DNA of 46,032 nt from Nitrospira sp. CR1.2. GTDB lineage: Bacteria > Nitrospirota > Nitrospiria > Nitrospirales > Nitrospiraceae. The stretch covers positions 1 through 46,032 of the forward strand of contig WIAG01000028.1 in assembly GCA_014055495.1 (NCBI GenBank). Reading direction: 5' to 3'. Positions within the stretch are counted from its first letter, which is position 1. The number at the start of each line of letters is the position of its first letter. Shown here in pieces: positions 1 through 46,032 of this stretch. A model generated the notes under the pieces. That model was not told where the DNA came from, searched no databases, and saw only the letters and a list, made by a program, of their open reading frames with translations. The translations under genes and the position numbers were made by a program.

Positions 1-2
1 GC

Positions 3-284
3 GGCGCCCTGGTCCCGGACCATCATGCCAGTCTGGTCGTCACCGATTTCGAGCAGCACATCCAATACATGCGCGGGTTTCACCTGCGGTGGATGCCGTC
101 CACCGTCGCCCTGCGCGGCTGGACTCAACGGGTCCGCGCCATTAAGCCTCGTATGATCTGCCCGCAACACGGCTCTATTTTCGAAGGCGAGATGGTCGGC
201 AAACTGCTGGACTGGTTGGACAGCCTCGAAGTGGGCCAGTGGAAGGACAGTGCCGCCAAGACCGACTCGCGCGCGGCAGCCTGA
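3..284 (+). CDS. C-terminal part of an MBL-fold (ODP/flavodiiron-like) protein, cut by window edge
   Basis: The reading frame is open from the first bases of the window and ends at TGA 282-284, so only about the last 93 residues are present. The tail contains an 'ICPQHGSIF' segment followed by an amphipathic helix ending in 'WLDSLEVGQW'. A P-x-HG motif followed by a short helix is typical of the end of the metallo-beta-lactamase-fold oxygen-binding di-iron (ODP) domain of flavodiiron-like proteins, where the His is a late metal ligand. The metal-binding motif HxHxDH would lie upstream, outside the window. The final 12 residues look like a disordered tail. Family assignment is plausible but rests on a short fragment; substrate and redox partner cannot be inferred. 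Confidence 0.55.
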   Translation, partial: GALVPDHHASLVVTDFEQHIQYMRGFHLRWMPSTVALRGWTQRVRAIKPRMICPQHGSIFEGEMVGKLLDWLDSLEVGQWKDSAAKTDSRAAA

Positions 285-381
285 GCGCGAATCGCGCACC
301 GATTGAATCATTCTCGGCCTCATCCGTTGCACCAGCCCTGCGGCCTTGACAACAGGCGAAAGCGGGTGCTACCACCCTCCC

Positions 382-1158
382 ATGGTGCGGGCAGAACATT
401 CCTCCATACCCGAGACTCCCGAAGGAGCGGCGAAAGCCGTCTCAACCTGGTCGGGGCAGGCTCGTGAGCAGGCGGTCCAACGCATGTTCACCGCCATCGC
501 CGGCGTCTACGATCTCAACAACACCCTGCTGAGTTTCGGACTTCACCATCATTGGAAACGTCTCACGGCTTCCTACGTGCCCATGGTCACGAACGGACGG
601 GCGCTCGATATCGGCGCCGGGACGGCCGACCTTGCGCTGCTGGTCGAACCGAAAATGGGAGAGCAGGGTCACGTGGTGGCCTCGGATTTGAATCATGCGA
701 TGTTGGCCGAAGGGCTCCGCAAGGTGGTGGGGCGGGGACTTCACAACCGGATAACCTGCCTGCAAGCCAACGCTGAACAACTGGGTTTTCCTGACGAGAC
801 CTTCCACGCGGTTACGACGGGATTCTGTATGCGGAACGTGGGCAACCTGACTCAAGCCTTTACCGAAATCCGGCGGGTGTTACGTCCCGGCGGACGCTTT
901 GTCTGTCTGGAATTCTCCCGACCCGCCTATGGCTGGCTGCGCGCGCTGTATGATTGGTACTCCTTCCGTCTGCTCCCATGGATCGGCACCAAAGTCGCGC
1001 GTGATCAGACCGGTGTCTACGAGTACCTGCCGGCGTCGATCCGCACGTTTCCCGATCAGGAACGCTTGGCCACGCTGCTGCGAGAATCCGGGTTTCGTCA
1101 GGTCGAATACCGCAATCTGACCGGTGGCATCGTCGCGATCCACGTAGCAACCAAATAA
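382..1158 (+). CDS. ubiE: UbiE/MenG quinone C-methyltransferase
   Basis: SAM-dependent C-methyltransferase of the UbiE/COQ5/MenG family, about 258 aa, which methylates demethylmenaquinone or the ubiquinol precursor in the last steps of quinone synthesis. The family signatures are all visible: 'FTAIAGVYDLNN' near residue 40, the SAM-binding motif 'LDIGAGTADLAL' near 78, the later 'TGFCMRNV' and 'RVLRPGGRFVCLEF' segments, and the C-terminal 'YDWYSF..LPWIG' and 'YLPASIRTFPDQ' blocks. I chose ATG 382; a TTG at 346 would add 12 residues unlike the family N-terminus. No strong Shine-Dalgarno sequence is visible. Menaquinone is the likelier product for a Nitrospira-like host, but the sequence does not decide between quinones. 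Confidence 0.9.
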   Translation: MVRAEHSSIPETPEGAAKAVSTWSGQAREQAVQRMFTAIAGVYDLNNTLLSFGLHHHWKRLTASYVPMVTNGRALDIGAGTADLALLVEPKMGEQGHVVASDLNHAMLAEGLRKVVGRGLHNRITCLQANAEQLGFPDETFHAVTTGFCMRNVGNLTQAFTEIRRVLRPGGRFVCLEFSRPAYGWLRALYDWYSFRLLPWIGTKVARDQTGVYEYLPASIRTFPDQERLATLLRESGFRQVEYRNLTGGIVAIHVATK

Positions 1159-1170
1159 TAAGAAAGCGAT

Positions 1171-1227
1171 CCGCTTTCAGCTCTCAGCGAAAGCTGATGG
1201 CTATGAGCTGATGGCTGATGGCTGATG
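1171..1227. repeat. Iterated GCTGATG heptamers with upstream inverted copies
   Basis: Positions 1193-1227 are five back-to-back heptamers: GCTGATG, GCTATGA, then GCTGATG three times. Just upstream, TTTCAGC and TCTCAGC are reverse-complement-like copies, and GCTTTC/GAAAGC gives a perfect 6-bp stem, so the block can fold. The last heptamer contains the ATG start codon of the radical SAM gene. A second heptamer array with the same inverted layout is at 37951-38027. This resembles the short tandemly repeated repetitive (STRR) sequences known in some bacteria. Confidence 0.75.
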
Positions 1228-2868
1228 AATTCCATTCTCTACGTTTTTCTGCCCTGCAAAAAGGTCTACCCGATCGGCGTGACCTACCTGGCGGACTTCA
1301 TTCACCGCCGGAAGCCGGAGGTGCGGCAGCGCATTCTCGACCTCTCGTTGTTCCCGGAATCGCAGCGCACTCAGGCGATTCGGGATGCTGCGCTGGACTT
1401 CAAACCTGATTTGGTCTGTTTTTCGTGGCGGGACATTCAGATTTTCTCCCCCCATGAGGGTGATGCGTCCCTGGAGCATGCGTTCAATTTTTACTTTGCC
1501 AGCAATCCGATCAAGCGGGTTGCGGCCTCGTTTGCCGGGCTGAAGCAACTCTACCGCTATTACAGCCACATTCGCGCGAATCTTTCGTACCCCTGGCTGA
1601 TCCGGAAAGAGTTTCCCAAGACTCAGATCATGATCGGCGGGGGCGCCTTCACGGCCTTTGCGGACCAATTGATCGAAAAACTCCCCGAAGGCACCATCGG
1701 CATTTTGGGCGAAGGTGAAGATGCAATCCTGAAGGTGGTCAACGGCGAGTCACTGGAGAATGAACGGTACATCGTTCGCGAAGGGAAGCAGACGCGGAAG
1801 GGCCAACAGGGCTCGCCGGCGCTGCTGGACACGCTGACCGTCGACCTTCCCTATCTGACCTCGATTTTCCCGCAGCACGCCGCCTACATGGACGAATCGA
1901 TCGGCGTGCAGACGAAACGGGGCTGCCCGTACGACTGCGCGTTTTGCCTCTATCCCTATATAGAAGGAAAGCGCGTACGGTACCGTCCGTCGGAGATGGT
2001 GGTGAAGGATATTTCCCAGCATTACCACCAGTGGGGCGCGCGACGATTCTGGTTCACCGACGCCCAGTTCATTACCGGGAAAGAGGCCTATCCCCAATGC
2101 ACCGAGATCCTCGAGCGAATCCTGAGCGAGAAACTGGAGATTGAGTGGTCTGGCTATATCCGCACCTCGCTGATCACTCCGGAGCTGGCCAAGCTGATGG
2201 TGCGGTCGGGTGTCGGAGATTTGGAAGTCGCCATCACCTCCGGATCGCAGGAGGTACTGAACAACCTGCACATGGGCTTCAAGCTCGAACGGCTCTACGA
2301 TGGATGCCGATACCTGGCCGAAGCGGGCTTCAAAGGGAAAGTGATACTCAACTATTCACTGAACTCCCCGAAGGAGACTGAGGAGAGCCTGCTCCAAAGC
2401 GTCGAGTCCTACAAGAAGGTTGCGGCGATCTTGGGCGAGGAACGTGTCTTCCCCTTGATGTTCTTCCTCGGAATCCAACCGAATACGGACTTAGAGCATC
2501 GGCTTCTGGAGGAGGGCTACCTCTCGGCCGGGTACAATCCGCTTATGCTCACACCGACGAGCATCCGCAAATTGCTGTATAACCCGGCGCCTCTCAACAA
2601 AATCATCGCCAAGGCGTGCCTCACGGCATGGCAACAAAAGGAAGGGAGCCGCGACCCTCGAGCCTGGTCTGGCTCACTCTCTCAAACCGCGACCCCCGAT
2701 TCGAAACCGGATCATGCGCACTATGCCGATGCGAACCTCATTCGTGGCATCCAGAACAACTCAGGACGAGACGCGCTGCTGACCCTCGAGGAGATCATTC
2801 GGTCGCGTCGCCCTTCCCACCCGACCGCCGCCGGCACGAAAAAGACTGCTGTGAGTCCAACGAGTTAG
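1225..2868 (+). CDS. B12-binding-type radical SAM protein, function unknown
   Basis: 547-aa protein. Residues 1 to about 190 resemble a cobalamin-binding Rossmann-like domain ('PIGVTYLADFI', 'PDLVCFSWRD', 'MIGGGAFTAFAD', 'GEGEDAI'). The radical SAM core follows, with its 4Fe-4S motif C234-x3-C238-x2-C241 in 'RGCPYDCAFC', and continues to about residue 430. The 'TKRGCPYDCAFC.YP' block, the 'FTDAQFITG' strand and 'SGSQEVLNNLHMG' are typical of B12-binding radical SAM proteins. The C-terminal 60-70 residues are low in conservation signals and rich in Ser/Pro/Arg. The start ATG lies inside a heptamer repeat with an in-frame stop at 1216-1218 and no Shine-Dalgarno sequence, but the N-terminus 'MNSILYVFLPCKKVYPIG' looks native for the family. 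The substrate is unknown; members methylate or rearrange many compounds. Confidence 0.8.
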   Translation: MNSILYVFLPCKKVYPIGVTYLADFIHRRKPEVRQRILDLSLFPESQRTQAIRDAALDFKPDLVCFSWRDIQIFSPHEGDASLEHAFNFYFASNPIKRVAASFAGLKQLYRYYSHIRANLSYPWLIRKEFPKTQIMIGGGAFTAFADQLIEKLPEGTIGILGEGEDAILKVVNGESLENERYIVREGKQTRKGQQGSPALLDTLTVDLPYLTSIFPQHAAYMDESIGVQTKRGCPYDCAFCLYPYIEGKRVRYRPSEMVVKDISQHYHQWGARRFWFTDAQFITGKEAYPQCTEILERILSEKLEIEWSGYIRTSLITPELAKLMVRSGVGDLEVAITSGSQEVLNNLHMGFKLERLYDGCRYLAEAGFKGKVILNYSLNSPKETEESLLQSVESYKKVAAILGEERVFPLMFFLGIQPNTDLEHRLLEEGYLSAGYNPLMLTPTSIRKLLYNPAPLNKIIAKACLTAWQQKEGSRDPRAWSGSLSQTATPDSKPDHAHYADANLIRGIQNNSGRDALLTLEEIIRSRRPSHPTAAGTKKTAVSPTS

Positions 2869-2905
2869 CCGTTATCCACAGGCCGAGTCGCTGCCGGAGG
2901 TTTGC

Positions 2906-2935
2906 TTGCATTCCCCGAGAACACGGTGCTATCAT
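2906..2935 (+). promoter_or_regulatory. Possible sigma70-type promoter for the Usp operon
   Basis: TTGCAT (2906-2911) and TATCAT (2930-2935) are separated by 18 bp in the gap before the stress-protein gene, giving a leader of about 90 nt. This is a fair match to -35/-10 consensus, but it is a visual call in GC-rich DNA without other support. Confidence 0.3.
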
Positions 2936-3033
2936 GCCGCTTCTTTTGGGGTAAATTTCCATTCAACCGTTTGAATTCCTGGCGGTTCTCTGATCTCTTC
3001 CCCCTATAGAGTGTTTGCCTAGGAGGCGTTTCG

Positions 3034-5127
3034 ATGTACAAGACCATTTATATCCCGGTCGACAATTCCGACCATTCCAATACAGCCGTTGATATCGGAG
3101 TTGAGCTGGCGAAAACCTATGGCTCTAAGATCGTGGGCAGCCACGTCTATGCCGCCAAGATGCACGATAAACGATTCAAGCAGATGGAAGCGGGGCTTCC
3201 TGAAGAGTATCACGACGAAAAGGAGCTGGATCGGCAGCGCCAGATTCACGATTCGCTGATCACTCGCGGACTCCAAATCATCACGGACTCCTACCTCGAC
3301 TACGTCGACAAGAAATGTAATGAAGCCAACCTGCCGGTGGAGCGTCGCTCACTGGAAGGCCGCAACTGGAAAGTCCTGGCTGAAGATATCAACACCAACG
3401 CTTACGACCTCGTGATCATGGGGGCCTTAGGAGTCGGTGCGGTCAAGGATAGTGTCATCGGCAGCAACACCGAACGGGTCCTGCGACGTGTCCGGAACTC
3501 CGACATGCTCATCATCAAGCAACCCCAACCGATGGGCAGCGGGAAAATCGTGGTCGCCGTGGACGGCAGTCCCTACTCCTTCGGCGGGCTCATGACGGGC
3601 CTGGCGCTCGGCAAAGCCTTCAACGTTCCGGTTGAGGTGATTTCCGCCTTCGACCCGTACTTCCACTACGCCGCCTTTCATAGCATCTCCGGCGTCCTGA
3701 ACGAAGAGGCCGGCAAGGTGTTCCGCTTCAAGGAGCAGGAAAAACTGCATGAAGAGGTGATCGACAGCGGGCTGGCGAAGATCTATCAATCACATCTCGA
3801 TATTTCCCGCGAAATCGCCCAAGCCGAACAAACCGACGTCAAAACCACGTTGCTGGACGGCAAAGCCTTCGAAAAGATCATTCAATACGTGCGGAAAGAG
3901 AACCCCTGGCTCCTCATTGTCGGCCGTATCGGTGTCCACAGCGATGAAGATATGGATATCGGGAGTAACACGGAGAACCTGCTCCGCTCCGCCTCCTGCA
4001 ATATCCTGGTCTCGAATCGGAAGTATGTTCCGCCGATTGATACGCAGGCGGAATACACCATTGCCTGGACGGAAGAAGCCTTGCGACGCATGGAGCGGAT
4101 TCCCGTATTTGCCCGCGGGGTCGCCAAGACTGCCATTCACCGCTACGCTATTGAAAAAGGACACACGATCATCAGCAATACGGTCGTCGACGCCGCAGTC
4201 GGACATATCCTCCCTAAGGGAGCAATGGATGCAATGCGGGCGCTCGGCGGGAACCTCGATGCCGCCGGAATTGATCGGGACAAGATGCAGGCCGACGATT
4301 CCGTCGCACAGGATTTGATGGGCTCGACCCTCAGCGGGATGATGACCCAGGTCGTGGAAGAGAAGCCGGCCCATAGCCCTGGAACACAGGCCTACCTGGA
4401 TCGCATGAGCCAGAACTATTTCGTCTGTGACGGCTGCGGCTATATCGGCAAGGGCGATACCCCGGTGAAGTGCCCGGTGTGTAGCGCTGACGGTGACCGA
4501 TTCAAACAGGTCGATAAGTCGATCTTTGAAGCGGCAGCCAAAGCAGAGGGCGGACTCGAGACCGATGTCGCCTACGACGACATCCCGATGCAATGGACGA
4601 AGGATGCCAAGGAAGCGATTCGCGCCGTTCCAGCGGGGTTCCAACGTCGACGGGCCAAAGCCAAAATCGAAAAGAACGCCCGCAAACTCGGCATGACGAC
4701 GATCACGCTCGAATACGCTGCCCCCATGATTCAGGAAGCGGCCGACGAAGATTACACACCGATTTTCGCCAACAAAGGTACCGGCACCGCACCTGAGCCG
4801 ACGTCAGCTGAAGCCAACGGAACGAGTGCCCATGTGACCAACGGCAACGGGGTCGAACAGACTGAAGCCCCCCTCTCCCCCTATACATGGACGCCTGATG
4901 CCCAGGGTCGCCTGGACCGCGCACCGGAAGGGTTCATGCGGGAATGTACCAAGGCCTTGATCGAGAAACACGCGGATAAGATCGGAACCACGGTCATCAC
5001 GTTGGAAGTGGCAACCGAGGGAATTGAGCAGGCCAAAGGCTACATGGCCGATGCCATGAAGACGGGCAATTTGAAGGATATGATTGCCAACCTGACCGGC
5101 TCCTCTAAGACCGGGGCGAACCGGTGA
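3034..5127 (+). CDS. Tandem universal stress protein fused to a rubredoxin-like zinc/iron module and three PCP_red-like domains
   Basis: 697 aa, far longer than the usual 140-300 aa Usp. Residues 1-165 and about 167-330 are two Usp domains with ATP-loop-type motifs ('MGALGVGAVKDSVIGSNTERV' shortened in copy two to 'GRIGVHSDEDMDIGSNTENL'). About 340-405 is a first PCP_red-like helical domain (IAWTEEALRRMERIP...). About 463-495 is a rubredoxin-like knuckle pair, CDGCGY...CPVC. About 518-575 (MQWTKDAKEAIRAVP) and 616-680 (YTWTPDAQGRLDRAP) are second and third PCP_red-like copies. PCP_red is otherwise best known as the C-terminal domain of the light-independent protochlorophyllide reductase B subunit. 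The Shine-Dalgarno sequence AGGAGG (3021-3026) is 7 nt from ATG. The next gene overlaps the stop (TGATG). A cytoplasmic redox- or tetrapyrrole-linked stress protein is an inference; the domain order is seen. Confidence 0.85.
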   Translation: MYKTIYIPVDNSDHSNTAVDIGVELAKTYGSKIVGSHVYAAKMHDKRFKQMEAGLPEEYHDEKELDRQRQIHDSLITRGLQIITDSYLDYVDKKCNEANLPVERRSLEGRNWKVLAEDINTNAYDLVIMGALGVGAVKDSVIGSNTERVLRRVRNSDMLIIKQPQPMGSGKIVVAVDGSPYSFGGLMTGLALGKAFNVPVEVISAFDPYFHYAAFHSISGVLNEEAGKVFRFKEQEKLHEEVIDSGLAKIYQSHLDISREIAQAEQTDVKTTLLDGKAFEKIIQYVRKENPWLLIVGRIGVHSDEDMDIGSNTENLLRSASCNILVSNRKYVPPIDTQAEYTIAWTEEALRRMERIPVFARGVAKTAIHRYAIEKGHTIISNTVVDAAVGHILPKGAMDAMRALGGNLDAAGIDRDKMQADDSVAQDLMGSTLSGMMTQVVEEKPAHSPGTQAYLDRMSQNYFVCDGCGYIGKGDTPVKCPVCSADGDRFKQVDKSIFEAAAKAEGGLETDVAYDDIPMQWTKDAKEAIRAVPAGFQRRRAKAKIEKNARKLGMTTITLEYAAPMIQEAADEDYTPIFANKGTGTAPEPTSAEANGTSAHVTNGNGVEQTEAPLSPYTWTPDAQGRLDRAPEGFMRECTKALIEKHADKIGTTVITLEVATEGIEQAKGYMADAMKTGNLKDMIANLTGSSKTGANR

Positions 5128-6530
5128 TGGGAAAGTCATTGCCGGTTCTCAATTTCCCCTTTCTGGGAGACAAGCTGGAGTCACTGCAGCAACAGATCTC
5201 CAAATTCATCTCTCCGACGTCTCCGGAAACAGGGCCGAACGACGGCCGGACCGTCGATGACTTCAAACCGTATCTCGTCGCGCTGAATCTCACCAAGCGC
5301 TGCAACCTTAAGTGTGATCACTGCTACCTCGACGCCACCACCAAAGCCGGCGGCGGTTCCGACGAGCTCAGCACGGAAGAATGTTTCCGCCTGATCGACC
5401 AAATCGCCGAGGTCAACAAGGGTTGCTTGCTTGTGATCACCGGCGGCGAGCCGCTCGTCCGACCCGACATTCTGGACATTGCCCGCCATGCCGTCGGACT
5501 CGGCTTTATCGTCGTCTTCGGTACCAACGGCATGTTGATCAACGATCGCATGGCCAAAACATTGGTCGAGATTGGTGTGATGGGCGTGGGGATCAGCATC
5601 GACTCTCTCAACCCTCAAAAACACGACCACTTTCGAGGTGTCCCCGGCGCATTTGCCAGCGCGTTGGCCGGGATCGAGGCCTGCAAACGCAACGGCCTCC
5701 AGTTCCAAGTGCATTTCAGCGCTCAACCCATGAACTATCAGGAATTGCCCCAGGTCGTGGAATGGGCCCATACGCTTGGCGCTCGCGTGCTGAATGTGTT
5801 CTTCATGGTCTGCACGGGGCGCGGCGAAGAACTGACCGACATCACGCCGCAGCAATATGAAGAAGTGCTCGGATATCTGGTCGCCTGTCAGGATCAATAC
5901 AAGGATATGCTGGTGCGGGCGCGCTGCGCGCCCCATTTCAAGCGGCTCGCGTATGAAAAAGATCCCCATTCTCCGCTCACCAAGGCAACGGGATACATGG
6001 GCGGCGGCTGTTTGGCTGGAACCAATTATGCGCGTGTGACGCCGAACGGAGAGCTCACCCCCTGCCCCTACATGCCGCTGTCGGCCGGAAATATCCGCGA
6101 GGCGAGCTTCGTGGATCTCTGGGAACGCTCGGATGTCTTCAACTCCTTTCGCTATCCCCAGCTGAAGGGGAAATGCGGCGATTGCGAATACACGGATATC
6201 TGCGGTGGTTGTCGGGCTCGCCCCTATGTCGACCACGGCGACTGGCTCGATGAGGATCAGTGGTGCCTCTACACGCCGAAAGGTGGCGAAAAAATCAAAG
6301 TCGCCTTTAATACGCCGGAGGAGACGGCCGTGGCGTGGGATGAAGCGTCGGAGCTTCGACTGAGTCGGATCCCCTACTTTCTCCGAGCCATGGTCAAAAA
6401 GGGTGTGGAACGGCATGCTCGGGAGAACGGCATCACTCTCATCACTATTGAGTTGATGGAAGAACTCCGGAAAAAGCGGTTCGGAAACGACGCCCCGGTC
6501 TTCAATTTTGACGTGAGAGGGAAAGAGTAA
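5127..6530 (+). CDS. Radical SAM/SPASM protein (AhbD/NirJ-like) with a C-terminal PCP_red-like domain
   Basis: 467 aa from ATG 5127, whose A is the last base of the preceding TGA stop (TGATG), implying translational coupling. The radical SAM cluster motif is C59-x3-C63-x2-C66 ('KRCNLKCDHC'), followed by 'TGGEPLVRPD'. A SPASM-type region near 290-390 has cysteines in 'GGCLAG', 'TPCPYMP', 'GKCGDCEYTDICGGCRARPY' and 'WCLY', enough for one or two auxiliary clusters. This resembles the AhbD/NirJ group of haem b and haem d1 synthesis and related peptide-modifying enzymes. Residues about 402-460 (VAWDEASELRLSRIP..., G-I-T-L-I-T) match the three PCP_red copies of the upstream gene, an unusual fusion. 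A role in tetrapyrrole chemistry is inferred; the precise reaction is not known from sequence alone. Confidence 0.8.
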   Translation: MGKSLPVLNFPFLGDKLESLQQQISKFISPTSPETGPNDGRTVDDFKPYLVALNLTKRCNLKCDHCYLDATTKAGGGSDELSTEECFRLIDQIAEVNKGCLLVITGGEPLVRPDILDIARHAVGLGFIVVFGTNGMLINDRMAKTLVEIGVMGVGISIDSLNPQKHDHFRGVPGAFASALAGIEACKRNGLQFQVHFSAQPMNYQELPQVVEWAHTLGARVLNVFFMVCTGRGEELTDITPQQYEEVLGYLVACQDQYKDMLVRARCAPHFKRLAYEKDPHSPLTKATGYMGGGCLAGTNYARVTPNGELTPCPYMPLSAGNIREASFVDLWERSDVFNSFRYPQLKGKCGDCEYTDICGGCRARPYVDHGDWLDEDQWCLYTPKGGEKIKVAFNTPEETAVAWDEASELRLSRIPYFLRAMVKKGVERHARENGITLITIELMEELRKKRFGNDAPVFNFDVRGKE

Positions 6531-6597
6531 GGGACAGACCGCCAGGGCGACCCTACGAACTTGGCGGCCATCGTCGCCCGCTCAGTATCACTAGACC

Positions 6598-7113
6598 ATG
6601 GATTCCGTACAAAGCCTTTTTCTCGATCTCAATCAGCTCATTCCCATCGTCAATCATTGGTTTCATCTGCTCTCTGCCGTCATCTGGATCGGCGGCCTGG
6701 CATTTCTCGTGATGGCCGTCACTCCTGGGCTTCGCGAGGGCGGGATTCCAAAAGAATACATCCGTCCGATCACCGACGCATTTTATCGGCACTACAAGCG
6801 GGTGGCGGGTATTCTGTTGGTGGTTCTGCTGTTCACCGGCGGCATCAACCTCCACTACGTCAATCAGATCTTCCTCTCACAGACCGGTCAAGGTTTACAG
6901 AATCATCCGAAGTACCTCTGGATTTTTTGCATCAAGCTGATCCTGGTCCTCTGCCTCCTGACCCTGTTCTTGTATACCGTCATCTTTAAGTCCGATGAGG
7001 ACGAAGAAGAGGAAGGCGAGACATACGAGTCGATTCCCTTCCAACGTGCCGCGCTCTGGATGGGCTTCTTCATCATCCTCTGCGCCGCGGCCATGAAACA
7101 CCTGCATCAGTAG
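6598..7113 (+). CDS. CopD-like four-helix membrane protein
   Basis: 171 aa with four predicted membrane segments, at about residues 20-42, 68-86, 104-127 and 150-167. The first contains 'HWFHLLSAVIWIGGLAFLVMAV', typical of the CopD/DUF2269 superfamily, in which a membrane His in a HLxxxxxWxGG context is thought to bind haem or copper. A charged loop 'DEDEEEEGE' separates helices 3 and 4, and the protein ends in 'AAMKHLHQ'. It starts 67 bp after the radical SAM gene on the same strand, so it is probably in the same operon. This would put a haem- or metal-binding membrane partner beside the two PCP_red proteins. HemJ-like protoporphyrinogen oxidase is an alternative but fits less well. Confidence 0.6.
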   Translation: MDSVQSLFLDLNQLIPIVNHWFHLLSAVIWIGGLAFLVMAVTPGLREGGIPKEYIRPITDAFYRHYKRVAGILLVVLLFTGGINLHYVNQIFLSQTGQGLQNHPKYLWIFCIKLILVLCLLTLFLYTVIFKSDEDEEEEGETYESIPFQRAALWMGFFIILCAAAMKHLHQ

Positions 7114-7447
7114 GCGCACGAACCGACCGCATACTCACCGACAACGACTGTCGACTTCCAGACATGTGCCTTGCCCAAAGGCACCAGTACGGTCTCCACG
7201 CTTCCCAAGCCCGCCGTCAACCATCAGTTTCAAAATCTATTGGCATTCGCAAGCCGATCCAGGTACCCTTCGACCGCAATCATGGCATGTGTGTTGCTTT
7301 CTGCAACGTGAGGGGCGCGCGACTCATCGCTCCACAATCGCCACCCCTATTGATGTGATCAGCGTGCGGCCGACTCGGTGTGTCGAAAACCAGACCAGCC
7401 CTGCATGTCCTGATGTGCCGATCTCGTCCTTCATGAGGAGATGAACC
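7114..7447. other. Intergenic region, no gene seen
   Basis: This 334-bp gap separates the CopD-like gene from the cytochrome gene. Short open frames here lack ribosome binding sites and recognisable sequence. A weak 5-bp CGACA/TGTCG stem near 7140 is the only structure I noted. The Shine-Dalgarno sequence of the next gene, AGGAG, ends at about 7440. The promoter for the cytochrome gene presumably lies here, but I could not pick a convincing one. Confidence 0.5.
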
Positions 7448-9223
7448 ATGCCCATCCGCTGGCCCCGTGCCTTGGCCCTGACTGCCCTTCTACTCGTACT
7501 TTCTCCCCTGCATTGCCGGGCAATCGATCCCGCCCCTGTCCCGACTCCAATCCACTCCCTGAACCAGGGGTTGTCCGACCAGGAATTACAGCAGTGGTAC
7601 CACCTGTCCGCCGGCACCCAGTTGATTCCCTATGATTGGCTTGTCGCCCTAGGCGATGACTCTCTCAGCAAACTATTCGCCGTGACAGGGCTGGTCGCGG
7701 ACCCGACTCATCCCGACAAACTTCCGGTCGGCTTTGCGAAGACGGAAGGGCCGAACGTCTCAGTGCCTCAGGCCGGATTCACGTGTTCGTTTTGTCACAC
7801 CACCCAGTTCAGCTACAAAGGTCAGCAGATCAAGATCGAGGGCGGCCCGTCACTCCAATACAACGCCAGATTCCTCAGCGCCCTCATCCAACGGCTGGGC
7901 GCGCTGATCCCCCCTGATTTGCCCGCATTCCTCCAGTCCCTGAAGGAGCAGGCCCCGCCGGAGCCGTTCAAGACATTCGCCACCCGCGTCTTGACCAATC
8001 GTGGAGAAGCCGTGACCGCCTACACGCTGACGAAGCTGGCGCAGGATGTGAGACTGCACACCCACGGGCTGATTTCCCGCAGCGGAAAAGACCTTTCCCC
8101 TGAGCAGTGGGGACCGGGCCGCTTCGATGCGCTCGGACGAGGCGGCAATATGGTGTTCACCATGCTCCATCCCGACAATCTCAGACCTGCAAATGCCCCA
8201 GTCAGTATTCCTCCGCTGTGGGGTGTGTGGGAATATGATTGGGTTCAGTGGGCCGGGTCGATTCAACATCCCTTGGCCAGAAATATCGGCCAGGTGATCG
8301 GCGTCAACGCCGGGCTCTTCAATTGGGCACGACCCGGCGCCGCCATTCCCTCGGACAAAAACACGCTGTTCCGCTCCTCCGTCGATGTCGATTCCCTCAC
8401 AACCCTCGAAGAATTGGCGCGCCGCCTGCCTCCACCGCAATGGCCGTCCGTCTTCCCACCCATCAATCGTGAGCTGGCTGCACGCGGGAAGGACCTGTAC
8501 CACGGCAACAAGGCCAAGGGGATCCCAAACCTCTGCGCCCATTGCCATGTCCCCGCAAGAATCTCCAACCCATCCGACAACGGCCCGAGCCTCCAGATCA
8601 CGATGGTGCCTCTCCAGGAAATCGGAACCGATCCTCTCTATCTGGAGAATTTTTCCCAACGCACCGTGGACACGAGTTTTCTGGGGCGTGGACGGATGTC
8701 GGCTCGAGAGGCGTCGGAGTATGTCACCACCGAATTGATGGCCGTGAACAATGCCAATACACCTGCCTATCGAAGCCGGCCCAACATCTGGCGAGATACG
8801 GCACAATACATCGCTCGACCGCATGTGGCGATATGGGCCACCGCTCCGTACCTCCACAATGGGTCAATCCCGAACCTCTACGAGCTCCTCTCTCCCACAC
8901 GGGAACGACGCTCGTGTTTCGCGCTGAGTCCGAACATGGAGTTTGACGCCGTGAAGGTGGGGTTTGTCGTCGAAGACTGTACCGGCTTCCCTCCTTCGAC
9001 CAATCAACCAGCACGATTCGAATTCAAAACCGTATTGCCCGGCAATAGCAACCGCGGCCATGAATTTACCAATACACCGGATTGTGACAGCGCAAAAGGC
9101 AACGGGGTATTGGGATGCGAACTACCGGCGGATGACCGTTGGGCCATCATCGAGTATTTAAAGACCTGTGATCTTGACCGATTGGTGTTGCTGAATACGC
9201 GGGCTTGCCGGAGTCTGGACTAG
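7448..9223 (+). CDS. RoxA-like dihaem c-type cytochrome (MauG/peroxidase superfamily), secreted
   Basis: 591 aa with a Sec signal peptide (hydrophobic core 'ALALTALLLVLSPL', cleavage near residue 25), so periplasmic or exported. There are two haem c sites: C113-S-F-C-H117 and C363-A-H-C-H367. An N-terminal 'YHLSAGTQLIPYDWLVAL' block, 'GPGRFDALGRGGN', and the late 'APYLHNGSIPNLYELLSP' with 'EFDAVKVGFV' match the RoxA-like branch of the bacterial dihaem peroxidase superfamily. That branch includes the rubber (polyisoprene) oxygenase RoxA as well as many uncharacterised cytochromes. The length fits RoxA homologs (about 600-680 aa). A good AGGAG precedes the ATG by 8 nt. Peroxidase or dioxygenase activity cannot be told from the sequence. 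It sits upstream of a hybrid kinase and a FadL porin on the same strand. Confidence 0.7.
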   Translation: MPIRWPRALALTALLLVLSPLHCRAIDPAPVPTPIHSLNQGLSDQELQQWYHLSAGTQLIPYDWLVALGDDSLSKLFAVTGLVADPTHPDKLPVGFAKTEGPNVSVPQAGFTCSFCHTTQFSYKGQQIKIEGGPSLQYNARFLSALIQRLGALIPPDLPAFLQSLKEQAPPEPFKTFATRVLTNRGEAVTAYTLTKLAQDVRLHTHGLISRSGKDLSPEQWGPGRFDALGRGGNMVFTMLHPDNLRPANAPVSIPPLWGVWEYDWVQWAGSIQHPLARNIGQVIGVNAGLFNWARPGAAIPSDKNTLFRSSVDVDSLTTLEELARRLPPPQWPSVFPPINRELAARGKDLYHGNKAKGIPNLCAHCHVPARISNPSDNGPSLQITMVPLQEIGTDPLYLENFSQRTVDTSFLGRGRMSAREASEYVTTELMAVNNANTPAYRSRPNIWRDTAQYIARPHVAIWATAPYLHNGSIPNLYELLSPTRERRSCFALSPNMEFDAVKVGFVVEDCTGFPPSTNQPARFEFKTVLPGNSNRGHEFTNTPDCDSAKGNGVLGCELPADDRWAIIEYLKTCDLDRLVLLNTRACRSLD

Positions 9224-9292
9224 CCGACGACGCCCGAACCATCCGATGCCTCCCGTGCACGCCGGAGAGGCATCGAACGGGACCGCTCACGC

Positions 9293-11992
9293 ATGACCGA
9301 TCTTCTGTCCAAAGACCATTCGATCCTTGAACGCCCATTCATGGAATTTCGCCCCTTCGGCTTGAATGATCGGGGAGAGAAAATCTGTGACATCAGCGGG
9401 GTCATCGTCCAATCCAACGTCGACTACATGTGCGACTACCTCACGCGTACCGCCGGCACGGAAGCGGCGACCAACGCGCTGGATGAACTCTGTCGGCTGC
9501 TGAATGCGCGCCTCCCGGACCGCTCCTATCACGTGACTCCGGATTTTCTTCGCAACATCTGGAACAGCTACTCGTATGAATTCGTCTGCTACTTGCGGGA
9601 ATTCTGCGAGCAGCTCTCCGGGGACCCTCAGTTTCACGTCAACGTGGGAACCGAAAAGAAGGTCCCGCCGCTCATCCAAATCCTCTGCCGCCCGTTTTCG
9701 ACCCCACAGCTGTATAAGATGTGGCCCTATATGGGCAGGAAATACGTTCGCGACGTGCTTGAGTTTGAGGTCGGTCGAGTCACTCGACGCTCGGCCGTCC
9801 TGCGCATGACGTTTACGGATCGGGCACTTGCCCAATTCGGTCCCTATCGAAAACGCTGCGTCGACGTCATCTGCCTCTCCTGCAAGACCAGCATCGCCCG
9901 GGTGCAAACCCAGTTGCACGGCACACCCCCCGCGACAGTCCGCGATCTCTCCTGCACCGCCAACGGCGATCCCTTTTGCGAATGGGAGTTCACCTGGACA
10001 CCACAAGTCCGCAACTCTATCCCGCTGGCCATGTGGCTGCTCGTCGCGGGAGGAACATTCGCATATGTACACATTCGCTGGCCGAACGTACCGACCATCG
10101 AAGCTGTAGGCCTCGCTGCGATTCCGGCGTCGCTGCTGTGGTGGATGATCACCAATCACATGCGCCAAGCCGCCAAGCCGCTGCAACGGTTGATCAAAGA
10201 TCAAGAGCAGGTGGTCGATGCTCGGCATGAGGAGCTGCGCGAGGCCTATCTCGAACAACAAAGTACCGCCGTCACCTTGCGTCGGAAGGTCAACGAGCTC
10301 ACAACCTTACATCGTGCGGGGCTGCTGTTCAGTTCGACCTTCGATCGGGAAGAACTGCTGACCAACGTCTTAGATACCATCGTCCGCGACCTGCATTACG
10401 ATCGCGCCATCATCGCGCACTTTGATCCCGGGCGGCGGGTACTGCACGATTTTCGCGTGCGCGGCATGCCGCAGGAGGTCGCGGATCTTTTACGTACCCA
10501 GGAGGTGCCGGTTACCGACCCGAATAGCATCGAGGCGGCTATTTTCTTGCGTGGTGAACCGGTGTTGACCAACAACGTTCACGACATCTGGGACCGCCTC
10601 CATCCATTCGATCAACAGCTCATTTCGATGATTGGTGTCAAATCCTTCATCACGGTCCCCCTCAAGACCCATCATGCCATCCTCGGCTCGCTGTCCGTCG
10701 ATCGCACGCACCAGCAGGCATTGACACAGGACGACCTGGACATGCTGACGACCCTCGCGAGCCAAGTCGCCATTGCCCTGGACAATGCGCAGGCCTATCG
10801 GGAAATCGAGTCCCTCAACGCCGGTCTGGAAGCGCGTGTCCGCGAGCGCACCGCAGAACTGGAAGCCGCGAACGCGCAACTCAAACAGATGGACCGGCTG
10901 AAATCCAAATTCCTCGCCCACGTCTCTCATGAGCTGCGTACGCCCCTCACCAGCATCGTCGGGTTTGCCGACAATATGCTCGAAGGATTAGTCGGCTCCC
11001 TCAATGTGAAACAGGAGCAATACCTCACCCGCATCAAGGCGAACGGAACCAGGCTTGCGCGCATGATCACCGACTTGCTCGACCTGTCTCGCGTCGAGGC
11101 GGGCAAACTGGTGCTGTCCTTCGACCAGATCAGCCTTCAAACGGTGGTGACCGATGTCATCGAGCAGCTTCTTCCCCTCGCGATCACCAAACACCTCCAG
11201 ATCGAGCTTCAGAGTCCAGACCCCACATTGCTGGTCTGGGCCGATCCGGATCGGCTCAGCCAAATTTTGACGAATCTGCTGGATAATGCTATCAAGTACA
11301 CGCCGGATGGGGGGCACATCTGGGTGGATCTCTCGGTCGCCGACCATGAGATGGCCCGTGTCGTCGTTCGTGACAACGGTCAAGGCATCCCTCCCGACGC
11401 CCTGCCGAAGCTCTTCGATCCATTTTTCCGCGTGCACCATCAGGAGCGGAGCCAGACGAAGGGGCTAGGGCTTGGACTTGCGATCGTCAAAGATCTGGTC
11501 GAGTTGCATGGCGGCAGCATTGCGGTTCACAGCGCGTTGGATCAGGGCACGGAATTCACCTTCACCATTCCTTTGCAGGCCAGGACATCGACTCCGGTCG
11601 GCCAGACGCCGTCGGTCCGCCGCCTGTTGGTGGTCGATGACGATCCGGACATCTGCGATCTTCTACGGGACCGCCTGGAATCGGATGGTTTTCAGGTCGA
11701 GACGGCTGCGGATGGAGAGTCCGCCCTTCGCCTATTGGCGGCCACACCGGTGGATGGGCTCCTCCTGGACATCGCCCTTCCTGAAATGGACGGATTCGAC
11801 CTCTTACGGCGGTTACGGCCGGACCATCCCGCACTCCCGGTGGTCATGATGACGGCCGTGGAGGCGCTCGATCGAGCCATGGCCGCCGTGGAAGCCGGGG
11901 CCCAGGGCTATCTTCTCAAGCCCTTTGATGCCGCCCGGCTTCGCCAGATCATTGATCGCTGGTTTCTCAGCGGCTCCGTCCCTTCCGACTAA
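9293..11992 (+). CDS. Hybrid sensor histidine kinase: V4R-like N-terminus, membrane hairpin, GAF, HisKA, HATPase, receiver
   Basis: 899 aa. Residues 1 to about 235 form a cytoplasmic sensory domain ending in a cysteine motif 'DLSCTANGDPFCEWEFTW', which resembles V4R-type and related haem- or ligand-binding domains of bacterial cyclases and kinases. Two close hydrophobic segments follow at about 243-290. A GAF domain spans about 340-500, then a short coiled coil. The kinase core has the phospho-acceptor H546 in 'HVSHELRTP', an N box 'LTNLLDNAIKYTPDGG', a G1 box 'DNGQGIP' and a G2 box 'GLGLGLAI'. A receiver domain at about 775-895 has the phospho-acceptor D826 ('LLLDIALPEMDG') and the late 'LLKPFD' lysine. 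It ends 19 bp before the FadL start, so it may be co-transcribed with it. Ligand unknown. Confidence 0.85.
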   Translation: MTDLLSKDHSILERPFMEFRPFGLNDRGEKICDISGVIVQSNVDYMCDYLTRTAGTEAATNALDELCRLLNARLPDRSYHVTPDFLRNIWNSYSYEFVCYLREFCEQLSGDPQFHVNVGTEKKVPPLIQILCRPFSTPQLYKMWPYMGRKYVRDVLEFEVGRVTRRSAVLRMTFTDRALAQFGPYRKRCVDVICLSCKTSIARVQTQLHGTPPATVRDLSCTANGDPFCEWEFTWTPQVRNSIPLAMWLLVAGGTFAYVHIRWPNVPTIEAVGLAAIPASLLWWMITNHMRQAAKPLQRLIKDQEQVVDARHEELREAYLEQQSTAVTLRRKVNELTTLHRAGLLFSSTFDREELLTNVLDTIVRDLHYDRAIIAHFDPGRRVLHDFRVRGMPQEVADLLRTQEVPVTDPNSIEAAIFLRGEPVLTNNVHDIWDRLHPFDQQLISMIGVKSFITVPLKTHHAILGSLSVDRTHQQALTQDDLDMLTTLASQVAIALDNAQAYREIESLNAGLEARVRERTAELEAANAQLKQMDRLKSKFLAHVSHELRTPLTSIVGFADNMLEGLVGSLNVKQEQYLTRIKANGTRLARMITDLLDLSRVEAGKLVLSFDQISLQTVVTDVIEQLLPLAITKHLQIELQSPDPTLLVWADPDRLSQILTNLLDNAIKYTPDGGHIWVDLSVADHEMARVVVRDNGQGIPPDALPKLFDPFFRVHHQERSQTKGLGLGLAIVKDLVELHGGSIAVHSALDQGTEFTFTIPLQARTSTPVGQTPSVRRLLVVDDDPDICDLLRDRLESDGFQVETAADGESALRLLAATPVDGLLLDIALPEMDGFDLLRRLRPDHPALPVVMMTAVEALDRAMAAVEAGAQGYLLKPFDAARLRQIIDRWFLSGSVPSD

Positions 11993-12011
11993 ACAAGAGG
12001 ACAAGAAGTCG

Positions 12012-13400
12012 ATGTTGCTCACGCCGCGCTCCCGCCATATCCTCTTGCTGTGCATGACGTTGCTGGTATGCGACCGTCTGCTTGTGGCGACAGAGGCTCA
12101 CGCTCAGACCCCACGCCTCCAGGGACAGTCGGCCGCTGCCGCCGCCATGGGAAACGCATTCGTCGCTCAAGCAGATGATCCCTCCGCGTTGCACTACAAT
12201 CCAGCCGGAATGACACAGTTGCATGGCTTCCAGACCCTCTTCGGGACGTCACTGATCGGCGGTGTCACCCGGTTTACCGGTCCGACCGGCACCCAGGTCA
12301 CGGGGGATCGCAACGGAAGCTTGGCCTGGCCGCCCCCCGGGCATGTCTACCTCACGGCCAATCTCAAAGATCTTGGCTTCTCGGCGTTGGGCAACTTCAG
12401 CGCAGGAATTGGTTTTAACAATCCCTTCGGCTCGCTCACCAGGTACCCGGTTGATGGGCCCTTCCGGAGCGCCCTCACCTTTACCACGTTGCCGCTTCTG
12501 GACATCAAACCGACGATGGCATACAAGCTCAACGACCAGTTGTCATTTGGACTGGGCGCCGACATTTATACGTTTTCGGGTCTGTTCGGCGAGGGGCACC
12601 TCGAACAAAAATCCGTCTGGCCCGGCGGACTAGGCATTTCCTCCGGCTCACTGGTCGAGATCAACGGGGGTGATACCACAGCGGGCTTCAACGTCAGCCT
12701 GCTCTATACACCATTCCGCAACAGCGACGGGAAGCCACTCGTCAATATCGGACTGGTCTATCGCAGCCAGGCGACGTTTCATCTCACCGGGACATTGCTG
12801 GCCAATGGGGCGTTGGTGGCCAACACCGCAGCCACCTTTGTTCTCCCACAGGTGTTCTCAGGAGGGATGGCCGTCTGGCCGATCCGCACTACCGATCGCG
12901 AATGGAAACTGGAATTCGATGTGGACTACGTCGGCTGGAAGTCCAACCGCACCCTCGATATCCATCTGTCCAATGGCGCGTTGCTGCCCTTTCCACAAAA
13001 CTGGCAAAGCGGGTATACCGCCATGGTCGGCACCGAATATCGCTGGCTGCACGTCCCCGCCTTACCAGACTGGGATGTCGCGTTGCGAGCCGGGTATATG
13101 AACCAGCAAACCCAGATTCCCGATCGCACCTTCAATCCCGGAGTACCCTCCGCTAACTCTCACATCCCCTCGGTGGGCATCGGGCTCGCCTGTCATGCCA
13201 ACGGCTCCTTCCTGGGACTCATCCGTTGCGGCGAATTGGGCATTGGTCCGCTCAAACCGAAACTCTTCGCGATCGATCTCGCCTATCAGGCCGCGATCTA
13301 TGAGGTTCGAACCGTGTCAGGCAACCAGAATCCGACCGTCGACGGCCGCTATGACACGCTCATTCATGCCGGCTCACTCTCCTTGCGGTTTAACTACTAA
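12012..13400 (+). CDS. FadL/OmpP1/TodX-family outer membrane transport protein
   Basis: 462 aa. The start ATG 12012 follows AGAGG (11996-12000); the signal peptide core is 'HILLLCMTLLVCDRLLVATEAHA', with mature 'QTPRLQGQSAAAAAMGNAFVAQADDPSALHYNPAGMTQL'. That N-terminal stretch, with its 'GNAF.AQADDPSAL.YNPAGM' signature, is diagnostic of the FadL family of outer membrane channels for long-chain fatty acids and other hydrophobic molecules. Alternating amphipathic strands continue to a C-terminal 'SLSLRFNY' ending in an aromatic residue, as in outer membrane barrels. The neighbours suggest that its substrate could be what the adjacent kinases sense or what the RoxA-like cytochrome oxidises, but that is only inference. 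Confidence 0.85.
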   Translation: MLLTPRSRHILLLCMTLLVCDRLLVATEAHAQTPRLQGQSAAAAAMGNAFVAQADDPSALHYNPAGMTQLHGFQTLFGTSLIGGVTRFTGPTGTQVTGDRNGSLAWPPPGHVYLTANLKDLGFSALGNFSAGIGFNNPFGSLTRYPVDGPFRSALTFTTLPLLDIKPTMAYKLNDQLSFGLGADIYTFSGLFGEGHLEQKSVWPGGLGISSGSLVEINGGDTTAGFNVSLLYTPFRNSDGKPLVNIGLVYRSQATFHLTGTLLANGALVANTAATFVLPQVFSGGMAVWPIRTTDREWKLEFDVDYVGWKSNRTLDIHLSNGALLPFPQNWQSGYTAMVGTEYRWLHVPALPDWDVALRAGYMNQQTQIPDRTFNPGVPSANSHIPSVGIGLACHANGSFLGLIRCGELGIGPLKPKLFAIDLAYQAAIYEVRTVSGNQNPTVDGRYDTLIHAGSLSLRFNY

Positions 13401-13440
13401 CTCCCCGCACCTCCGGACGGACGACACTAATGGGCACCAT

Positions 13441-13459
13441 TGCCCTGATGGTCAGGGCA
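13441..13459. terminator. Hairpin just after fadL, possible terminator
   Basis: TGCCCTGA / TCAGGGCA form a perfect 8-bp stem with a TGG loop 40 bp after the fadL stop; ACCA/TGGT flanks can extend it with bulges. No proper T-tract follows (the next bases are CAGTGGTTGCTTCT), so intrinsic termination is uncertain. Confidence 0.35.
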
Positions 13460-13643
13460 CAGTGGTTGCTTCTCTCCTCCAAGAGACAGCACTCTGACTC
13501 CGTCACTCGGACGAGGACACATTGAGGCGTGGGGCCAAGTTGGACGACCGCTGCCGGTTGTCGATCTTGAACCGGCCGCATGTCATGGCTCCTGGATCGT
13601 GCCCATCCAGCGCTAGGTTGTCCGCCTTCGACCACGCCCTCCG

Positions 13644-13672
13644 CCGCGTCTTCGTCCCCAACGAAGACGCGG
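13644..13672. other. 12-bp perfect hairpin of unknown role
   Basis: CCGCGTCTTCGT and its exact reverse complement ACGAAGACGCGG flank the loop CCCCA. No T-tract follows on either side. It may be a transcription barrier, an sRNA stem or a residue of a palindromic element. Confidence 0.5.
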
Positions 13673-13752
13673 CACTCTCCCTATGGCGTTCCCCCTCCAT
13701 GCTCCGAAGCCCGCTCGCTGTACTACGTAGTGGTGATTCATCGTGACGCCCC

Positions 13753-13789
13753 GTATCGAATACGATACGGCCAGCATCCATTCCGATAC
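13753..13789. promoter_or_regulatory. Tandem operator-like dyads (pair 1), 21 bp apart
   Basis: Site A (13753-13768) is GTATC-GAATAC-GATAC, a perfect 5-bp-arm dyad that extends to 8-bp arms. Site B (13774-13789) is GCATC-CATTCC-GATAC, nine of ten arm bases matching. Their starts are exactly 21 bp apart, two helical turns, as expected for cooperative binding on one DNA face. A second pair with the same arm sequence and spacing lies at 14476-14512. They sit about 210 bp upstream of the small membrane-peptide gene, and the RHH gene follows. The natural candidate ligand is the RHH protein; this is inferred. Confidence 0.5.
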
Positions 13790-13999
13790 AAGCCTGCGCC
13801 TGATACTCAGCCGTGAAAAACGATCGCTCCACGGACAATACCTCGTGACGCCCGGAATGGGCTTGGTGCTTGTGCATCATCCCACCTTCTCTGGTACCCC
13901 ACGAGCGGATGGCACGCCTGTTGCTGCAGTACCGCACGTCACGACCTGACACTACGTCCTGTACGGGACCAGGCTTATCCGAACAGAAAGGAGCCTGAT

Positions 14000-14125
14000 A
14001 TGGAACTCGTCATGGGTGGTCTCCTCGTGGGAATCAGCGGCATGTTGGCGTTGCTGATTGTCGCGGTTTGGAAAGACAGCGCGGCACATCGGCGCGAGAC
14101 ACATCCGACGCATCGTGGGGCCTAA
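14000..14125 (+). CDS. 41-residue single-pass membrane peptide
   Basis: ATG 14000 is preceded by a strong AAAGGAG (13987-13993) with 6-nt spacing, and TAA is at 14123-14125. The peptide starts MELVMGGLLVGISGMLALL and continues IVAVWKD before a short basic, His-rich tail. It is one hydrophobic helix of about 22 residues. CAGGCT (13970-13975) can pair with AGCCTG (13992-13997), covering the end of the Shine-Dalgarno sequence and placing the AAAGG part in the loop. No family is recognised. The gene lies directly before the RHH regulator and between the two dyad pairs, so a role with that regulator or with the TonB receptors is possible. A toxin-like hydrophobic peptide is another possibility, without direct evidence. 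Confidence 0.55.
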   Translation: MELVMGGLLVGISGMLALLIVAVWKDSAAHRRETHPTHRGA

Positions 14126-14189
14126 TCGGATCGGGCTCGGATCCGCACAAGGAATCGTGCGGTCGGGCGCCGGAACAAGGGAGAATGAA

Positions 14190-14225
14190 GAGAGGCCCCG
14201 CGCCTCTCGTGCAAAGGAGTTGCAC
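14190..14225 (+). promoter_or_regulatory. Two stacked leader hairpins, the second presenting the Shine-Dalgarno sequence in its loop
   Basis: GAGAGGC (14190-14196) pairs perfectly with GCCTCTC (14202-14208), loop CCCGC. Immediately adjacent, GTGCAA (14209-14214) pairs perfectly with TTGCAC (14220-14225), and the 5-nt loop is AGGAG, the Shine-Dalgarno core of the RHH gene. The start ATG is at 14227, one base after the stem. The layout suggests translational control by RNA structure or a bound protein. Confidence 0.6.
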
Positions 14226-14226
14226 G

Positions 14227-14508
14227 ATGAATCAACTGATCTATTTACGACATCAAAAACGCCAGCGGATGACCGTCAGCCTGCCGACCGAGTTACTCGA
14301 ACGCATGCGCGATGCCGCCTACTGGACATCAGGCACGACCATGGCGGGGCTCATCTCATCCGCCATCGAAGATCTGCTCCACAATCTGGAGGCTCAAAAC
14401 GGCCGTCCCTTCTCCCCGCGCCTTCAAGACCTGAAGCCCGGGCGTCCTCGCGCGAATAAATCCACCCATACGCCTGTATCTGAACACATACAGTCCGTAT
14501 CCGGTTAG
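14227..14508 (+). CDS. Small ribbon-helix-helix (RHH) DNA-binding protein
   Basis: 93 aa. Residues 14-52 have the RHH pattern: a beta strand 'QRMTVSLP', helix 'TELLERMRDAAYWT', turn 'SGTT', and a second helix 'MAGLISSAIEDLLHNLE'. A basic, Gly/Pro/Arg-rich tail follows (PRLQDLKPGRPRANK). RHH proteins are usually dimeric repressors that bind short dyads in tandem. The gene starts at ATG 14227 with AAAGGAG (14213-14219) 7 nt upstream, itself held in a hairpin loop. The second dyad pair (14476-14512) overlaps the 3' end of this gene, and pair 1 lies upstream, so autoregulation and control of the TonB receptors are plausible. RHH antitoxin is another possibility, but no toxin gene is adjacent. Confidence 0.65.
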   Translation: MNQLIYLRHQKRQRMTVSLPTELLERMRDAAYWTSGTTMAGLISSAIEDLLHNLEAQNGRPFSPRLQDLKPGRPRANKSTHTPVSEHIQSVSG

Positions 14509-14512
14509 ATAC
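14476..14512. promoter_or_regulatory. Tandem operator-like dyads (pair 2), 21 bp apart
   Basis: Site C (14476-14491) is GTATC-TGAACA-CATAC and site D (14497-14512) is GTATC-CGGTTA-GATAC. The starts are 21 bp apart, as in pair 1. Site D straddles the stop codon of the RHH gene (TAG 14506-14508). The pair lies about 210 bp upstream of the first TonB receptor gene, so it could control that gene. Confidence 0.5.
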
Positions 14513-14719
14513 GCGGCTGCAGTTCCCGGATCGGCTCGTAGCGCTCCTCACGAATTCCCCTCTCACACCCAGAGCCTTCCAGTATTCTGACAACCACCCT
14601 GCAGGGGCACGCCCTCACAAGCATGCCTCTTGCGTGAACACAAGATGATCCAGGCGGTTCCGGTTTTCTCTTCCCTCTGAACAAGCCAGACATGCCCGGA
14701 CAGAGCTTCACGGTAAGCC

Positions 14720-16813
14720 ATGCGTCTTCGAATCCATCGGCTCTACGCCTTCTCTCACACCCCAGCCCCACTTGCACCCCTCCATCAGGTACAGAAGTCT
14801 TTCCCAACTCCGACAATTAGACGGCGAGTCCGGCTGCCGGCCCTCTGCGTCGGGCTCATCAGTCTCTGCTGGACCACCCTCGGTCAAGCTCAGGGTCCGT
14901 CATTCTCCGGTACGAGTGAATCGAATCACATACCCGCCGGGGAAGAACTCGAGTTTCTCAAGGAAGAGGAAACCGTCAGCATCGCCACGCGGCACGAACA
15001 GCCCATTTCCCAAGCTCCCTCCAATGTCTACGTCATCACGGACGAAGACATCCGTCATTCCGGCGCCACCGACATCCCGACGATTCTCCGCCGCGTGCCC
15101 GGTTTGGACGTGATGCAGGTCACAGGCGCCGATTTCAATGTCAGCGCACGAGGCGACAACCAGCTATTCGCCAACAAACTCCTCGTGATGGTGGACGGCC
15201 GCTCCATCTACATCGACGGCCAGGGTCTGGTGTTCTGGAAATCGCTCCCGGTCACCTTGACGGAAATCAAACGGATCGAAGTGCTCAAAGGGCCGGCTTC
15301 CGTCGTGTATGGATTCAATGCCTTTGACGGCGTCATCAATATCATCACCAAGTCGGCGCAAGAGATGAAGGGCACGACGTTGCAGTTCGGCGGCGGGGAA
15401 CTCGGCACCATCTCCAGTTCCGCCGTCCAGGCTGGATCAGCGGGCAAACTCGACTACCGTCTCTCCTTCGGCCATGACCAGAATCAACAATGGCGCAACC
15501 ATGACGCTCTCGCCTTCCGGTCGAACAAGTTCAACGTGCAGACGCAGTACAATTTCTCCGGCGACGCCACCTTACGCGTGGCCGGAGGTTTCATCGATAC
15601 CAATCGCTTCGACGGCCCCGTCTCCAACGTGCAGATTCCGCAATCGCAGTTCAACCAAGGCTATACCGACGTGCAGTACCAGTACCGCAATTTTTCCGTG
15701 CGTGGATGGTGGCAGGGCAACGACATTCCCGTCGACTCCGCCGCACATCCGCTCCTCTCCCGATTTGTGCGACAGACCAACGCAACGGGCGGATCCAATC
15801 TGTCTTTCTCCACGAATACCTATAACATAGAGGCACAACACAGCCTCGAATTCGGCTCGACCAACCGACTGAGTTATGGCGTCAATTATCGTTACAACAC
15901 GGTCGACGGCGCAGCCGTCTCCGAATTGGGGCGAGAAGATCGTCTCGGGGTCCATCTCCAGGACGAGTGGAAAATTCGTCCATCTCTCACTCTCGTGGCG
16001 GGGGTCCGCTACGATTTGCACACCAGAATCAACGGCACCTGGAGTCCGCGTGTGGCCCTCGTCTACAACCTAACCCCGGAGCATACGTTTCGCATCAGCG
16101 GATCCGTCGCCTATCGCCCCCCGACCCTGTTCGAGTCAAATCTCGACCTGCGAATCATGCCGACGACCCCGCCCTTGTTTGCCCCCATTCCACTCTTCGG
16201 TTCACAGAAGCTCAATCCGGAACAGATTATTTCTTATGAGGCTGGCTATCAAGGCTGGTGGCTGAAACACCGGCTTCGAACCAGACTCGATGTGTTCTTC
16301 AATCACCTCTCCGATTTGATCAATTTTCAAACCGTCGGTACCACCCGAACCCTCATCAACGGAGGAGAAGCCGATATCTACGGAACCGAGGCAGGCTTTG
16401 AATTCCTCGCCACCAGATGGCTCAGCGGCTTTGCGAATGCGTCCTACCAAAAGATCGGACAGACCTTCACCGGCGTCTCGCGACGAGGCGGCCCGGACTG
16501 GAAAGCGAATGTAGGCCTCCGCGGTGACTGGGACAACGGCCTCAACGGAGAAATCGCAGTCCATTACGTGGCAAGCGCCACCTATCCGCTGATCGAATTA
16601 TTCACCCAGCTCGCGCCGGCGCTCCCCGCGCCTACGAGTCAAACGGTCGACAGTTATACCCTGCTCAATCTTCGCGGCGGCTATCGGTTCTGGCACGACA
16701 AGGCCGAAGTGGCCGTTTCCGTCATGAACGCCCTCAATGACCGCCACAAGGAACACCCCCTTGGCGACATACTTGGTAGTCGGGTCATGGGCTGGGTCAC
16801 CATCCGATTGTGA
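14720..16813 (+). CDS. TonB-dependent outer membrane receptor A
   Basis: 697 aa. A hydrophobic export core is at about residues 38-58 ('ALCVGLISLCWTTLG', then AQG), which leaves a long N-region of about 37 residues; a shorter true start cannot be excluded. The plug domain at about 75-210 has 'SNVYVITDEDIRHSGATDIPTILRR', 'LVMVDGRSIYIDG', 'IKRIEVLKGPASVVYG' and 'NAFDGVINIITK'. The 22-strand barrel runs to the C-terminal 'GWVTIRL', ending in an aliphatic residue. TonB receptors import iron complexes, vitamin B12, sugars and other large solutes. The substrate is unknown, and no TonB, ExbB or ExbD gene is seen here. The gene is a tandem paralog of the next one, with nearly the same plug. Confidence 0.85.
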   Translation: MRLRIHRLYAFSHTPAPLAPLHQVQKSFPTPTIRRRVRLPALCVGLISLCWTTLGQAQGPSFSGTSESNHIPAGEELEFLKEEETVSIATRHEQPISQAPSNVYVITDEDIRHSGATDIPTILRRVPGLDVMQVTGADFNVSARGDNQLFANKLLVMVDGRSIYIDGQGLVFWKSLPVTLTEIKRIEVLKGPASVVYGFNAFDGVINIITKSAQEMKGTTLQFGGGELGTISSSAVQAGSAGKLDYRLSFGHDQNQQWRNHDALAFRSNKFNVQTQYNFSGDATLRVAGGFIDTNRFDGPVSNVQIPQSQFNQGYTDVQYQYRNFSVRGWWQGNDIPVDSAAHPLLSRFVRQTNATGGSNLSFSTNTYNIEAQHSLEFGSTNRLSYGVNYRYNTVDGAAVSELGREDRLGVHLQDEWKIRPSLTLVAGVRYDLHTRINGTWSPRVALVYNLTPEHTFRISGSVAYRPPTLFESNLDLRIMPTTPPLFAPIPLFGSQKLNPEQIISYEAGYQGWWLKHRLRTRLDVFFNHLSDLINFQTVGTTRTLINGGEADIYGTEAGFEFLATRWLSGFANASYQKIGQTFTGVSRRGGPDWKANVGLRGDWDNGLNGEIAVHYVASATYPLIELFTQLAPALPAPTSQTVDSYTLLNLRGGYRFWHDKAEVAVSVMNALNDRHKEHPLGDILGSRVMGWVTIRL

Positions 16814-16835
16814 GCGGTCAATGAGGCAGACCGTC

Positions 16836-18872
16836 ATGAAACGCCCTTGGCACCTACTCCTCGTCGTGGTCTTGTTGCTCATCCTCAGGAGTATCGCCGC
16901 GGCGGAACCAGGCTCAGTACGCTTCGAGGAGTCGCTGTCCTTCCCTGTCAGCAACGACCTGGAACTGCTCAAGGAAGAAGAAACCGTGAGCATCGCCTCG
17001 CGTTACGAACAACCCATTTCTCAAGCGCCGTCGAACGTCTACGTGGTCACCGACGAGGATATTCGGCAGTCCGGAGCCACCGACCTTCCAACCGTCCTGC
17101 GGCGCATTCCAGGATTGGAGGTGATGCAGATGACCGGCGCCGATTTCAACGTCAGCGCCAGGGGAGGCAACCAACCATTCGCGAACAAAATGCTGGTCAT
17201 GGTGGACGGACGCTCGATCTACCTCGATGTGCAGGGAAACGTGTTCTGGAAATCCCTCCCGATCACGATTCCCGAGATTAAGCGCATCGAAGTGCTGAAG
17301 GGTCCCGCGTCCGCCATGTATGGATTCAATGCCTTCGACGGGGTCATCAACATCATCACCAAGTCACCGGAAGAGATGAAGGGAACGACGCTGCAATTCG
17401 GCGGGGGCGAACAAGGAACCGTCAGCAGCGCAGCGGTCCATGCCGGCACCATGGGCAAGTTCGGCTATCGCCTTTCGGTCGGCCGGGATCAGACGCAGCA
17501 ATGGAGAGAGCGCGACGCCCTTGCGTTTCGTGCCCACAAATTCAATGCACAAACGGACTATGCCCTGTCCTCAACATCGAAGCTGCAAATATCCGGGGGG
17601 CTGGTCGAAACGAATCGGTACGACGGCCAAGTCGGGGAAGTGACCAGCAATTCGATTCGTCCTTCCTTCGGCTACGCCAACGCGCTCTACGAACAGGGAG
17701 ACTTTCTCATTCGCGCGTGGTGGTCTGGATACACAGACCACGCCACCATCAGCCCTCTTCCCCAACTGACCGACTTCCTCAGCGTGACGGACCGCAATGG
17801 CGTATCGACGAATCCCTTTTCCGGTAATACGTACAATGTCGACATGCAGCACGGGGTCAATCTCGGCGCAAAGAATCGACTGCTGTATGGTGCAAACTAT
17901 CGGCACAACTCACTGTCCAGTCCCGCCATCGATCAATTCAGCCGAGAAAACCGGTTGGGTCTGTTTCTACAAGATGAATGGCGGGCCACACCGACCCTGA
18001 CGATCGTGGCAGGTCTGCGCTATGATCTTCACACCCAAATCAACGGCACCTGGAGCCCACGGGTAGCCATTTTGTATCAACCGGTGGAGGGACACACCTT
18101 TCATCTTTCAGGCTCCGCAGCCTATCGGCCGCCGACTCTCTTTGAATCGCATCAGGACCAGCGAGTCACAACGCCGAACCAGGCCCCCCCACCCACCTTC
18201 ATCACTCTTCCGGTGACGGGCTCGACGAGACTTGCGCCTGAACAGATCTCCTCCTATGAGGCCGGGTATCAAGGCTGGTATTGGAAACATCGCCTCCGCG
18301 TACGGGCGGATCTCTTTTTCAACCATATCTCCGATCTCATCGGCAGTCGCATCACGAACACCGGGGCCTCGGCATTCGTCAACGACCCCGGCTCTGCCGA
18401 TATCTACGGAGGCGAGGCGGGCATGGAGTTTCTGGCGAGTCGTTGGCTGTCCGGCTTCGCCAACTACGCGTATGAGGAAATCGGTCAGTCGTTTAGTGGG
18501 ACGGTCAGACGGGGCGCGCCCCGCTCGAAAGTCAGCGCCGGGCTCAGAACGGAATGGGAAAACGGTCTGACCGGAGAAATCAGCTACTACCATGTCGGAG
18601 CGGCCGCCTACCCTCTCGCACAAAGCTTCACCAATTTGGGGACGAGTCCCGCCACCGGAATTATCGTCCCGAACGAGCGCGTCGGCAGTTACAACCTGCT
18701 CAATCTCCGCGCCGGCTACCGGTTCTGGCAGGAGAAGGCGGCGGCAGGCTACCTGCGCGACGCCGAAGTGGCGGTCTCCGTGTTTAATGCACTCAATGCT
18801 GAGCACAAAGAACACCCGCTGGGGGACTTCATCGCCCGGCGGGTCATGGGATGGTTGACACTTCGATTTTGA
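16836..18872 (+). CDS. TonB-dependent outer membrane receptor B (tandem paralog of A)
   Basis: 678 aa from ATG 16836, preceded by GAGG at 9 nt and followed by the signal peptide MKRPWHLLLVVVLLLI, cleaved near residue 22 after 'IAAA'. ATG 16821 is an alternative start. The plug repeats receptor A almost residue by residue ('ELLKEEETVSIASRYEQPISQAPSNVYVVTDEDIRQSG', quoted in parts: ELLKEEETVSIASRYEQPIS, then QAPSNVYVVTDEDIRQSG). The barrel diverges more in the loops, for example around residues 300-330 and 440-480, where substrate contacts usually lie. It ends in 'RVMGWLTLRF' with the terminal Phe typical of outer membrane barrels. It starts 22 bp after receptor A's stop, so the two are probably one transcript. 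A recent duplication with divergent specificity is inferred. Confidence 0.85.
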   Translation: MKRPWHLLLVVVLLLILRSIAAAEPGSVRFEESLSFPVSNDLELLKEEETVSIASRYEQPISQAPSNVYVVTDEDIRQSGATDLPTVLRRIPGLEVMQMTGADFNVSARGGNQPFANKMLVMVDGRSIYLDVQGNVFWKSLPITIPEIKRIEVLKGPASAMYGFNAFDGVINIITKSPEEMKGTTLQFGGGEQGTVSSAAVHAGTMGKFGYRLSVGRDQTQQWRERDALAFRAHKFNAQTDYALSSTSKLQISGGLVETNRYDGQVGEVTSNSIRPSFGYANALYEQGDFLIRAWWSGYTDHATISPLPQLTDFLSVTDRNGVSTNPFSGNTYNVDMQHGVNLGAKNRLLYGANYRHNSLSSPAIDQFSRENRLGLFLQDEWRATPTLTIVAGLRYDLHTQINGTWSPRVAILYQPVEGHTFHLSGSAAYRPPTLFESHQDQRVTTPNQAPPPTFITLPVTGSTRLAPEQISSYEAGYQGWYWKHRLRVRADLFFNHISDLIGSRITNTGASAFVNDPGSADIYGGEAGMEFLASRWLSGFANYAYEEIGQSFSGTVRRGAPRSKVSAGLRTEWENGLTGEISYYHVGAAAYPLAQSFTNLGTSPATGIIVPNERVGSYNLLNLRAGYRFWQEKAAAGYLRDAEVAVSVFNALNAEHKEHPLGDFIARRVMGWLTLRF

Positions 18873-18904
18873 AGGATGGCCCCGGGACCACTCGGGAGGA
18901 TGCG

Positions 18905-21900
18905 ATGGCACCAGCACCAGTCACTCATTCCATCCTCGTCGTGGATGACGATCCCGACATTGCCCTCGGATTGCAGGACTTACTCGACCACGACGGATAT
19001 CGGGTGAACGTGGCCATGACCTGCGCAGAGGCCCTCGCACTAGCCAGCGCGCACCACTACAACGCCGTCCTGCTCGATCTGGGGTTGCCGGACGGAGACG
19101 GCACGTCCGTTCTGCTCACGTTACAGCAGCAACAACCGCAACTTCCCGTGATCATTCTCACCGCCTATACCGGCACCGACCGCACAGTGGGCGCGTTGAC
19201 CCAAGGAGCATTTGCCTACCTCACCAAGCCTTACAACCGTGAGGAACTGCGCGCGGTCCTGCAACGGGCAGTCGGAGTCCAAGCCCTGGCTGCCAAAGCC
19301 GAACATGCTGAACATGCCTTGCACGAGAGCGAGGCGCGATTCCGGTCTCTCGTCGAGGCCGCCACCGACTCCATCGTGCTGGCCGACGACCAGGGTCGGA
19401 TCATCTCCTGGAATCCCGCCGCTTCCCGGCTCTTCGGGTACACGGATGATGAAGTGCGCGGGAAATCGCTCAGTCTGTTGATGCCGCCCCGATACCGCGC
19501 CGCCCATGAACGCGGCCTCGCCCGTGTCGGGGAGACGGGCCAATCCCGCCTTATCGGGCGCCTCGTCGAACTGGAAGGACTGCGGAAGGACGGCACCGAG
19601 TTTCCGCTCGAACTCTCGCTGGCCATGTGGAAAACGGACGACGCCATCTTGTACAGCGGCATCATCCGCGACATCACCCAGCGTCGCCTGGCCGAGGATA
19701 TTCTGGACCGCCTCCGTCATCTGCACGAAGTCATCCTCACCCAGGCCGGCGAAGGCATCTACGGTCTGGATCAGGAGGGCCGAACCACGTTCATCAACCC
19801 GACGGCTGCGCAATTGCTCGGCTACGAACCCGCCGAGCTGATCGAGCGGCCGATGCATGCGGCGCTGCATCACTCGCGGACGGACGGCAGCCGCTATCCG
19901 CTCGGCGACTGTCCCATCTACGCAGCACTTCGTGACGGCCTGGTACACCGGGTCTCGACCGATGTGTTTTGGCGCAAAGACGGGAGCCACATCCCGGTCG
20001 AGTATGTCAGTACCCCGATCATCGAGAAGGGGTGCATTGCCGGCGCGGTGGTGGTGTTCCGCGATATTTCCGAGCGGAAGGAGGCCGAACGCGCCGTCGA
20101 GGAAAGCCAGGAGCGATTCCGGCAATTGGCCGAACACATTCGGGAAGTCTTCTGGATCACCAACCCCGAAAAGACGCGCGTGCTCTACATCAGTCCCGGC
20201 TATGAAGAGATCTGGGGACGTACCTGTGACAGTCTCTACGCCCATCCGGCGTCCTGGCTCGATGCGATTCATCCTGAGGATCGCTCACGGGTCCAGGACG
20301 CTGCCATGAACCGGCAAATCCTGGAGGTCTACGATGAGGAATATCGGATCCTCCGCCCGGATGGTTCTCTGCGATGGATCTGGGATCGGGCCTATCCCAT
20401 CAGGGACGCCTCCGGAAGGGTCTACCGCATCGTGGGATTCGCGGAGGATATCACCGAGTCCAAGCGCGTCGAGAGAAATTTGATCGAAAGTGAGCGGCGG
20501 TATCGTGCGCTCTTCGACGATAACCCATCCATGTATTTCATGGTGGATGCCGACGGCCTCGTCCTGTCCGTAAATCGGTTCGGCGCGGAACGGCTCGGGT
20601 ACGAGCAGCAGGAGTTGCTCGACACCTCCGTCGTAGCCGTCTTCCATCCGGCCGATCAGGACGCCGCACGGCTGAATCTCGCATCCTGCCTTTCAGACAT
20701 GGGACAGCCAAAAAGCTGGGAACTGCGCAAGGTCCGCAAAGACGGGAGCGTGATCTGGGTACGGGAGACCGCCCACGCCGTACACAACGATCAGCAGGTC
20801 CCGGTGGTGCTGATCGTCTGTGAAGACATCAGCGCTATGAAAGAGGCCGAGATCGCCCTTCATGACAGCGAAGAAATGAAAAATCAAATCCTGCGCAGTA
20901 GTGCCGATTGTATCAAGGTTCTGGATCTCGACGGGCGGTTACAATACATGAACGATGCGGGACAACGACTGCTGCACATCACAGACCTTGTCGCCTACAC
21001 CGGCAAGACCTGGGCGGAGTTTTGGGAGGGGGAGGACCGCGACGCCGCCATGGCGGCCCTCGAGGCCGCCAGATCCGGCGATGTCGGGAAATTCGTCGGC
21101 TTCTGCCCCACCACCAGCGGACAACCCAAATGGTGGGACGTACAGGTCACACCCATGCTGGACACACAAGGATTTTCTCGACGCCTCCTGGCCATCTCCC
21201 GGGACATCACGGCCTACAAGCAGGTCCAGGAATCTCTCCGCGCCAGTGAGGAGCGACTGGAACACGTGATTCGTGGCTCTCACGACGGATTCTGGGATGG
21301 CCATGTCCTCCCAGGTCATCCCTGGTATTCGCCGAACACCCCCGTCTGGTGGTCCCCCCGTGTCCGGGAGATGCTGGGATACAACGAGCAGGAGTTTCCC
21401 GATATCCTCGACAGCTGGGCGTCCCGATTGCATCCGGACGATCGCAAGGGTGTCTTCCAGCGATTACAGGCCTGCATGGAGCAAGGCGTATCCCAGTACG
21501 ATGTCGAATATCGGCTTCTGAACAAACAACAGGAATATCAGTGGTTCCACGCGCGCGCCGAGGTGGTTCAACGGGATGTACAAGGCCGCGCAGTCCGCAT
21601 GGCCGGTGCCTTGCAAGACATCACCGACCGCAAACGGGCCGAGGCCAGCCTCGTCCTCAGCGAAGAGCGCTTGCGCATGGCGCTGGCCGCATCAGAACTC
21701 GGCATCTGGGATTGGGATGTGCGGTCGAACCGGCTCTACTGGTCCGACGGCGTCGAGGCGTTGTTCGGGCTGCCGCCCGGCTCGTTCCCCGGTACCTATC
21801 CCGCGTATATCGACCTGATTTATCCGCTCGATCGCGGCTCGACCCTGACCCACATCGAACTCAGCCTGCGCGACCACACCTCCATCACCATCCGGCATCG

Positions 21901-22027
21901 CGTGGTCTGGCTCGACGGCACGATGCATTGGCTGGCATGGATGGGACGTATCTACAGAGGAACCGACGGGGTGGCCGCGCGCGTGCTCGGCATCATTCGC
22001 GACACGAAGGGGCACAGCGGCGAATAG
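18905..22027 (+). CDS. REC-PAS x7 protein with no recognisable output domain
   Basis: 1040 aa from ATG 18905 (GGGAGGA at 18894-18900). ATG 18851 is open too but would overlap receptor B. Residues 8-125 are a receiver with the phospho-acceptor D58 ('LLDLGLPDGDG') and 'YLTKPY'. Seven PAS domains then start at about 142, 273, 400, 528, 655, 781 and 918. Several carry PAC-like ends such as 'SGIIRDITQRR', 'FAEDITESKR' and 'LQDITDRKRAE'. The protein stops a few residues after the seventh PAS ('IIRDTKGHSGE'), exactly where a kinase or GGDEF domain usually begins, and no remnant of one follows before the next gene. Its REC, PAS1 and PAS2 closely match those of the soluble kinase at 25576, so they share ancestry. 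It may act by protein-protein interaction. Confidence 0.75.
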   Translation: MAPAPVTHSILVVDDDPDIALGLQDLLDHDGYRVNVAMTCAEALALASAHHYNAVLLDLGLPDGDGTSVLLTLQQQQPQLPVIILTAYTGTDRTVGALTQGAFAYLTKPYNREELRAVLQRAVGVQALAAKAEHAEHALHESEARFRSLVEAATDSIVLADDQGRIISWNPAASRLFGYTDDEVRGKSLSLLMPPRYRAAHERGLARVGETGQSRLIGRLVELEGLRKDGTEFPLELSLAMWKTDDAILYSGIIRDITQRRLAEDILDRLRHLHEVILTQAGEGIYGLDQEGRTTFINPTAAQLLGYEPAELIERPMHAALHHSRTDGSRYPLGDCPIYAALRDGLVHRVSTDVFWRKDGSHIPVEYVSTPIIEKGCIAGAVVVFRDISERKEAERAVEESQERFRQLAEHIREVFWITNPEKTRVLYISPGYEEIWGRTCDSLYAHPASWLDAIHPEDRSRVQDAAMNRQILEVYDEEYRILRPDGSLRWIWDRAYPIRDASGRVYRIVGFAEDITESKRVERNLIESERRYRALFDDNPSMYFMVDADGLVLSVNRFGAERLGYEQQELLDTSVVAVFHPADQDAARLNLASCLSDMGQPKSWELRKVRKDGSVIWVRETAHAVHNDQQVPVVLIVCEDISAMKEAEIALHDSEEMKNQILRSSADCIKVLDLDGRLQYMNDAGQRLLHITDLVAYTGKTWAEFWEGEDRDAAMAALEAARSGDVGKFVGFCPTTSGQPKWWDVQVTPMLDTQGFSRRLLAISRDITAYKQVQESLRASEERLEHVIRGSHDGFWDGHVLPGHPWYSPNTPVWWSPRVREMLGYNEQEFPDILDSWASRLHPDDRKGVFQRLQACMEQGVSQYDVEYRLLNKQQEYQWFHARAEVVQRDVQGRAVRMAGALQDITDRKRAEASLVLSEERLRMALAASELGIWDWDVRSNRLYWSDGVEALFGLPPGSFPGTYPAYIDLIYPLDRGSTLTHIELSLRDHTSITIRHRVVWLDGTMHWLAWMGRIYRGTDGVAARVLGIIRDTKGHSGE

Positions 22028-22069
22028 ACGGGGGGCGTTCGGCTACCTGACGTGTCGCCGGCTGATTCG

Positions 22070-23053
22070 ATGAGGGCGCAGACTGTGACGTTCGTATACC
22101 TACAGGTGAGAGCGACACCTCTCCCCCCCAGGGGTCGCCGTCTGCTGTTTCGTCACATCATAACCGCCCTCCTGTGGTTGCTGCTGGGCATGCCGGTCGC
22201 CTCGGCAACGGACATCATCATCCTCAAATCGTCGGATATCGCGGCCTATAATCAGGCCATCACCGGATTCAAAGCCGCTCTGCCCAACGGAATTATCCTC
22301 TCCGAATACGATCTGCAGGGAGACTTGGAGAAGGGACGGAAACTCGCGCGAAAGATCCGCGCCTCTGATCCGGCCCTGGTCTTTGCCGTAGGCCTGAAAG
22401 CGGCCAAGGCCGCTCAGCTGGAGATCGTCGACATTCCGGTGGTCTATGCCATGGTATTGGATCCATCCAAGTACGGACTGACGACCCCGAATATGACCGG
22501 TATTCTCCTGGAGGTTCCACTCGAGCGCCAGCTGTCCATGATTCGAGCCCTGCTGCCCAACCTCAAACATATCGGCACACTGTACGACCCGGCCAAAACC
22601 ACGGCGCTTGTCGACGAAGCCAGACGCCTCATGAAACCCAACGGGACGGAACTGATCCCGCTTCAGATCAACAGTGAGCGGGATGTTCCCGGGGGCCTTC
22701 GAACCCTACTCCCCTCCGTCGATGCCCTCTGGCTCATCCCTGATTCCACGGTTCTGAACGATGAGTCCCTTCGTTTTATTCTGAATACGGCGTTGGAGGA
22801 GCGGGTCCCGGTGGTCGGATTTTCGAGGGAATTTGCGCGAAGCGGAGCCCTCTTGTGCCTCTCCGTCAACTACAGCGACATCGGGCGTCAGGCCGGACAG
22901 CTGAGCCGCAAACTCCTCGACGGCCAACTGTCGCTCCCGGTCAAGCCGTGGCACCCCGAACGCATCGAAACCAGCTTGAATCTGAAGACGGCCAAATTCC
23001 TCGGCATCGAGATTCCTCGAGGTCTTGAGCAACAGGCCGACGAGCTGTATTGA
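22070..23053 (+). CDS. Orphan ABC_sub_bind-type periplasmic binding protein
   Basis: 327 aa from ATG 22070; GTG 22052 and GTG 22107 are other possible starts. A hydrophobic export segment ('IITALLWLLLGMPVASA') precedes the mature 'TDIIILKSSDIAAYNQAITGF'. The rest matches the periplasmic binding fold of the ABC_sub_bind (PF04392) family: 'ALVFAVGLKAAKAA', 'IPVVYAMVLDP', 'MTGILLEVPLERQL', 'VDALWLIPDSTV', 'PVVGFSREFARSGALLCLSVNY' (shown here in separate motifs). No permease or ATPase is near. The stop TGA (23051-23053) overlaps the ATG of the histidine kinase, so the protein is probably a periplasmic ligand-binding partner of that kinase rather than part of a transporter. The ligand is unknown. 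Confidence 0.7.
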   Translation: MRAQTVTFVYLQVRATPLPPRGRRLLFRHIITALLWLLLGMPVASATDIIILKSSDIAAYNQAITGFKAALPNGIILSEYDLQGDLEKGRKLARKIRASDPALVFAVGLKAAKAAQLEIVDIPVVYAMVLDPSKYGLTTPNMTGILLEVPLERQLSMIRALLPNLKHIGTLYDPAKTTALVDEARRLMKPNGTELIPLQINSERDVPGGLRTLLPSVDALWLIPDSTVLNDESLRFILNTALEERVPVVGFSREFARSGALLCLSVNYSDIGRQAGQLSRKLLDGQLSLPVKPWHPERIETSLNLKTAKFLGIEIPRGLEQQADELY

Positions 23054-25368
23054 TGAAAGGACCAGCCGTGAACCATCACGCGTCTCTCCCCACCGCACCT
23101 CCGTTCCTCAGGAGCGGACCTGGACGCTTTATCAGCCTCCGGACCAAGTTCGTGCTGTTCTTCAGTCTGATCCTCGTCGTCACCTGCGCCGGCATGAGCT
23201 GGTATTTCATTCACAGCAAACGCGTCGCCATGACGGAACAGGTGCGGGACCTCGGGGTCATCCTGTCTAAAAACCTCGTGCACAATGTCCGCTACGGCAT
23301 CATCATCGAGGAACGAGCCATGCTCGAGCAATTCATGACCGGAGTTCTCGGCGTCGAAGAGGTGGTGTATGTACGGATCACCGGTGCCGACGGCCACGTG
23401 CTCGCAGAAAAAAGCAAAGGCACGTTGACGAGCCCGCTAGGGACCCGGCGTTCATCCGATCGCCCGTTCTACCCCAGCCTCGACATTGCAACCTCACTCA
23501 TTCGGGCGCCCGGTTCCGAGCCGACCATCACACATCTGCGGCTCACCGCCTCCGGGCCCCTTCCTGTTCGAGAAGGCGGCTCCGCGCTGTTCCTGTCGAG
23601 CTCCGGACTTCAGGAGGAGACGTTTTATGATTTTGCCCTCCCGGTTGTAAGACGATCCGAACCACGCCTCGAAGCGTTGGCCCTCCAGGAAGAGGAAACG
23701 CACAGCCCGCGTGTCGCCCAATCGACGCCGCAGGCGTTGGGAGTGGTCCAAGTCGGACTCACGGAAGTGCCGATGCAACGGGAACTTGCCCGCTCCTTGC
23801 GCACGTTTCTCCTGCTCACACTCGGCATCATGGCAACCGGCATACTGTGCACCAATTTACTCGCCCGCCGTATTATCACCCCGCTGTACAATCTTGCCGC
23901 CGGGGCGCGCAAAGTCAGCGAAGGAGACCTCTCCACCTTCGTGGTGCCGACCACGCAGGATGAAGTCGGGCAACTGACGGCACTCTTCAATCTCATGACG
24001 AGGTCCCTCCAGGAACGGGACCAGGCGATTTCGACGAACCTGGCAACCATTCGGCGACATGTCACGCAGTTGACCACCTTAAATCAGTCCAGCGCCGCGA
24101 TCACCTCCACATTAGACCTTGACCGCCTACTGTCCACCGTCCTGCAGTTGCTCAGCGCGAACCTGGGATTCGCCCGGATGGTACTGTTTTTGTGGGATAG
24201 CGAGCGAGGCGTCGCCACCGTAGGACAAATGCTGGGCATGCCCCCGGAAGCGGAGGAGGTTGCTCGACAACTGGAGATTCCCGTACGAGAGGACGCAGGC
24301 TTTGCCGCCGAACTCCTAATCCGGGGCAAACCCCTGTTCGTTCCGGATATCGAGCCCGTCGCCGATCGCATCTCTCCCGCTGTTCTCCCTTGGCTTCGTC
24401 AGGTGGGAATCTCCTCCTTCGTCGCCGCGCCACTGCGCAGCCAGCAACGGATCTTGGGATACCTGGGAGCAGACCGAGGAACCATCCCCTGCACCGAAGA
24501 GGACCTGGAGCTCTTGATGACGATCGCGAGCCATGTGGCGGTGGCGGTAGACAATGCGCGAGCCTATACCGAACTGGCCACACTCACGGAACACCTCGAA
24601 CGACGCGTCCAGGAGCGCACCCACGAGCTGCAGACTGTGAATGAACGTCTGCAGGATCACGATCAACGGCGATCGAAATTTGTGTCGGTCGCTTCGCATG
24701 AATTGCGTACCCCCATGACCTCGATCAAAGGTTTCATCGAGAACATGCTCGACGGGCTGACCGGGCAGCTTTCCGAACGGCAGACCCACTACCTGCAACG
24801 CGTCAAACATAACGTGGATCGATTGACCAGGATCATCAATCAACTCCTGGATTGGTCCCGGCTGGATGTCGGACGCGTCGACATCAAGCCCGAATCCCTG
24901 CAGGTGCACGAGTTCGTTCGGGATGTGGTGGAGAGCATTCAAACACTGGCCGCGGAGAAATCCATCGTGCTCGACGTACTGCCTTGCGACCAGGCCATCA
25001 CGGTGCGTGCCGACCGTGACAAGTTGGAGCAGATCATTTTCAACCTGGTCGGCAATGCCATTAAGTTCACTCCTCCTTCAGGGCACGTCACGGTCGGCTG
25101 CAGCATCTGCGACGCAACCTACGCGCAAGTGACGGTGACGGACACCGGGTGTGGAATTGCCCCGGATCAATTGCCGCATGTCTTTACCGAGTTCTCCAAG
25201 GTCGAGTCAGCCATGCCGACATCGCAAGGCGCGCAGCTTGGGCTGTTCATCACGAGAAGTCTGGTGACCTTACATGGCGGACAGATGTGTGTGGACAGCG
25301 AACTCGGTGTGGGAACGAGATTTTACTTCACGCTGCCGCTTGCCCATCCGCCACCATCGAAACCGTAA
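23053..25368 (+). CDS. Membrane sensor histidine kinase: HAMP, GAF, HisKA, HATPase
   Basis: 771 aa from ATG 23053, coupled to the binding protein by TGATG. The first membrane helix is at about 32-55 ('FVLFFSLILVVTCAGMSWYF') and an extracytoplasmic region of about 195 residues follows. The second helix is at about 255-275 and a HAMP domain follows ('ITPLYNLAAGARKVSEGDLS'). A GAF domain spans about 345-510, then a coiled coil. The phospho-acceptor is H549 in 'SVASHELRTP'; the ATPase has 'LEQIIFNLVGNAIKF', 'DTGCGIAP' and a G2 variant 'SQGAQLGLFI'. The G2 box keeps G-x-x-L-G-L but lacks the usual GTGLGL spelling. The signal probably enters through the periplasmic domain or the partner binding protein. 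The response regulator partner is not adjacent; the REC proteins flanking it are candidates. Confidence 0.85.
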   Translation: MKGPAVNHHASLPTAPPFLRSGPGRFISLRTKFVLFFSLILVVTCAGMSWYFIHSKRVAMTEQVRDLGVILSKNLVHNVRYGIIIEERAMLEQFMTGVLGVEEVVYVRITGADGHVLAEKSKGTLTSPLGTRRSSDRPFYPSLDIATSLIRAPGSEPTITHLRLTASGPLPVREGGSALFLSSSGLQEETFYDFALPVVRRSEPRLEALALQEEETHSPRVAQSTPQALGVVQVGLTEVPMQRELARSLRTFLLLTLGIMATGILCTNLLARRIITPLYNLAAGARKVSEGDLSTFVVPTTQDEVGQLTALFNLMTRSLQERDQAISTNLATIRRHVTQLTTLNQSSAAITSTLDLDRLLSTVLQLLSANLGFARMVLFLWDSERGVATVGQMLGMPPEAEEVARQLEIPVREDAGFAAELLIRGKPLFVPDIEPVADRISPAVLPWLRQVGISSFVAAPLRSQQRILGYLGADRGTIPCTEEDLELLMTIASHVAVAVDNARAYTELATLTEHLERRVQERTHELQTVNERLQDHDQRRSKFVSVASHELRTPMTSIKGFIENMLDGLTGQLSERQTHYLQRVKHNVDRLTRIINQLLDWSRLDVGRVDIKPESLQVHEFVRDVVESIQTLAAEKSIVLDVLPCDQAITVRADRDKLEQIIFNLVGNAIKFTPPSGHVTVGCSICDATYAQVTVTDTGCGIAPDQLPHVFTEFSKVESAMPTSQGAQLGLFITRSLVTLHGGQMCVDSELGVGTRFYFTLPLAHPPPSKP

Positions 25369-25410
25369 GCGCTTTCTTACACCGGCCATCGTCCTGCGCA
25401 TCCCCGTTCT

Positions 25411-25426
25411 GTATCCGATTCGATAA
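25411..25426. promoter_or_regulatory. Single operator-like dyad, weak match to the RHH-region sites
   Basis: GTATC-CGATTC-GATAA, nine of ten arm positions as in the two dyad pairs. There is no partner at 21 bp. It lies in the gap before the soluble kinase gene. Alone it could be chance. Confidence 0.25.
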
Positions 25427-25575
25427 TAGCCGCATTGTTTTGAGCAGATGTCTCCGGCCTGTTGCCGGCGGTGAACGGGCGTGACTCATGCCGCCCCTTG
25501 AGAATCAACAGGTTCACCCTGCGTATTGTGCCCTTCGAGCGTCACCCCACGGCACAGGGATTGCGGGTGTTGAAG

Positions 25576-28347
25576 ATGGCGATATTTTTTTTCACCGGCC
25601 AGCGCGGCCACACCGTGGACACCGCCATTCTCATTATCGACGACGATCCGGACATCCGTGAATCTCTGGGGGACCTGCTGCTTCACGAAGGCTACCTCGT
25701 TGAGAGCGTTGGGTGCGGAGAAGACGCGCTACTGCGGGCTCAACAGATGCGGTTTGACGCCGCGATTCTTGATATCCAATTGCCCGATCTCCACGGACTC
25801 TCCGTCCTGAAAATTCTCACCGAGTGGGATGCGTCACTCCCTGTCATCATCCTGACCGGCAATGCGACAGCGGACAATACCATCGGCTCTCTCGCCAAAG
25901 GTGCATTTGCCTATCTGACCAAACCGTACAGCTCCCTGGAACTCAAAGCCGTCCTTCGACGCGCCCTCTCGGTCAAAGGCCTCGCCGTGCGAGCGGCCCA
26001 TGTCGAACAGGCACTCCATGCCAGCGAAGAACGATTTCGTGCGTTAGTTGAATCGGCGACCGATGCCATCGTGCTGGCCGACCATGAGGGCCGGATCATG
26101 TGGTGGAACGGCGCGGCGGAACGCATGTTCGGATACAGCAAACCGGAGGCGCTTGGAGCTCCGCTCACGCTGATGATGCCGGAGCGATTTCGCGCCGGCC
26201 ACCAGAGCGGTATCGCCAGGCTCACACAAGGAGCGTCATCCACTCTCATCGGCAAGACCATTGAATTAGTGGGACTCACCAAAGCGGGAGAAGAGTTCCC
26301 GATCGAGTTGTCCCTGGCATCATGGCGCACACACGAGGGCGTGTTTTTCAGCGGCATCATTCGTAACATTCACAGGCGCAAACAGGCTGAAGAAGCCATC
26401 GTGCGCCTCAGCCACCAGAATGCGCTGATTTTGGACAGCGCCGGGGAAGGCATCTTCGGTGTGGATCTGGATGGACGCGCGACCTTCGTGAATGCCACCG
26501 CTGCACGGATACTGGGGTGGAACGCGGCCGAGCTCATCGGAAAGGCCTTGGCCCCGGTGGTCTCTACCAACGCCGACAAGGCCTGCACAGGCCCTCCGGA
26601 TCATTTTCTCCTCCAAGCCGCCATCCGCGACGGCGCCGTACACCGCATGGAGAACGACAACTTCAGGAGAAAAGACGGCTCGGGGTTCCCGGTTCAATAC
26701 GTCACCAGCCCCATCCGTGAACAGGGTCACCCGGTCGGTGCCGTGGTCGTCTTTCAGGACATCACGACACGGAAGCAACTGGAGAATCTGCAGCAGGCAC
26801 AACTGTCCATCAGCCACATTCTGGCGGCAGTCGGGACTCTCGAAGAAGCGATCCCGCAGTTGCTTCGCGTGACGGGCGAGATGGGGCCCTGGGACTTGAC
26901 GATCTTCTGGAAGCGGGACGCGTCCGGCGATAGACTCACCTGTCACGGAACCTGGCAACGCCCCTCCACTCGATGGGACGATTTCATCAGCCTTTGCCGA
27001 AACAGTGCCTTCCCTCCGGGGATGGACTTTCCCGGCCTCGCCTGGAGCGCGAAACTTCCGATCTGGATTCCCGATGTCCTGAGCGACGCCCGCTTCACCA
27101 GGACTCCGACCGCCTCCCGACTTGGCGTCCGCGGCGCGTGCATCATTCCTATTCGAACCGGCACGAATATCCACGGGGTCCTGGAACTATTCAGCGGCAT
27201 CCCTCGTGCGTCCGATCACCAGCTCATCCAGATCCTCGCCGATACGGGGATGAAGATCGGGCAATTCATCGATCGCGCCCAGGCCGGATCGGCCCTCAGA
27301 GCCGCCCACCAAATGACCCAGAATTTATTGGCCGGCCTGCCCGGTGCCATATTCCTGTGCGGACGAGATTTGCACATTCAGTATGCCAATAGCTTGGCGC
27401 ATCGATATTTTTCCCGAAACGGGGAATCCCTGGTCGGCCGTACCCTTGCCGAGTGCCTGGCTTGGACGAAGACTGCCACGCAGCATCTGGTTCAGGAATG
27501 GGCCACGCTGTCAACGGAATCGCTGCGCGACGCTCCCGAGCGTGAATGTGAAGTCGCCCAACGGCTCTATCGATACCGATTCTTCCCGGTCGCACCTTCG
27601 GGGTCCGCGCCCTACCAGCTCGGCATGGTGTTGTGGGATATCACCGATGACAAGCATCTGCAGGATCAGCTGATTCAATCGGAGAAGCTGACGAGTCTGG
27701 GGACCATGGTCTCCGGCATGGCTCATGAAATTAACAACCCGGCGCAGGCGATTCTCAGCATGGCCGAGTTGATCCAGGAGGAACAGGACCCGAGAGCGAT
27801 CAAGGAGTTTGCGGCCGACATCGTCGGCTACGCCCGCCATGTGTCCCACGTCGTGCGGGATTTTGCCGGATACGCTCGTTCAACCGGCACGGAGTGCGCG
27901 ACCGAAGTCGACGTGGCGGAGCGTCTGCTGGAAGCGGTCAAGATGGCTCGACGAGGGCCCCATTTCGGCTACGTCGACATCGTCACGCAATTCGATGCCC
28001 CCGTATTCCTGCGCGCGCACAAAGGGGAGATCGATCAGGTGTTCATCAACCTGATCAACAATGCCGTTCAAGCCATGAACGGCACAGGCCGCCTGACGTT
28101 AGCCACGGCGCAGGACGGCACCTGGATCCACGTGACCATCGCCGACACCGGTCCGGGAATTCCCGCCGCCGTGCGGCCGAAGATTTTTGATCCGTTCTTT
28201 ACGACCAATCCGCCTGGGAAAGGAACAGGGCTCGGCCTCAGCATCGTCCACAAGATCGTGACCCGGCATGCGGGAACTATTGTGGTCGACAGCCTTGAGG
28301 GCCAGGGGACGACCTTCCGATTGCGATTCCCGGCGCTGTCCGTATAA
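25576..28347 (+). CDS. Soluble REC-PAS-PAS-GAF-PAS sensor histidine kinase
   Basis: 923 aa from ATG 25576; TTG 25462 and GTG 25615 are in the same frame and the true start is uncertain. The receiver domain at about 15-130 has phospho-acceptor D66 ('AILDIQLPDLHG') and 'YLTKPY'. PAS1 and PAS2 follow, closely related to the first two PAS domains of the REC-PAS7 protein. A GAF-like region spans about 410-560 and a further PAS precedes the kinase core. The phospho-acceptor is H717 in 'GMAHEINNPAQ', of the NtrB-like class. The ATPase has 'INLINNAVQAM', 'DTGPGIP' and 'GTGLGLSI'. No membrane segment is seen, so it is cytoplasmic. A receiver at the N-terminus means its kinase activity may itself be controlled by phosphorylation from a neighbouring kinase. 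Confidence 0.85.
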   Translation: MAIFFFTGQRGHTVDTAILIIDDDPDIRESLGDLLLHEGYLVESVGCGEDALLRAQQMRFDAAILDIQLPDLHGLSVLKILTEWDASLPVIILTGNATADNTIGSLAKGAFAYLTKPYSSLELKAVLRRALSVKGLAVRAAHVEQALHASEERFRALVESATDAIVLADHEGRIMWWNGAAERMFGYSKPEALGAPLTLMMPERFRAGHQSGIARLTQGASSTLIGKTIELVGLTKAGEEFPIELSLASWRTHEGVFFSGIIRNIHRRKQAEEAIVRLSHQNALILDSAGEGIFGVDLDGRATFVNATAARILGWNAAELIGKALAPVVSTNADKACTGPPDHFLLQAAIRDGAVHRMENDNFRRKDGSGFPVQYVTSPIREQGHPVGAVVVFQDITTRKQLENLQQAQLSISHILAAVGTLEEAIPQLLRVTGEMGPWDLTIFWKRDASGDRLTCHGTWQRPSTRWDDFISLCRNSAFPPGMDFPGLAWSAKLPIWIPDVLSDARFTRTPTASRLGVRGACIIPIRTGTNIHGVLELFSGIPRASDHQLIQILADTGMKIGQFIDRAQAGSALRAAHQMTQNLLAGLPGAIFLCGRDLHIQYANSLAHRYFSRNGESLVGRTLAECLAWTKTATQHLVQEWATLSTESLRDAPERECEVAQRLYRYRFFPVAPSGSAPYQLGMVLWDITDDKHLQDQLIQSEKLTSLGTMVSGMAHEINNPAQAILSMAELIQEEQDPRAIKEFAADIVGYARHVSHVVRDFAGYARSTGTECATEVDVAERLLEAVKMARRGPHFGYVDIVTQFDAPVFLRAHKGEIDQVFINLINNAVQAMNGTGRLTLATAQDGTWIHVTIADTGPGIPAAVRPKIFDPFFTTNPPGKGTGLGLSIVHKIVTRHAGTIVVDSLEGQGTTFRLRFPALSV

Positions 28348-28367
28348 GGGCGTTCCGCGCGACCCCG

Positions 28368-29135
28368 TTAGGCCGGTGGACGCGAAGCGGAGGAATAGGC
28401 TCGCTTGAATACCGAACGCAGACCGAAGTAGGCGAAGGAATCTTTCAGATTGGAATAGAGTCGCTTCAACGGCCCCATATCGGGATTCGTGACATATTCC
28501 ATGGTCAACACGATCCGCTCCTCCTGTTCGCCAAGCGGCGTGACGGCATGCCAGAGTTTGTCACCGTTGAAAATCACCAGGTCGCCGGGAGCCGTGGCCA
28601 ATTCCATATGCACCGGCTGCTTACCCGGTACGTCCTTGAACAGGTCACAGACGAGGCGACAATGCTTGGAGTGATCGAGTAATCCCATCAGAATGGTGTA
28701 GCGCGCGCCTTTGTAGTAGGACGTGTCGTAGTGATACCCGATATGATCGCCGGCTTCCGTGTAGTAATAGAGCGCGCAAGAATGGGGATCGTTGTCCGGA
28801 CAGAGCAGCAGATTGACCTTGGTCAACCGGTTCAGCATCGCGCGGAAGGCCTCTGAGCGATAGAGCTCAATGAATTGCGGGGCCCGCTCCATCACCGCGT
28901 AGTAACTTACGCTGCCCCCCTTCTTATGCCCGGGAATGTAATTCCGGTTCAGCCCGGACTTGAGCCTGGTCGCCTGGGGAGCCAGCGCAGCCTCGACGAA
29001 CTCGCGCGGCAGAAACTGCGGGATGTACAGAAACTCGTTCTGGCTCCAATAGTCCCGCTCCAATCGATCGAGATCCAATACCGCGATCGCCCGCTCCACC
29101 GCTTCGGTCACGTCACTCACGCAAGCTTGGGTCAT
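28368..29135 (-). CDS. 2-oxoglutarate/Fe(II) dioxygenase-like protein
   Basis: 255 aa. The jelly-roll iron motif is visible as 'YHYDTS' (H-x-D), with the distal histidine in 'LWHAVTPLGEQEERIVLTM', where the Arg is well placed to bind 2-oxoglutarate. This pattern is like prolyl-hydroxylase/PhyH-type 2OG oxygenases. The N-terminus 'LDLDRLERDYWSQNEFLYIPQFLPREFVE' (in two parts: LDLDRLERDYWSQNEF and LYIPQFLPREFVE) is like a phytanoyl-CoA-type start. The minus-strand GAGGAG is close to the ATG. The gene converges on the kinase gene with a 20-bp gap and has no obvious operon partner. The substrate is unknown. Confidence 0.7.
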   Translation of the reverse strand: MTQACVSDVTEAVERAIAVLDLDRLERDYWSQNEFLYIPQFLPREFVEAALAPQATRLKSGLNRNYIPGHKKGGSVSYYAVMERAPQFIELYRSEAFRAMLNRLTKVNLLLCPDNDPHSCALYYYTEAGDHIGYHYDTSYYKGARYTILMGLLDHSKHCRLVCDLFKDVPGKQPVHMELATAPGDLVIFNGDKLWHAVTPLGEQEERIVLTMEYVTNPDMGPLKRLYSNLKDSFAYFGLRSVFKRAYSSASRPPA

Positions 29136-29249
29136 ACACTCCTCGCCAAATCCGGATTCACGATTTCCCGGTCATCATTGTGTCGTGTTTGCTGCTTGGG
29201 CTACCGAAGAACCGTTCGTTCACAGGAGACCTTTTTGACCATCCTGCTG

Positions 29250-29424
29250 GTCCGGATTATTCATGAATGCCGTCGCGAGGCATTCGAGGCTGAAGCCCGC
29301 CGGGGTTTCTCGCACGTGAGGCCGACGCTGGCGTACGGGCAGTCCGTCGAGGAGGCCGAACGAGAAAAACCCTGCCGGGCGAGAGAATCGGATGACGGAG
29401 CAGGCATTCATGAATAGCCCGGAC
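29250..29424. mobile_element. 175-bp palindromic MITE-like element
   Basis: The two ends, 29250-29271 and 29403-29424, are 22-bp inverted repeats agreeing at 20 positions; both contain TATTCATGAATGCC when read inwards. Interior segments also pair: CCCGCCGGGGTTT near 29299 with the complement of a CCCTGCCGGG segment near 29368. The whole element can therefore fold into a long imperfect hairpin. It has no transposase gene, so it would depend on one elsewhere. No target-site duplication is obvious. The right end abuts the lolA stop codon, TAG on the minus strand at 29424-29426, whose last base lies within the repeat. No other copy was seen in this window. Confidence 0.6.
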
Positions 29425-30146
29425 TAAGGGCGGCTGAGCACCGGCGCCCGTACGATTTCTACATCGGCGGGGGCCTTGAAATCAAATAGCTCGTCTTTCA
29501 GACCGCTGTTCGGCTTCAATTCGGAAAACTCAAACGTCGCGACATTGCCGCTGACCTCGTGGAGCGCGATGGTCTTGAGAAAGTAGGTTTTCGGCTGGAC
29601 CTCGATCACGATTTTCTGGATGGCCCGCTCTGGCTCGGCGCGGCCTTGCTTCGGCGTCAGCGACACCAGCGGAATGCCTCCGGCCCCCCGCTCCTTGGTC
29701 GCCAACGGCTCGATATCAAACTCCTCATCCAGCTTGGCCACTCCTTGCAATAACTGCAGCGGGGCTTGGGAAGCCGCCATATAGGTCAGCTTACCGACCA
29801 ACACCTGCTTATGCTCAGGCACATACATTTTGACGTCGTCTTTATTGACGTAGATTTCTTCCGTGGCCGGTTCGATATAGTCCCATCGCAGCCGACCGGG
29901 CTTCTTGATGTAGAAGTGGCCGGTCGAGATCACGGGGGTGGCAAACCCCTCGATGCGGGTCTTCTGTGTGAACGAGGCTTGGAGATCCTTGGTTTTTTCG
30001 TACCGCGCCTGAATCTTCTTCACCACCTCCTGCACTTCCTGCAACGCCTGGAGATCGACCGCCGGCTCATCCGGCTTTACCGGTTGCGCAAGCGCCGACA
30101 TTCCGGTCACAAGCATCCACATCAAGACGAACCAGATACGCATCAT
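29424..30146 (-). CDS. lolA: LolA-type outer membrane lipoprotein carrier
   Basis: 240 aa. A signal peptide ('MMRIWFVLMWMLVTGMSALAQ') precedes a mature periplasmic domain with family motifs 'QARYEKTKDLQASFTQ', 'GHFYIKKPGRLRWDY', 'VNKDDVKMYVPEHKQV' and a Lol-fold beta-sheet pattern. LolA carries lipoproteins from the inner membrane LolCDE complex to the outer membrane acceptor. Its ATG overlaps the ftsK stop by 4 bp (ATGA), so the two are co-translated. The 3' end abuts a MITE-like element. The C-terminus 'IVRAPVLSRP' looks normal. Confidence 0.85.
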   Translation of the reverse strand: MMRIWFVLMWMLVTGMSALAQPVKPDEPAVDLQALQEVQEVVKKIQARYEKTKDLQASFTQKTRIEGFATPVISTGHFYIKKPGRLRWDYIEPATEEIYVNKDDVKMYVPEHKQVLVGKLTYMAASQAPLQLLQGVAKLDEEFDIEPLATKERGAGGIPLVSLTPKQGRAEPERAIQKIVIEVQPKTYFLKTIALHEVSGNVATFEFSELKPNSGLKDELFDFKAPADVEIVRAPVLSRP

Positions 30147-32584
30147 GCCTCATCTCCACCAACTGGGCCGCGACGTCCCAACACTTCACGGCGGCCGTCA
30201 CGACCGGCCGCGCCGACCACGCCGTCCGCCTCCATCTGCTCGATCATGCGTGCCGCTCGCGGATATCCGACGCGCAGGCGACGCTGAATCAAGGAAGCGG
30301 AGGCCTGGCCCGTCGACAGCACCAGATCTTTTGCCTGTTCGTATACCTCGTCCTTGGCCTGTTCCTCTTCAGCCTCCTCCACCTTAAGGGACTGCAGCTC
30401 CCGGCAATAGGAGGGCAAGGCCTGTTTCTTGACAAATTCCACCACGCGGCGCACGTCGTCGTCCGACACAAAAGACCCGTGGATACGCATCAACTTCCCG
30501 GTCCCCGAAGCGAGGTACAGCATGTCGCCGCGGCCGAGCAGCGCCTCCGCGCCGTTGGCATCGAGAATCGTCCTCGAGTCCGTTTTGGAGGAGACTTGAA
30601 ACGCGATCCTGGCAGGAAAATTGGCCTTGATGAGGCCGGTCAAGACATCGACCGACGGCCGCTGCGTCGCCAGCACCAGATGGATGCCCGAAGCGCGGGC
30701 CATCTGAGCAAGACGGGCGATTTTATCCTCCACGTCTTTGGGGGCCACCATCATCAGATCGGCCAACTCGTCGATCATCACCATGATATAGGGCAACGGC
30801 TCCGGCGGAGTCGCCTTGATCGAATCTCTCGGCCCATTGTCGCCGGCCGGTTCCGCATCTTCCCCCTTCGACAGGCGTTCTTCCTCGGACAGAAAGGTCA
30901 ATTCGACCTGTTCGGGTTTGCCGGATTGCCAGACATCCGACACGGCGCCCTGCACCTCGGAAATGCGACGATTGTACGCGTCGATACTCCGTACCCCGGC
31001 CTCGGCCAACAGCTTGTACCGCCGTTCCATTTCCTGCACGACCCATCCCAACCCTCGCGCCGCAGACTTGGGATCGGTAATCACGGGGCGAAGCAGGTGT
31101 GGAATTCCATCGTAACTCTGGAATTCCAACATTTTGGGATCGATGAGGAGCAATTTTACTTCGTCCGGCCGCGCGCTGAACAGAATGCTGAGCAACATGG
31201 TATTGAGGCCCACACTCTTGCCGGCCCCGGTCGCGCCGGCCACCAGCAGATGCGGCATGGTTTTCAGATCGGCACAGACCGCACCGCCGAAAATGTCCTT
31301 CCCGAGCGCCAGACTCAGTTTCGAGCGCGAGCGTGAAAAGGCGTCGCTGGTGACGACCTCTTTCATGGACACCATTTCGCGATGCGGATTCGGCACCTCA
31401 ATGCCCACAACGGATTTTCCCGGCAAGGGCGCCACGATGCGCAGGCTGATGGCTTTGAGCGCGAGCGCCAAATCATCGGCCAAGTTTACGATACGCGCGA
31501 CCTTCGTACCGGGTGCCGGCTCGAATTCATACATGGTGACGACCGGCCCTGGGCGCACCTCCGTGACACGTCCATCGATCGCAAAACTTTTCAGGGCCTT
31601 GGTCAGAATTTCAGACTGTAATTTCAGTTCGTCGTCGCTGAGACGGGCGATGGGCCCGGAGGGGTCGCTGAGCAATTCCTGCGGATCGGGCAACACGTAG
31701 CCATCGGATACGGATGGGCTTGTCGCCACGGCCGGGGCGGACTCATCTGAGGCCGTCGCACGCTTTTCCACCTTCATCGGCGGCTGAATCTTCGGCGGAA
31801 TCACCGGAGCCGCAAGTTGCTCCACGGCCTCCGCCACCACCTGCACCTCGCGGTCCAGTTCCGGCTCCCCCATCTCGCGTGCGGGACGCGCGACCTTGAT
31901 ACGAGCCCGTTTCGGTGGAGCCGTCGGCTCTGCCTGCTTCGCCGGCCACTCCGGGATCAGCCCGACCATTCGTTCGCGAATCGCCGTCCACCAGTCCGGG
32001 AGTCGCTGCAGCAGGAGAGTCAACGACAGGGGCACCGTAAACAACAAGGCCACCATCAGGCCGGTCAAAATCACAATGTGCGCGCCGGTGGTCGCAAAAT
32101 AGCCGCGGATGCCGTCGGCCAGCACCTGACCGACGATCCCGCCGGCCAGGCCGCGATGGACCCATCCGCTTGAAATCGTCGGAACGGCCGTGACTTCCAA
32201 ATGCAGCAGCCCGCTCAGGAACACCATGGCGACCAAGCCGCTTCCGGCATGTCTGAGTCGCATGGTGAGCGGAATCGGCGTGAAACAGCGGGCACCGAGC
32301 AAGCCGAGGAGAATGGGAAAGAGATAGGCGGCACCGCCGACCAAAAAGAAACAGGCCGCCGCCGACAGCGCACCGACCGACCCGATCATGTTTTTGGGCT
32401 GAATACCGGCTGTTCCGGATGCTGCCATCGACTTGGCGTCGCCGGGAACAAACGACACCAGACTGAGCAGGATCAAGAGACCGGCGGCGATCAGGAGAAC
32501 CCCGATCACTTCACGCTTCACATGAGAGGGACGGGAAGGGGCTGAGCGGGCGTCACCGCGCTTTGCCGTGGTGGATACACCCAT
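30143..32584 (-). CDS. ftsK: FtsK/SpoIIIE-type DNA translocase
   Basis: 813 aa from ATG 32584; a TTG at 32632 would add 16 residues. Several N-terminal membrane helices ('VIGVLLIAAGLLILLSLVSF' and others up to residue about 195) are followed by a Pro/Ala-rich linker and the motor core. The Walker A motif 'GATGAGKSVGLN' is near residue 450, and the Walker B-type 'YIMVMIDELADLMM' follows. The C-terminal winged-helix gamma domain 'QASASLIQRRLRVGYPRAARMIEQM' (quoted in two parts: QASASLIQRRLRV and GYPRAARMIEQM) recognises KOPS-type sites and activates XerCD at dif. FtsK moves chromosome termini through the division septum. It is followed directly by lolA. Confidence 0.95.
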   Translation of the reverse strand: MGVSTTAKRGDARSAPSRPSHVKREVIGVLLIAAGLLILLSLVSFVPGDAKSMAASGTAGIQPKNMIGSVGALSAAACFFLVGGAAYLFPILLGLLGARCFTPIPLTMRLRHAGSGLVAMVFLSGLLHLEVTAVPTISSGWVHRGLAGGIVGQVLADGIRGYFATTGAHIVILTGLMVALLFTVPLSLTLLLQRLPDWWTAIRERMVGLIPEWPAKQAEPTAPPKRARIKVARPAREMGEPELDREVQVVAEAVEQLAAPVIPPKIQPPMKVEKRATASDESAPAVATSPSVSDGYVLPDPQELLSDPSGPIARLSDDELKLQSEILTKALKSFAIDGRVTEVRPGPVVTMYEFEPAPGTKVARIVNLADDLALALKAISLRIVAPLPGKSVVGIEVPNPHREMVSMKEVVTSDAFSRSRSKLSLALGKDIFGGAVCADLKTMPHLLVAGATGAGKSVGLNTMLLSILFSARPDEVKLLLIDPKMLEFQSYDGIPHLLRPVITDPKSAARGLGWVVQEMERRYKLLAEAGVRSIDAYNRRISEVQGAVSDVWQSGKPEQVELTFLSEEERLSKGEDAEPAGDNGPRDSIKATPPEPLPYIMVMIDELADLMMVAPKDVEDKIARLAQMARASGIHLVLATQRPSVDVLTGLIKANFPARIAFQVSSKTDSRTILDANGAEALLGRGDMLYLASGTGKLMRIHGSFVSDDDVRRVVEFVKKQALPSYCRELQSLKVEEAEEEQAKDEVYEQAKDLVLSTGQASASLIQRRLRVGYPRAARMIEQMEADGVVGAAGRDGRREVLGRRGPVGGDEA

Positions 32585-32680
32585 GCGGCGGATCGTAGCA
32601 CAGGGAAAATACCTTTTCAAACAAACGGGCAATGTTGCGTAGACCGATCAGATGCTGCCCAGCCCTAGGCACCATCTCGA

Positions 32681-33487
32681 TCACGCCGACTCGTCGTCGT
32701 CGAACGTGGAAGCGAGGGCGCGATACTGATCGAGCGTCAGCGTCTCCGCGCGAGCCTGCAGCGGGACACCGATCACCTGCAACGCCCGGGAAATCCGAGA
32801 GGACGGATAGCCCTCGTCTCGTAATGAATTCACCAACGTCTTCCGGCGGTGGGCAAAGGCCGCCCGTACCACACGCCGGAATCGCTCATAACGGACCGGA
32901 TCGACGTCACCCCGTGCCTTGATGGTGAGATGCACCACTGCGGAGCCGACGGTCGGCCGAGGGCGGAAGCAATTCGGCGACACACGGAAGGCCAGTTCGA
33001 CCTCCGCCGCCTCTTGCGCGAGGACCGAGAGCACACCATAGTCTTCACCATTCGGTTTGGCAGCCAATCGCAAGGCCACCTCGGTCTGCAGCATGAGCAC
33101 CAGACGATCGAGGCGGGCACGGGCATCGAGCAACGCAAAGAGAATCGGGGTCGAGACATAATAGGGAAGATTCGCCACCACCACCGTACGCGGCGGCAAG
33201 GTCTCGAAGGGAAACGCGAGGGCGTCCCCGATCCGAAGGTCCAGGTTGGGACAGTGGCCGAGCGTCTCCTGCAAATGCGACTGCAGCTGCGGATCGATCT
33301 CCACGGCGATGACGCGTCCCGCTCGGGCGCACAGGTCCGCGGTCAATGCGCCGCGCCCAGGCCCGATCTCCAGCACGGTGTCCTCCGTGTGGAGTGCCGC
33401 CAGGGACACGATCTTGCGGACAATGTTCGGATCGATGAGGAAGTTCTGACCGAGCCGTTTCAAGGCTGGGGGAAGTGAGGGAGCCAT
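32681..33487 (-). CDS. rsmA: 16S rRNA (adenine1518-N6/adenine1519-N6)-dimethyltransferase
   Basis: 268 aa, the usual length for RsmA/KsgA. It has 'RLGQNFLIDPNIVRKI', the SAM-binding motif 'LEIGPGRGALT', 'VIAVEIDPQL', and the catalytic 'NLPYYVSTPIL' (N-L-P-Y). It dimethylates two adjacent adenines in helix 45 of 16S rRNA, a checkpoint of small-subunit assembly. It lies 16 bp downstream of the small unknown gene, with pdxA just before that; pdxA-rsmA linkage is common in bacteria. Confidence 0.95.
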   Translation of the reverse strand: MAPSLPPALKRLGQNFLIDPNIVRKIVSLAALHTEDTVLEIGPGRGALTADLCARAGRVIAVEIDPQLQSHLQETLGHCPNLDLRIGDALAFPFETLPPRTVVVANLPYYVSTPILFALLDARARLDRLVLMLQTEVALRLAAKPNGEDYGVLSVLAQEAAEVELAFRVSPNCFRPRPTVGSAVVHLTIKARGDVDPVRYERFRRVVRAAFAHRRKTLVNSLRDEGYPSSRISRALQVIGVPLQARAETLTLDQYRALASTFDDDESA

Positions 33488-33503
33488 AACCTCGCGCCGT
33501 CTG

Positions 33504-33824
33504 CTAGCCGGCGGCCGGAGGGGCCGCGGCCCGAATGCGTGTGGCGAGTGCCACGAGGTAGGAGCGATAACTGTCCACCTCGTCGGTAAACTCTTCGATC
33601 AAATCGTTGGTGAAGGACATGCCGGGAGTTTTTCGCGCCAGTTCATCGGCCGCGGGCTGTCCGGCATGTTGCCGAAGCAGCGCGACGGTCCGAATCTTCC
33701 ACTGCCCCACCCGTTCGGTGCCCAAGGTGGTGTTGAAGTCCTGGATTGTCCGCTTCGCGATCGCATCCAATTCCTTCACCTGCTGATCGATCATGGTCGC
33801 GACGGAAATCCCTGTCTCTGCCAT
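33504..33824 (-). CDS. Small conserved-looking protein of unknown function
   Basis: 106 aa, mostly helical, no signal peptide or membrane segment. 'MAETGISVATMIDQQVKELDAIAKRTIQDFNTTLGTERV' and 'GMSFTNDLIEEFTDEVDSYRSYLVALA' (split: MAETGISVATMIDQQVKELD, then IEEFTDEVDSYRSYLVALA) suggest a helical bundle. A GAGGAG lies about 10 nt upstream of ATG. Its tight spacing (20 bp from pdxA, 16 bp to rsmA) supports translation. I do not recognise the family. Confidence 0.6.
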   Translation of the reverse strand: MAETGISVATMIDQQVKELDAIAKRTIQDFNTTLGTERVGQWKIRTVALLRQHAGQPAADELARKTPGMSFTNDLIEEFTDEVDSYRSYLVALATRIRAAAPPAAG

Positions 33825-33843
33825 AATCGCGTACTCCTCTTCC

Positions 33844-34887
33844 CTATCGGGAGCTATTGGTCACCGGAGACCAGGATTGAGCCAAGCGGGCGGCGACCTT
33901 CACGGCTTCCAGCAGACTGCCGTGCTCGGCCACTCCTGTGCCGGCAATATCGTAGGCCGTGCCATGATCCACCGAGGTGCGGATGATCGGCAGGCCTACC
34001 GTCAAATTCACGCAGGTGCCGAACGCGACGAGTTTCAGAGGGATCAAGCCCTGATCATGATACATCGCCACCACGCCATCGTAGTCGCCGCGCGCCGCTT
34101 TCCCAAATAGCGTGTCGGCGGGCAGGGGATCGCTGGCCTTGATCCCGGCGGCCCTCGCCAGTGTGACGGCCGGCGCGATGCTGGTCGATTCTTCGTGGCC
34201 GAACAGCCCATGTTCGCCGGCATGGGGATTCAAGGCGGCCACGCCGATTCTCGGGCGTGCGATCCCGAAGTACTTCGTCAATCCGAGATGCGCGAGACGG
34301 ATAGCCTTGCTGATCCGTTCCGTCGTCAACAGCGGGGAGAGCGCGTTGATCGCCACATGAGTGGTCGTGAACATGATTTTCAACGGACCACCGACGATCA
34401 TCATCCCGAACTCTGTGGTGCGGGTCAGATCGGCCAACAATTCCGTATGGCCGGGATACTGATACCCGGCCATGTTCATGGCTTCCTTGTTGATGGGTGC
34501 CGTGACGATCCCGCCGATGCTCCCCGCTTGCGCTAATTCGACGGCTTTCTTGATGCATGCGATAGACGCCGCGCCGGTCACCGCCGCCGCCACGCCCATT
34601 CGGAACTTCGGCAGCGGTGTCTCCAATGGATCGGCCACGGCCACCTGACCAGGCTTGAGCCTGGCCTTGCCGGTTGGATCAAATGTCACGAGCTGCACAG
34701 GAAGGTCCAACCACTTGATCGTCCGCTCCATCACCGGGCGTGACCCGATCACGACTGGGCGGCAGAGCCTGGCCAACGCTTTGTCGGCCAACGCCTTGGC
34801 GATGACTTCCGGACCGATCCCGGCCGGATCACCCATCGTGAGGCCCAACACCGGGCGCGAAAATTCTGTCGTGACTTTACGAGCCAT
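33844..34887 (-). CDS. pdxA: 4-hydroxythreonine-4-phosphate dehydrogenase
   Basis: 347 aa from ATG 34887; ATG 34893 would add two residues. Signature blocks are 'LTMGDPAGIGPEV', 'TAPINKEAMNMAGYQYPGHTE' (metal-binding His at its end), 'NPHAGEHGLFGHEE' and 'AMYHDQGLIPLKL'. The enzyme oxidises 4-phosphohydroxy-L-threonine in the DXP-dependent route to pyridoxal phosphate. The N-terminus overlaps the end of the exchanger gene by about 11 bp, consistent with one operon. Confidence 0.95.
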   Translation of the reverse strand: MARKVTTEFSRPVLGLTMGDPAGIGPEVIAKALADKALARLCRPVVIGSRPVMERTIKWLDLPVQLVTFDPTGKARLKPGQVAVADPLETPLPKFRMGVAAAVTGAASIACIKKAVELAQAGSIGGIVTAPINKEAMNMAGYQYPGHTELLADLTRTTEFGMMIVGGPLKIMFTTTHVAINALSPLLTTERISKAIRLAHLGLTKYFGIARPRIGVAALNPHAGEHGLFGHEESTSIAPAVTLARAAGIKASDPLPADTLFGKAARGDYDGVVAMYHDQGLIPLKLVAFGTCVNLTVGLPIIRTSVDHGTAYDIAGTGVAEHGSLLEAVKVAARLAQSWSPVTNSSR

Positions 34888-35893
34888 GGGCATACAGAAA
34901 CAGGGTATAGCCAAGGTACAGCAGCGCGCTGCCGCTCAGCAACCAGGGGCGCCAATGTCCGGACCAGACGACCTGCAGCAAGCTCAAGCCCATAGCGACG
35001 ACCGCAAGCACCATCGTTGCCAGCGCCGTGGGTCCCAAGGCCCAGGCCGTCCCGAACAATCCGACAGACACCGGAATGGTGCCTTGAAACACCATCGCGC
35101 CGGTCACATTGCCGACTGCCAGCCGATCCTTCTTCCGGTAGAGCCACAGAAAACTATTGGACATCTCGGGCAACTCCGTGGCCAGTGGGGCGATCAACAG
35201 GGCGAGGATCAGCGGCGACACCTGCATCTCAGCGGAAATCGAATTCGCCGCGGTAACGAACAGATGCGCGCCGCCGACCAATCCGAGCAGGCCGACAATG
35301 CCTTGCGCCCCGATCAGCACATAGGAGGGCTTGGGCGACCGACGCGCGAACAGCAAAGGTTCAAGCTCTCCGCCCCCCTCTTCCGACTCCCCGTCTTCCT
35401 CTGAGAATTTCAGTTTCATGTAATAGACGTACATGCCCAGCAGCAAGAGGGCGACCGCCGCATGCAACAGTCGTGAGGGAATCACGGCGCAGGTCAACGC
35501 CAACACGTAACTGACCAGGAAGAAGGTGATGTCGACGCGGACCTCGCGATAATTGAGTTTAAACGTCGCCGTCCGCTTCCCTACCTTCGCATAGAGGAGC
35601 AACAACACCGCCAGGATGGGCAGCACCAAGGTGCTCAACATGAACGGCGCCCCGAGAATCGCGCCGAGGCCGACTTCCATCTGCTCGCGGCCGGACCCGA
35701 AAAAAATGGCGATGATCGGAATCGAGGTCTCAGGGAGCGTGGTCCCCACCGCCGCAAAGACACTGCCGACCGCGCCTTCGGAAATGTTCAGCCGCTTGCC
35801 GAGCCATTCGATACCGTTCGTGAACAGATGGCACCCGGCCAGGGTAATGACGACCGAAGCCACAAACATGCCCACATAAAACAGAATCGTCAC
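34877..35893 (-). CDS. Sodium/calcium exchanger-family membrane protein
   Basis: 338 aa with about ten membrane segments in two halves. Each half has an alpha-repeat of the CaCA superfamily: 'GSVFAAVGTTLPETSIPIIA' in the first and 'LLIAPLATELPEMSNSFL' in the second, with the ion-binding acidic residue in T-x-L-P-E. A charged loop 'SEEDGESEEGGGELEP' separates them. It is similar in plan to YrbG-type exchangers. Ion specificity is not decided by sequence. It lies between larC and pdxA on the minus strand. Confidence 0.85.
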   Translation of the reverse strand: MTILFYVGMFVASVVITLAGCHLFTNGIEWLGKRLNISEGAVGSVFAAVGTTLPETSIPIIAIFFGSGREQMEVGLGAILGAPFMLSTLVLPILAVLLLLYAKVGKRTATFKLNYREVRVDITFFLVSYVLALTCAVIPSRLLHAAVALLLLGMYVYYMKLKFSEEDGESEEGGGELEPLLFARRSPKPSYVLIGAQGIVGLLGLVGGAHLFVTAANSISAEMQVSPLILALLIAPLATELPEMSNSFLWLYRKKDRLAVGNVTGAMVFQGTIPVSVGLFGTAWALGPTALATMVLAVVAMGLSLLQVVWSGHWRPWLLSGSALLYLGYTLFLYAHGS

Positions 35894-35951
35894 CGGCGCC
35901 CTCGCGGGGAGCCCGTCTGCGGGTAGGACTGATTGGGGCGGCTGCAGTGTC

Positions 35952-37160
35952 TCATGGACGTCTCGCTGTCCGCTGCTTTCGGCCCTGCGTGCGCCGGAAC
36001 GCCACCATGGCCTCTTCCAGAATGTCCTTCACCGGATTCCCACTCTGCTCGGCAATCCGTTTGCAGTCTTCATACTCGGGAGCCGCCTTGCTCCGTCCCG
36101 GCTGATGATCTGCCACTTTGATCCGCACCTCACGTCCCCGAACCTTCACCGACGCGAAACGGCGCGGCAACACCCGCCGTTGCACGTCATGCGTCCGAAC
36201 ACCGAGTGCCGTGGTATCGGAGAACAACACCGCCAACACCGCCTCGACTCGCTCGCGCGGCGCGAGGACGGACAGGACATTTCCCGGCCGCCCTTTCTTC
36301 ATCGTCACCGGCGCCAACGTCGCATCGACGGCTCCGGCGGAAAACAGCCGCTCGAACACCGTTTCATACACTTGCGGATTGAGGTCGTCGAGATTGGTCT
36401 GAAGTTCCACGATCGTTTCCAGCGCCGCGCTCGATGCCGGTTCATCGCCGATGAAGATCCGCAGCACGTTGGCCCATTGCGCCGGATCGGCGGTTCCCGC
36501 TCCGTAGCCCACGCGCCGAACCTGCATGGAGGGAAGATACCCGAACTCGGTCGCGAGTGTTCGTACCAGCGCCACTCCCGTCGGCGTCGCCAATTCGCGT
36601 TCCGGGCCCTTCGCATATATCGGAAGTCCCACCGCAAGCGCCGCCACGGCGGGGCCGGGCACCGGCAACGCGCCATGGGCCGACATCAACGTCCCGGATC
36701 CCACGTTGATGGCCGATGCCGTGATACGCTGCACGTTCAGGAGATGCAGTCCCAGCACTCCACCGACGACATCGACGAACGAATCGATCACGCCCACTTC
36801 GTGAAAATGCACATGCCCGGGCTCGACACCGTGCGCGTTCCCTTCAGCATCGGCCAGCGCATCGAATACCGCCTGACTGCGTTCTTTAACGACAGGCGGC
36901 AGGCCGCTCCGCCGGAGAATCCTGGCGATCTGGGCCAGCGTCAACGGAGCCTGAAATCCCTTTTCGATGCGCACATCGATCTTGGTCGCCGTGATCGCCC
37001 CGCGCTCCACACGCTTACGCGAGAGCCGATACCCCTCGATGCGCAAGGAGGCCAACCCGCGCACGAGATCGGTGAAGGATAATCCCGCATCGACCAGCGC
37101 GCCTAACGTCATATCGCCGCTGATGCCGGAGAAACAGTCGAAATGAAGATGTGTTGCCAC
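35952..37160 (-). CDS. larC: LarC-type nickel-pincer cofactor nickel insertase
   Basis: 402 aa, one continuous frame (in some bacteria LarC needs a ribosomal frameshift). The N-terminus 'HLHFDCFSGISGDMTLGALVDAG' (split: HLHFDCFSGISGDM, TLGALVDAG) and the His-rich 'GHVHFHEVG' are family signatures. LarC uses CTP to insert nickel into the pyridinium bis-thiocarboxylate nucleotide to finish the NPN cofactor of LarA-type racemases. larB is nearby (38068-38835); larE and larA are not in the window. Confidence 0.9.
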   Translation of the reverse strand: MATHLHFDCFSGISGDMTLGALVDAGLSFTDLVRGLASLRIEGYRLSRKRVERGAITATKIDVRIEKGFQAPLTLAQIARILRRSGLPPVVKERSQAVFDALADAEGNAHGVEPGHVHFHEVGVIDSFVDVVGGVLGLHLLNVQRITASAINVGSGTLMSAHGALPVPGPAVAALAVGLPIYAKGPERELATPTGVALVRTLATEFGYLPSMQVRRVGYGAGTADPAQWANVLRIFIGDEPASSAALETIVELQTNLDDLNPQVYETVFERLFSAGAVDATLAPVTMKKGRPGNVLSVLAPRERVEAVLAVLFSDTTALGVRTHDVQRRVLPRRFASVKVRGREVRIKVADHQPGRSKAAPEYEDCKRIAEQSGNPVKDILEEAMVAFRRTQGRKQRTARRP

Positions 37161-37321
37161 CGAACTCCTGCGATTCCTGATGCCGCGTAAACGAGCGGCA
37201 TCTTACCGGACCCACACCCAGACAGCAATCATTCCGCTCGTTCATTGACAGCCCACCGATGCTGTGTTATCCCCAATCAAGAGAGACGCTCTGCCGACCA
37301 TCGCCTGCGACACCGAGGCCC

Positions 37322-37894
37322 ATGTCCGACCCAAGACCAGCTCACCCCTCCATCGCCCGACGTGTGTCGCATGTCGTCATGGTCGCCCTCTTGCTGTTCA
37401 TCGGCACTGTCGTCCTGCCGGATGCCCGGCCCGTCGACGCGCTGGCCAAGACCAAAGGCAAGAGCGCTGTGCCACGCCCAGAGCCGGATCTCAAAATTCT
37501 GTCACTGAACACAGCTCCGATCCCCTACAAACCGCAGGAAGGCGCCTTCCATTTCGTGGCAACGGTGCAGTTGCCGAAAGAAGTCGACGAACAACTCATG
37601 TTGGAGGTGTCCGCACTCGTCACGTCGTCCTCCATGACTTCGTTGCGGTTCCTCTCCATCCGGCAGCCGGTCAACGAGCACGCGCAAACGATTCCCAGCG
37701 CCAACGGAGAGACGCCGCAACGACACGTGCAAGTCGATCTCACCTGGGACGGCCTGGATCACAACAAGCAGCAAGTGCCGGTCGGATCCTATGAGTATGA
37801 AGTGCGGGTCAAGCTGCTAAGTAACGGAGAGAAGGGTCAGCGCACCCAAATGCTCTCATGGCCAAAACGCGGTAAGATTCAGGTGAAGAACTAG
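37322..37894 (+). CDS. Secreted or anchored protein with an Ig-like domain
   Basis: 190 aa from ATG 37322; ATG 37259 and ATG 37379 are other possible starts. A hydrophobic segment 'VVMVALLLFIGTVVLPDA' near residue 19-36 acts as signal or anchor. The end of the protein has 'VDLTWDGLDHNKQQVPVGSYEYEVRV', given here as 'TWDGLDHNKQQVPVGSYEY', which resembles the FlgD-type Ig-like repeat (W-x-G-x-D...VPxGxYxYxV). It lies opposite to the lar genes and between them. The function is unknown. Confidence 0.55.
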   Translation: MSDPRPAHPSIARRVSHVVMVALLLFIGTVVLPDARPVDALAKTKGKSAVPRPEPDLKILSLNTAPIPYKPQEGAFHFVATVQLPKEVDEQLMLEVSALVTSSSMTSLRFLSIRQPVNEHAQTIPSANGETPQRHVQVDLTWDGLDHNKQQVPVGSYEYEVRVKLLSNGEKGQRTQMLSWPKRGKIQVKN

Positions 37895-37950
37895 CCCGCA
37901 TTGGTTCGGCAGTCACCCGCAGGATGCGCAAAAACGCTGTCCTCATCGTT

Positions 37951-38027
37951 CGTGAAACGTCGTTCGTCTCTTCTGTCAGCAAGGATACGGCTCCTGACGA
38001 GATACGCTTCACGATTCACGCTTCACG
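37951..38027. repeat. CTTCACG-type heptamer array with inverted copy
   Basis: 38007-38027 is three heptamers: CTTCACG, ATTCACG, CTTCACG. An inverted copy, CGTGAAACGT (37951-37960), can pair with ACGCTTCACG (38004-38013) at nine of ten positions, and TCT..GTCAG with CTGAC..GAGA inside gives a long imperfect hairpin. The plan matches the array at 1171-1227, though the heptamer differs. Confidence 0.6.
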
Positions 38028-38067
38028 GAGGTCGAGCACGCCACCGGCAGACCGTTTCCGCATCCTG

Positions 38068-38835
38068 CTAAGGTTGATCACCATCCGTCTCCCCCACCAT
38101 GTTGATGCGGTGAGCCAGACACCCCGCGCCAAAGCCATTGTCGATATTCATCACCCCGACTCCGGCCGCGCAAGAATTCAACATCGTCAACAACGCCGCC
38201 AAGCCGCCGAAATGTGCGCCATATCCACGGCTTGTGGGCACCGCAATCACCGGCTGCCGGACTAATCCGCCGACCACGCTCGGCAACACCCCGTCCATTC
38301 CGGCCACCACGACCACCACCCGCGCCTCATGCAACCGGTCTTGTTGGCCGAGCAACCGATGCAATCCGGCCACTCCCACATCGTACAAGGTATCGGTGGT
38401 GCTCCCCATGATGTCGGCCGTCACTCGCGCCTCTTCAGCGACGGGAATATCGGCCGTCCCTGCAGTGACGATCAGCACGGAACCCCGACGCAACAGCTTG
38501 GGCGGGGGAATCGCCACGACTCGTGCCTCTTCGTGATAGGTGGCCCGCTTGCTGAGTCGTACGAGCGCCCTCGCGACAGGCGGCTCGACCCGCGTTGCGA
38601 GCAAGGCATTGTTCTTCCGCAGCAGGGTCTTGGCAATGGCGACGACCTGCGCCACCGTCTTCCCTTCACAAAAAATGACCTCCGGAAATCCCTGTCGAAG
38701 GGTCCGATGATGGTCCAGCGACGCAAACCCCAGGTTTTCGTACGGCAGCGTGCGTAACTGTTTGAGCGCCTCCGGCACGGCGAGGGTGCCTTGCTGCACG
38801 TTCATGAGCAGCGCTCGCAATTGGTCTCGATTCAT
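38068..38835 (-). CDS. larB: LarB-type NPN cofactor synthase (AIR carboxylase-like)
   Basis: 255 aa. It has 'LDHHRTLRQGFPEVIFCEGKT', 'VTAGTADIPVAEEA', 'VVVVVAGMDGVLPSVVGG' and 'VPTSRGYGAHFGGLAALLTMLNSCAAG', the PurE-like core that defines LarB. LarB carboxylates and hydrolyses nicotinic acid adenine dinucleotide, the first step of the nickel-pincer cofactor. It overlaps gpsA by 4 bp. Confidence 0.9.
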   Translation of the reverse strand: MNRDQLRALLMNVQQGTLAVPEALKQLRTLPYENLGFASLDHHRTLRQGFPEVIFCEGKTVAQVVAIAKTLLRKNNALLATRVEPPVARALVRLSKRATYHEEARVVAIPPPKLLRRGSVLIVTAGTADIPVAEEARVTADIMGSTTDTLYDVGVAGLHRLLGQQDRLHEARVVVVVAGMDGVLPSVVGGLVRQPVIAVPTSRGYGAHFGGLAALLTMLNSCAAGVGVMNIDNGFGAGCLAHRINMVGETDGDQP

Positions 38836-39857
38836 AACGGTGCCTTCTCCCCCTTGGCTTCGCGCTCCATCAGATCCCCGACCGCCTGGCGACAGGCCTT
38901 GTCGGCGAAAAGCACGGCGTTGACCTCCTGCACAATCGGCATATCCACCCCGCAGCGCTGCGCCAGACCCAAGGCGGCCTTGGCGGTACGCACGCCTTCG
39001 GCAACCGCCTGCATACTCGCAAGTATCTCGTCCAACCGCTCCCCCTTTCCCAACCGTACCCCCACCGAGTGGTTGCGGCTCAACGGCCCAGTACAGGTCA
39101 GGACGAGATCACCGACGCCGGAGAGCCCGTAAAATGTCCGTGGGTCGGCCCCCATGGCTACCCCAAGCCGGATCATTTCGGCGAGTCCGCGGGTAATCAA
39201 AGCGGCGCGGGCGTTGTGCCCCAGCTCAAGCCCATCCACGACACCGGCGGCCAAGGCCATGACGTTTTTCAACGCCCCACCCAGCTGAACGCCGATCACA
39301 TCATCATCGGCATAAATACGAAAACTCGGTGTCATGAACAGTGTTTGTATTGATCTCACCAAGTCGCCGTCCTGCCCGGCCAAACAGAGCGCGGTCGGTT
39401 TTCCCTGGCTGACTTCGCTGGCGAAACTCGGGCCAGACAAGACCATCAGCGAACGTCGCATCTGCTCCGGCAGCGTGTCCTGCATCACCTGCGTCATCAG
39501 GTCGAGCGTGGTCTCCTCAATACCCTTGGTGGCGCTGACGAAGGGAACGGCCTCAGTCAACAACGGTCCGACCCGGGCCAGGACGGGTCGGGCCACATGC
39601 GAGGGCACGGCAAAGAGCACACAGTCGATGCCGGTCAGCGCCTCGGATAAGACGTTGGTTGCAGTCAGGGTCGCAGGAAGCCGCACGCCGGGGAGATAGA
39701 GTGCATTTTCGCGCCGCTGTTCAACGCTCTGCACCACCTCCGGCTCATGGGCCCAGAGACTCACGGCAATCTGTTTTTCGGCCAGATGCCGGGCCAATGC
39801 GGTCCCCCATGCCCCGGCGCCGACCACCGCCACTCGCTGAAAGACTGATCGTGTCAT
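38832..39857 (-). CDS. gpsA: NAD(P)-dependent glycerol-3-phosphate dehydrogenase
   Basis: 341 aa. The nucleotide-binding 'VVGAGAWGTALARHLA' is at the N-terminus, and catalytic blocks 'GALKNVMALAAGVVDGLELG', 'NARAALITRGLAEM' and 'GLSGVGDLVLTCTGPLSRN' follow. It reduces dihydroxyacetone phosphate to sn-glycerol 3-phosphate for phospholipid synthesis. The stop overlaps the larB start by 4 bp, suggesting one transcript. Confidence 0.95.
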   Translation of the reverse strand: MTRSVFQRVAVVGAGAWGTALARHLAEKQIAVSLWAHEPEVVQSVEQRRENALYLPGVRLPATLTATNVLSEALTGIDCVLFAVPSHVARPVLARVGPLLTEAVPFVSATKGIEETTLDLMTQVMQDTLPEQMRRSLMVLSGPSFASEVSQGKPTALCLAGQDGDLVRSIQTLFMTPSFRIYADDDVIGVQLGGALKNVMALAAGVVDGLELGHNARAALITRGLAEMIRLGVAMGADPRTFYGLSGVGDLVLTCTGPLSRNHSVGVRLGKGERLDEILASMQAVAEGVRTAKAALGLAQRCGVDMPIVQEVNAVLFADKACRQAVGDLMEREAKGEKAPL

Positions 39858-39999
39858 GGAGGCGGATTATAGGAAGGGGTCCGGAAGGGTGTCAACGAAC
39901 GGGCCGCACAGCTTCATTCAGTTTGGCCGCACACGCACGTCCCTATTGGAATTCCACCGCACACAAGGTAGGCTGCACGGGCCACGGGGAACCATCGTC

Positions 40000-40362
40000 A
40001 TGAAAGCTTGCCCGGCCTGCGGACGCGCCCTGCCCGAAATCAATCTCTACTGCACGCACTGCGGAGCAGGCGTGTCGGCCGAGACGGAGCGCACGGCGAC
40101 ACCGCCGACGTCCAGGCCTCTCGCAAAGGAGCAGCTCAACCTCAACATCCTGTATGGCATGGTCACGGTCCTGATCGTCTCCGTCGTCATACCGCCCTGG
40201 GAAACACCGCCCTCGCAGCCGGCCGCGTTCCTCGGCTTTCACTTTCTTCTCTCTCCGCCCCAACCGGATGCCATCGTGAGCCGGATGCTGCTCACGATCG
40301 AGCTCACCACGACGGCCATCGCAGGCTTGTACCTCTCGTTTCTGTTTCGCACGAAGCTCTGA
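40000..40362 (+). CDS. Zinc-ribbon membrane protein
   Basis: 120 aa from ATG 40000. A double-CxxC zinc ribbon, 'MKACPACGRALPEINLYCTHCGAG', is quoted here as C-P-A-C...C-T-H-C. Two membrane helices follow: 'ILYGMVTVLIVSVVI' near 52-68 and 'TIELTTTAIAGLYLSFLF' near 100-117. The function is unknown. Confidence 0.6.
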   Translation: MKACPACGRALPEINLYCTHCGAGVSAETERTATPPTSRPLAKEQLNLNILYGMVTVLIVSVVIPPWETPPSQPAAFLGFHFLLSPPQPDAIVSRMLLTIELTTTAIAGLYLSFLFRTKL

Positions 40363-40371
40363 GAGGCCGAT

Positions 40372-41172
40372 TCAGTCGAGCGCGAGGGTCAGGCACTTGG
40401 CGGCTCCACCCGACTTCATGAATTCATCCAACTCCACGGCATGCGTGCGATAGCCCCGATCGTGAAGACTCTGCATCGTACGGGGGCACCCGGCGGGAAT
40501 GACCACCTGCTTACCGACACACACGGCATTGCACGCGAATCGAATCGCGTCCTCCTCGGGCACGGCAATGCGGCGTTCCGCGGGAATTCGCTCCGAGATC
40601 GCCGCGAGGCCATAGGAATCGAAGGCGCCCGGGAAATAGAGCAACTCCCCGCCGCTGAGCGGACAGAAACAGGTATCGAGGTGATAGAAGCGACCGTCGA
40701 TGAGTTCCAGCGGGATGATTTCACGCTGAAAGAGTTCGCTCAAAGCGGGAAACGATCGGATGTCTGTTCGCTGGCGATACCCGCCGAACCAGGTATCAGG
40801 AAACCCTAACAGGTCGCCCGCTCCTTCGAAGTAGTGGGTTTTCTCCAAGGTCAGAACTTCGTAGCCCTGCCCACGAAACCATCGTTCATAGTACACTTCC
40901 TCGCGCTGCCGCTCCGGATAACGGAACCGGCTCACCAGGGCACGACGGCCGACCACCACTCCGGCATTCGCCGTAAACACCAAGTCCGGAAGACCTTCCA
41001 CCGGGGGCATACGTTCGATCCCTGCACCGACGTCCCGTTCGAGGACCGTCATCAACGCCTGCCATTGACTGGCGGCGCGCGAGGGAACCACGGCGTTCGT
41101 CCGCCGCATCCAGGGATTGATCTCGTAGTCGATCTGAAAATATTCGGGAGGGCACACCAGAAGCCGGCTCAT
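40372..41172 (-). CDS. Arginine dihydrolase-like (ArgZ/AgrE N-domain, guanidine-modifying superfamily)
   Basis: 266 aa from ATG 41172. This ATG overlaps the TGA of the upstream gene by 4 bp (ATGA). Candidate active-site residues, in the family order, are N19, N69 ('FTANAG'), R88, E116 ('FEGAGD'), H164 and D166 ('YHLD'), and C260 ('GGAAKCLTL'). Their spacing is within a few residues of Synechocystis ArgZ (from memory N22, N71, R90, E118, H168, D170, C264). ArgZ hydrolyses arginine to ornithine, ammonia and CO2. Simple arginine deiminase, DDAH or amidinotransferase activity is possible, but the neighbour favours the dihydrolase. Confidence 0.65.
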   Translation of the reverse strand: MSRLLVCPPEYFQIDYEINPWMRRTNAVVPSRAASQWQALMTVLERDVGAGIERMPPVEGLPDLVFTANAGVVVGRRALVSRFRYPERQREEVYYERWFRGQGYEVLTLEKTHYFEGAGDLLGFPDTWFGGYRQRTDIRSFPALSELFQREIIPLELIDGRFYHLDTCFCPLSGGELLYFPGAFDSYGLAAISERIPAERRIAVPEEDAIRFACNAVCVGKQVVIPAGCPRTMQSLHDRGYRTHAVELDEFMKSGGAAKCLTLALD

Positions 41173-42413
41173 GGACGCCACCCTAGGGTGCGAGCCAGCT
41201 CTTTCAAGAAAGACGCGGCATCCATCACGAGGCCGACGGCCTGGAAACTCCCCCGGTCGGCCAATTTCGTCGGGACGGACGGATTCACATCGACACAGAC
41301 AGTCGGCACCGTGGCCGGCAACAGATTGCCGGTCGCGATGGCATGGAGCGTGGAGGCCACCAGGAGGGCGAGCCCGACCCCCTGAACTTCCTCCCGCATC
41401 GTCTGCTGGGCCTGCATGGAATCCGTCATCACGCCGGGCAGCGGCCCGTCATCGCGAATCGTTCCGGCCAACACCATGTTCACCTTGCGCCGCACACAGG
41501 CGGCCATGATGCCCTCCGTCACCAGGCCGGACTGCACCGCCTGCTCGATACTGCCGATGGCACGAATCCGATTGATCGTTCGAAGGTGATGCTCGTGTCC
41601 ATGTGGAACCGACCGACCCGCCGTCAGCCCATACCCCAGCGAGGTTCCGTAGAGCGCGGCTTCCATATCGTGCGCGGCCAGCGCATTCCCGCAGAACAAG
41701 ACGTGAATATATCCAGCCTCAATCAACCAGGTCAGCGCGTCACGCCCGCCGGCATGGACGATGGCCGGCCCTCCGGCACAGAGCACCTTCGCGGCCGGCT
41801 GCCCCTGCCGGTATCGTTCGCGCAGCATCTGCATGCGTTGGGCGATGTCGGCAATGACGGGCTGGTGCGGACGTTCCGACGACACCACGGACTCCATGAA
41901 TCCGAATACATCGCGCTCGGCCGGACGGGCCAACGGAGTAACCCTGATCCCCTCCCTGCCGGTGACGATCAAATCGCCGGCCTTCACGGCCCCCATCGGG
42001 ATGGTCCTGGCCTGCGCCATGGCCGGATCGATACAAATCGCCAGGTCCATTTCTACGCCCTCAACGTCCACCCACTCGCCATCCAGACGGATCTGAGTCG
42101 GCAGGTGGGTCGTGGCATAAAACTCTTCCGGCAGAATCCCCGCGGCAGGTGCGGACTCGAACCGGCAATCGGCTTCACGCTCCAGCGCGGCGCCGTGTGG
42201 TTGTATGGTCCGAAGAATGTCCGTAAGAAGACGGTTGGAGCCGGCGCGGATCACGATCCTGGCCTGCGACGGCGCCTCTCTGGTCGCGCCGATCTTCACG
42301 TCCTGGAGATCGAACGTCCCACCCATCATCACGATCGTATCCAGGACCTTGGCCAAAATCAGGGAGTCGATGATGTGCCCCTGCAGGAGCACGGTTTCTT
42401 GAGCTGGGGTCAT
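41169..42413 (-). CDS. AgrE C-domain-like ornithine cyclodeaminase (LOR/SDH, TIGR00300 family)
   Basis: 414 aa. It has the TIGR00300-like pattern: an N-terminal 'LQGHIIDSLILAKVLDTIV', 'VLCAGGPAIVHAGGRDAL', 'GYIHVLFCGNALAAHD', 'VPHGHEHHLRTINRIRA' and a late 'CVDVNPSVPTKLADRG'. In cyanobacterial AgrE this domain follows the arginine dihydrolase domain and turns ornithine into proline and ammonia using NAD. Here it is a separate upstream gene, in reverse order to AgrE. The fold is Rossmann-like. It may be annotated as a conserved LOR/SDH bifunctional enzyme domain protein. Confidence 0.75.
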   Translation of the reverse strand: MTPAQETVLLQGHIIDSLILAKVLDTIVMMGGTFDLQDVKIGATREAPSQARIVIRAGSNRLLTDILRTIQPHGAALEREADCRFESAPAAGILPEEFYATTHLPTQIRLDGEWVDVEGVEMDLAICIDPAMAQARTIPMGAVKAGDLIVTGREGIRVTPLARPAERDVFGFMESVVSSERPHQPVIADIAQRMQMLRERYRQGQPAAKVLCAGGPAIVHAGGRDALTWLIEAGYIHVLFCGNALAAHDMEAALYGTSLGYGLTAGRSVPHGHEHHLRTINRIRAIGSIEQAVQSGLVTEGIMAACVRRKVNMVLAGTIRDDGPLPGVMTDSMQAQQTMREEVQGVGLALLVASTLHAIATGNLLPATVPTVCVDVNPSVPTKLADRGSFQAVGLVMDAASFLKELARTLGWRP

Positions 42414-42511
42414 GGACGACCTCTCTGAATCGTAGCGGCTCCGGAGACCTGCCTGCGGGAGTCAGGTGCCTACACTGTAGATTCTACCATCTGCAGGAAG
42501 GAATGAGCGGG

Positions 42512-43564
42512 TTAGCCTTCTTGCTTGACCACCTCCCGCAGGACGCTGGTGGCGTAGGACCCGGGGGGCAGCCAGAAGGAAAGGTGGAGCAGGGAGCCCT
42601 CCAAGGACCAGACCAGATCGTTGAGCCGCACGCGCAGGGCGCGCCGCTCGCCGCGAAATCCGCACTCGGCCCCGGCTTTCGACAGCAACTCAGGCGTGCT
42701 TCCCAGATCTGCAATCACGGCCCGTTCGATCTCCCCCGGTACTCCGGTTGCCCACGGGGCGCGAGACCCGAAAAGAGGTCCCGTGGGGCTGATCTCGAAG
42801 CGGTCGGCGCGCGGCTGCTCGACATCCGGCTCTTCCACCGGAAAGCAGGCGCCATTGTCGGTTTTCATGGCCCAATCCCCCAGCCACACCCGATCGATAC
42901 TCTCGATCCGCTTGGCGACAATCTGATTAAACACATACGACTGATAACTGTTCATGAACCAGATCCGCTTGGATCGCGGCATCTTGTTGCGGCGCGCCGG
43001 ATCCTGCAGCAACTCGGCACCCAGCTGAAAGTTCGTGCCCGAACGCCCTTGCCGTTGAGGACCGAAATAGTTGGGCACCCCGCGCCGAAGCAGCTCATCG
43101 AAAAGATGCTGCAACCGATCCTCACTACCTTCTCGCATATCCCGCACCACCAGCCGGAACTGATTGCCGGCATGATGCCCCTTGCGTAACCGGTTGCGAT
43201 GCCGCCCCAAGACCTCCAGGGTGAGCAGGCGCTCATCGGTCGGTAACGCCGCCACGGTCTCGGCCGCGACCCCTTGCAGCGAGAGCATCTGCGTCGTCAC
43301 GGCCTGCGCATCTTTCAATCCGGCGACACCGATGGATTGGCTCTTGACGTGAAGTTGTGAGGAGAGTCGCGTCAAGAGGTCGGGGGTCGAGAGGCCTCGT
43401 TTCTTGATCCGGATATAGAGGTGCTCCCCTTGGCCGCAGGGGAGATACAGCGGCCGTTCCTCTACGCAAAAATCCTCCGGCGCGCTGCGAATGCGGCCAC
43501 CTAAGGGGGGAACCGACGCGGTGAGATAGGGCAAGCTCTGATCGAGCCATGAAGAGGTCGGCAT
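42512..43564 (-). CDS. truD: tRNA pseudouridine(13) synthase
   Basis: 350 aa from ATG 43564, with AAGGAG four nt upstream; the longer frame to 43660 lacks this. 'GVAGLKDAQAVTTQ' gives the catalytic aspartate D85. 'HHAGNQFRLVVRD', 'VPNYFGPQRQGRSGTN' and 'NSYQSYVFNQIV' are other TruD motifs. It makes pseudouridine at position 13 of tRNA-Glu. It lies upstream of the arginine genes on the same strand with a 98-bp gap, and diverges from the secreted protein gene. Confidence 0.9.
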   Translation of the reverse strand: MPTSSWLDQSLPYLTASVPPLGGRIRSAPEDFCVEERPLYLPCGQGEHLYIRIKKRGLSTPDLLTRLSSQLHVKSQSIGVAGLKDAQAVTTQMLSLQGVAAETVAALPTDERLLTLEVLGRHRNRLRKGHHAGNQFRLVVRDMREGSEDRLQHLFDELLRRGVPNYFGPQRQGRSGTNFQLGAELLQDPARRNKMPRSKRIWFMNSYQSYVFNQIVAKRIESIDRVWLGDWAMKTDNGACFPVEEPDVEQPRADRFEISPTGPLFGSRAPWATGVPGEIERAVIADLGSTPELLSKAGAECGFRGERRALRVRLNDLVWSLEGSLLHLSFWLPPGSYATSVLREVVKQEG

Positions 43565-43644
43565 GGAGCTCCTTATCAATTCAGGCGGCACACAATTGCT
43601 GTCATTTGAGTGGGAGAGAGGGCCACCCGTGTTATACTCATGGC

Positions 43645-44346
43645 ATGTTGTCCTCGGCACCGACGATTTGCACTGCCGTCACAGCCCAAGGAAGCACGTT
43701 TTTCCGACGATGCGTCGCCGCCTCGCTCCTTTGCTGCACGATCGCATCCCCCCTGGTCCCGTCGACCGTGGCAGCAACCAGGATGAACGGCACCGACGTC
43801 TTCGCCCAATTGACACAGCACATCAAACGCCAGGCTGATAACGACAAACAGGCGTTTGCCGTGGCCAGCCAATGTATGACGTGGTTTTATCACCAGCAGC
43901 GTCGAAAACCAGCCCCGCCAGCCGTCCAACACATCGTATGGAACGAACATGTACCCTATGGCACCGCTGAATCTTCAGGGGATGATGCCGCTGAGTGCCG
44001 CACGAAATATCCCGGCGGCATCGATGCCGTCCGCGCCGATTTCCAACGAACCCAAGCCTTTCTCTCACTCAGCTTGACGTTTTATGAATTCGCCTTGGTC
44101 GGCGACGGCGACGACAATTCACTCTATAGCGCCGGGGAGTTGCACGACATCCTCGTCGCACTGAATCTGGCCGCCGAACCAGCGCTGGGAACGGATGTCC
44201 ATCTGCGTTCACTCACCGCACAATTCGATTCACTGCACGAGACCCGTGGGATGGAAGCCCTCATGACCGGTATGGGGAAACTGTACGACCAAGGGTATCG
44301 TGTCACCACCGCAGACAAGGCACATCTGAACCGAGTGATGGAATGA
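43645..44346 (+). CDS. Exported protein of unknown function
   Basis: 233 aa from ATG 43645; the frame is open 32 codons further upstream, but that part overlaps truD's start. A hydrophobic export segment 'CVAASLLCCTIASPLVPSTVAA' near residues 23-44, quoted here as CCTIASPLVPSTVAA, precedes a mainly helical mature part with 'MTWFYHQQ', 'YPGGIDAVRADFQRTQAFLS' and 'FYEFALVGDGDDNSLYSAGEL', the last quoted as GDGDDNSLYSAGEL. That last block is like an EF-hand-type acidic loop, though a true EF-hand is not certain. Its TGA overlaps the next gene's ATG by 4 bp. Confidence 0.55.
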   Translation: MLSSAPTICTAVTAQGSTFFRRCVAASLLCCTIASPLVPSTVAATRMNGTDVFAQLTQHIKRQADNDKQAFAVASQCMTWFYHQQRRKPAPPAVQHIVWNEHVPYGTAESSGDDAAECRTKYPGGIDAVRADFQRTQAFLSLSLTFYEFALVGDGDDNSLYSAGELHDILVALNLAAEPALGTDVHLRSLTAQFDSLHETRGMEALMTGMGKLYDQGYRVTTADKAHLNRVME

Positions 44347-45176
44347 TCTCCTCCGTGATGCAGTGGCAGGAGTCGGCGCGCATCTGGATCGGCCACTGGC
44401 TGAGCCGTCCCTTCCATCATCTCTTTAACCTCATACCCGGTCTGGAGATCGGCCTCGCCGAGCCGGAACTGACTCGCCTACGGCTGACCCATTCCCCGCT
44501 GGCCGGCCGGCGCGCCGTCCACCTGAGCGACCTGCACCTGGACCGGTATCGTCCTCGCCATCGCGCCCTGGTTCGCACCGTGGCCGGATTACGACCGGAC
44601 TGGATCTTCATCACCGGGGATCTCGTGAACGTGCGCGACGGACTGCCGCATCTGCTGCGGTTTTTGACCGAACTTCGCAGACTCGCGCCGGTCTTCGTCA
44701 CCCTCGGTAACCACGACCACTACAGCGGGATCGGCGTGGATGAATTTGCCGAACAGTTTGATCGCCGCAAGGTGACGTTGCTGCTGAACCAGGTAACCTT
44801 TGTCCCATTAGATGGCGGCGAGCTGGCGATCGTGGGCCTTGATGACCCGTCGCTCCATCGTGCCGATCTCCGGTGCATTCCATCCTCGCGACCGGGACGG
44901 TTCACCCTCATCCTCGCGCACGCACCCAACATTCTCGACCAACTCACCCAAGAGCACCATGCCGATCTCACGCTCTGCGGGCATAGTCACGCCGGTCAAT
45001 GGCGGATTCCCTACATCCCGACATTCTGGCTGCCGCCAGGATGCCATGGACGCACCAACGGCATGTATGAGCAGCAGCACCATCGCCTGTACGTGAGCCG
45101 CGGGCTGGGCTGGTCGGTCATGCCAGTGCGACTGAATTGTACGCCCGAAATCGTCTTGCTGGAGTGGGCGAACTGA
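44343..45176 (+). CDS. Metallophosphoesterase (YkuE/YaeI-like)
   Basis: 277 aa. All calcineurin-type metal-binding motifs are present in order: 'HLSDLHLD' (D-x-H), 'FITGDLVN' (G-D), 'TLGNHDHY' (G-N-H-D), 'LAHAPNIL' (H) and 'LCGHSHAGQ' (G-H-x-H). The N-terminal 30-40 residues are amphipathic ('HWLSRPFHHLFNLIPG'). Homologs often hydrolyse UDP-diacylglucosamine-like or other phosphodiesters, but the substrate here is not defined. It is coupled to the exported protein by ATGA. Confidence 0.8.
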   Translation: MISSVMQWQESARIWIGHWLSRPFHHLFNLIPGLEIGLAEPELTRLRLTHSPLAGRRAVHLSDLHLDRYRPRHRALVRTVAGLRPDWIFITGDLVNVRDGLPHLLRFLTELRRLAPVFVTLGNHDHYSGIGVDEFAEQFDRRKVTLLLNQVTFVPLDGGELAIVGLDDPSLHRADLRCIPSSRPGRFTLILAHAPNILDQLTQEHHADLTLCGHSHAGQWRIPYIPTFWLPPGCHGRTNGMYEQQHHRLYVSRGLGWSVMPVRLNCTPEIVLLEWAN

Positions 45177-45213
45177 ACCTTCTCGTTTCCACACGCGGAT
45201 CGATCACGACCGG

Positions 45214-45846
45214 TCAGCGTATACGCTCCAACGCCTCACGAGCCCGGCTCCGCACCGTTTGATCCCAATCTTCCTTGCTGACAGAGGCCAGCTTCTCCTT
45301 GGCCGCGGAGGCACGTAGCCGCCCCAGTCCCAGAGCCGCGCTGGACCGCACGTAGGCATGGTCGTCCTCCAAGGCCGCCACCAGGTGCGGGACAACGCTG
45401 TCGTCGCCGATGACGCCCAAGTGACTGGCCGCCATGCCGCGCACTTGATGCTGCTTATCCCCCAGTGCGCGCGTGAGCGTCGTCAGCAAGACGTCCTGGA
45501 GTCGCGGCGCGATCTCCTCAAGCCCTTCACGGCGATACTCATTGACTTCGATCATGGCAAACGCCAACTTGAGCCGTTTGTCGGCGGCAGTCTGACTCTC
45601 GAACAACGCGATCAGCCTAGCGCGGGCCTGTTTCTGTTTGCGTCGCTCGCGAAGCTTACCGATCAACACCCATATCGCGACCAGCACGACCAACACCGCA
45701 GCCGCCAGGGGAATGGCTTGATCGACAATGACATCCTGCGCGTCCGGCGACAGACGCTTCCAGATCCACACCCCGGACACAACCATGCCCAGCAGCATGA
45801 AGATGGTGGTGACATTCGCGTGACCAGATTGTACGTGACGAGCCAT
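45214..45846 (-). CDS. Membrane-anchored HEAT-repeat protein
   Basis: 210 aa from ATG 45846. Two N-terminal membrane helices ('TIFMLLGMVVSGVWIW' and 'IPLAAAVLVVLVAIWVLIG') precede a basic stretch 'KLRERRKQKQARAR'. The C-terminal half has HEAT/PBS-type repeats ('VRGMAASHLGVIGDDSVVPHLVAAL', 'DDHAYVRSSAALGLGRLRA'), each quoted as a separate block. Such repeats are protein-binding scaffolds. The partner is unknown. Confidence 0.7.
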   Translation of the reverse strand: MARHVQSGHANVTTIFMLLGMVVSGVWIWKRLSPDAQDVIVDQAIPLAAAVLVVLVAIWVLIGKLRERRKQKQARARLIALFESQTAADKRLKLAFAMIEVNEYRREGLEEIAPRLQDVLLTTLTRALGDKQHQVRGMAASHLGVIGDDSVVPHLVAALEDDHAYVRSSAALGLGRLRASAAKEKLASVSKEDWDQTVRSRAREALERIR

Positions 45847-45916
45847 GGCAGGCGACATGATAGGGGGCCGGTCCCGGCGGCGTCAACGCGGCTCCCATCG
45901 GCAACTCCCTATCAAG

Positions 45917-45970
45917 TCATCTGAATTTCTTACCCGAGCCCTGATCGTTGCGTCATCTGAAATTCTTACC
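45917..45970. repeat. Two 18-bp direct repeats near the window end, possible IS terminus
   Basis: TCATCTGAATTTCTTACC (45917-45934) and TCATCTGAAATTCTTACC (45953-45970) match at 17 of 18 positions, with starts 36 bp apart. Repeated transposase-binding sites at an end are typical of IS21-like elements, but no transposase is in the window, so this is only a hint. Confidence 0.4.
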
Positions 45971-46032
45971 AGGCCGCGGCACTAGCGGAGCGCCCACATT
46001 CCCCCCTACCGCCGACTCGCCCATCACACCGA

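Follow-up and report, generated by a model that had tools for sequence, protein, structure and literature searches.

PCP_red domains on a Usp protein and an AhbD/NirJ2-like radical SAM enzyme of a nitrite-oxidising Nitrospira

The window, meaning the whole 46,032-nucleotide stretch of Nitrospira DNA analysed here, carries near its start three consecutive forward-strand genes. The first (3034..5127) encodes a 697-aa protein in which Pfam recognizes, in order, two Usp domains, a PCP_red domain, a rubredoxin-like stretch and two further PCP_red domains, and 40 of 41 relatives have its orthologue. Its PCP_red domains lie at 4066..4197 (residues ~345-388; 53.7 bits), 4594..4713 (residues ~521-560; 40.5 bits) and 4888..5013 (residues ~617-660; 37.1 bits), and these three stretches together match PF08369 with 111 bits and an E value of 2.4e-32. 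The rubredoxin-like four-Cys knuckle (RUBY_RBDX, PF21349; 4420..4506, residues 463-491) scores 26.8 bits, marginally above its curated cut-off of 26.5, and in the predicted model it also matches nigerythrin by Foldseek; Usp homologues of one family (f8) lack the knuckle. A proteome paper on N. marina has low oxygen raising Usp proteins there, with no tie to the Usp gene of the window. The second gene (5127..6530), called rSAM-PCP below, begins at the ATG at 5127 within the overlap TGATG (5125-5129) and encodes a radical SAM domain (5286..5765; Pfam 84.8 bits) with a CxxxCxxC motif (Cys 59, 63 and 66 counted from that ATG), a SPASM auxiliary iron-sulphur domain (6009..6188; Pfam 40.7 bits) and a C-terminal PCP_red domain (6336..6470; residues ~405-449; 53.2 bits with E 3e-14 in one Pfam search, 57.6 bits in another). 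A four-helix membrane protein (6598..7113) with one invariant His in its first helix is the product of the third. A preliminary description had proposed four PCP_red domains, split three to one between the Usp and the radical SAM protein, and all four exceed the curated PF08369 cut-off of 32.5 bits (37.1-57.6 bits) essentially at the residues claimed; the TGATG coupling and the rubredoxin-like knuckle that it had read from the letters are likewise there. The membrane protein does follow the pair as described, but its CopD score (PF05425, 23.9 bits) falls below the curated cut-off of 32.1, and CopD-like is kept here as a weak, sequence-based label.

Elsewhere in the window, positions 346-2868, 5′ of the Usp gene, hold an mpqE-type methyltransferase gene (NF052510, 414 bits, cut-off 335) and a gene for a B12-binding radical SAM protein whose best match, the slr0320 family, is sub-threshold (453 versus 775 bits), and the order in which these two precede the Usp gene is kept in dozens of Nitrospira loci. 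Just downstream of the three genes, at 7448-9223, is a protein of the di-haem cytochrome c peroxidase type (NF040606, 390 bits), part of which weakly resembles RoxA, and at 14720-18872 two similar neighbouring receptor-like proteins of 697 and 711 aa look, judged by eye, like a TonB-dependent receptor duplicated in tandem.

PCP_red is best known from a chlorophyll-making enzyme, where it is the C-terminal domain of the DPOR B subunit, DPOR-B (BchB/ChlB; PDB 2KRU, 2YNM). Pfam, PDB profile and model comparison all identify the domain of the window proteins with it and with the stand-alone Asr4154 (2L09). When a profile made from the nine strongest PCP_red domains of the window genome was compared with the PDB, the matches with E below 0.001 were DPOR B subunits and Asr4154 only, a recovery independent of the Pfam search, and a predicted PCP_red domain superposes on 2YNM with an rmsd of 1.0 over 45 columns. 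Chance resemblance was ruled out by E values from 1e-14 to 1e-32 together with this independent recovery from the PDB. Oxidored_nitro (PF00148; DPOR/nitrogenase) gave no match anywhere in the genome, which accordingly has no DPOR subunit B by this measure; a remnant of photosynthesis genes was rejected on this ground as the source of the domains. Unlike the situation in DPOR-B, the nitrogenase-like subunit is thus absent, and PCP_red is instead found on Usp, radical SAM and Zn-ribbon proteins, and repeated, with up to four copies per protein. The aligned PCP_red sequences contain no conserved residue of the haem-ligand or metal-ligand kind. Structure prediction, also suggested earlier, confirmed the PCP_red and rubredoxin folds; the AlphaFold models are of low overall confidence (mean pLDDT 57 and 59.5) and are good for that confirmation only, the next-best Foldseek matches after these folds being to AAA+ small domains. 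Family f7 has short stand-alone PCP_red proteins of about 65 aa, Asr4154-like, adjoining a cupin-like gene (L091, L092).

The genome to which the window belongs is that of a nitrite-oxidising, non-photosynthetic Nitrospira, with Nitrospira defluvii and N. moscoviensis as the nearest named relatives found, and it has ten PCP_red domains in four proteins, one of the ten being sub-cut-off. Six of them, additional to the four already proposed, are on a contig other than that of the window and belong to Z, a Zn-ribbon protein with two PCP_red copies whose gene is directly 3′ of a gene for an Mrp/ApbC-type ATPase, and to Q, a 331-aa protein composed of four PCP_red copies. A search of the genome with the AhbD model (E 1e-20) yielded a single AhbD/NirJ-type radical SAM protein, rSAM-PCP itself, and hence no AhbC partner of the siroheme-dependent haem pathway. 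Genes hemE, hemH and hemY are grouped on one contig and there are two genes of the chlorite-dismutase/ChdC family, so that, judged by gene content, haem b could apparently be made all the way (HemE, HemH, HemY, ChdC-like) without rSAM-PCP, whose product would then have to be something else. Plasmid searches brought up only ordinary Usp relatives or TIGR04053/NirJ-type radical SAM relatives, none shown with PCP_red.

Conservation was followed in a sample of 118 Nitrospirota genomes, whose families carry the anonymous labels f1-f25. PF08369 is present in 62 of the 118, and in class Nitrospiria 9-12 PCP_red domains are listed for every sampled genome. Most comparisons of the Usp protein within the genus give about 95% identity, which falls to about 71% for the order's most distant family. 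In every judgeable genome, from several classes, the Usp-PCP and rSAM-PCP genes are adjacent on the same strand, the exceptions being contig ends (G011, G047) and family f4, where the CopD-like gene follows Usp-PCP with no rSAM between. A neighbourhood of all three genes had been expected from the preliminary description; the Usp/rSAM pair holds across Nitrospirota, but the CopD-like gene was found beside it only within class Nitrospiria, in which it is third at a conserved position. The usual order in Nitrospira is mpqE, B12-rSAM, Usp-PCP, rSAM-PCP, CopD-like, and in the gene maps of more distant families that were inspected mpqE does not adjoin the pair. A Usp gene without PCP_red sits 5′ of rSAM-PCP in f21 and f22. 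That the PCP_red proteins act together is argued from the fusion of rSAM-PCP to the equivalent of the whole Q protein in f14 and from clusters in f5 and f6, the latter with all four PCP_red genes and the CopD-like gene within about 8 kb (G141). Side by side with these arrangements, a Haem_oxygenas_2/TENA-type gene lies between Z and Q in f6 (L082:8566-9252) and f5 (L041:1870-2640), and in f21 rSAM-PCP is followed by a protein of some 245 aa that is conserved but has no Pfam match (L183:7560-8291, L181:6888-7649, L185:4951-5718). A profile search of contigs for the pair had Nitrospira-type loci as all of its best 80 matches, and the openly licensed literature searched held no description of the gene set.

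rSAM-PCP scores best against NirJ2 (TIGR04055, 318.8 bits) and AhbD (TIGR04545, 315 bits), both with an equivalog cut-off of 500 that it stays well under. It has the same radical SAM/SPASM architecture and the same iron-sulphur cysteines: those of CxxxCxxC are invariant in 33 of 33 aligned rows, 11 cluster cysteine positions are common to 19 rSAM-PCP and 11 AhbD rows, and Cys 267, 295, 313, 350, 353, 359, 362 and 380 of rSAM-PCP are shared with AhbD. Unlike AhbD and NirJ2 it has the extra C-terminal PCP_red, and 12 positions are fixed differently from AhbD, among them C229, present in 19/19 rSAM-PCP and 0/11 AhbD sequences. In a tree rSAM-PCP is a sister clade to the AhbD of other Nitrospirota, the AhbD clade having support of 100/100, and orthology to AhbD was ruled out by score and clade. 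AhbD itself occurs in other families of the phylum, in which AhbD-like genes adjoin hemE and, in one case, also hemH and the start of hemY, and in several lineages (f8, f21, f22 and probably f12) an AhbD-like radical SAM protein exists alongside rSAM-PCP.

Other lineages join PCP_red directly to, or place it beside, enzymes of tetrapyrrole type. It is fused to an AhbD-like radical SAM protein in f12 (L196; 488 bits against the AhbD cut-off of 500) and stands at the N-terminus of a protein of the ChdC/HemQ (chlorite dismutase) family in f15 (L089:6036-7061, L090:6551-7678), in which the proximal His is lost at the aligned position, whereas the ChdC-like protein of the window genome has no PCP_red. 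The order in f14 is Usp-PCP, rSAM-PCP, protoporphyrinogen oxidase, the last (TIGR00562, 290.7 and 305.2 bits in two genomes, cut-off 97.85) starting 58 bp after rSAM-PCP in L083, and in f6 a single contig has genes for protoporphyrinogen oxidase, a bd-like oxidase, cytochromes, DUF420 and Mrp along with all the PCP_red genes.

A bd-like oxidase is a recurrent neighbour. In f6, f12, f13, f14 and f22 PCP_red genes are near clusters of a bd-like oxidase (Cyt_bd_oxida_I), c-type cytochromes and a cytochrome c/ethylbenzene-dehydrogenase-type subunit, the last not being seen on the stretch read in f13 and f22. The gene for the Zn-ribbon protein with two PCP_red copies adjoins bd-like_3/bd-like_4 in N. 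defluvii and in relatives belonging to two families, and in f3 it adjoins a DUF420 gene. In their bd-like oxidase, their c-type cytochromes and their cytochrome c plus ethylbenzene-dehydrogenase-type subunit the clusters near PCP_red genes match, by kind of component, the bd-like oxidase/alt_NxrC cluster type reported from Nitrospira, Nitrospina and anammox bacteria (PMC6606698), and in the papers searched no mention of PCP_red proteins or rSAM-PCP was found. With presence of rSAM-PCP called at 430 bits or more, 44 of the 118 genomes have both it and a bd-like oxidase, two only the radical SAM gene, one only the oxidase and 71 neither, so that 115 of 118 agree and the two are together in 44 of the 47 genomes having either; in the single genome with the oxidase alone, its rSAM lies past a contig end. 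Counted by genus outside family Nitrospiraceae, 11 have both, two only rSAM-PCP, none only the oxidase and 42 neither. The respective p values, 8.5e-29 for genomes and 6.5e-10 for these genera, ignore relatedness, and the match holds also inside the mixed families f14, f21 and f22. As a control, heme-copper oxidase (COX1) shows no such match, being present in 16/46 genomes with rSAM-PCP and 45/72 of the others, and this different distribution led to rejection of rSAM-PCP as a mere marker of aerobic life. One genome of f4 (G027) stands apart. It has bd-like_3 (73.5% identical to that of N. defluvii) as well as Usp-PCP, Z, Mrp, CopD-like, DUF420 and ChdC genes, and in the approximately 84% of its assembly that was examined there is no rSAM-PCP, no Q, no bd-like_4 and no counterpart of a 634-aa bd-like paralogue known from contig C151 of the window genome. 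Its rSAM may be in the remaining ~16%; otherwise bd-like_3 can do without the rSAM/Q branch, which would then serve a different paralogue.

The explanation that we put forward tentatively, at a little under an even chance, is that Usp-PCP and rSAM-PCP are the core of an undescribed Nitrospirota PCP_red set that handles tetrapyrroles (haem) so that bd-like oxidase/alt-NxrC cytochrome complexes can mature. From domain identities, gene conservation, fusions, neighbourhoods and co-occurrence we infer both its biochemical steps and a physical complex. PCP_red would be a small module of tetrapyrrole enzymes for binding, presenting or docking their substrate, as it presumably is at the C-terminus of DPOR-B too; rSAM-PCP would modify the side chains of an iron-tetrapyrrole by 5′-deoxyadenosyl radical chemistry, with the Usp-rubredoxin protein as its regulatory or redox (electron-donating) partner; and the CopD-like, Mrp ATPase and Z proteins would bring the cofactor, or its iron-sulphur clusters, to the membrane complex. 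The tetrapyrrole part is favoured by the proximity of rSAM-PCP to AhbD and NirJ2, its AhbD-type cysteines and its standing as the sole AhbD-type radical SAM protein of the genome, as well as by the fusions in f12 and f15 and the protoporphyrinogen oxidase gene adjacent in f14 and on the same contig in f6; the part concerning bd-like complexes is favoured by the neighbourhoods of the PCP_red genes and by the 44-genome co-occurrence. The redox or tetrapyrrole system surmised in the preliminary description gains indirect support from the AhbD kinship of rSAM-PCP and from the same fusions, adjacencies and bd-like linkage, but G027 keeps bd-like_3 with no detectable rSAM-PCP, and this exception lowers confidence in the explanation. 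It is weakened further by the lack of a conserved haem ligand in PCP_red, the lost proximal His of the f15 fusion, the haem b route that seems complete without rSAM-PCP, the phylogenetic non-independence of the co-occurrence counts and the low confidence of the structure models. A more specific version, in which rSAM-PCP makes an undescribed iron-tetrapyrrole cofactor, a modified haem, for the nitrite oxidisers' bd-like complexes and PCP_red is a module of general use that presents tetrapyrroles both here and in photosynthetic DPOR, is doubtful.

Much of the same evidence can be turned towards protein-protein docking as the only role of PCP_red, the set then being a scaffold for bd-like/alt-NxrC assembly (Mrp as iron-sulphur carrier, Zn-ribbon, Usp and multi-PCP proteins) and the radical SAM enzyme modifying a protein side chain. 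Repetition of the domain in non-enzymes (Q with its four copies, the Zn-ribbon proteins, Usp), the want of a conserved metal or haem ligand, the position of Mrp directly 5′ of the Zn-ribbon/PCP_red gene and the f14 fusion of the radical SAM protein to a whole Q would all suit such a scaffold, which we nevertheless consider unlikely: the enzymes with fused PCP_red (DPOR-B, AhbD-like rSAM, ChdC-family) are of tetrapyrrole type, which suggests tetrapyrrole handling over bare docking, and rSAM-PCP is itself in the AhbD/NirJ2 group. Keeping to tetrapyrroles, rSAM-PCP might simply decarboxylate coproheme without oxygen, supplying ordinary haem b under conditions in which ChdC is short of oxygen or peroxide. 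AhbD can take the place of ChdC in the coproporphyrin pathway (PMC7242693), a separate AhbD is absent from Nitrospiria, and the sister-clade position, the identical cluster cysteines and the hemE (once hemH and hemY) surroundings of AhbD elsewhere in the phylum fit this role; it becomes quite improbable in the light of the lineages that have an AhbD-like protein as well as rSAM-PCP, the 12 fixed differences including C229, and the score of 315 against 500. That rSAM-PCP matures a peptide (RiPP) or a quinone, its tetrapyrrole links being coincidental, is highly improbable. Peptides are frequent substrates of SPASM radical SAM enzymes and the Nitrospira genes follow mpqE, which is a methyl-plastoquinone methyltransferase gene; against this, the Usp, rSAM-PCP and CopD-like genes leave almost no intergenic space for a precursor peptide and none was noticed there, mpqE is not kept beside the pair in the distant families inspected, and the nearest families are haem enzymes.

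PF08369 is among the most prevalent phototroph marker families in a recent trait study (PMC12815261). With up to 12 copies in Nitrospirota, and a window genome that has PCP_red and no DPOR, the family taken alone would be misleading as such a marker, and PCP_red, so far viewed as a domain of the chlorophyll pathway, may belong more widely to tetrapyrrole enzymes. Nitrospira are believed to rely on bd-like oxidases, of which neither the role nor the composition is settled (PMC6606698), and most of the sampled Nitrospira genomes have no heme-copper oxidase; for the maturation of these bd-like oxidase complexes the gene set would supply named candidates.
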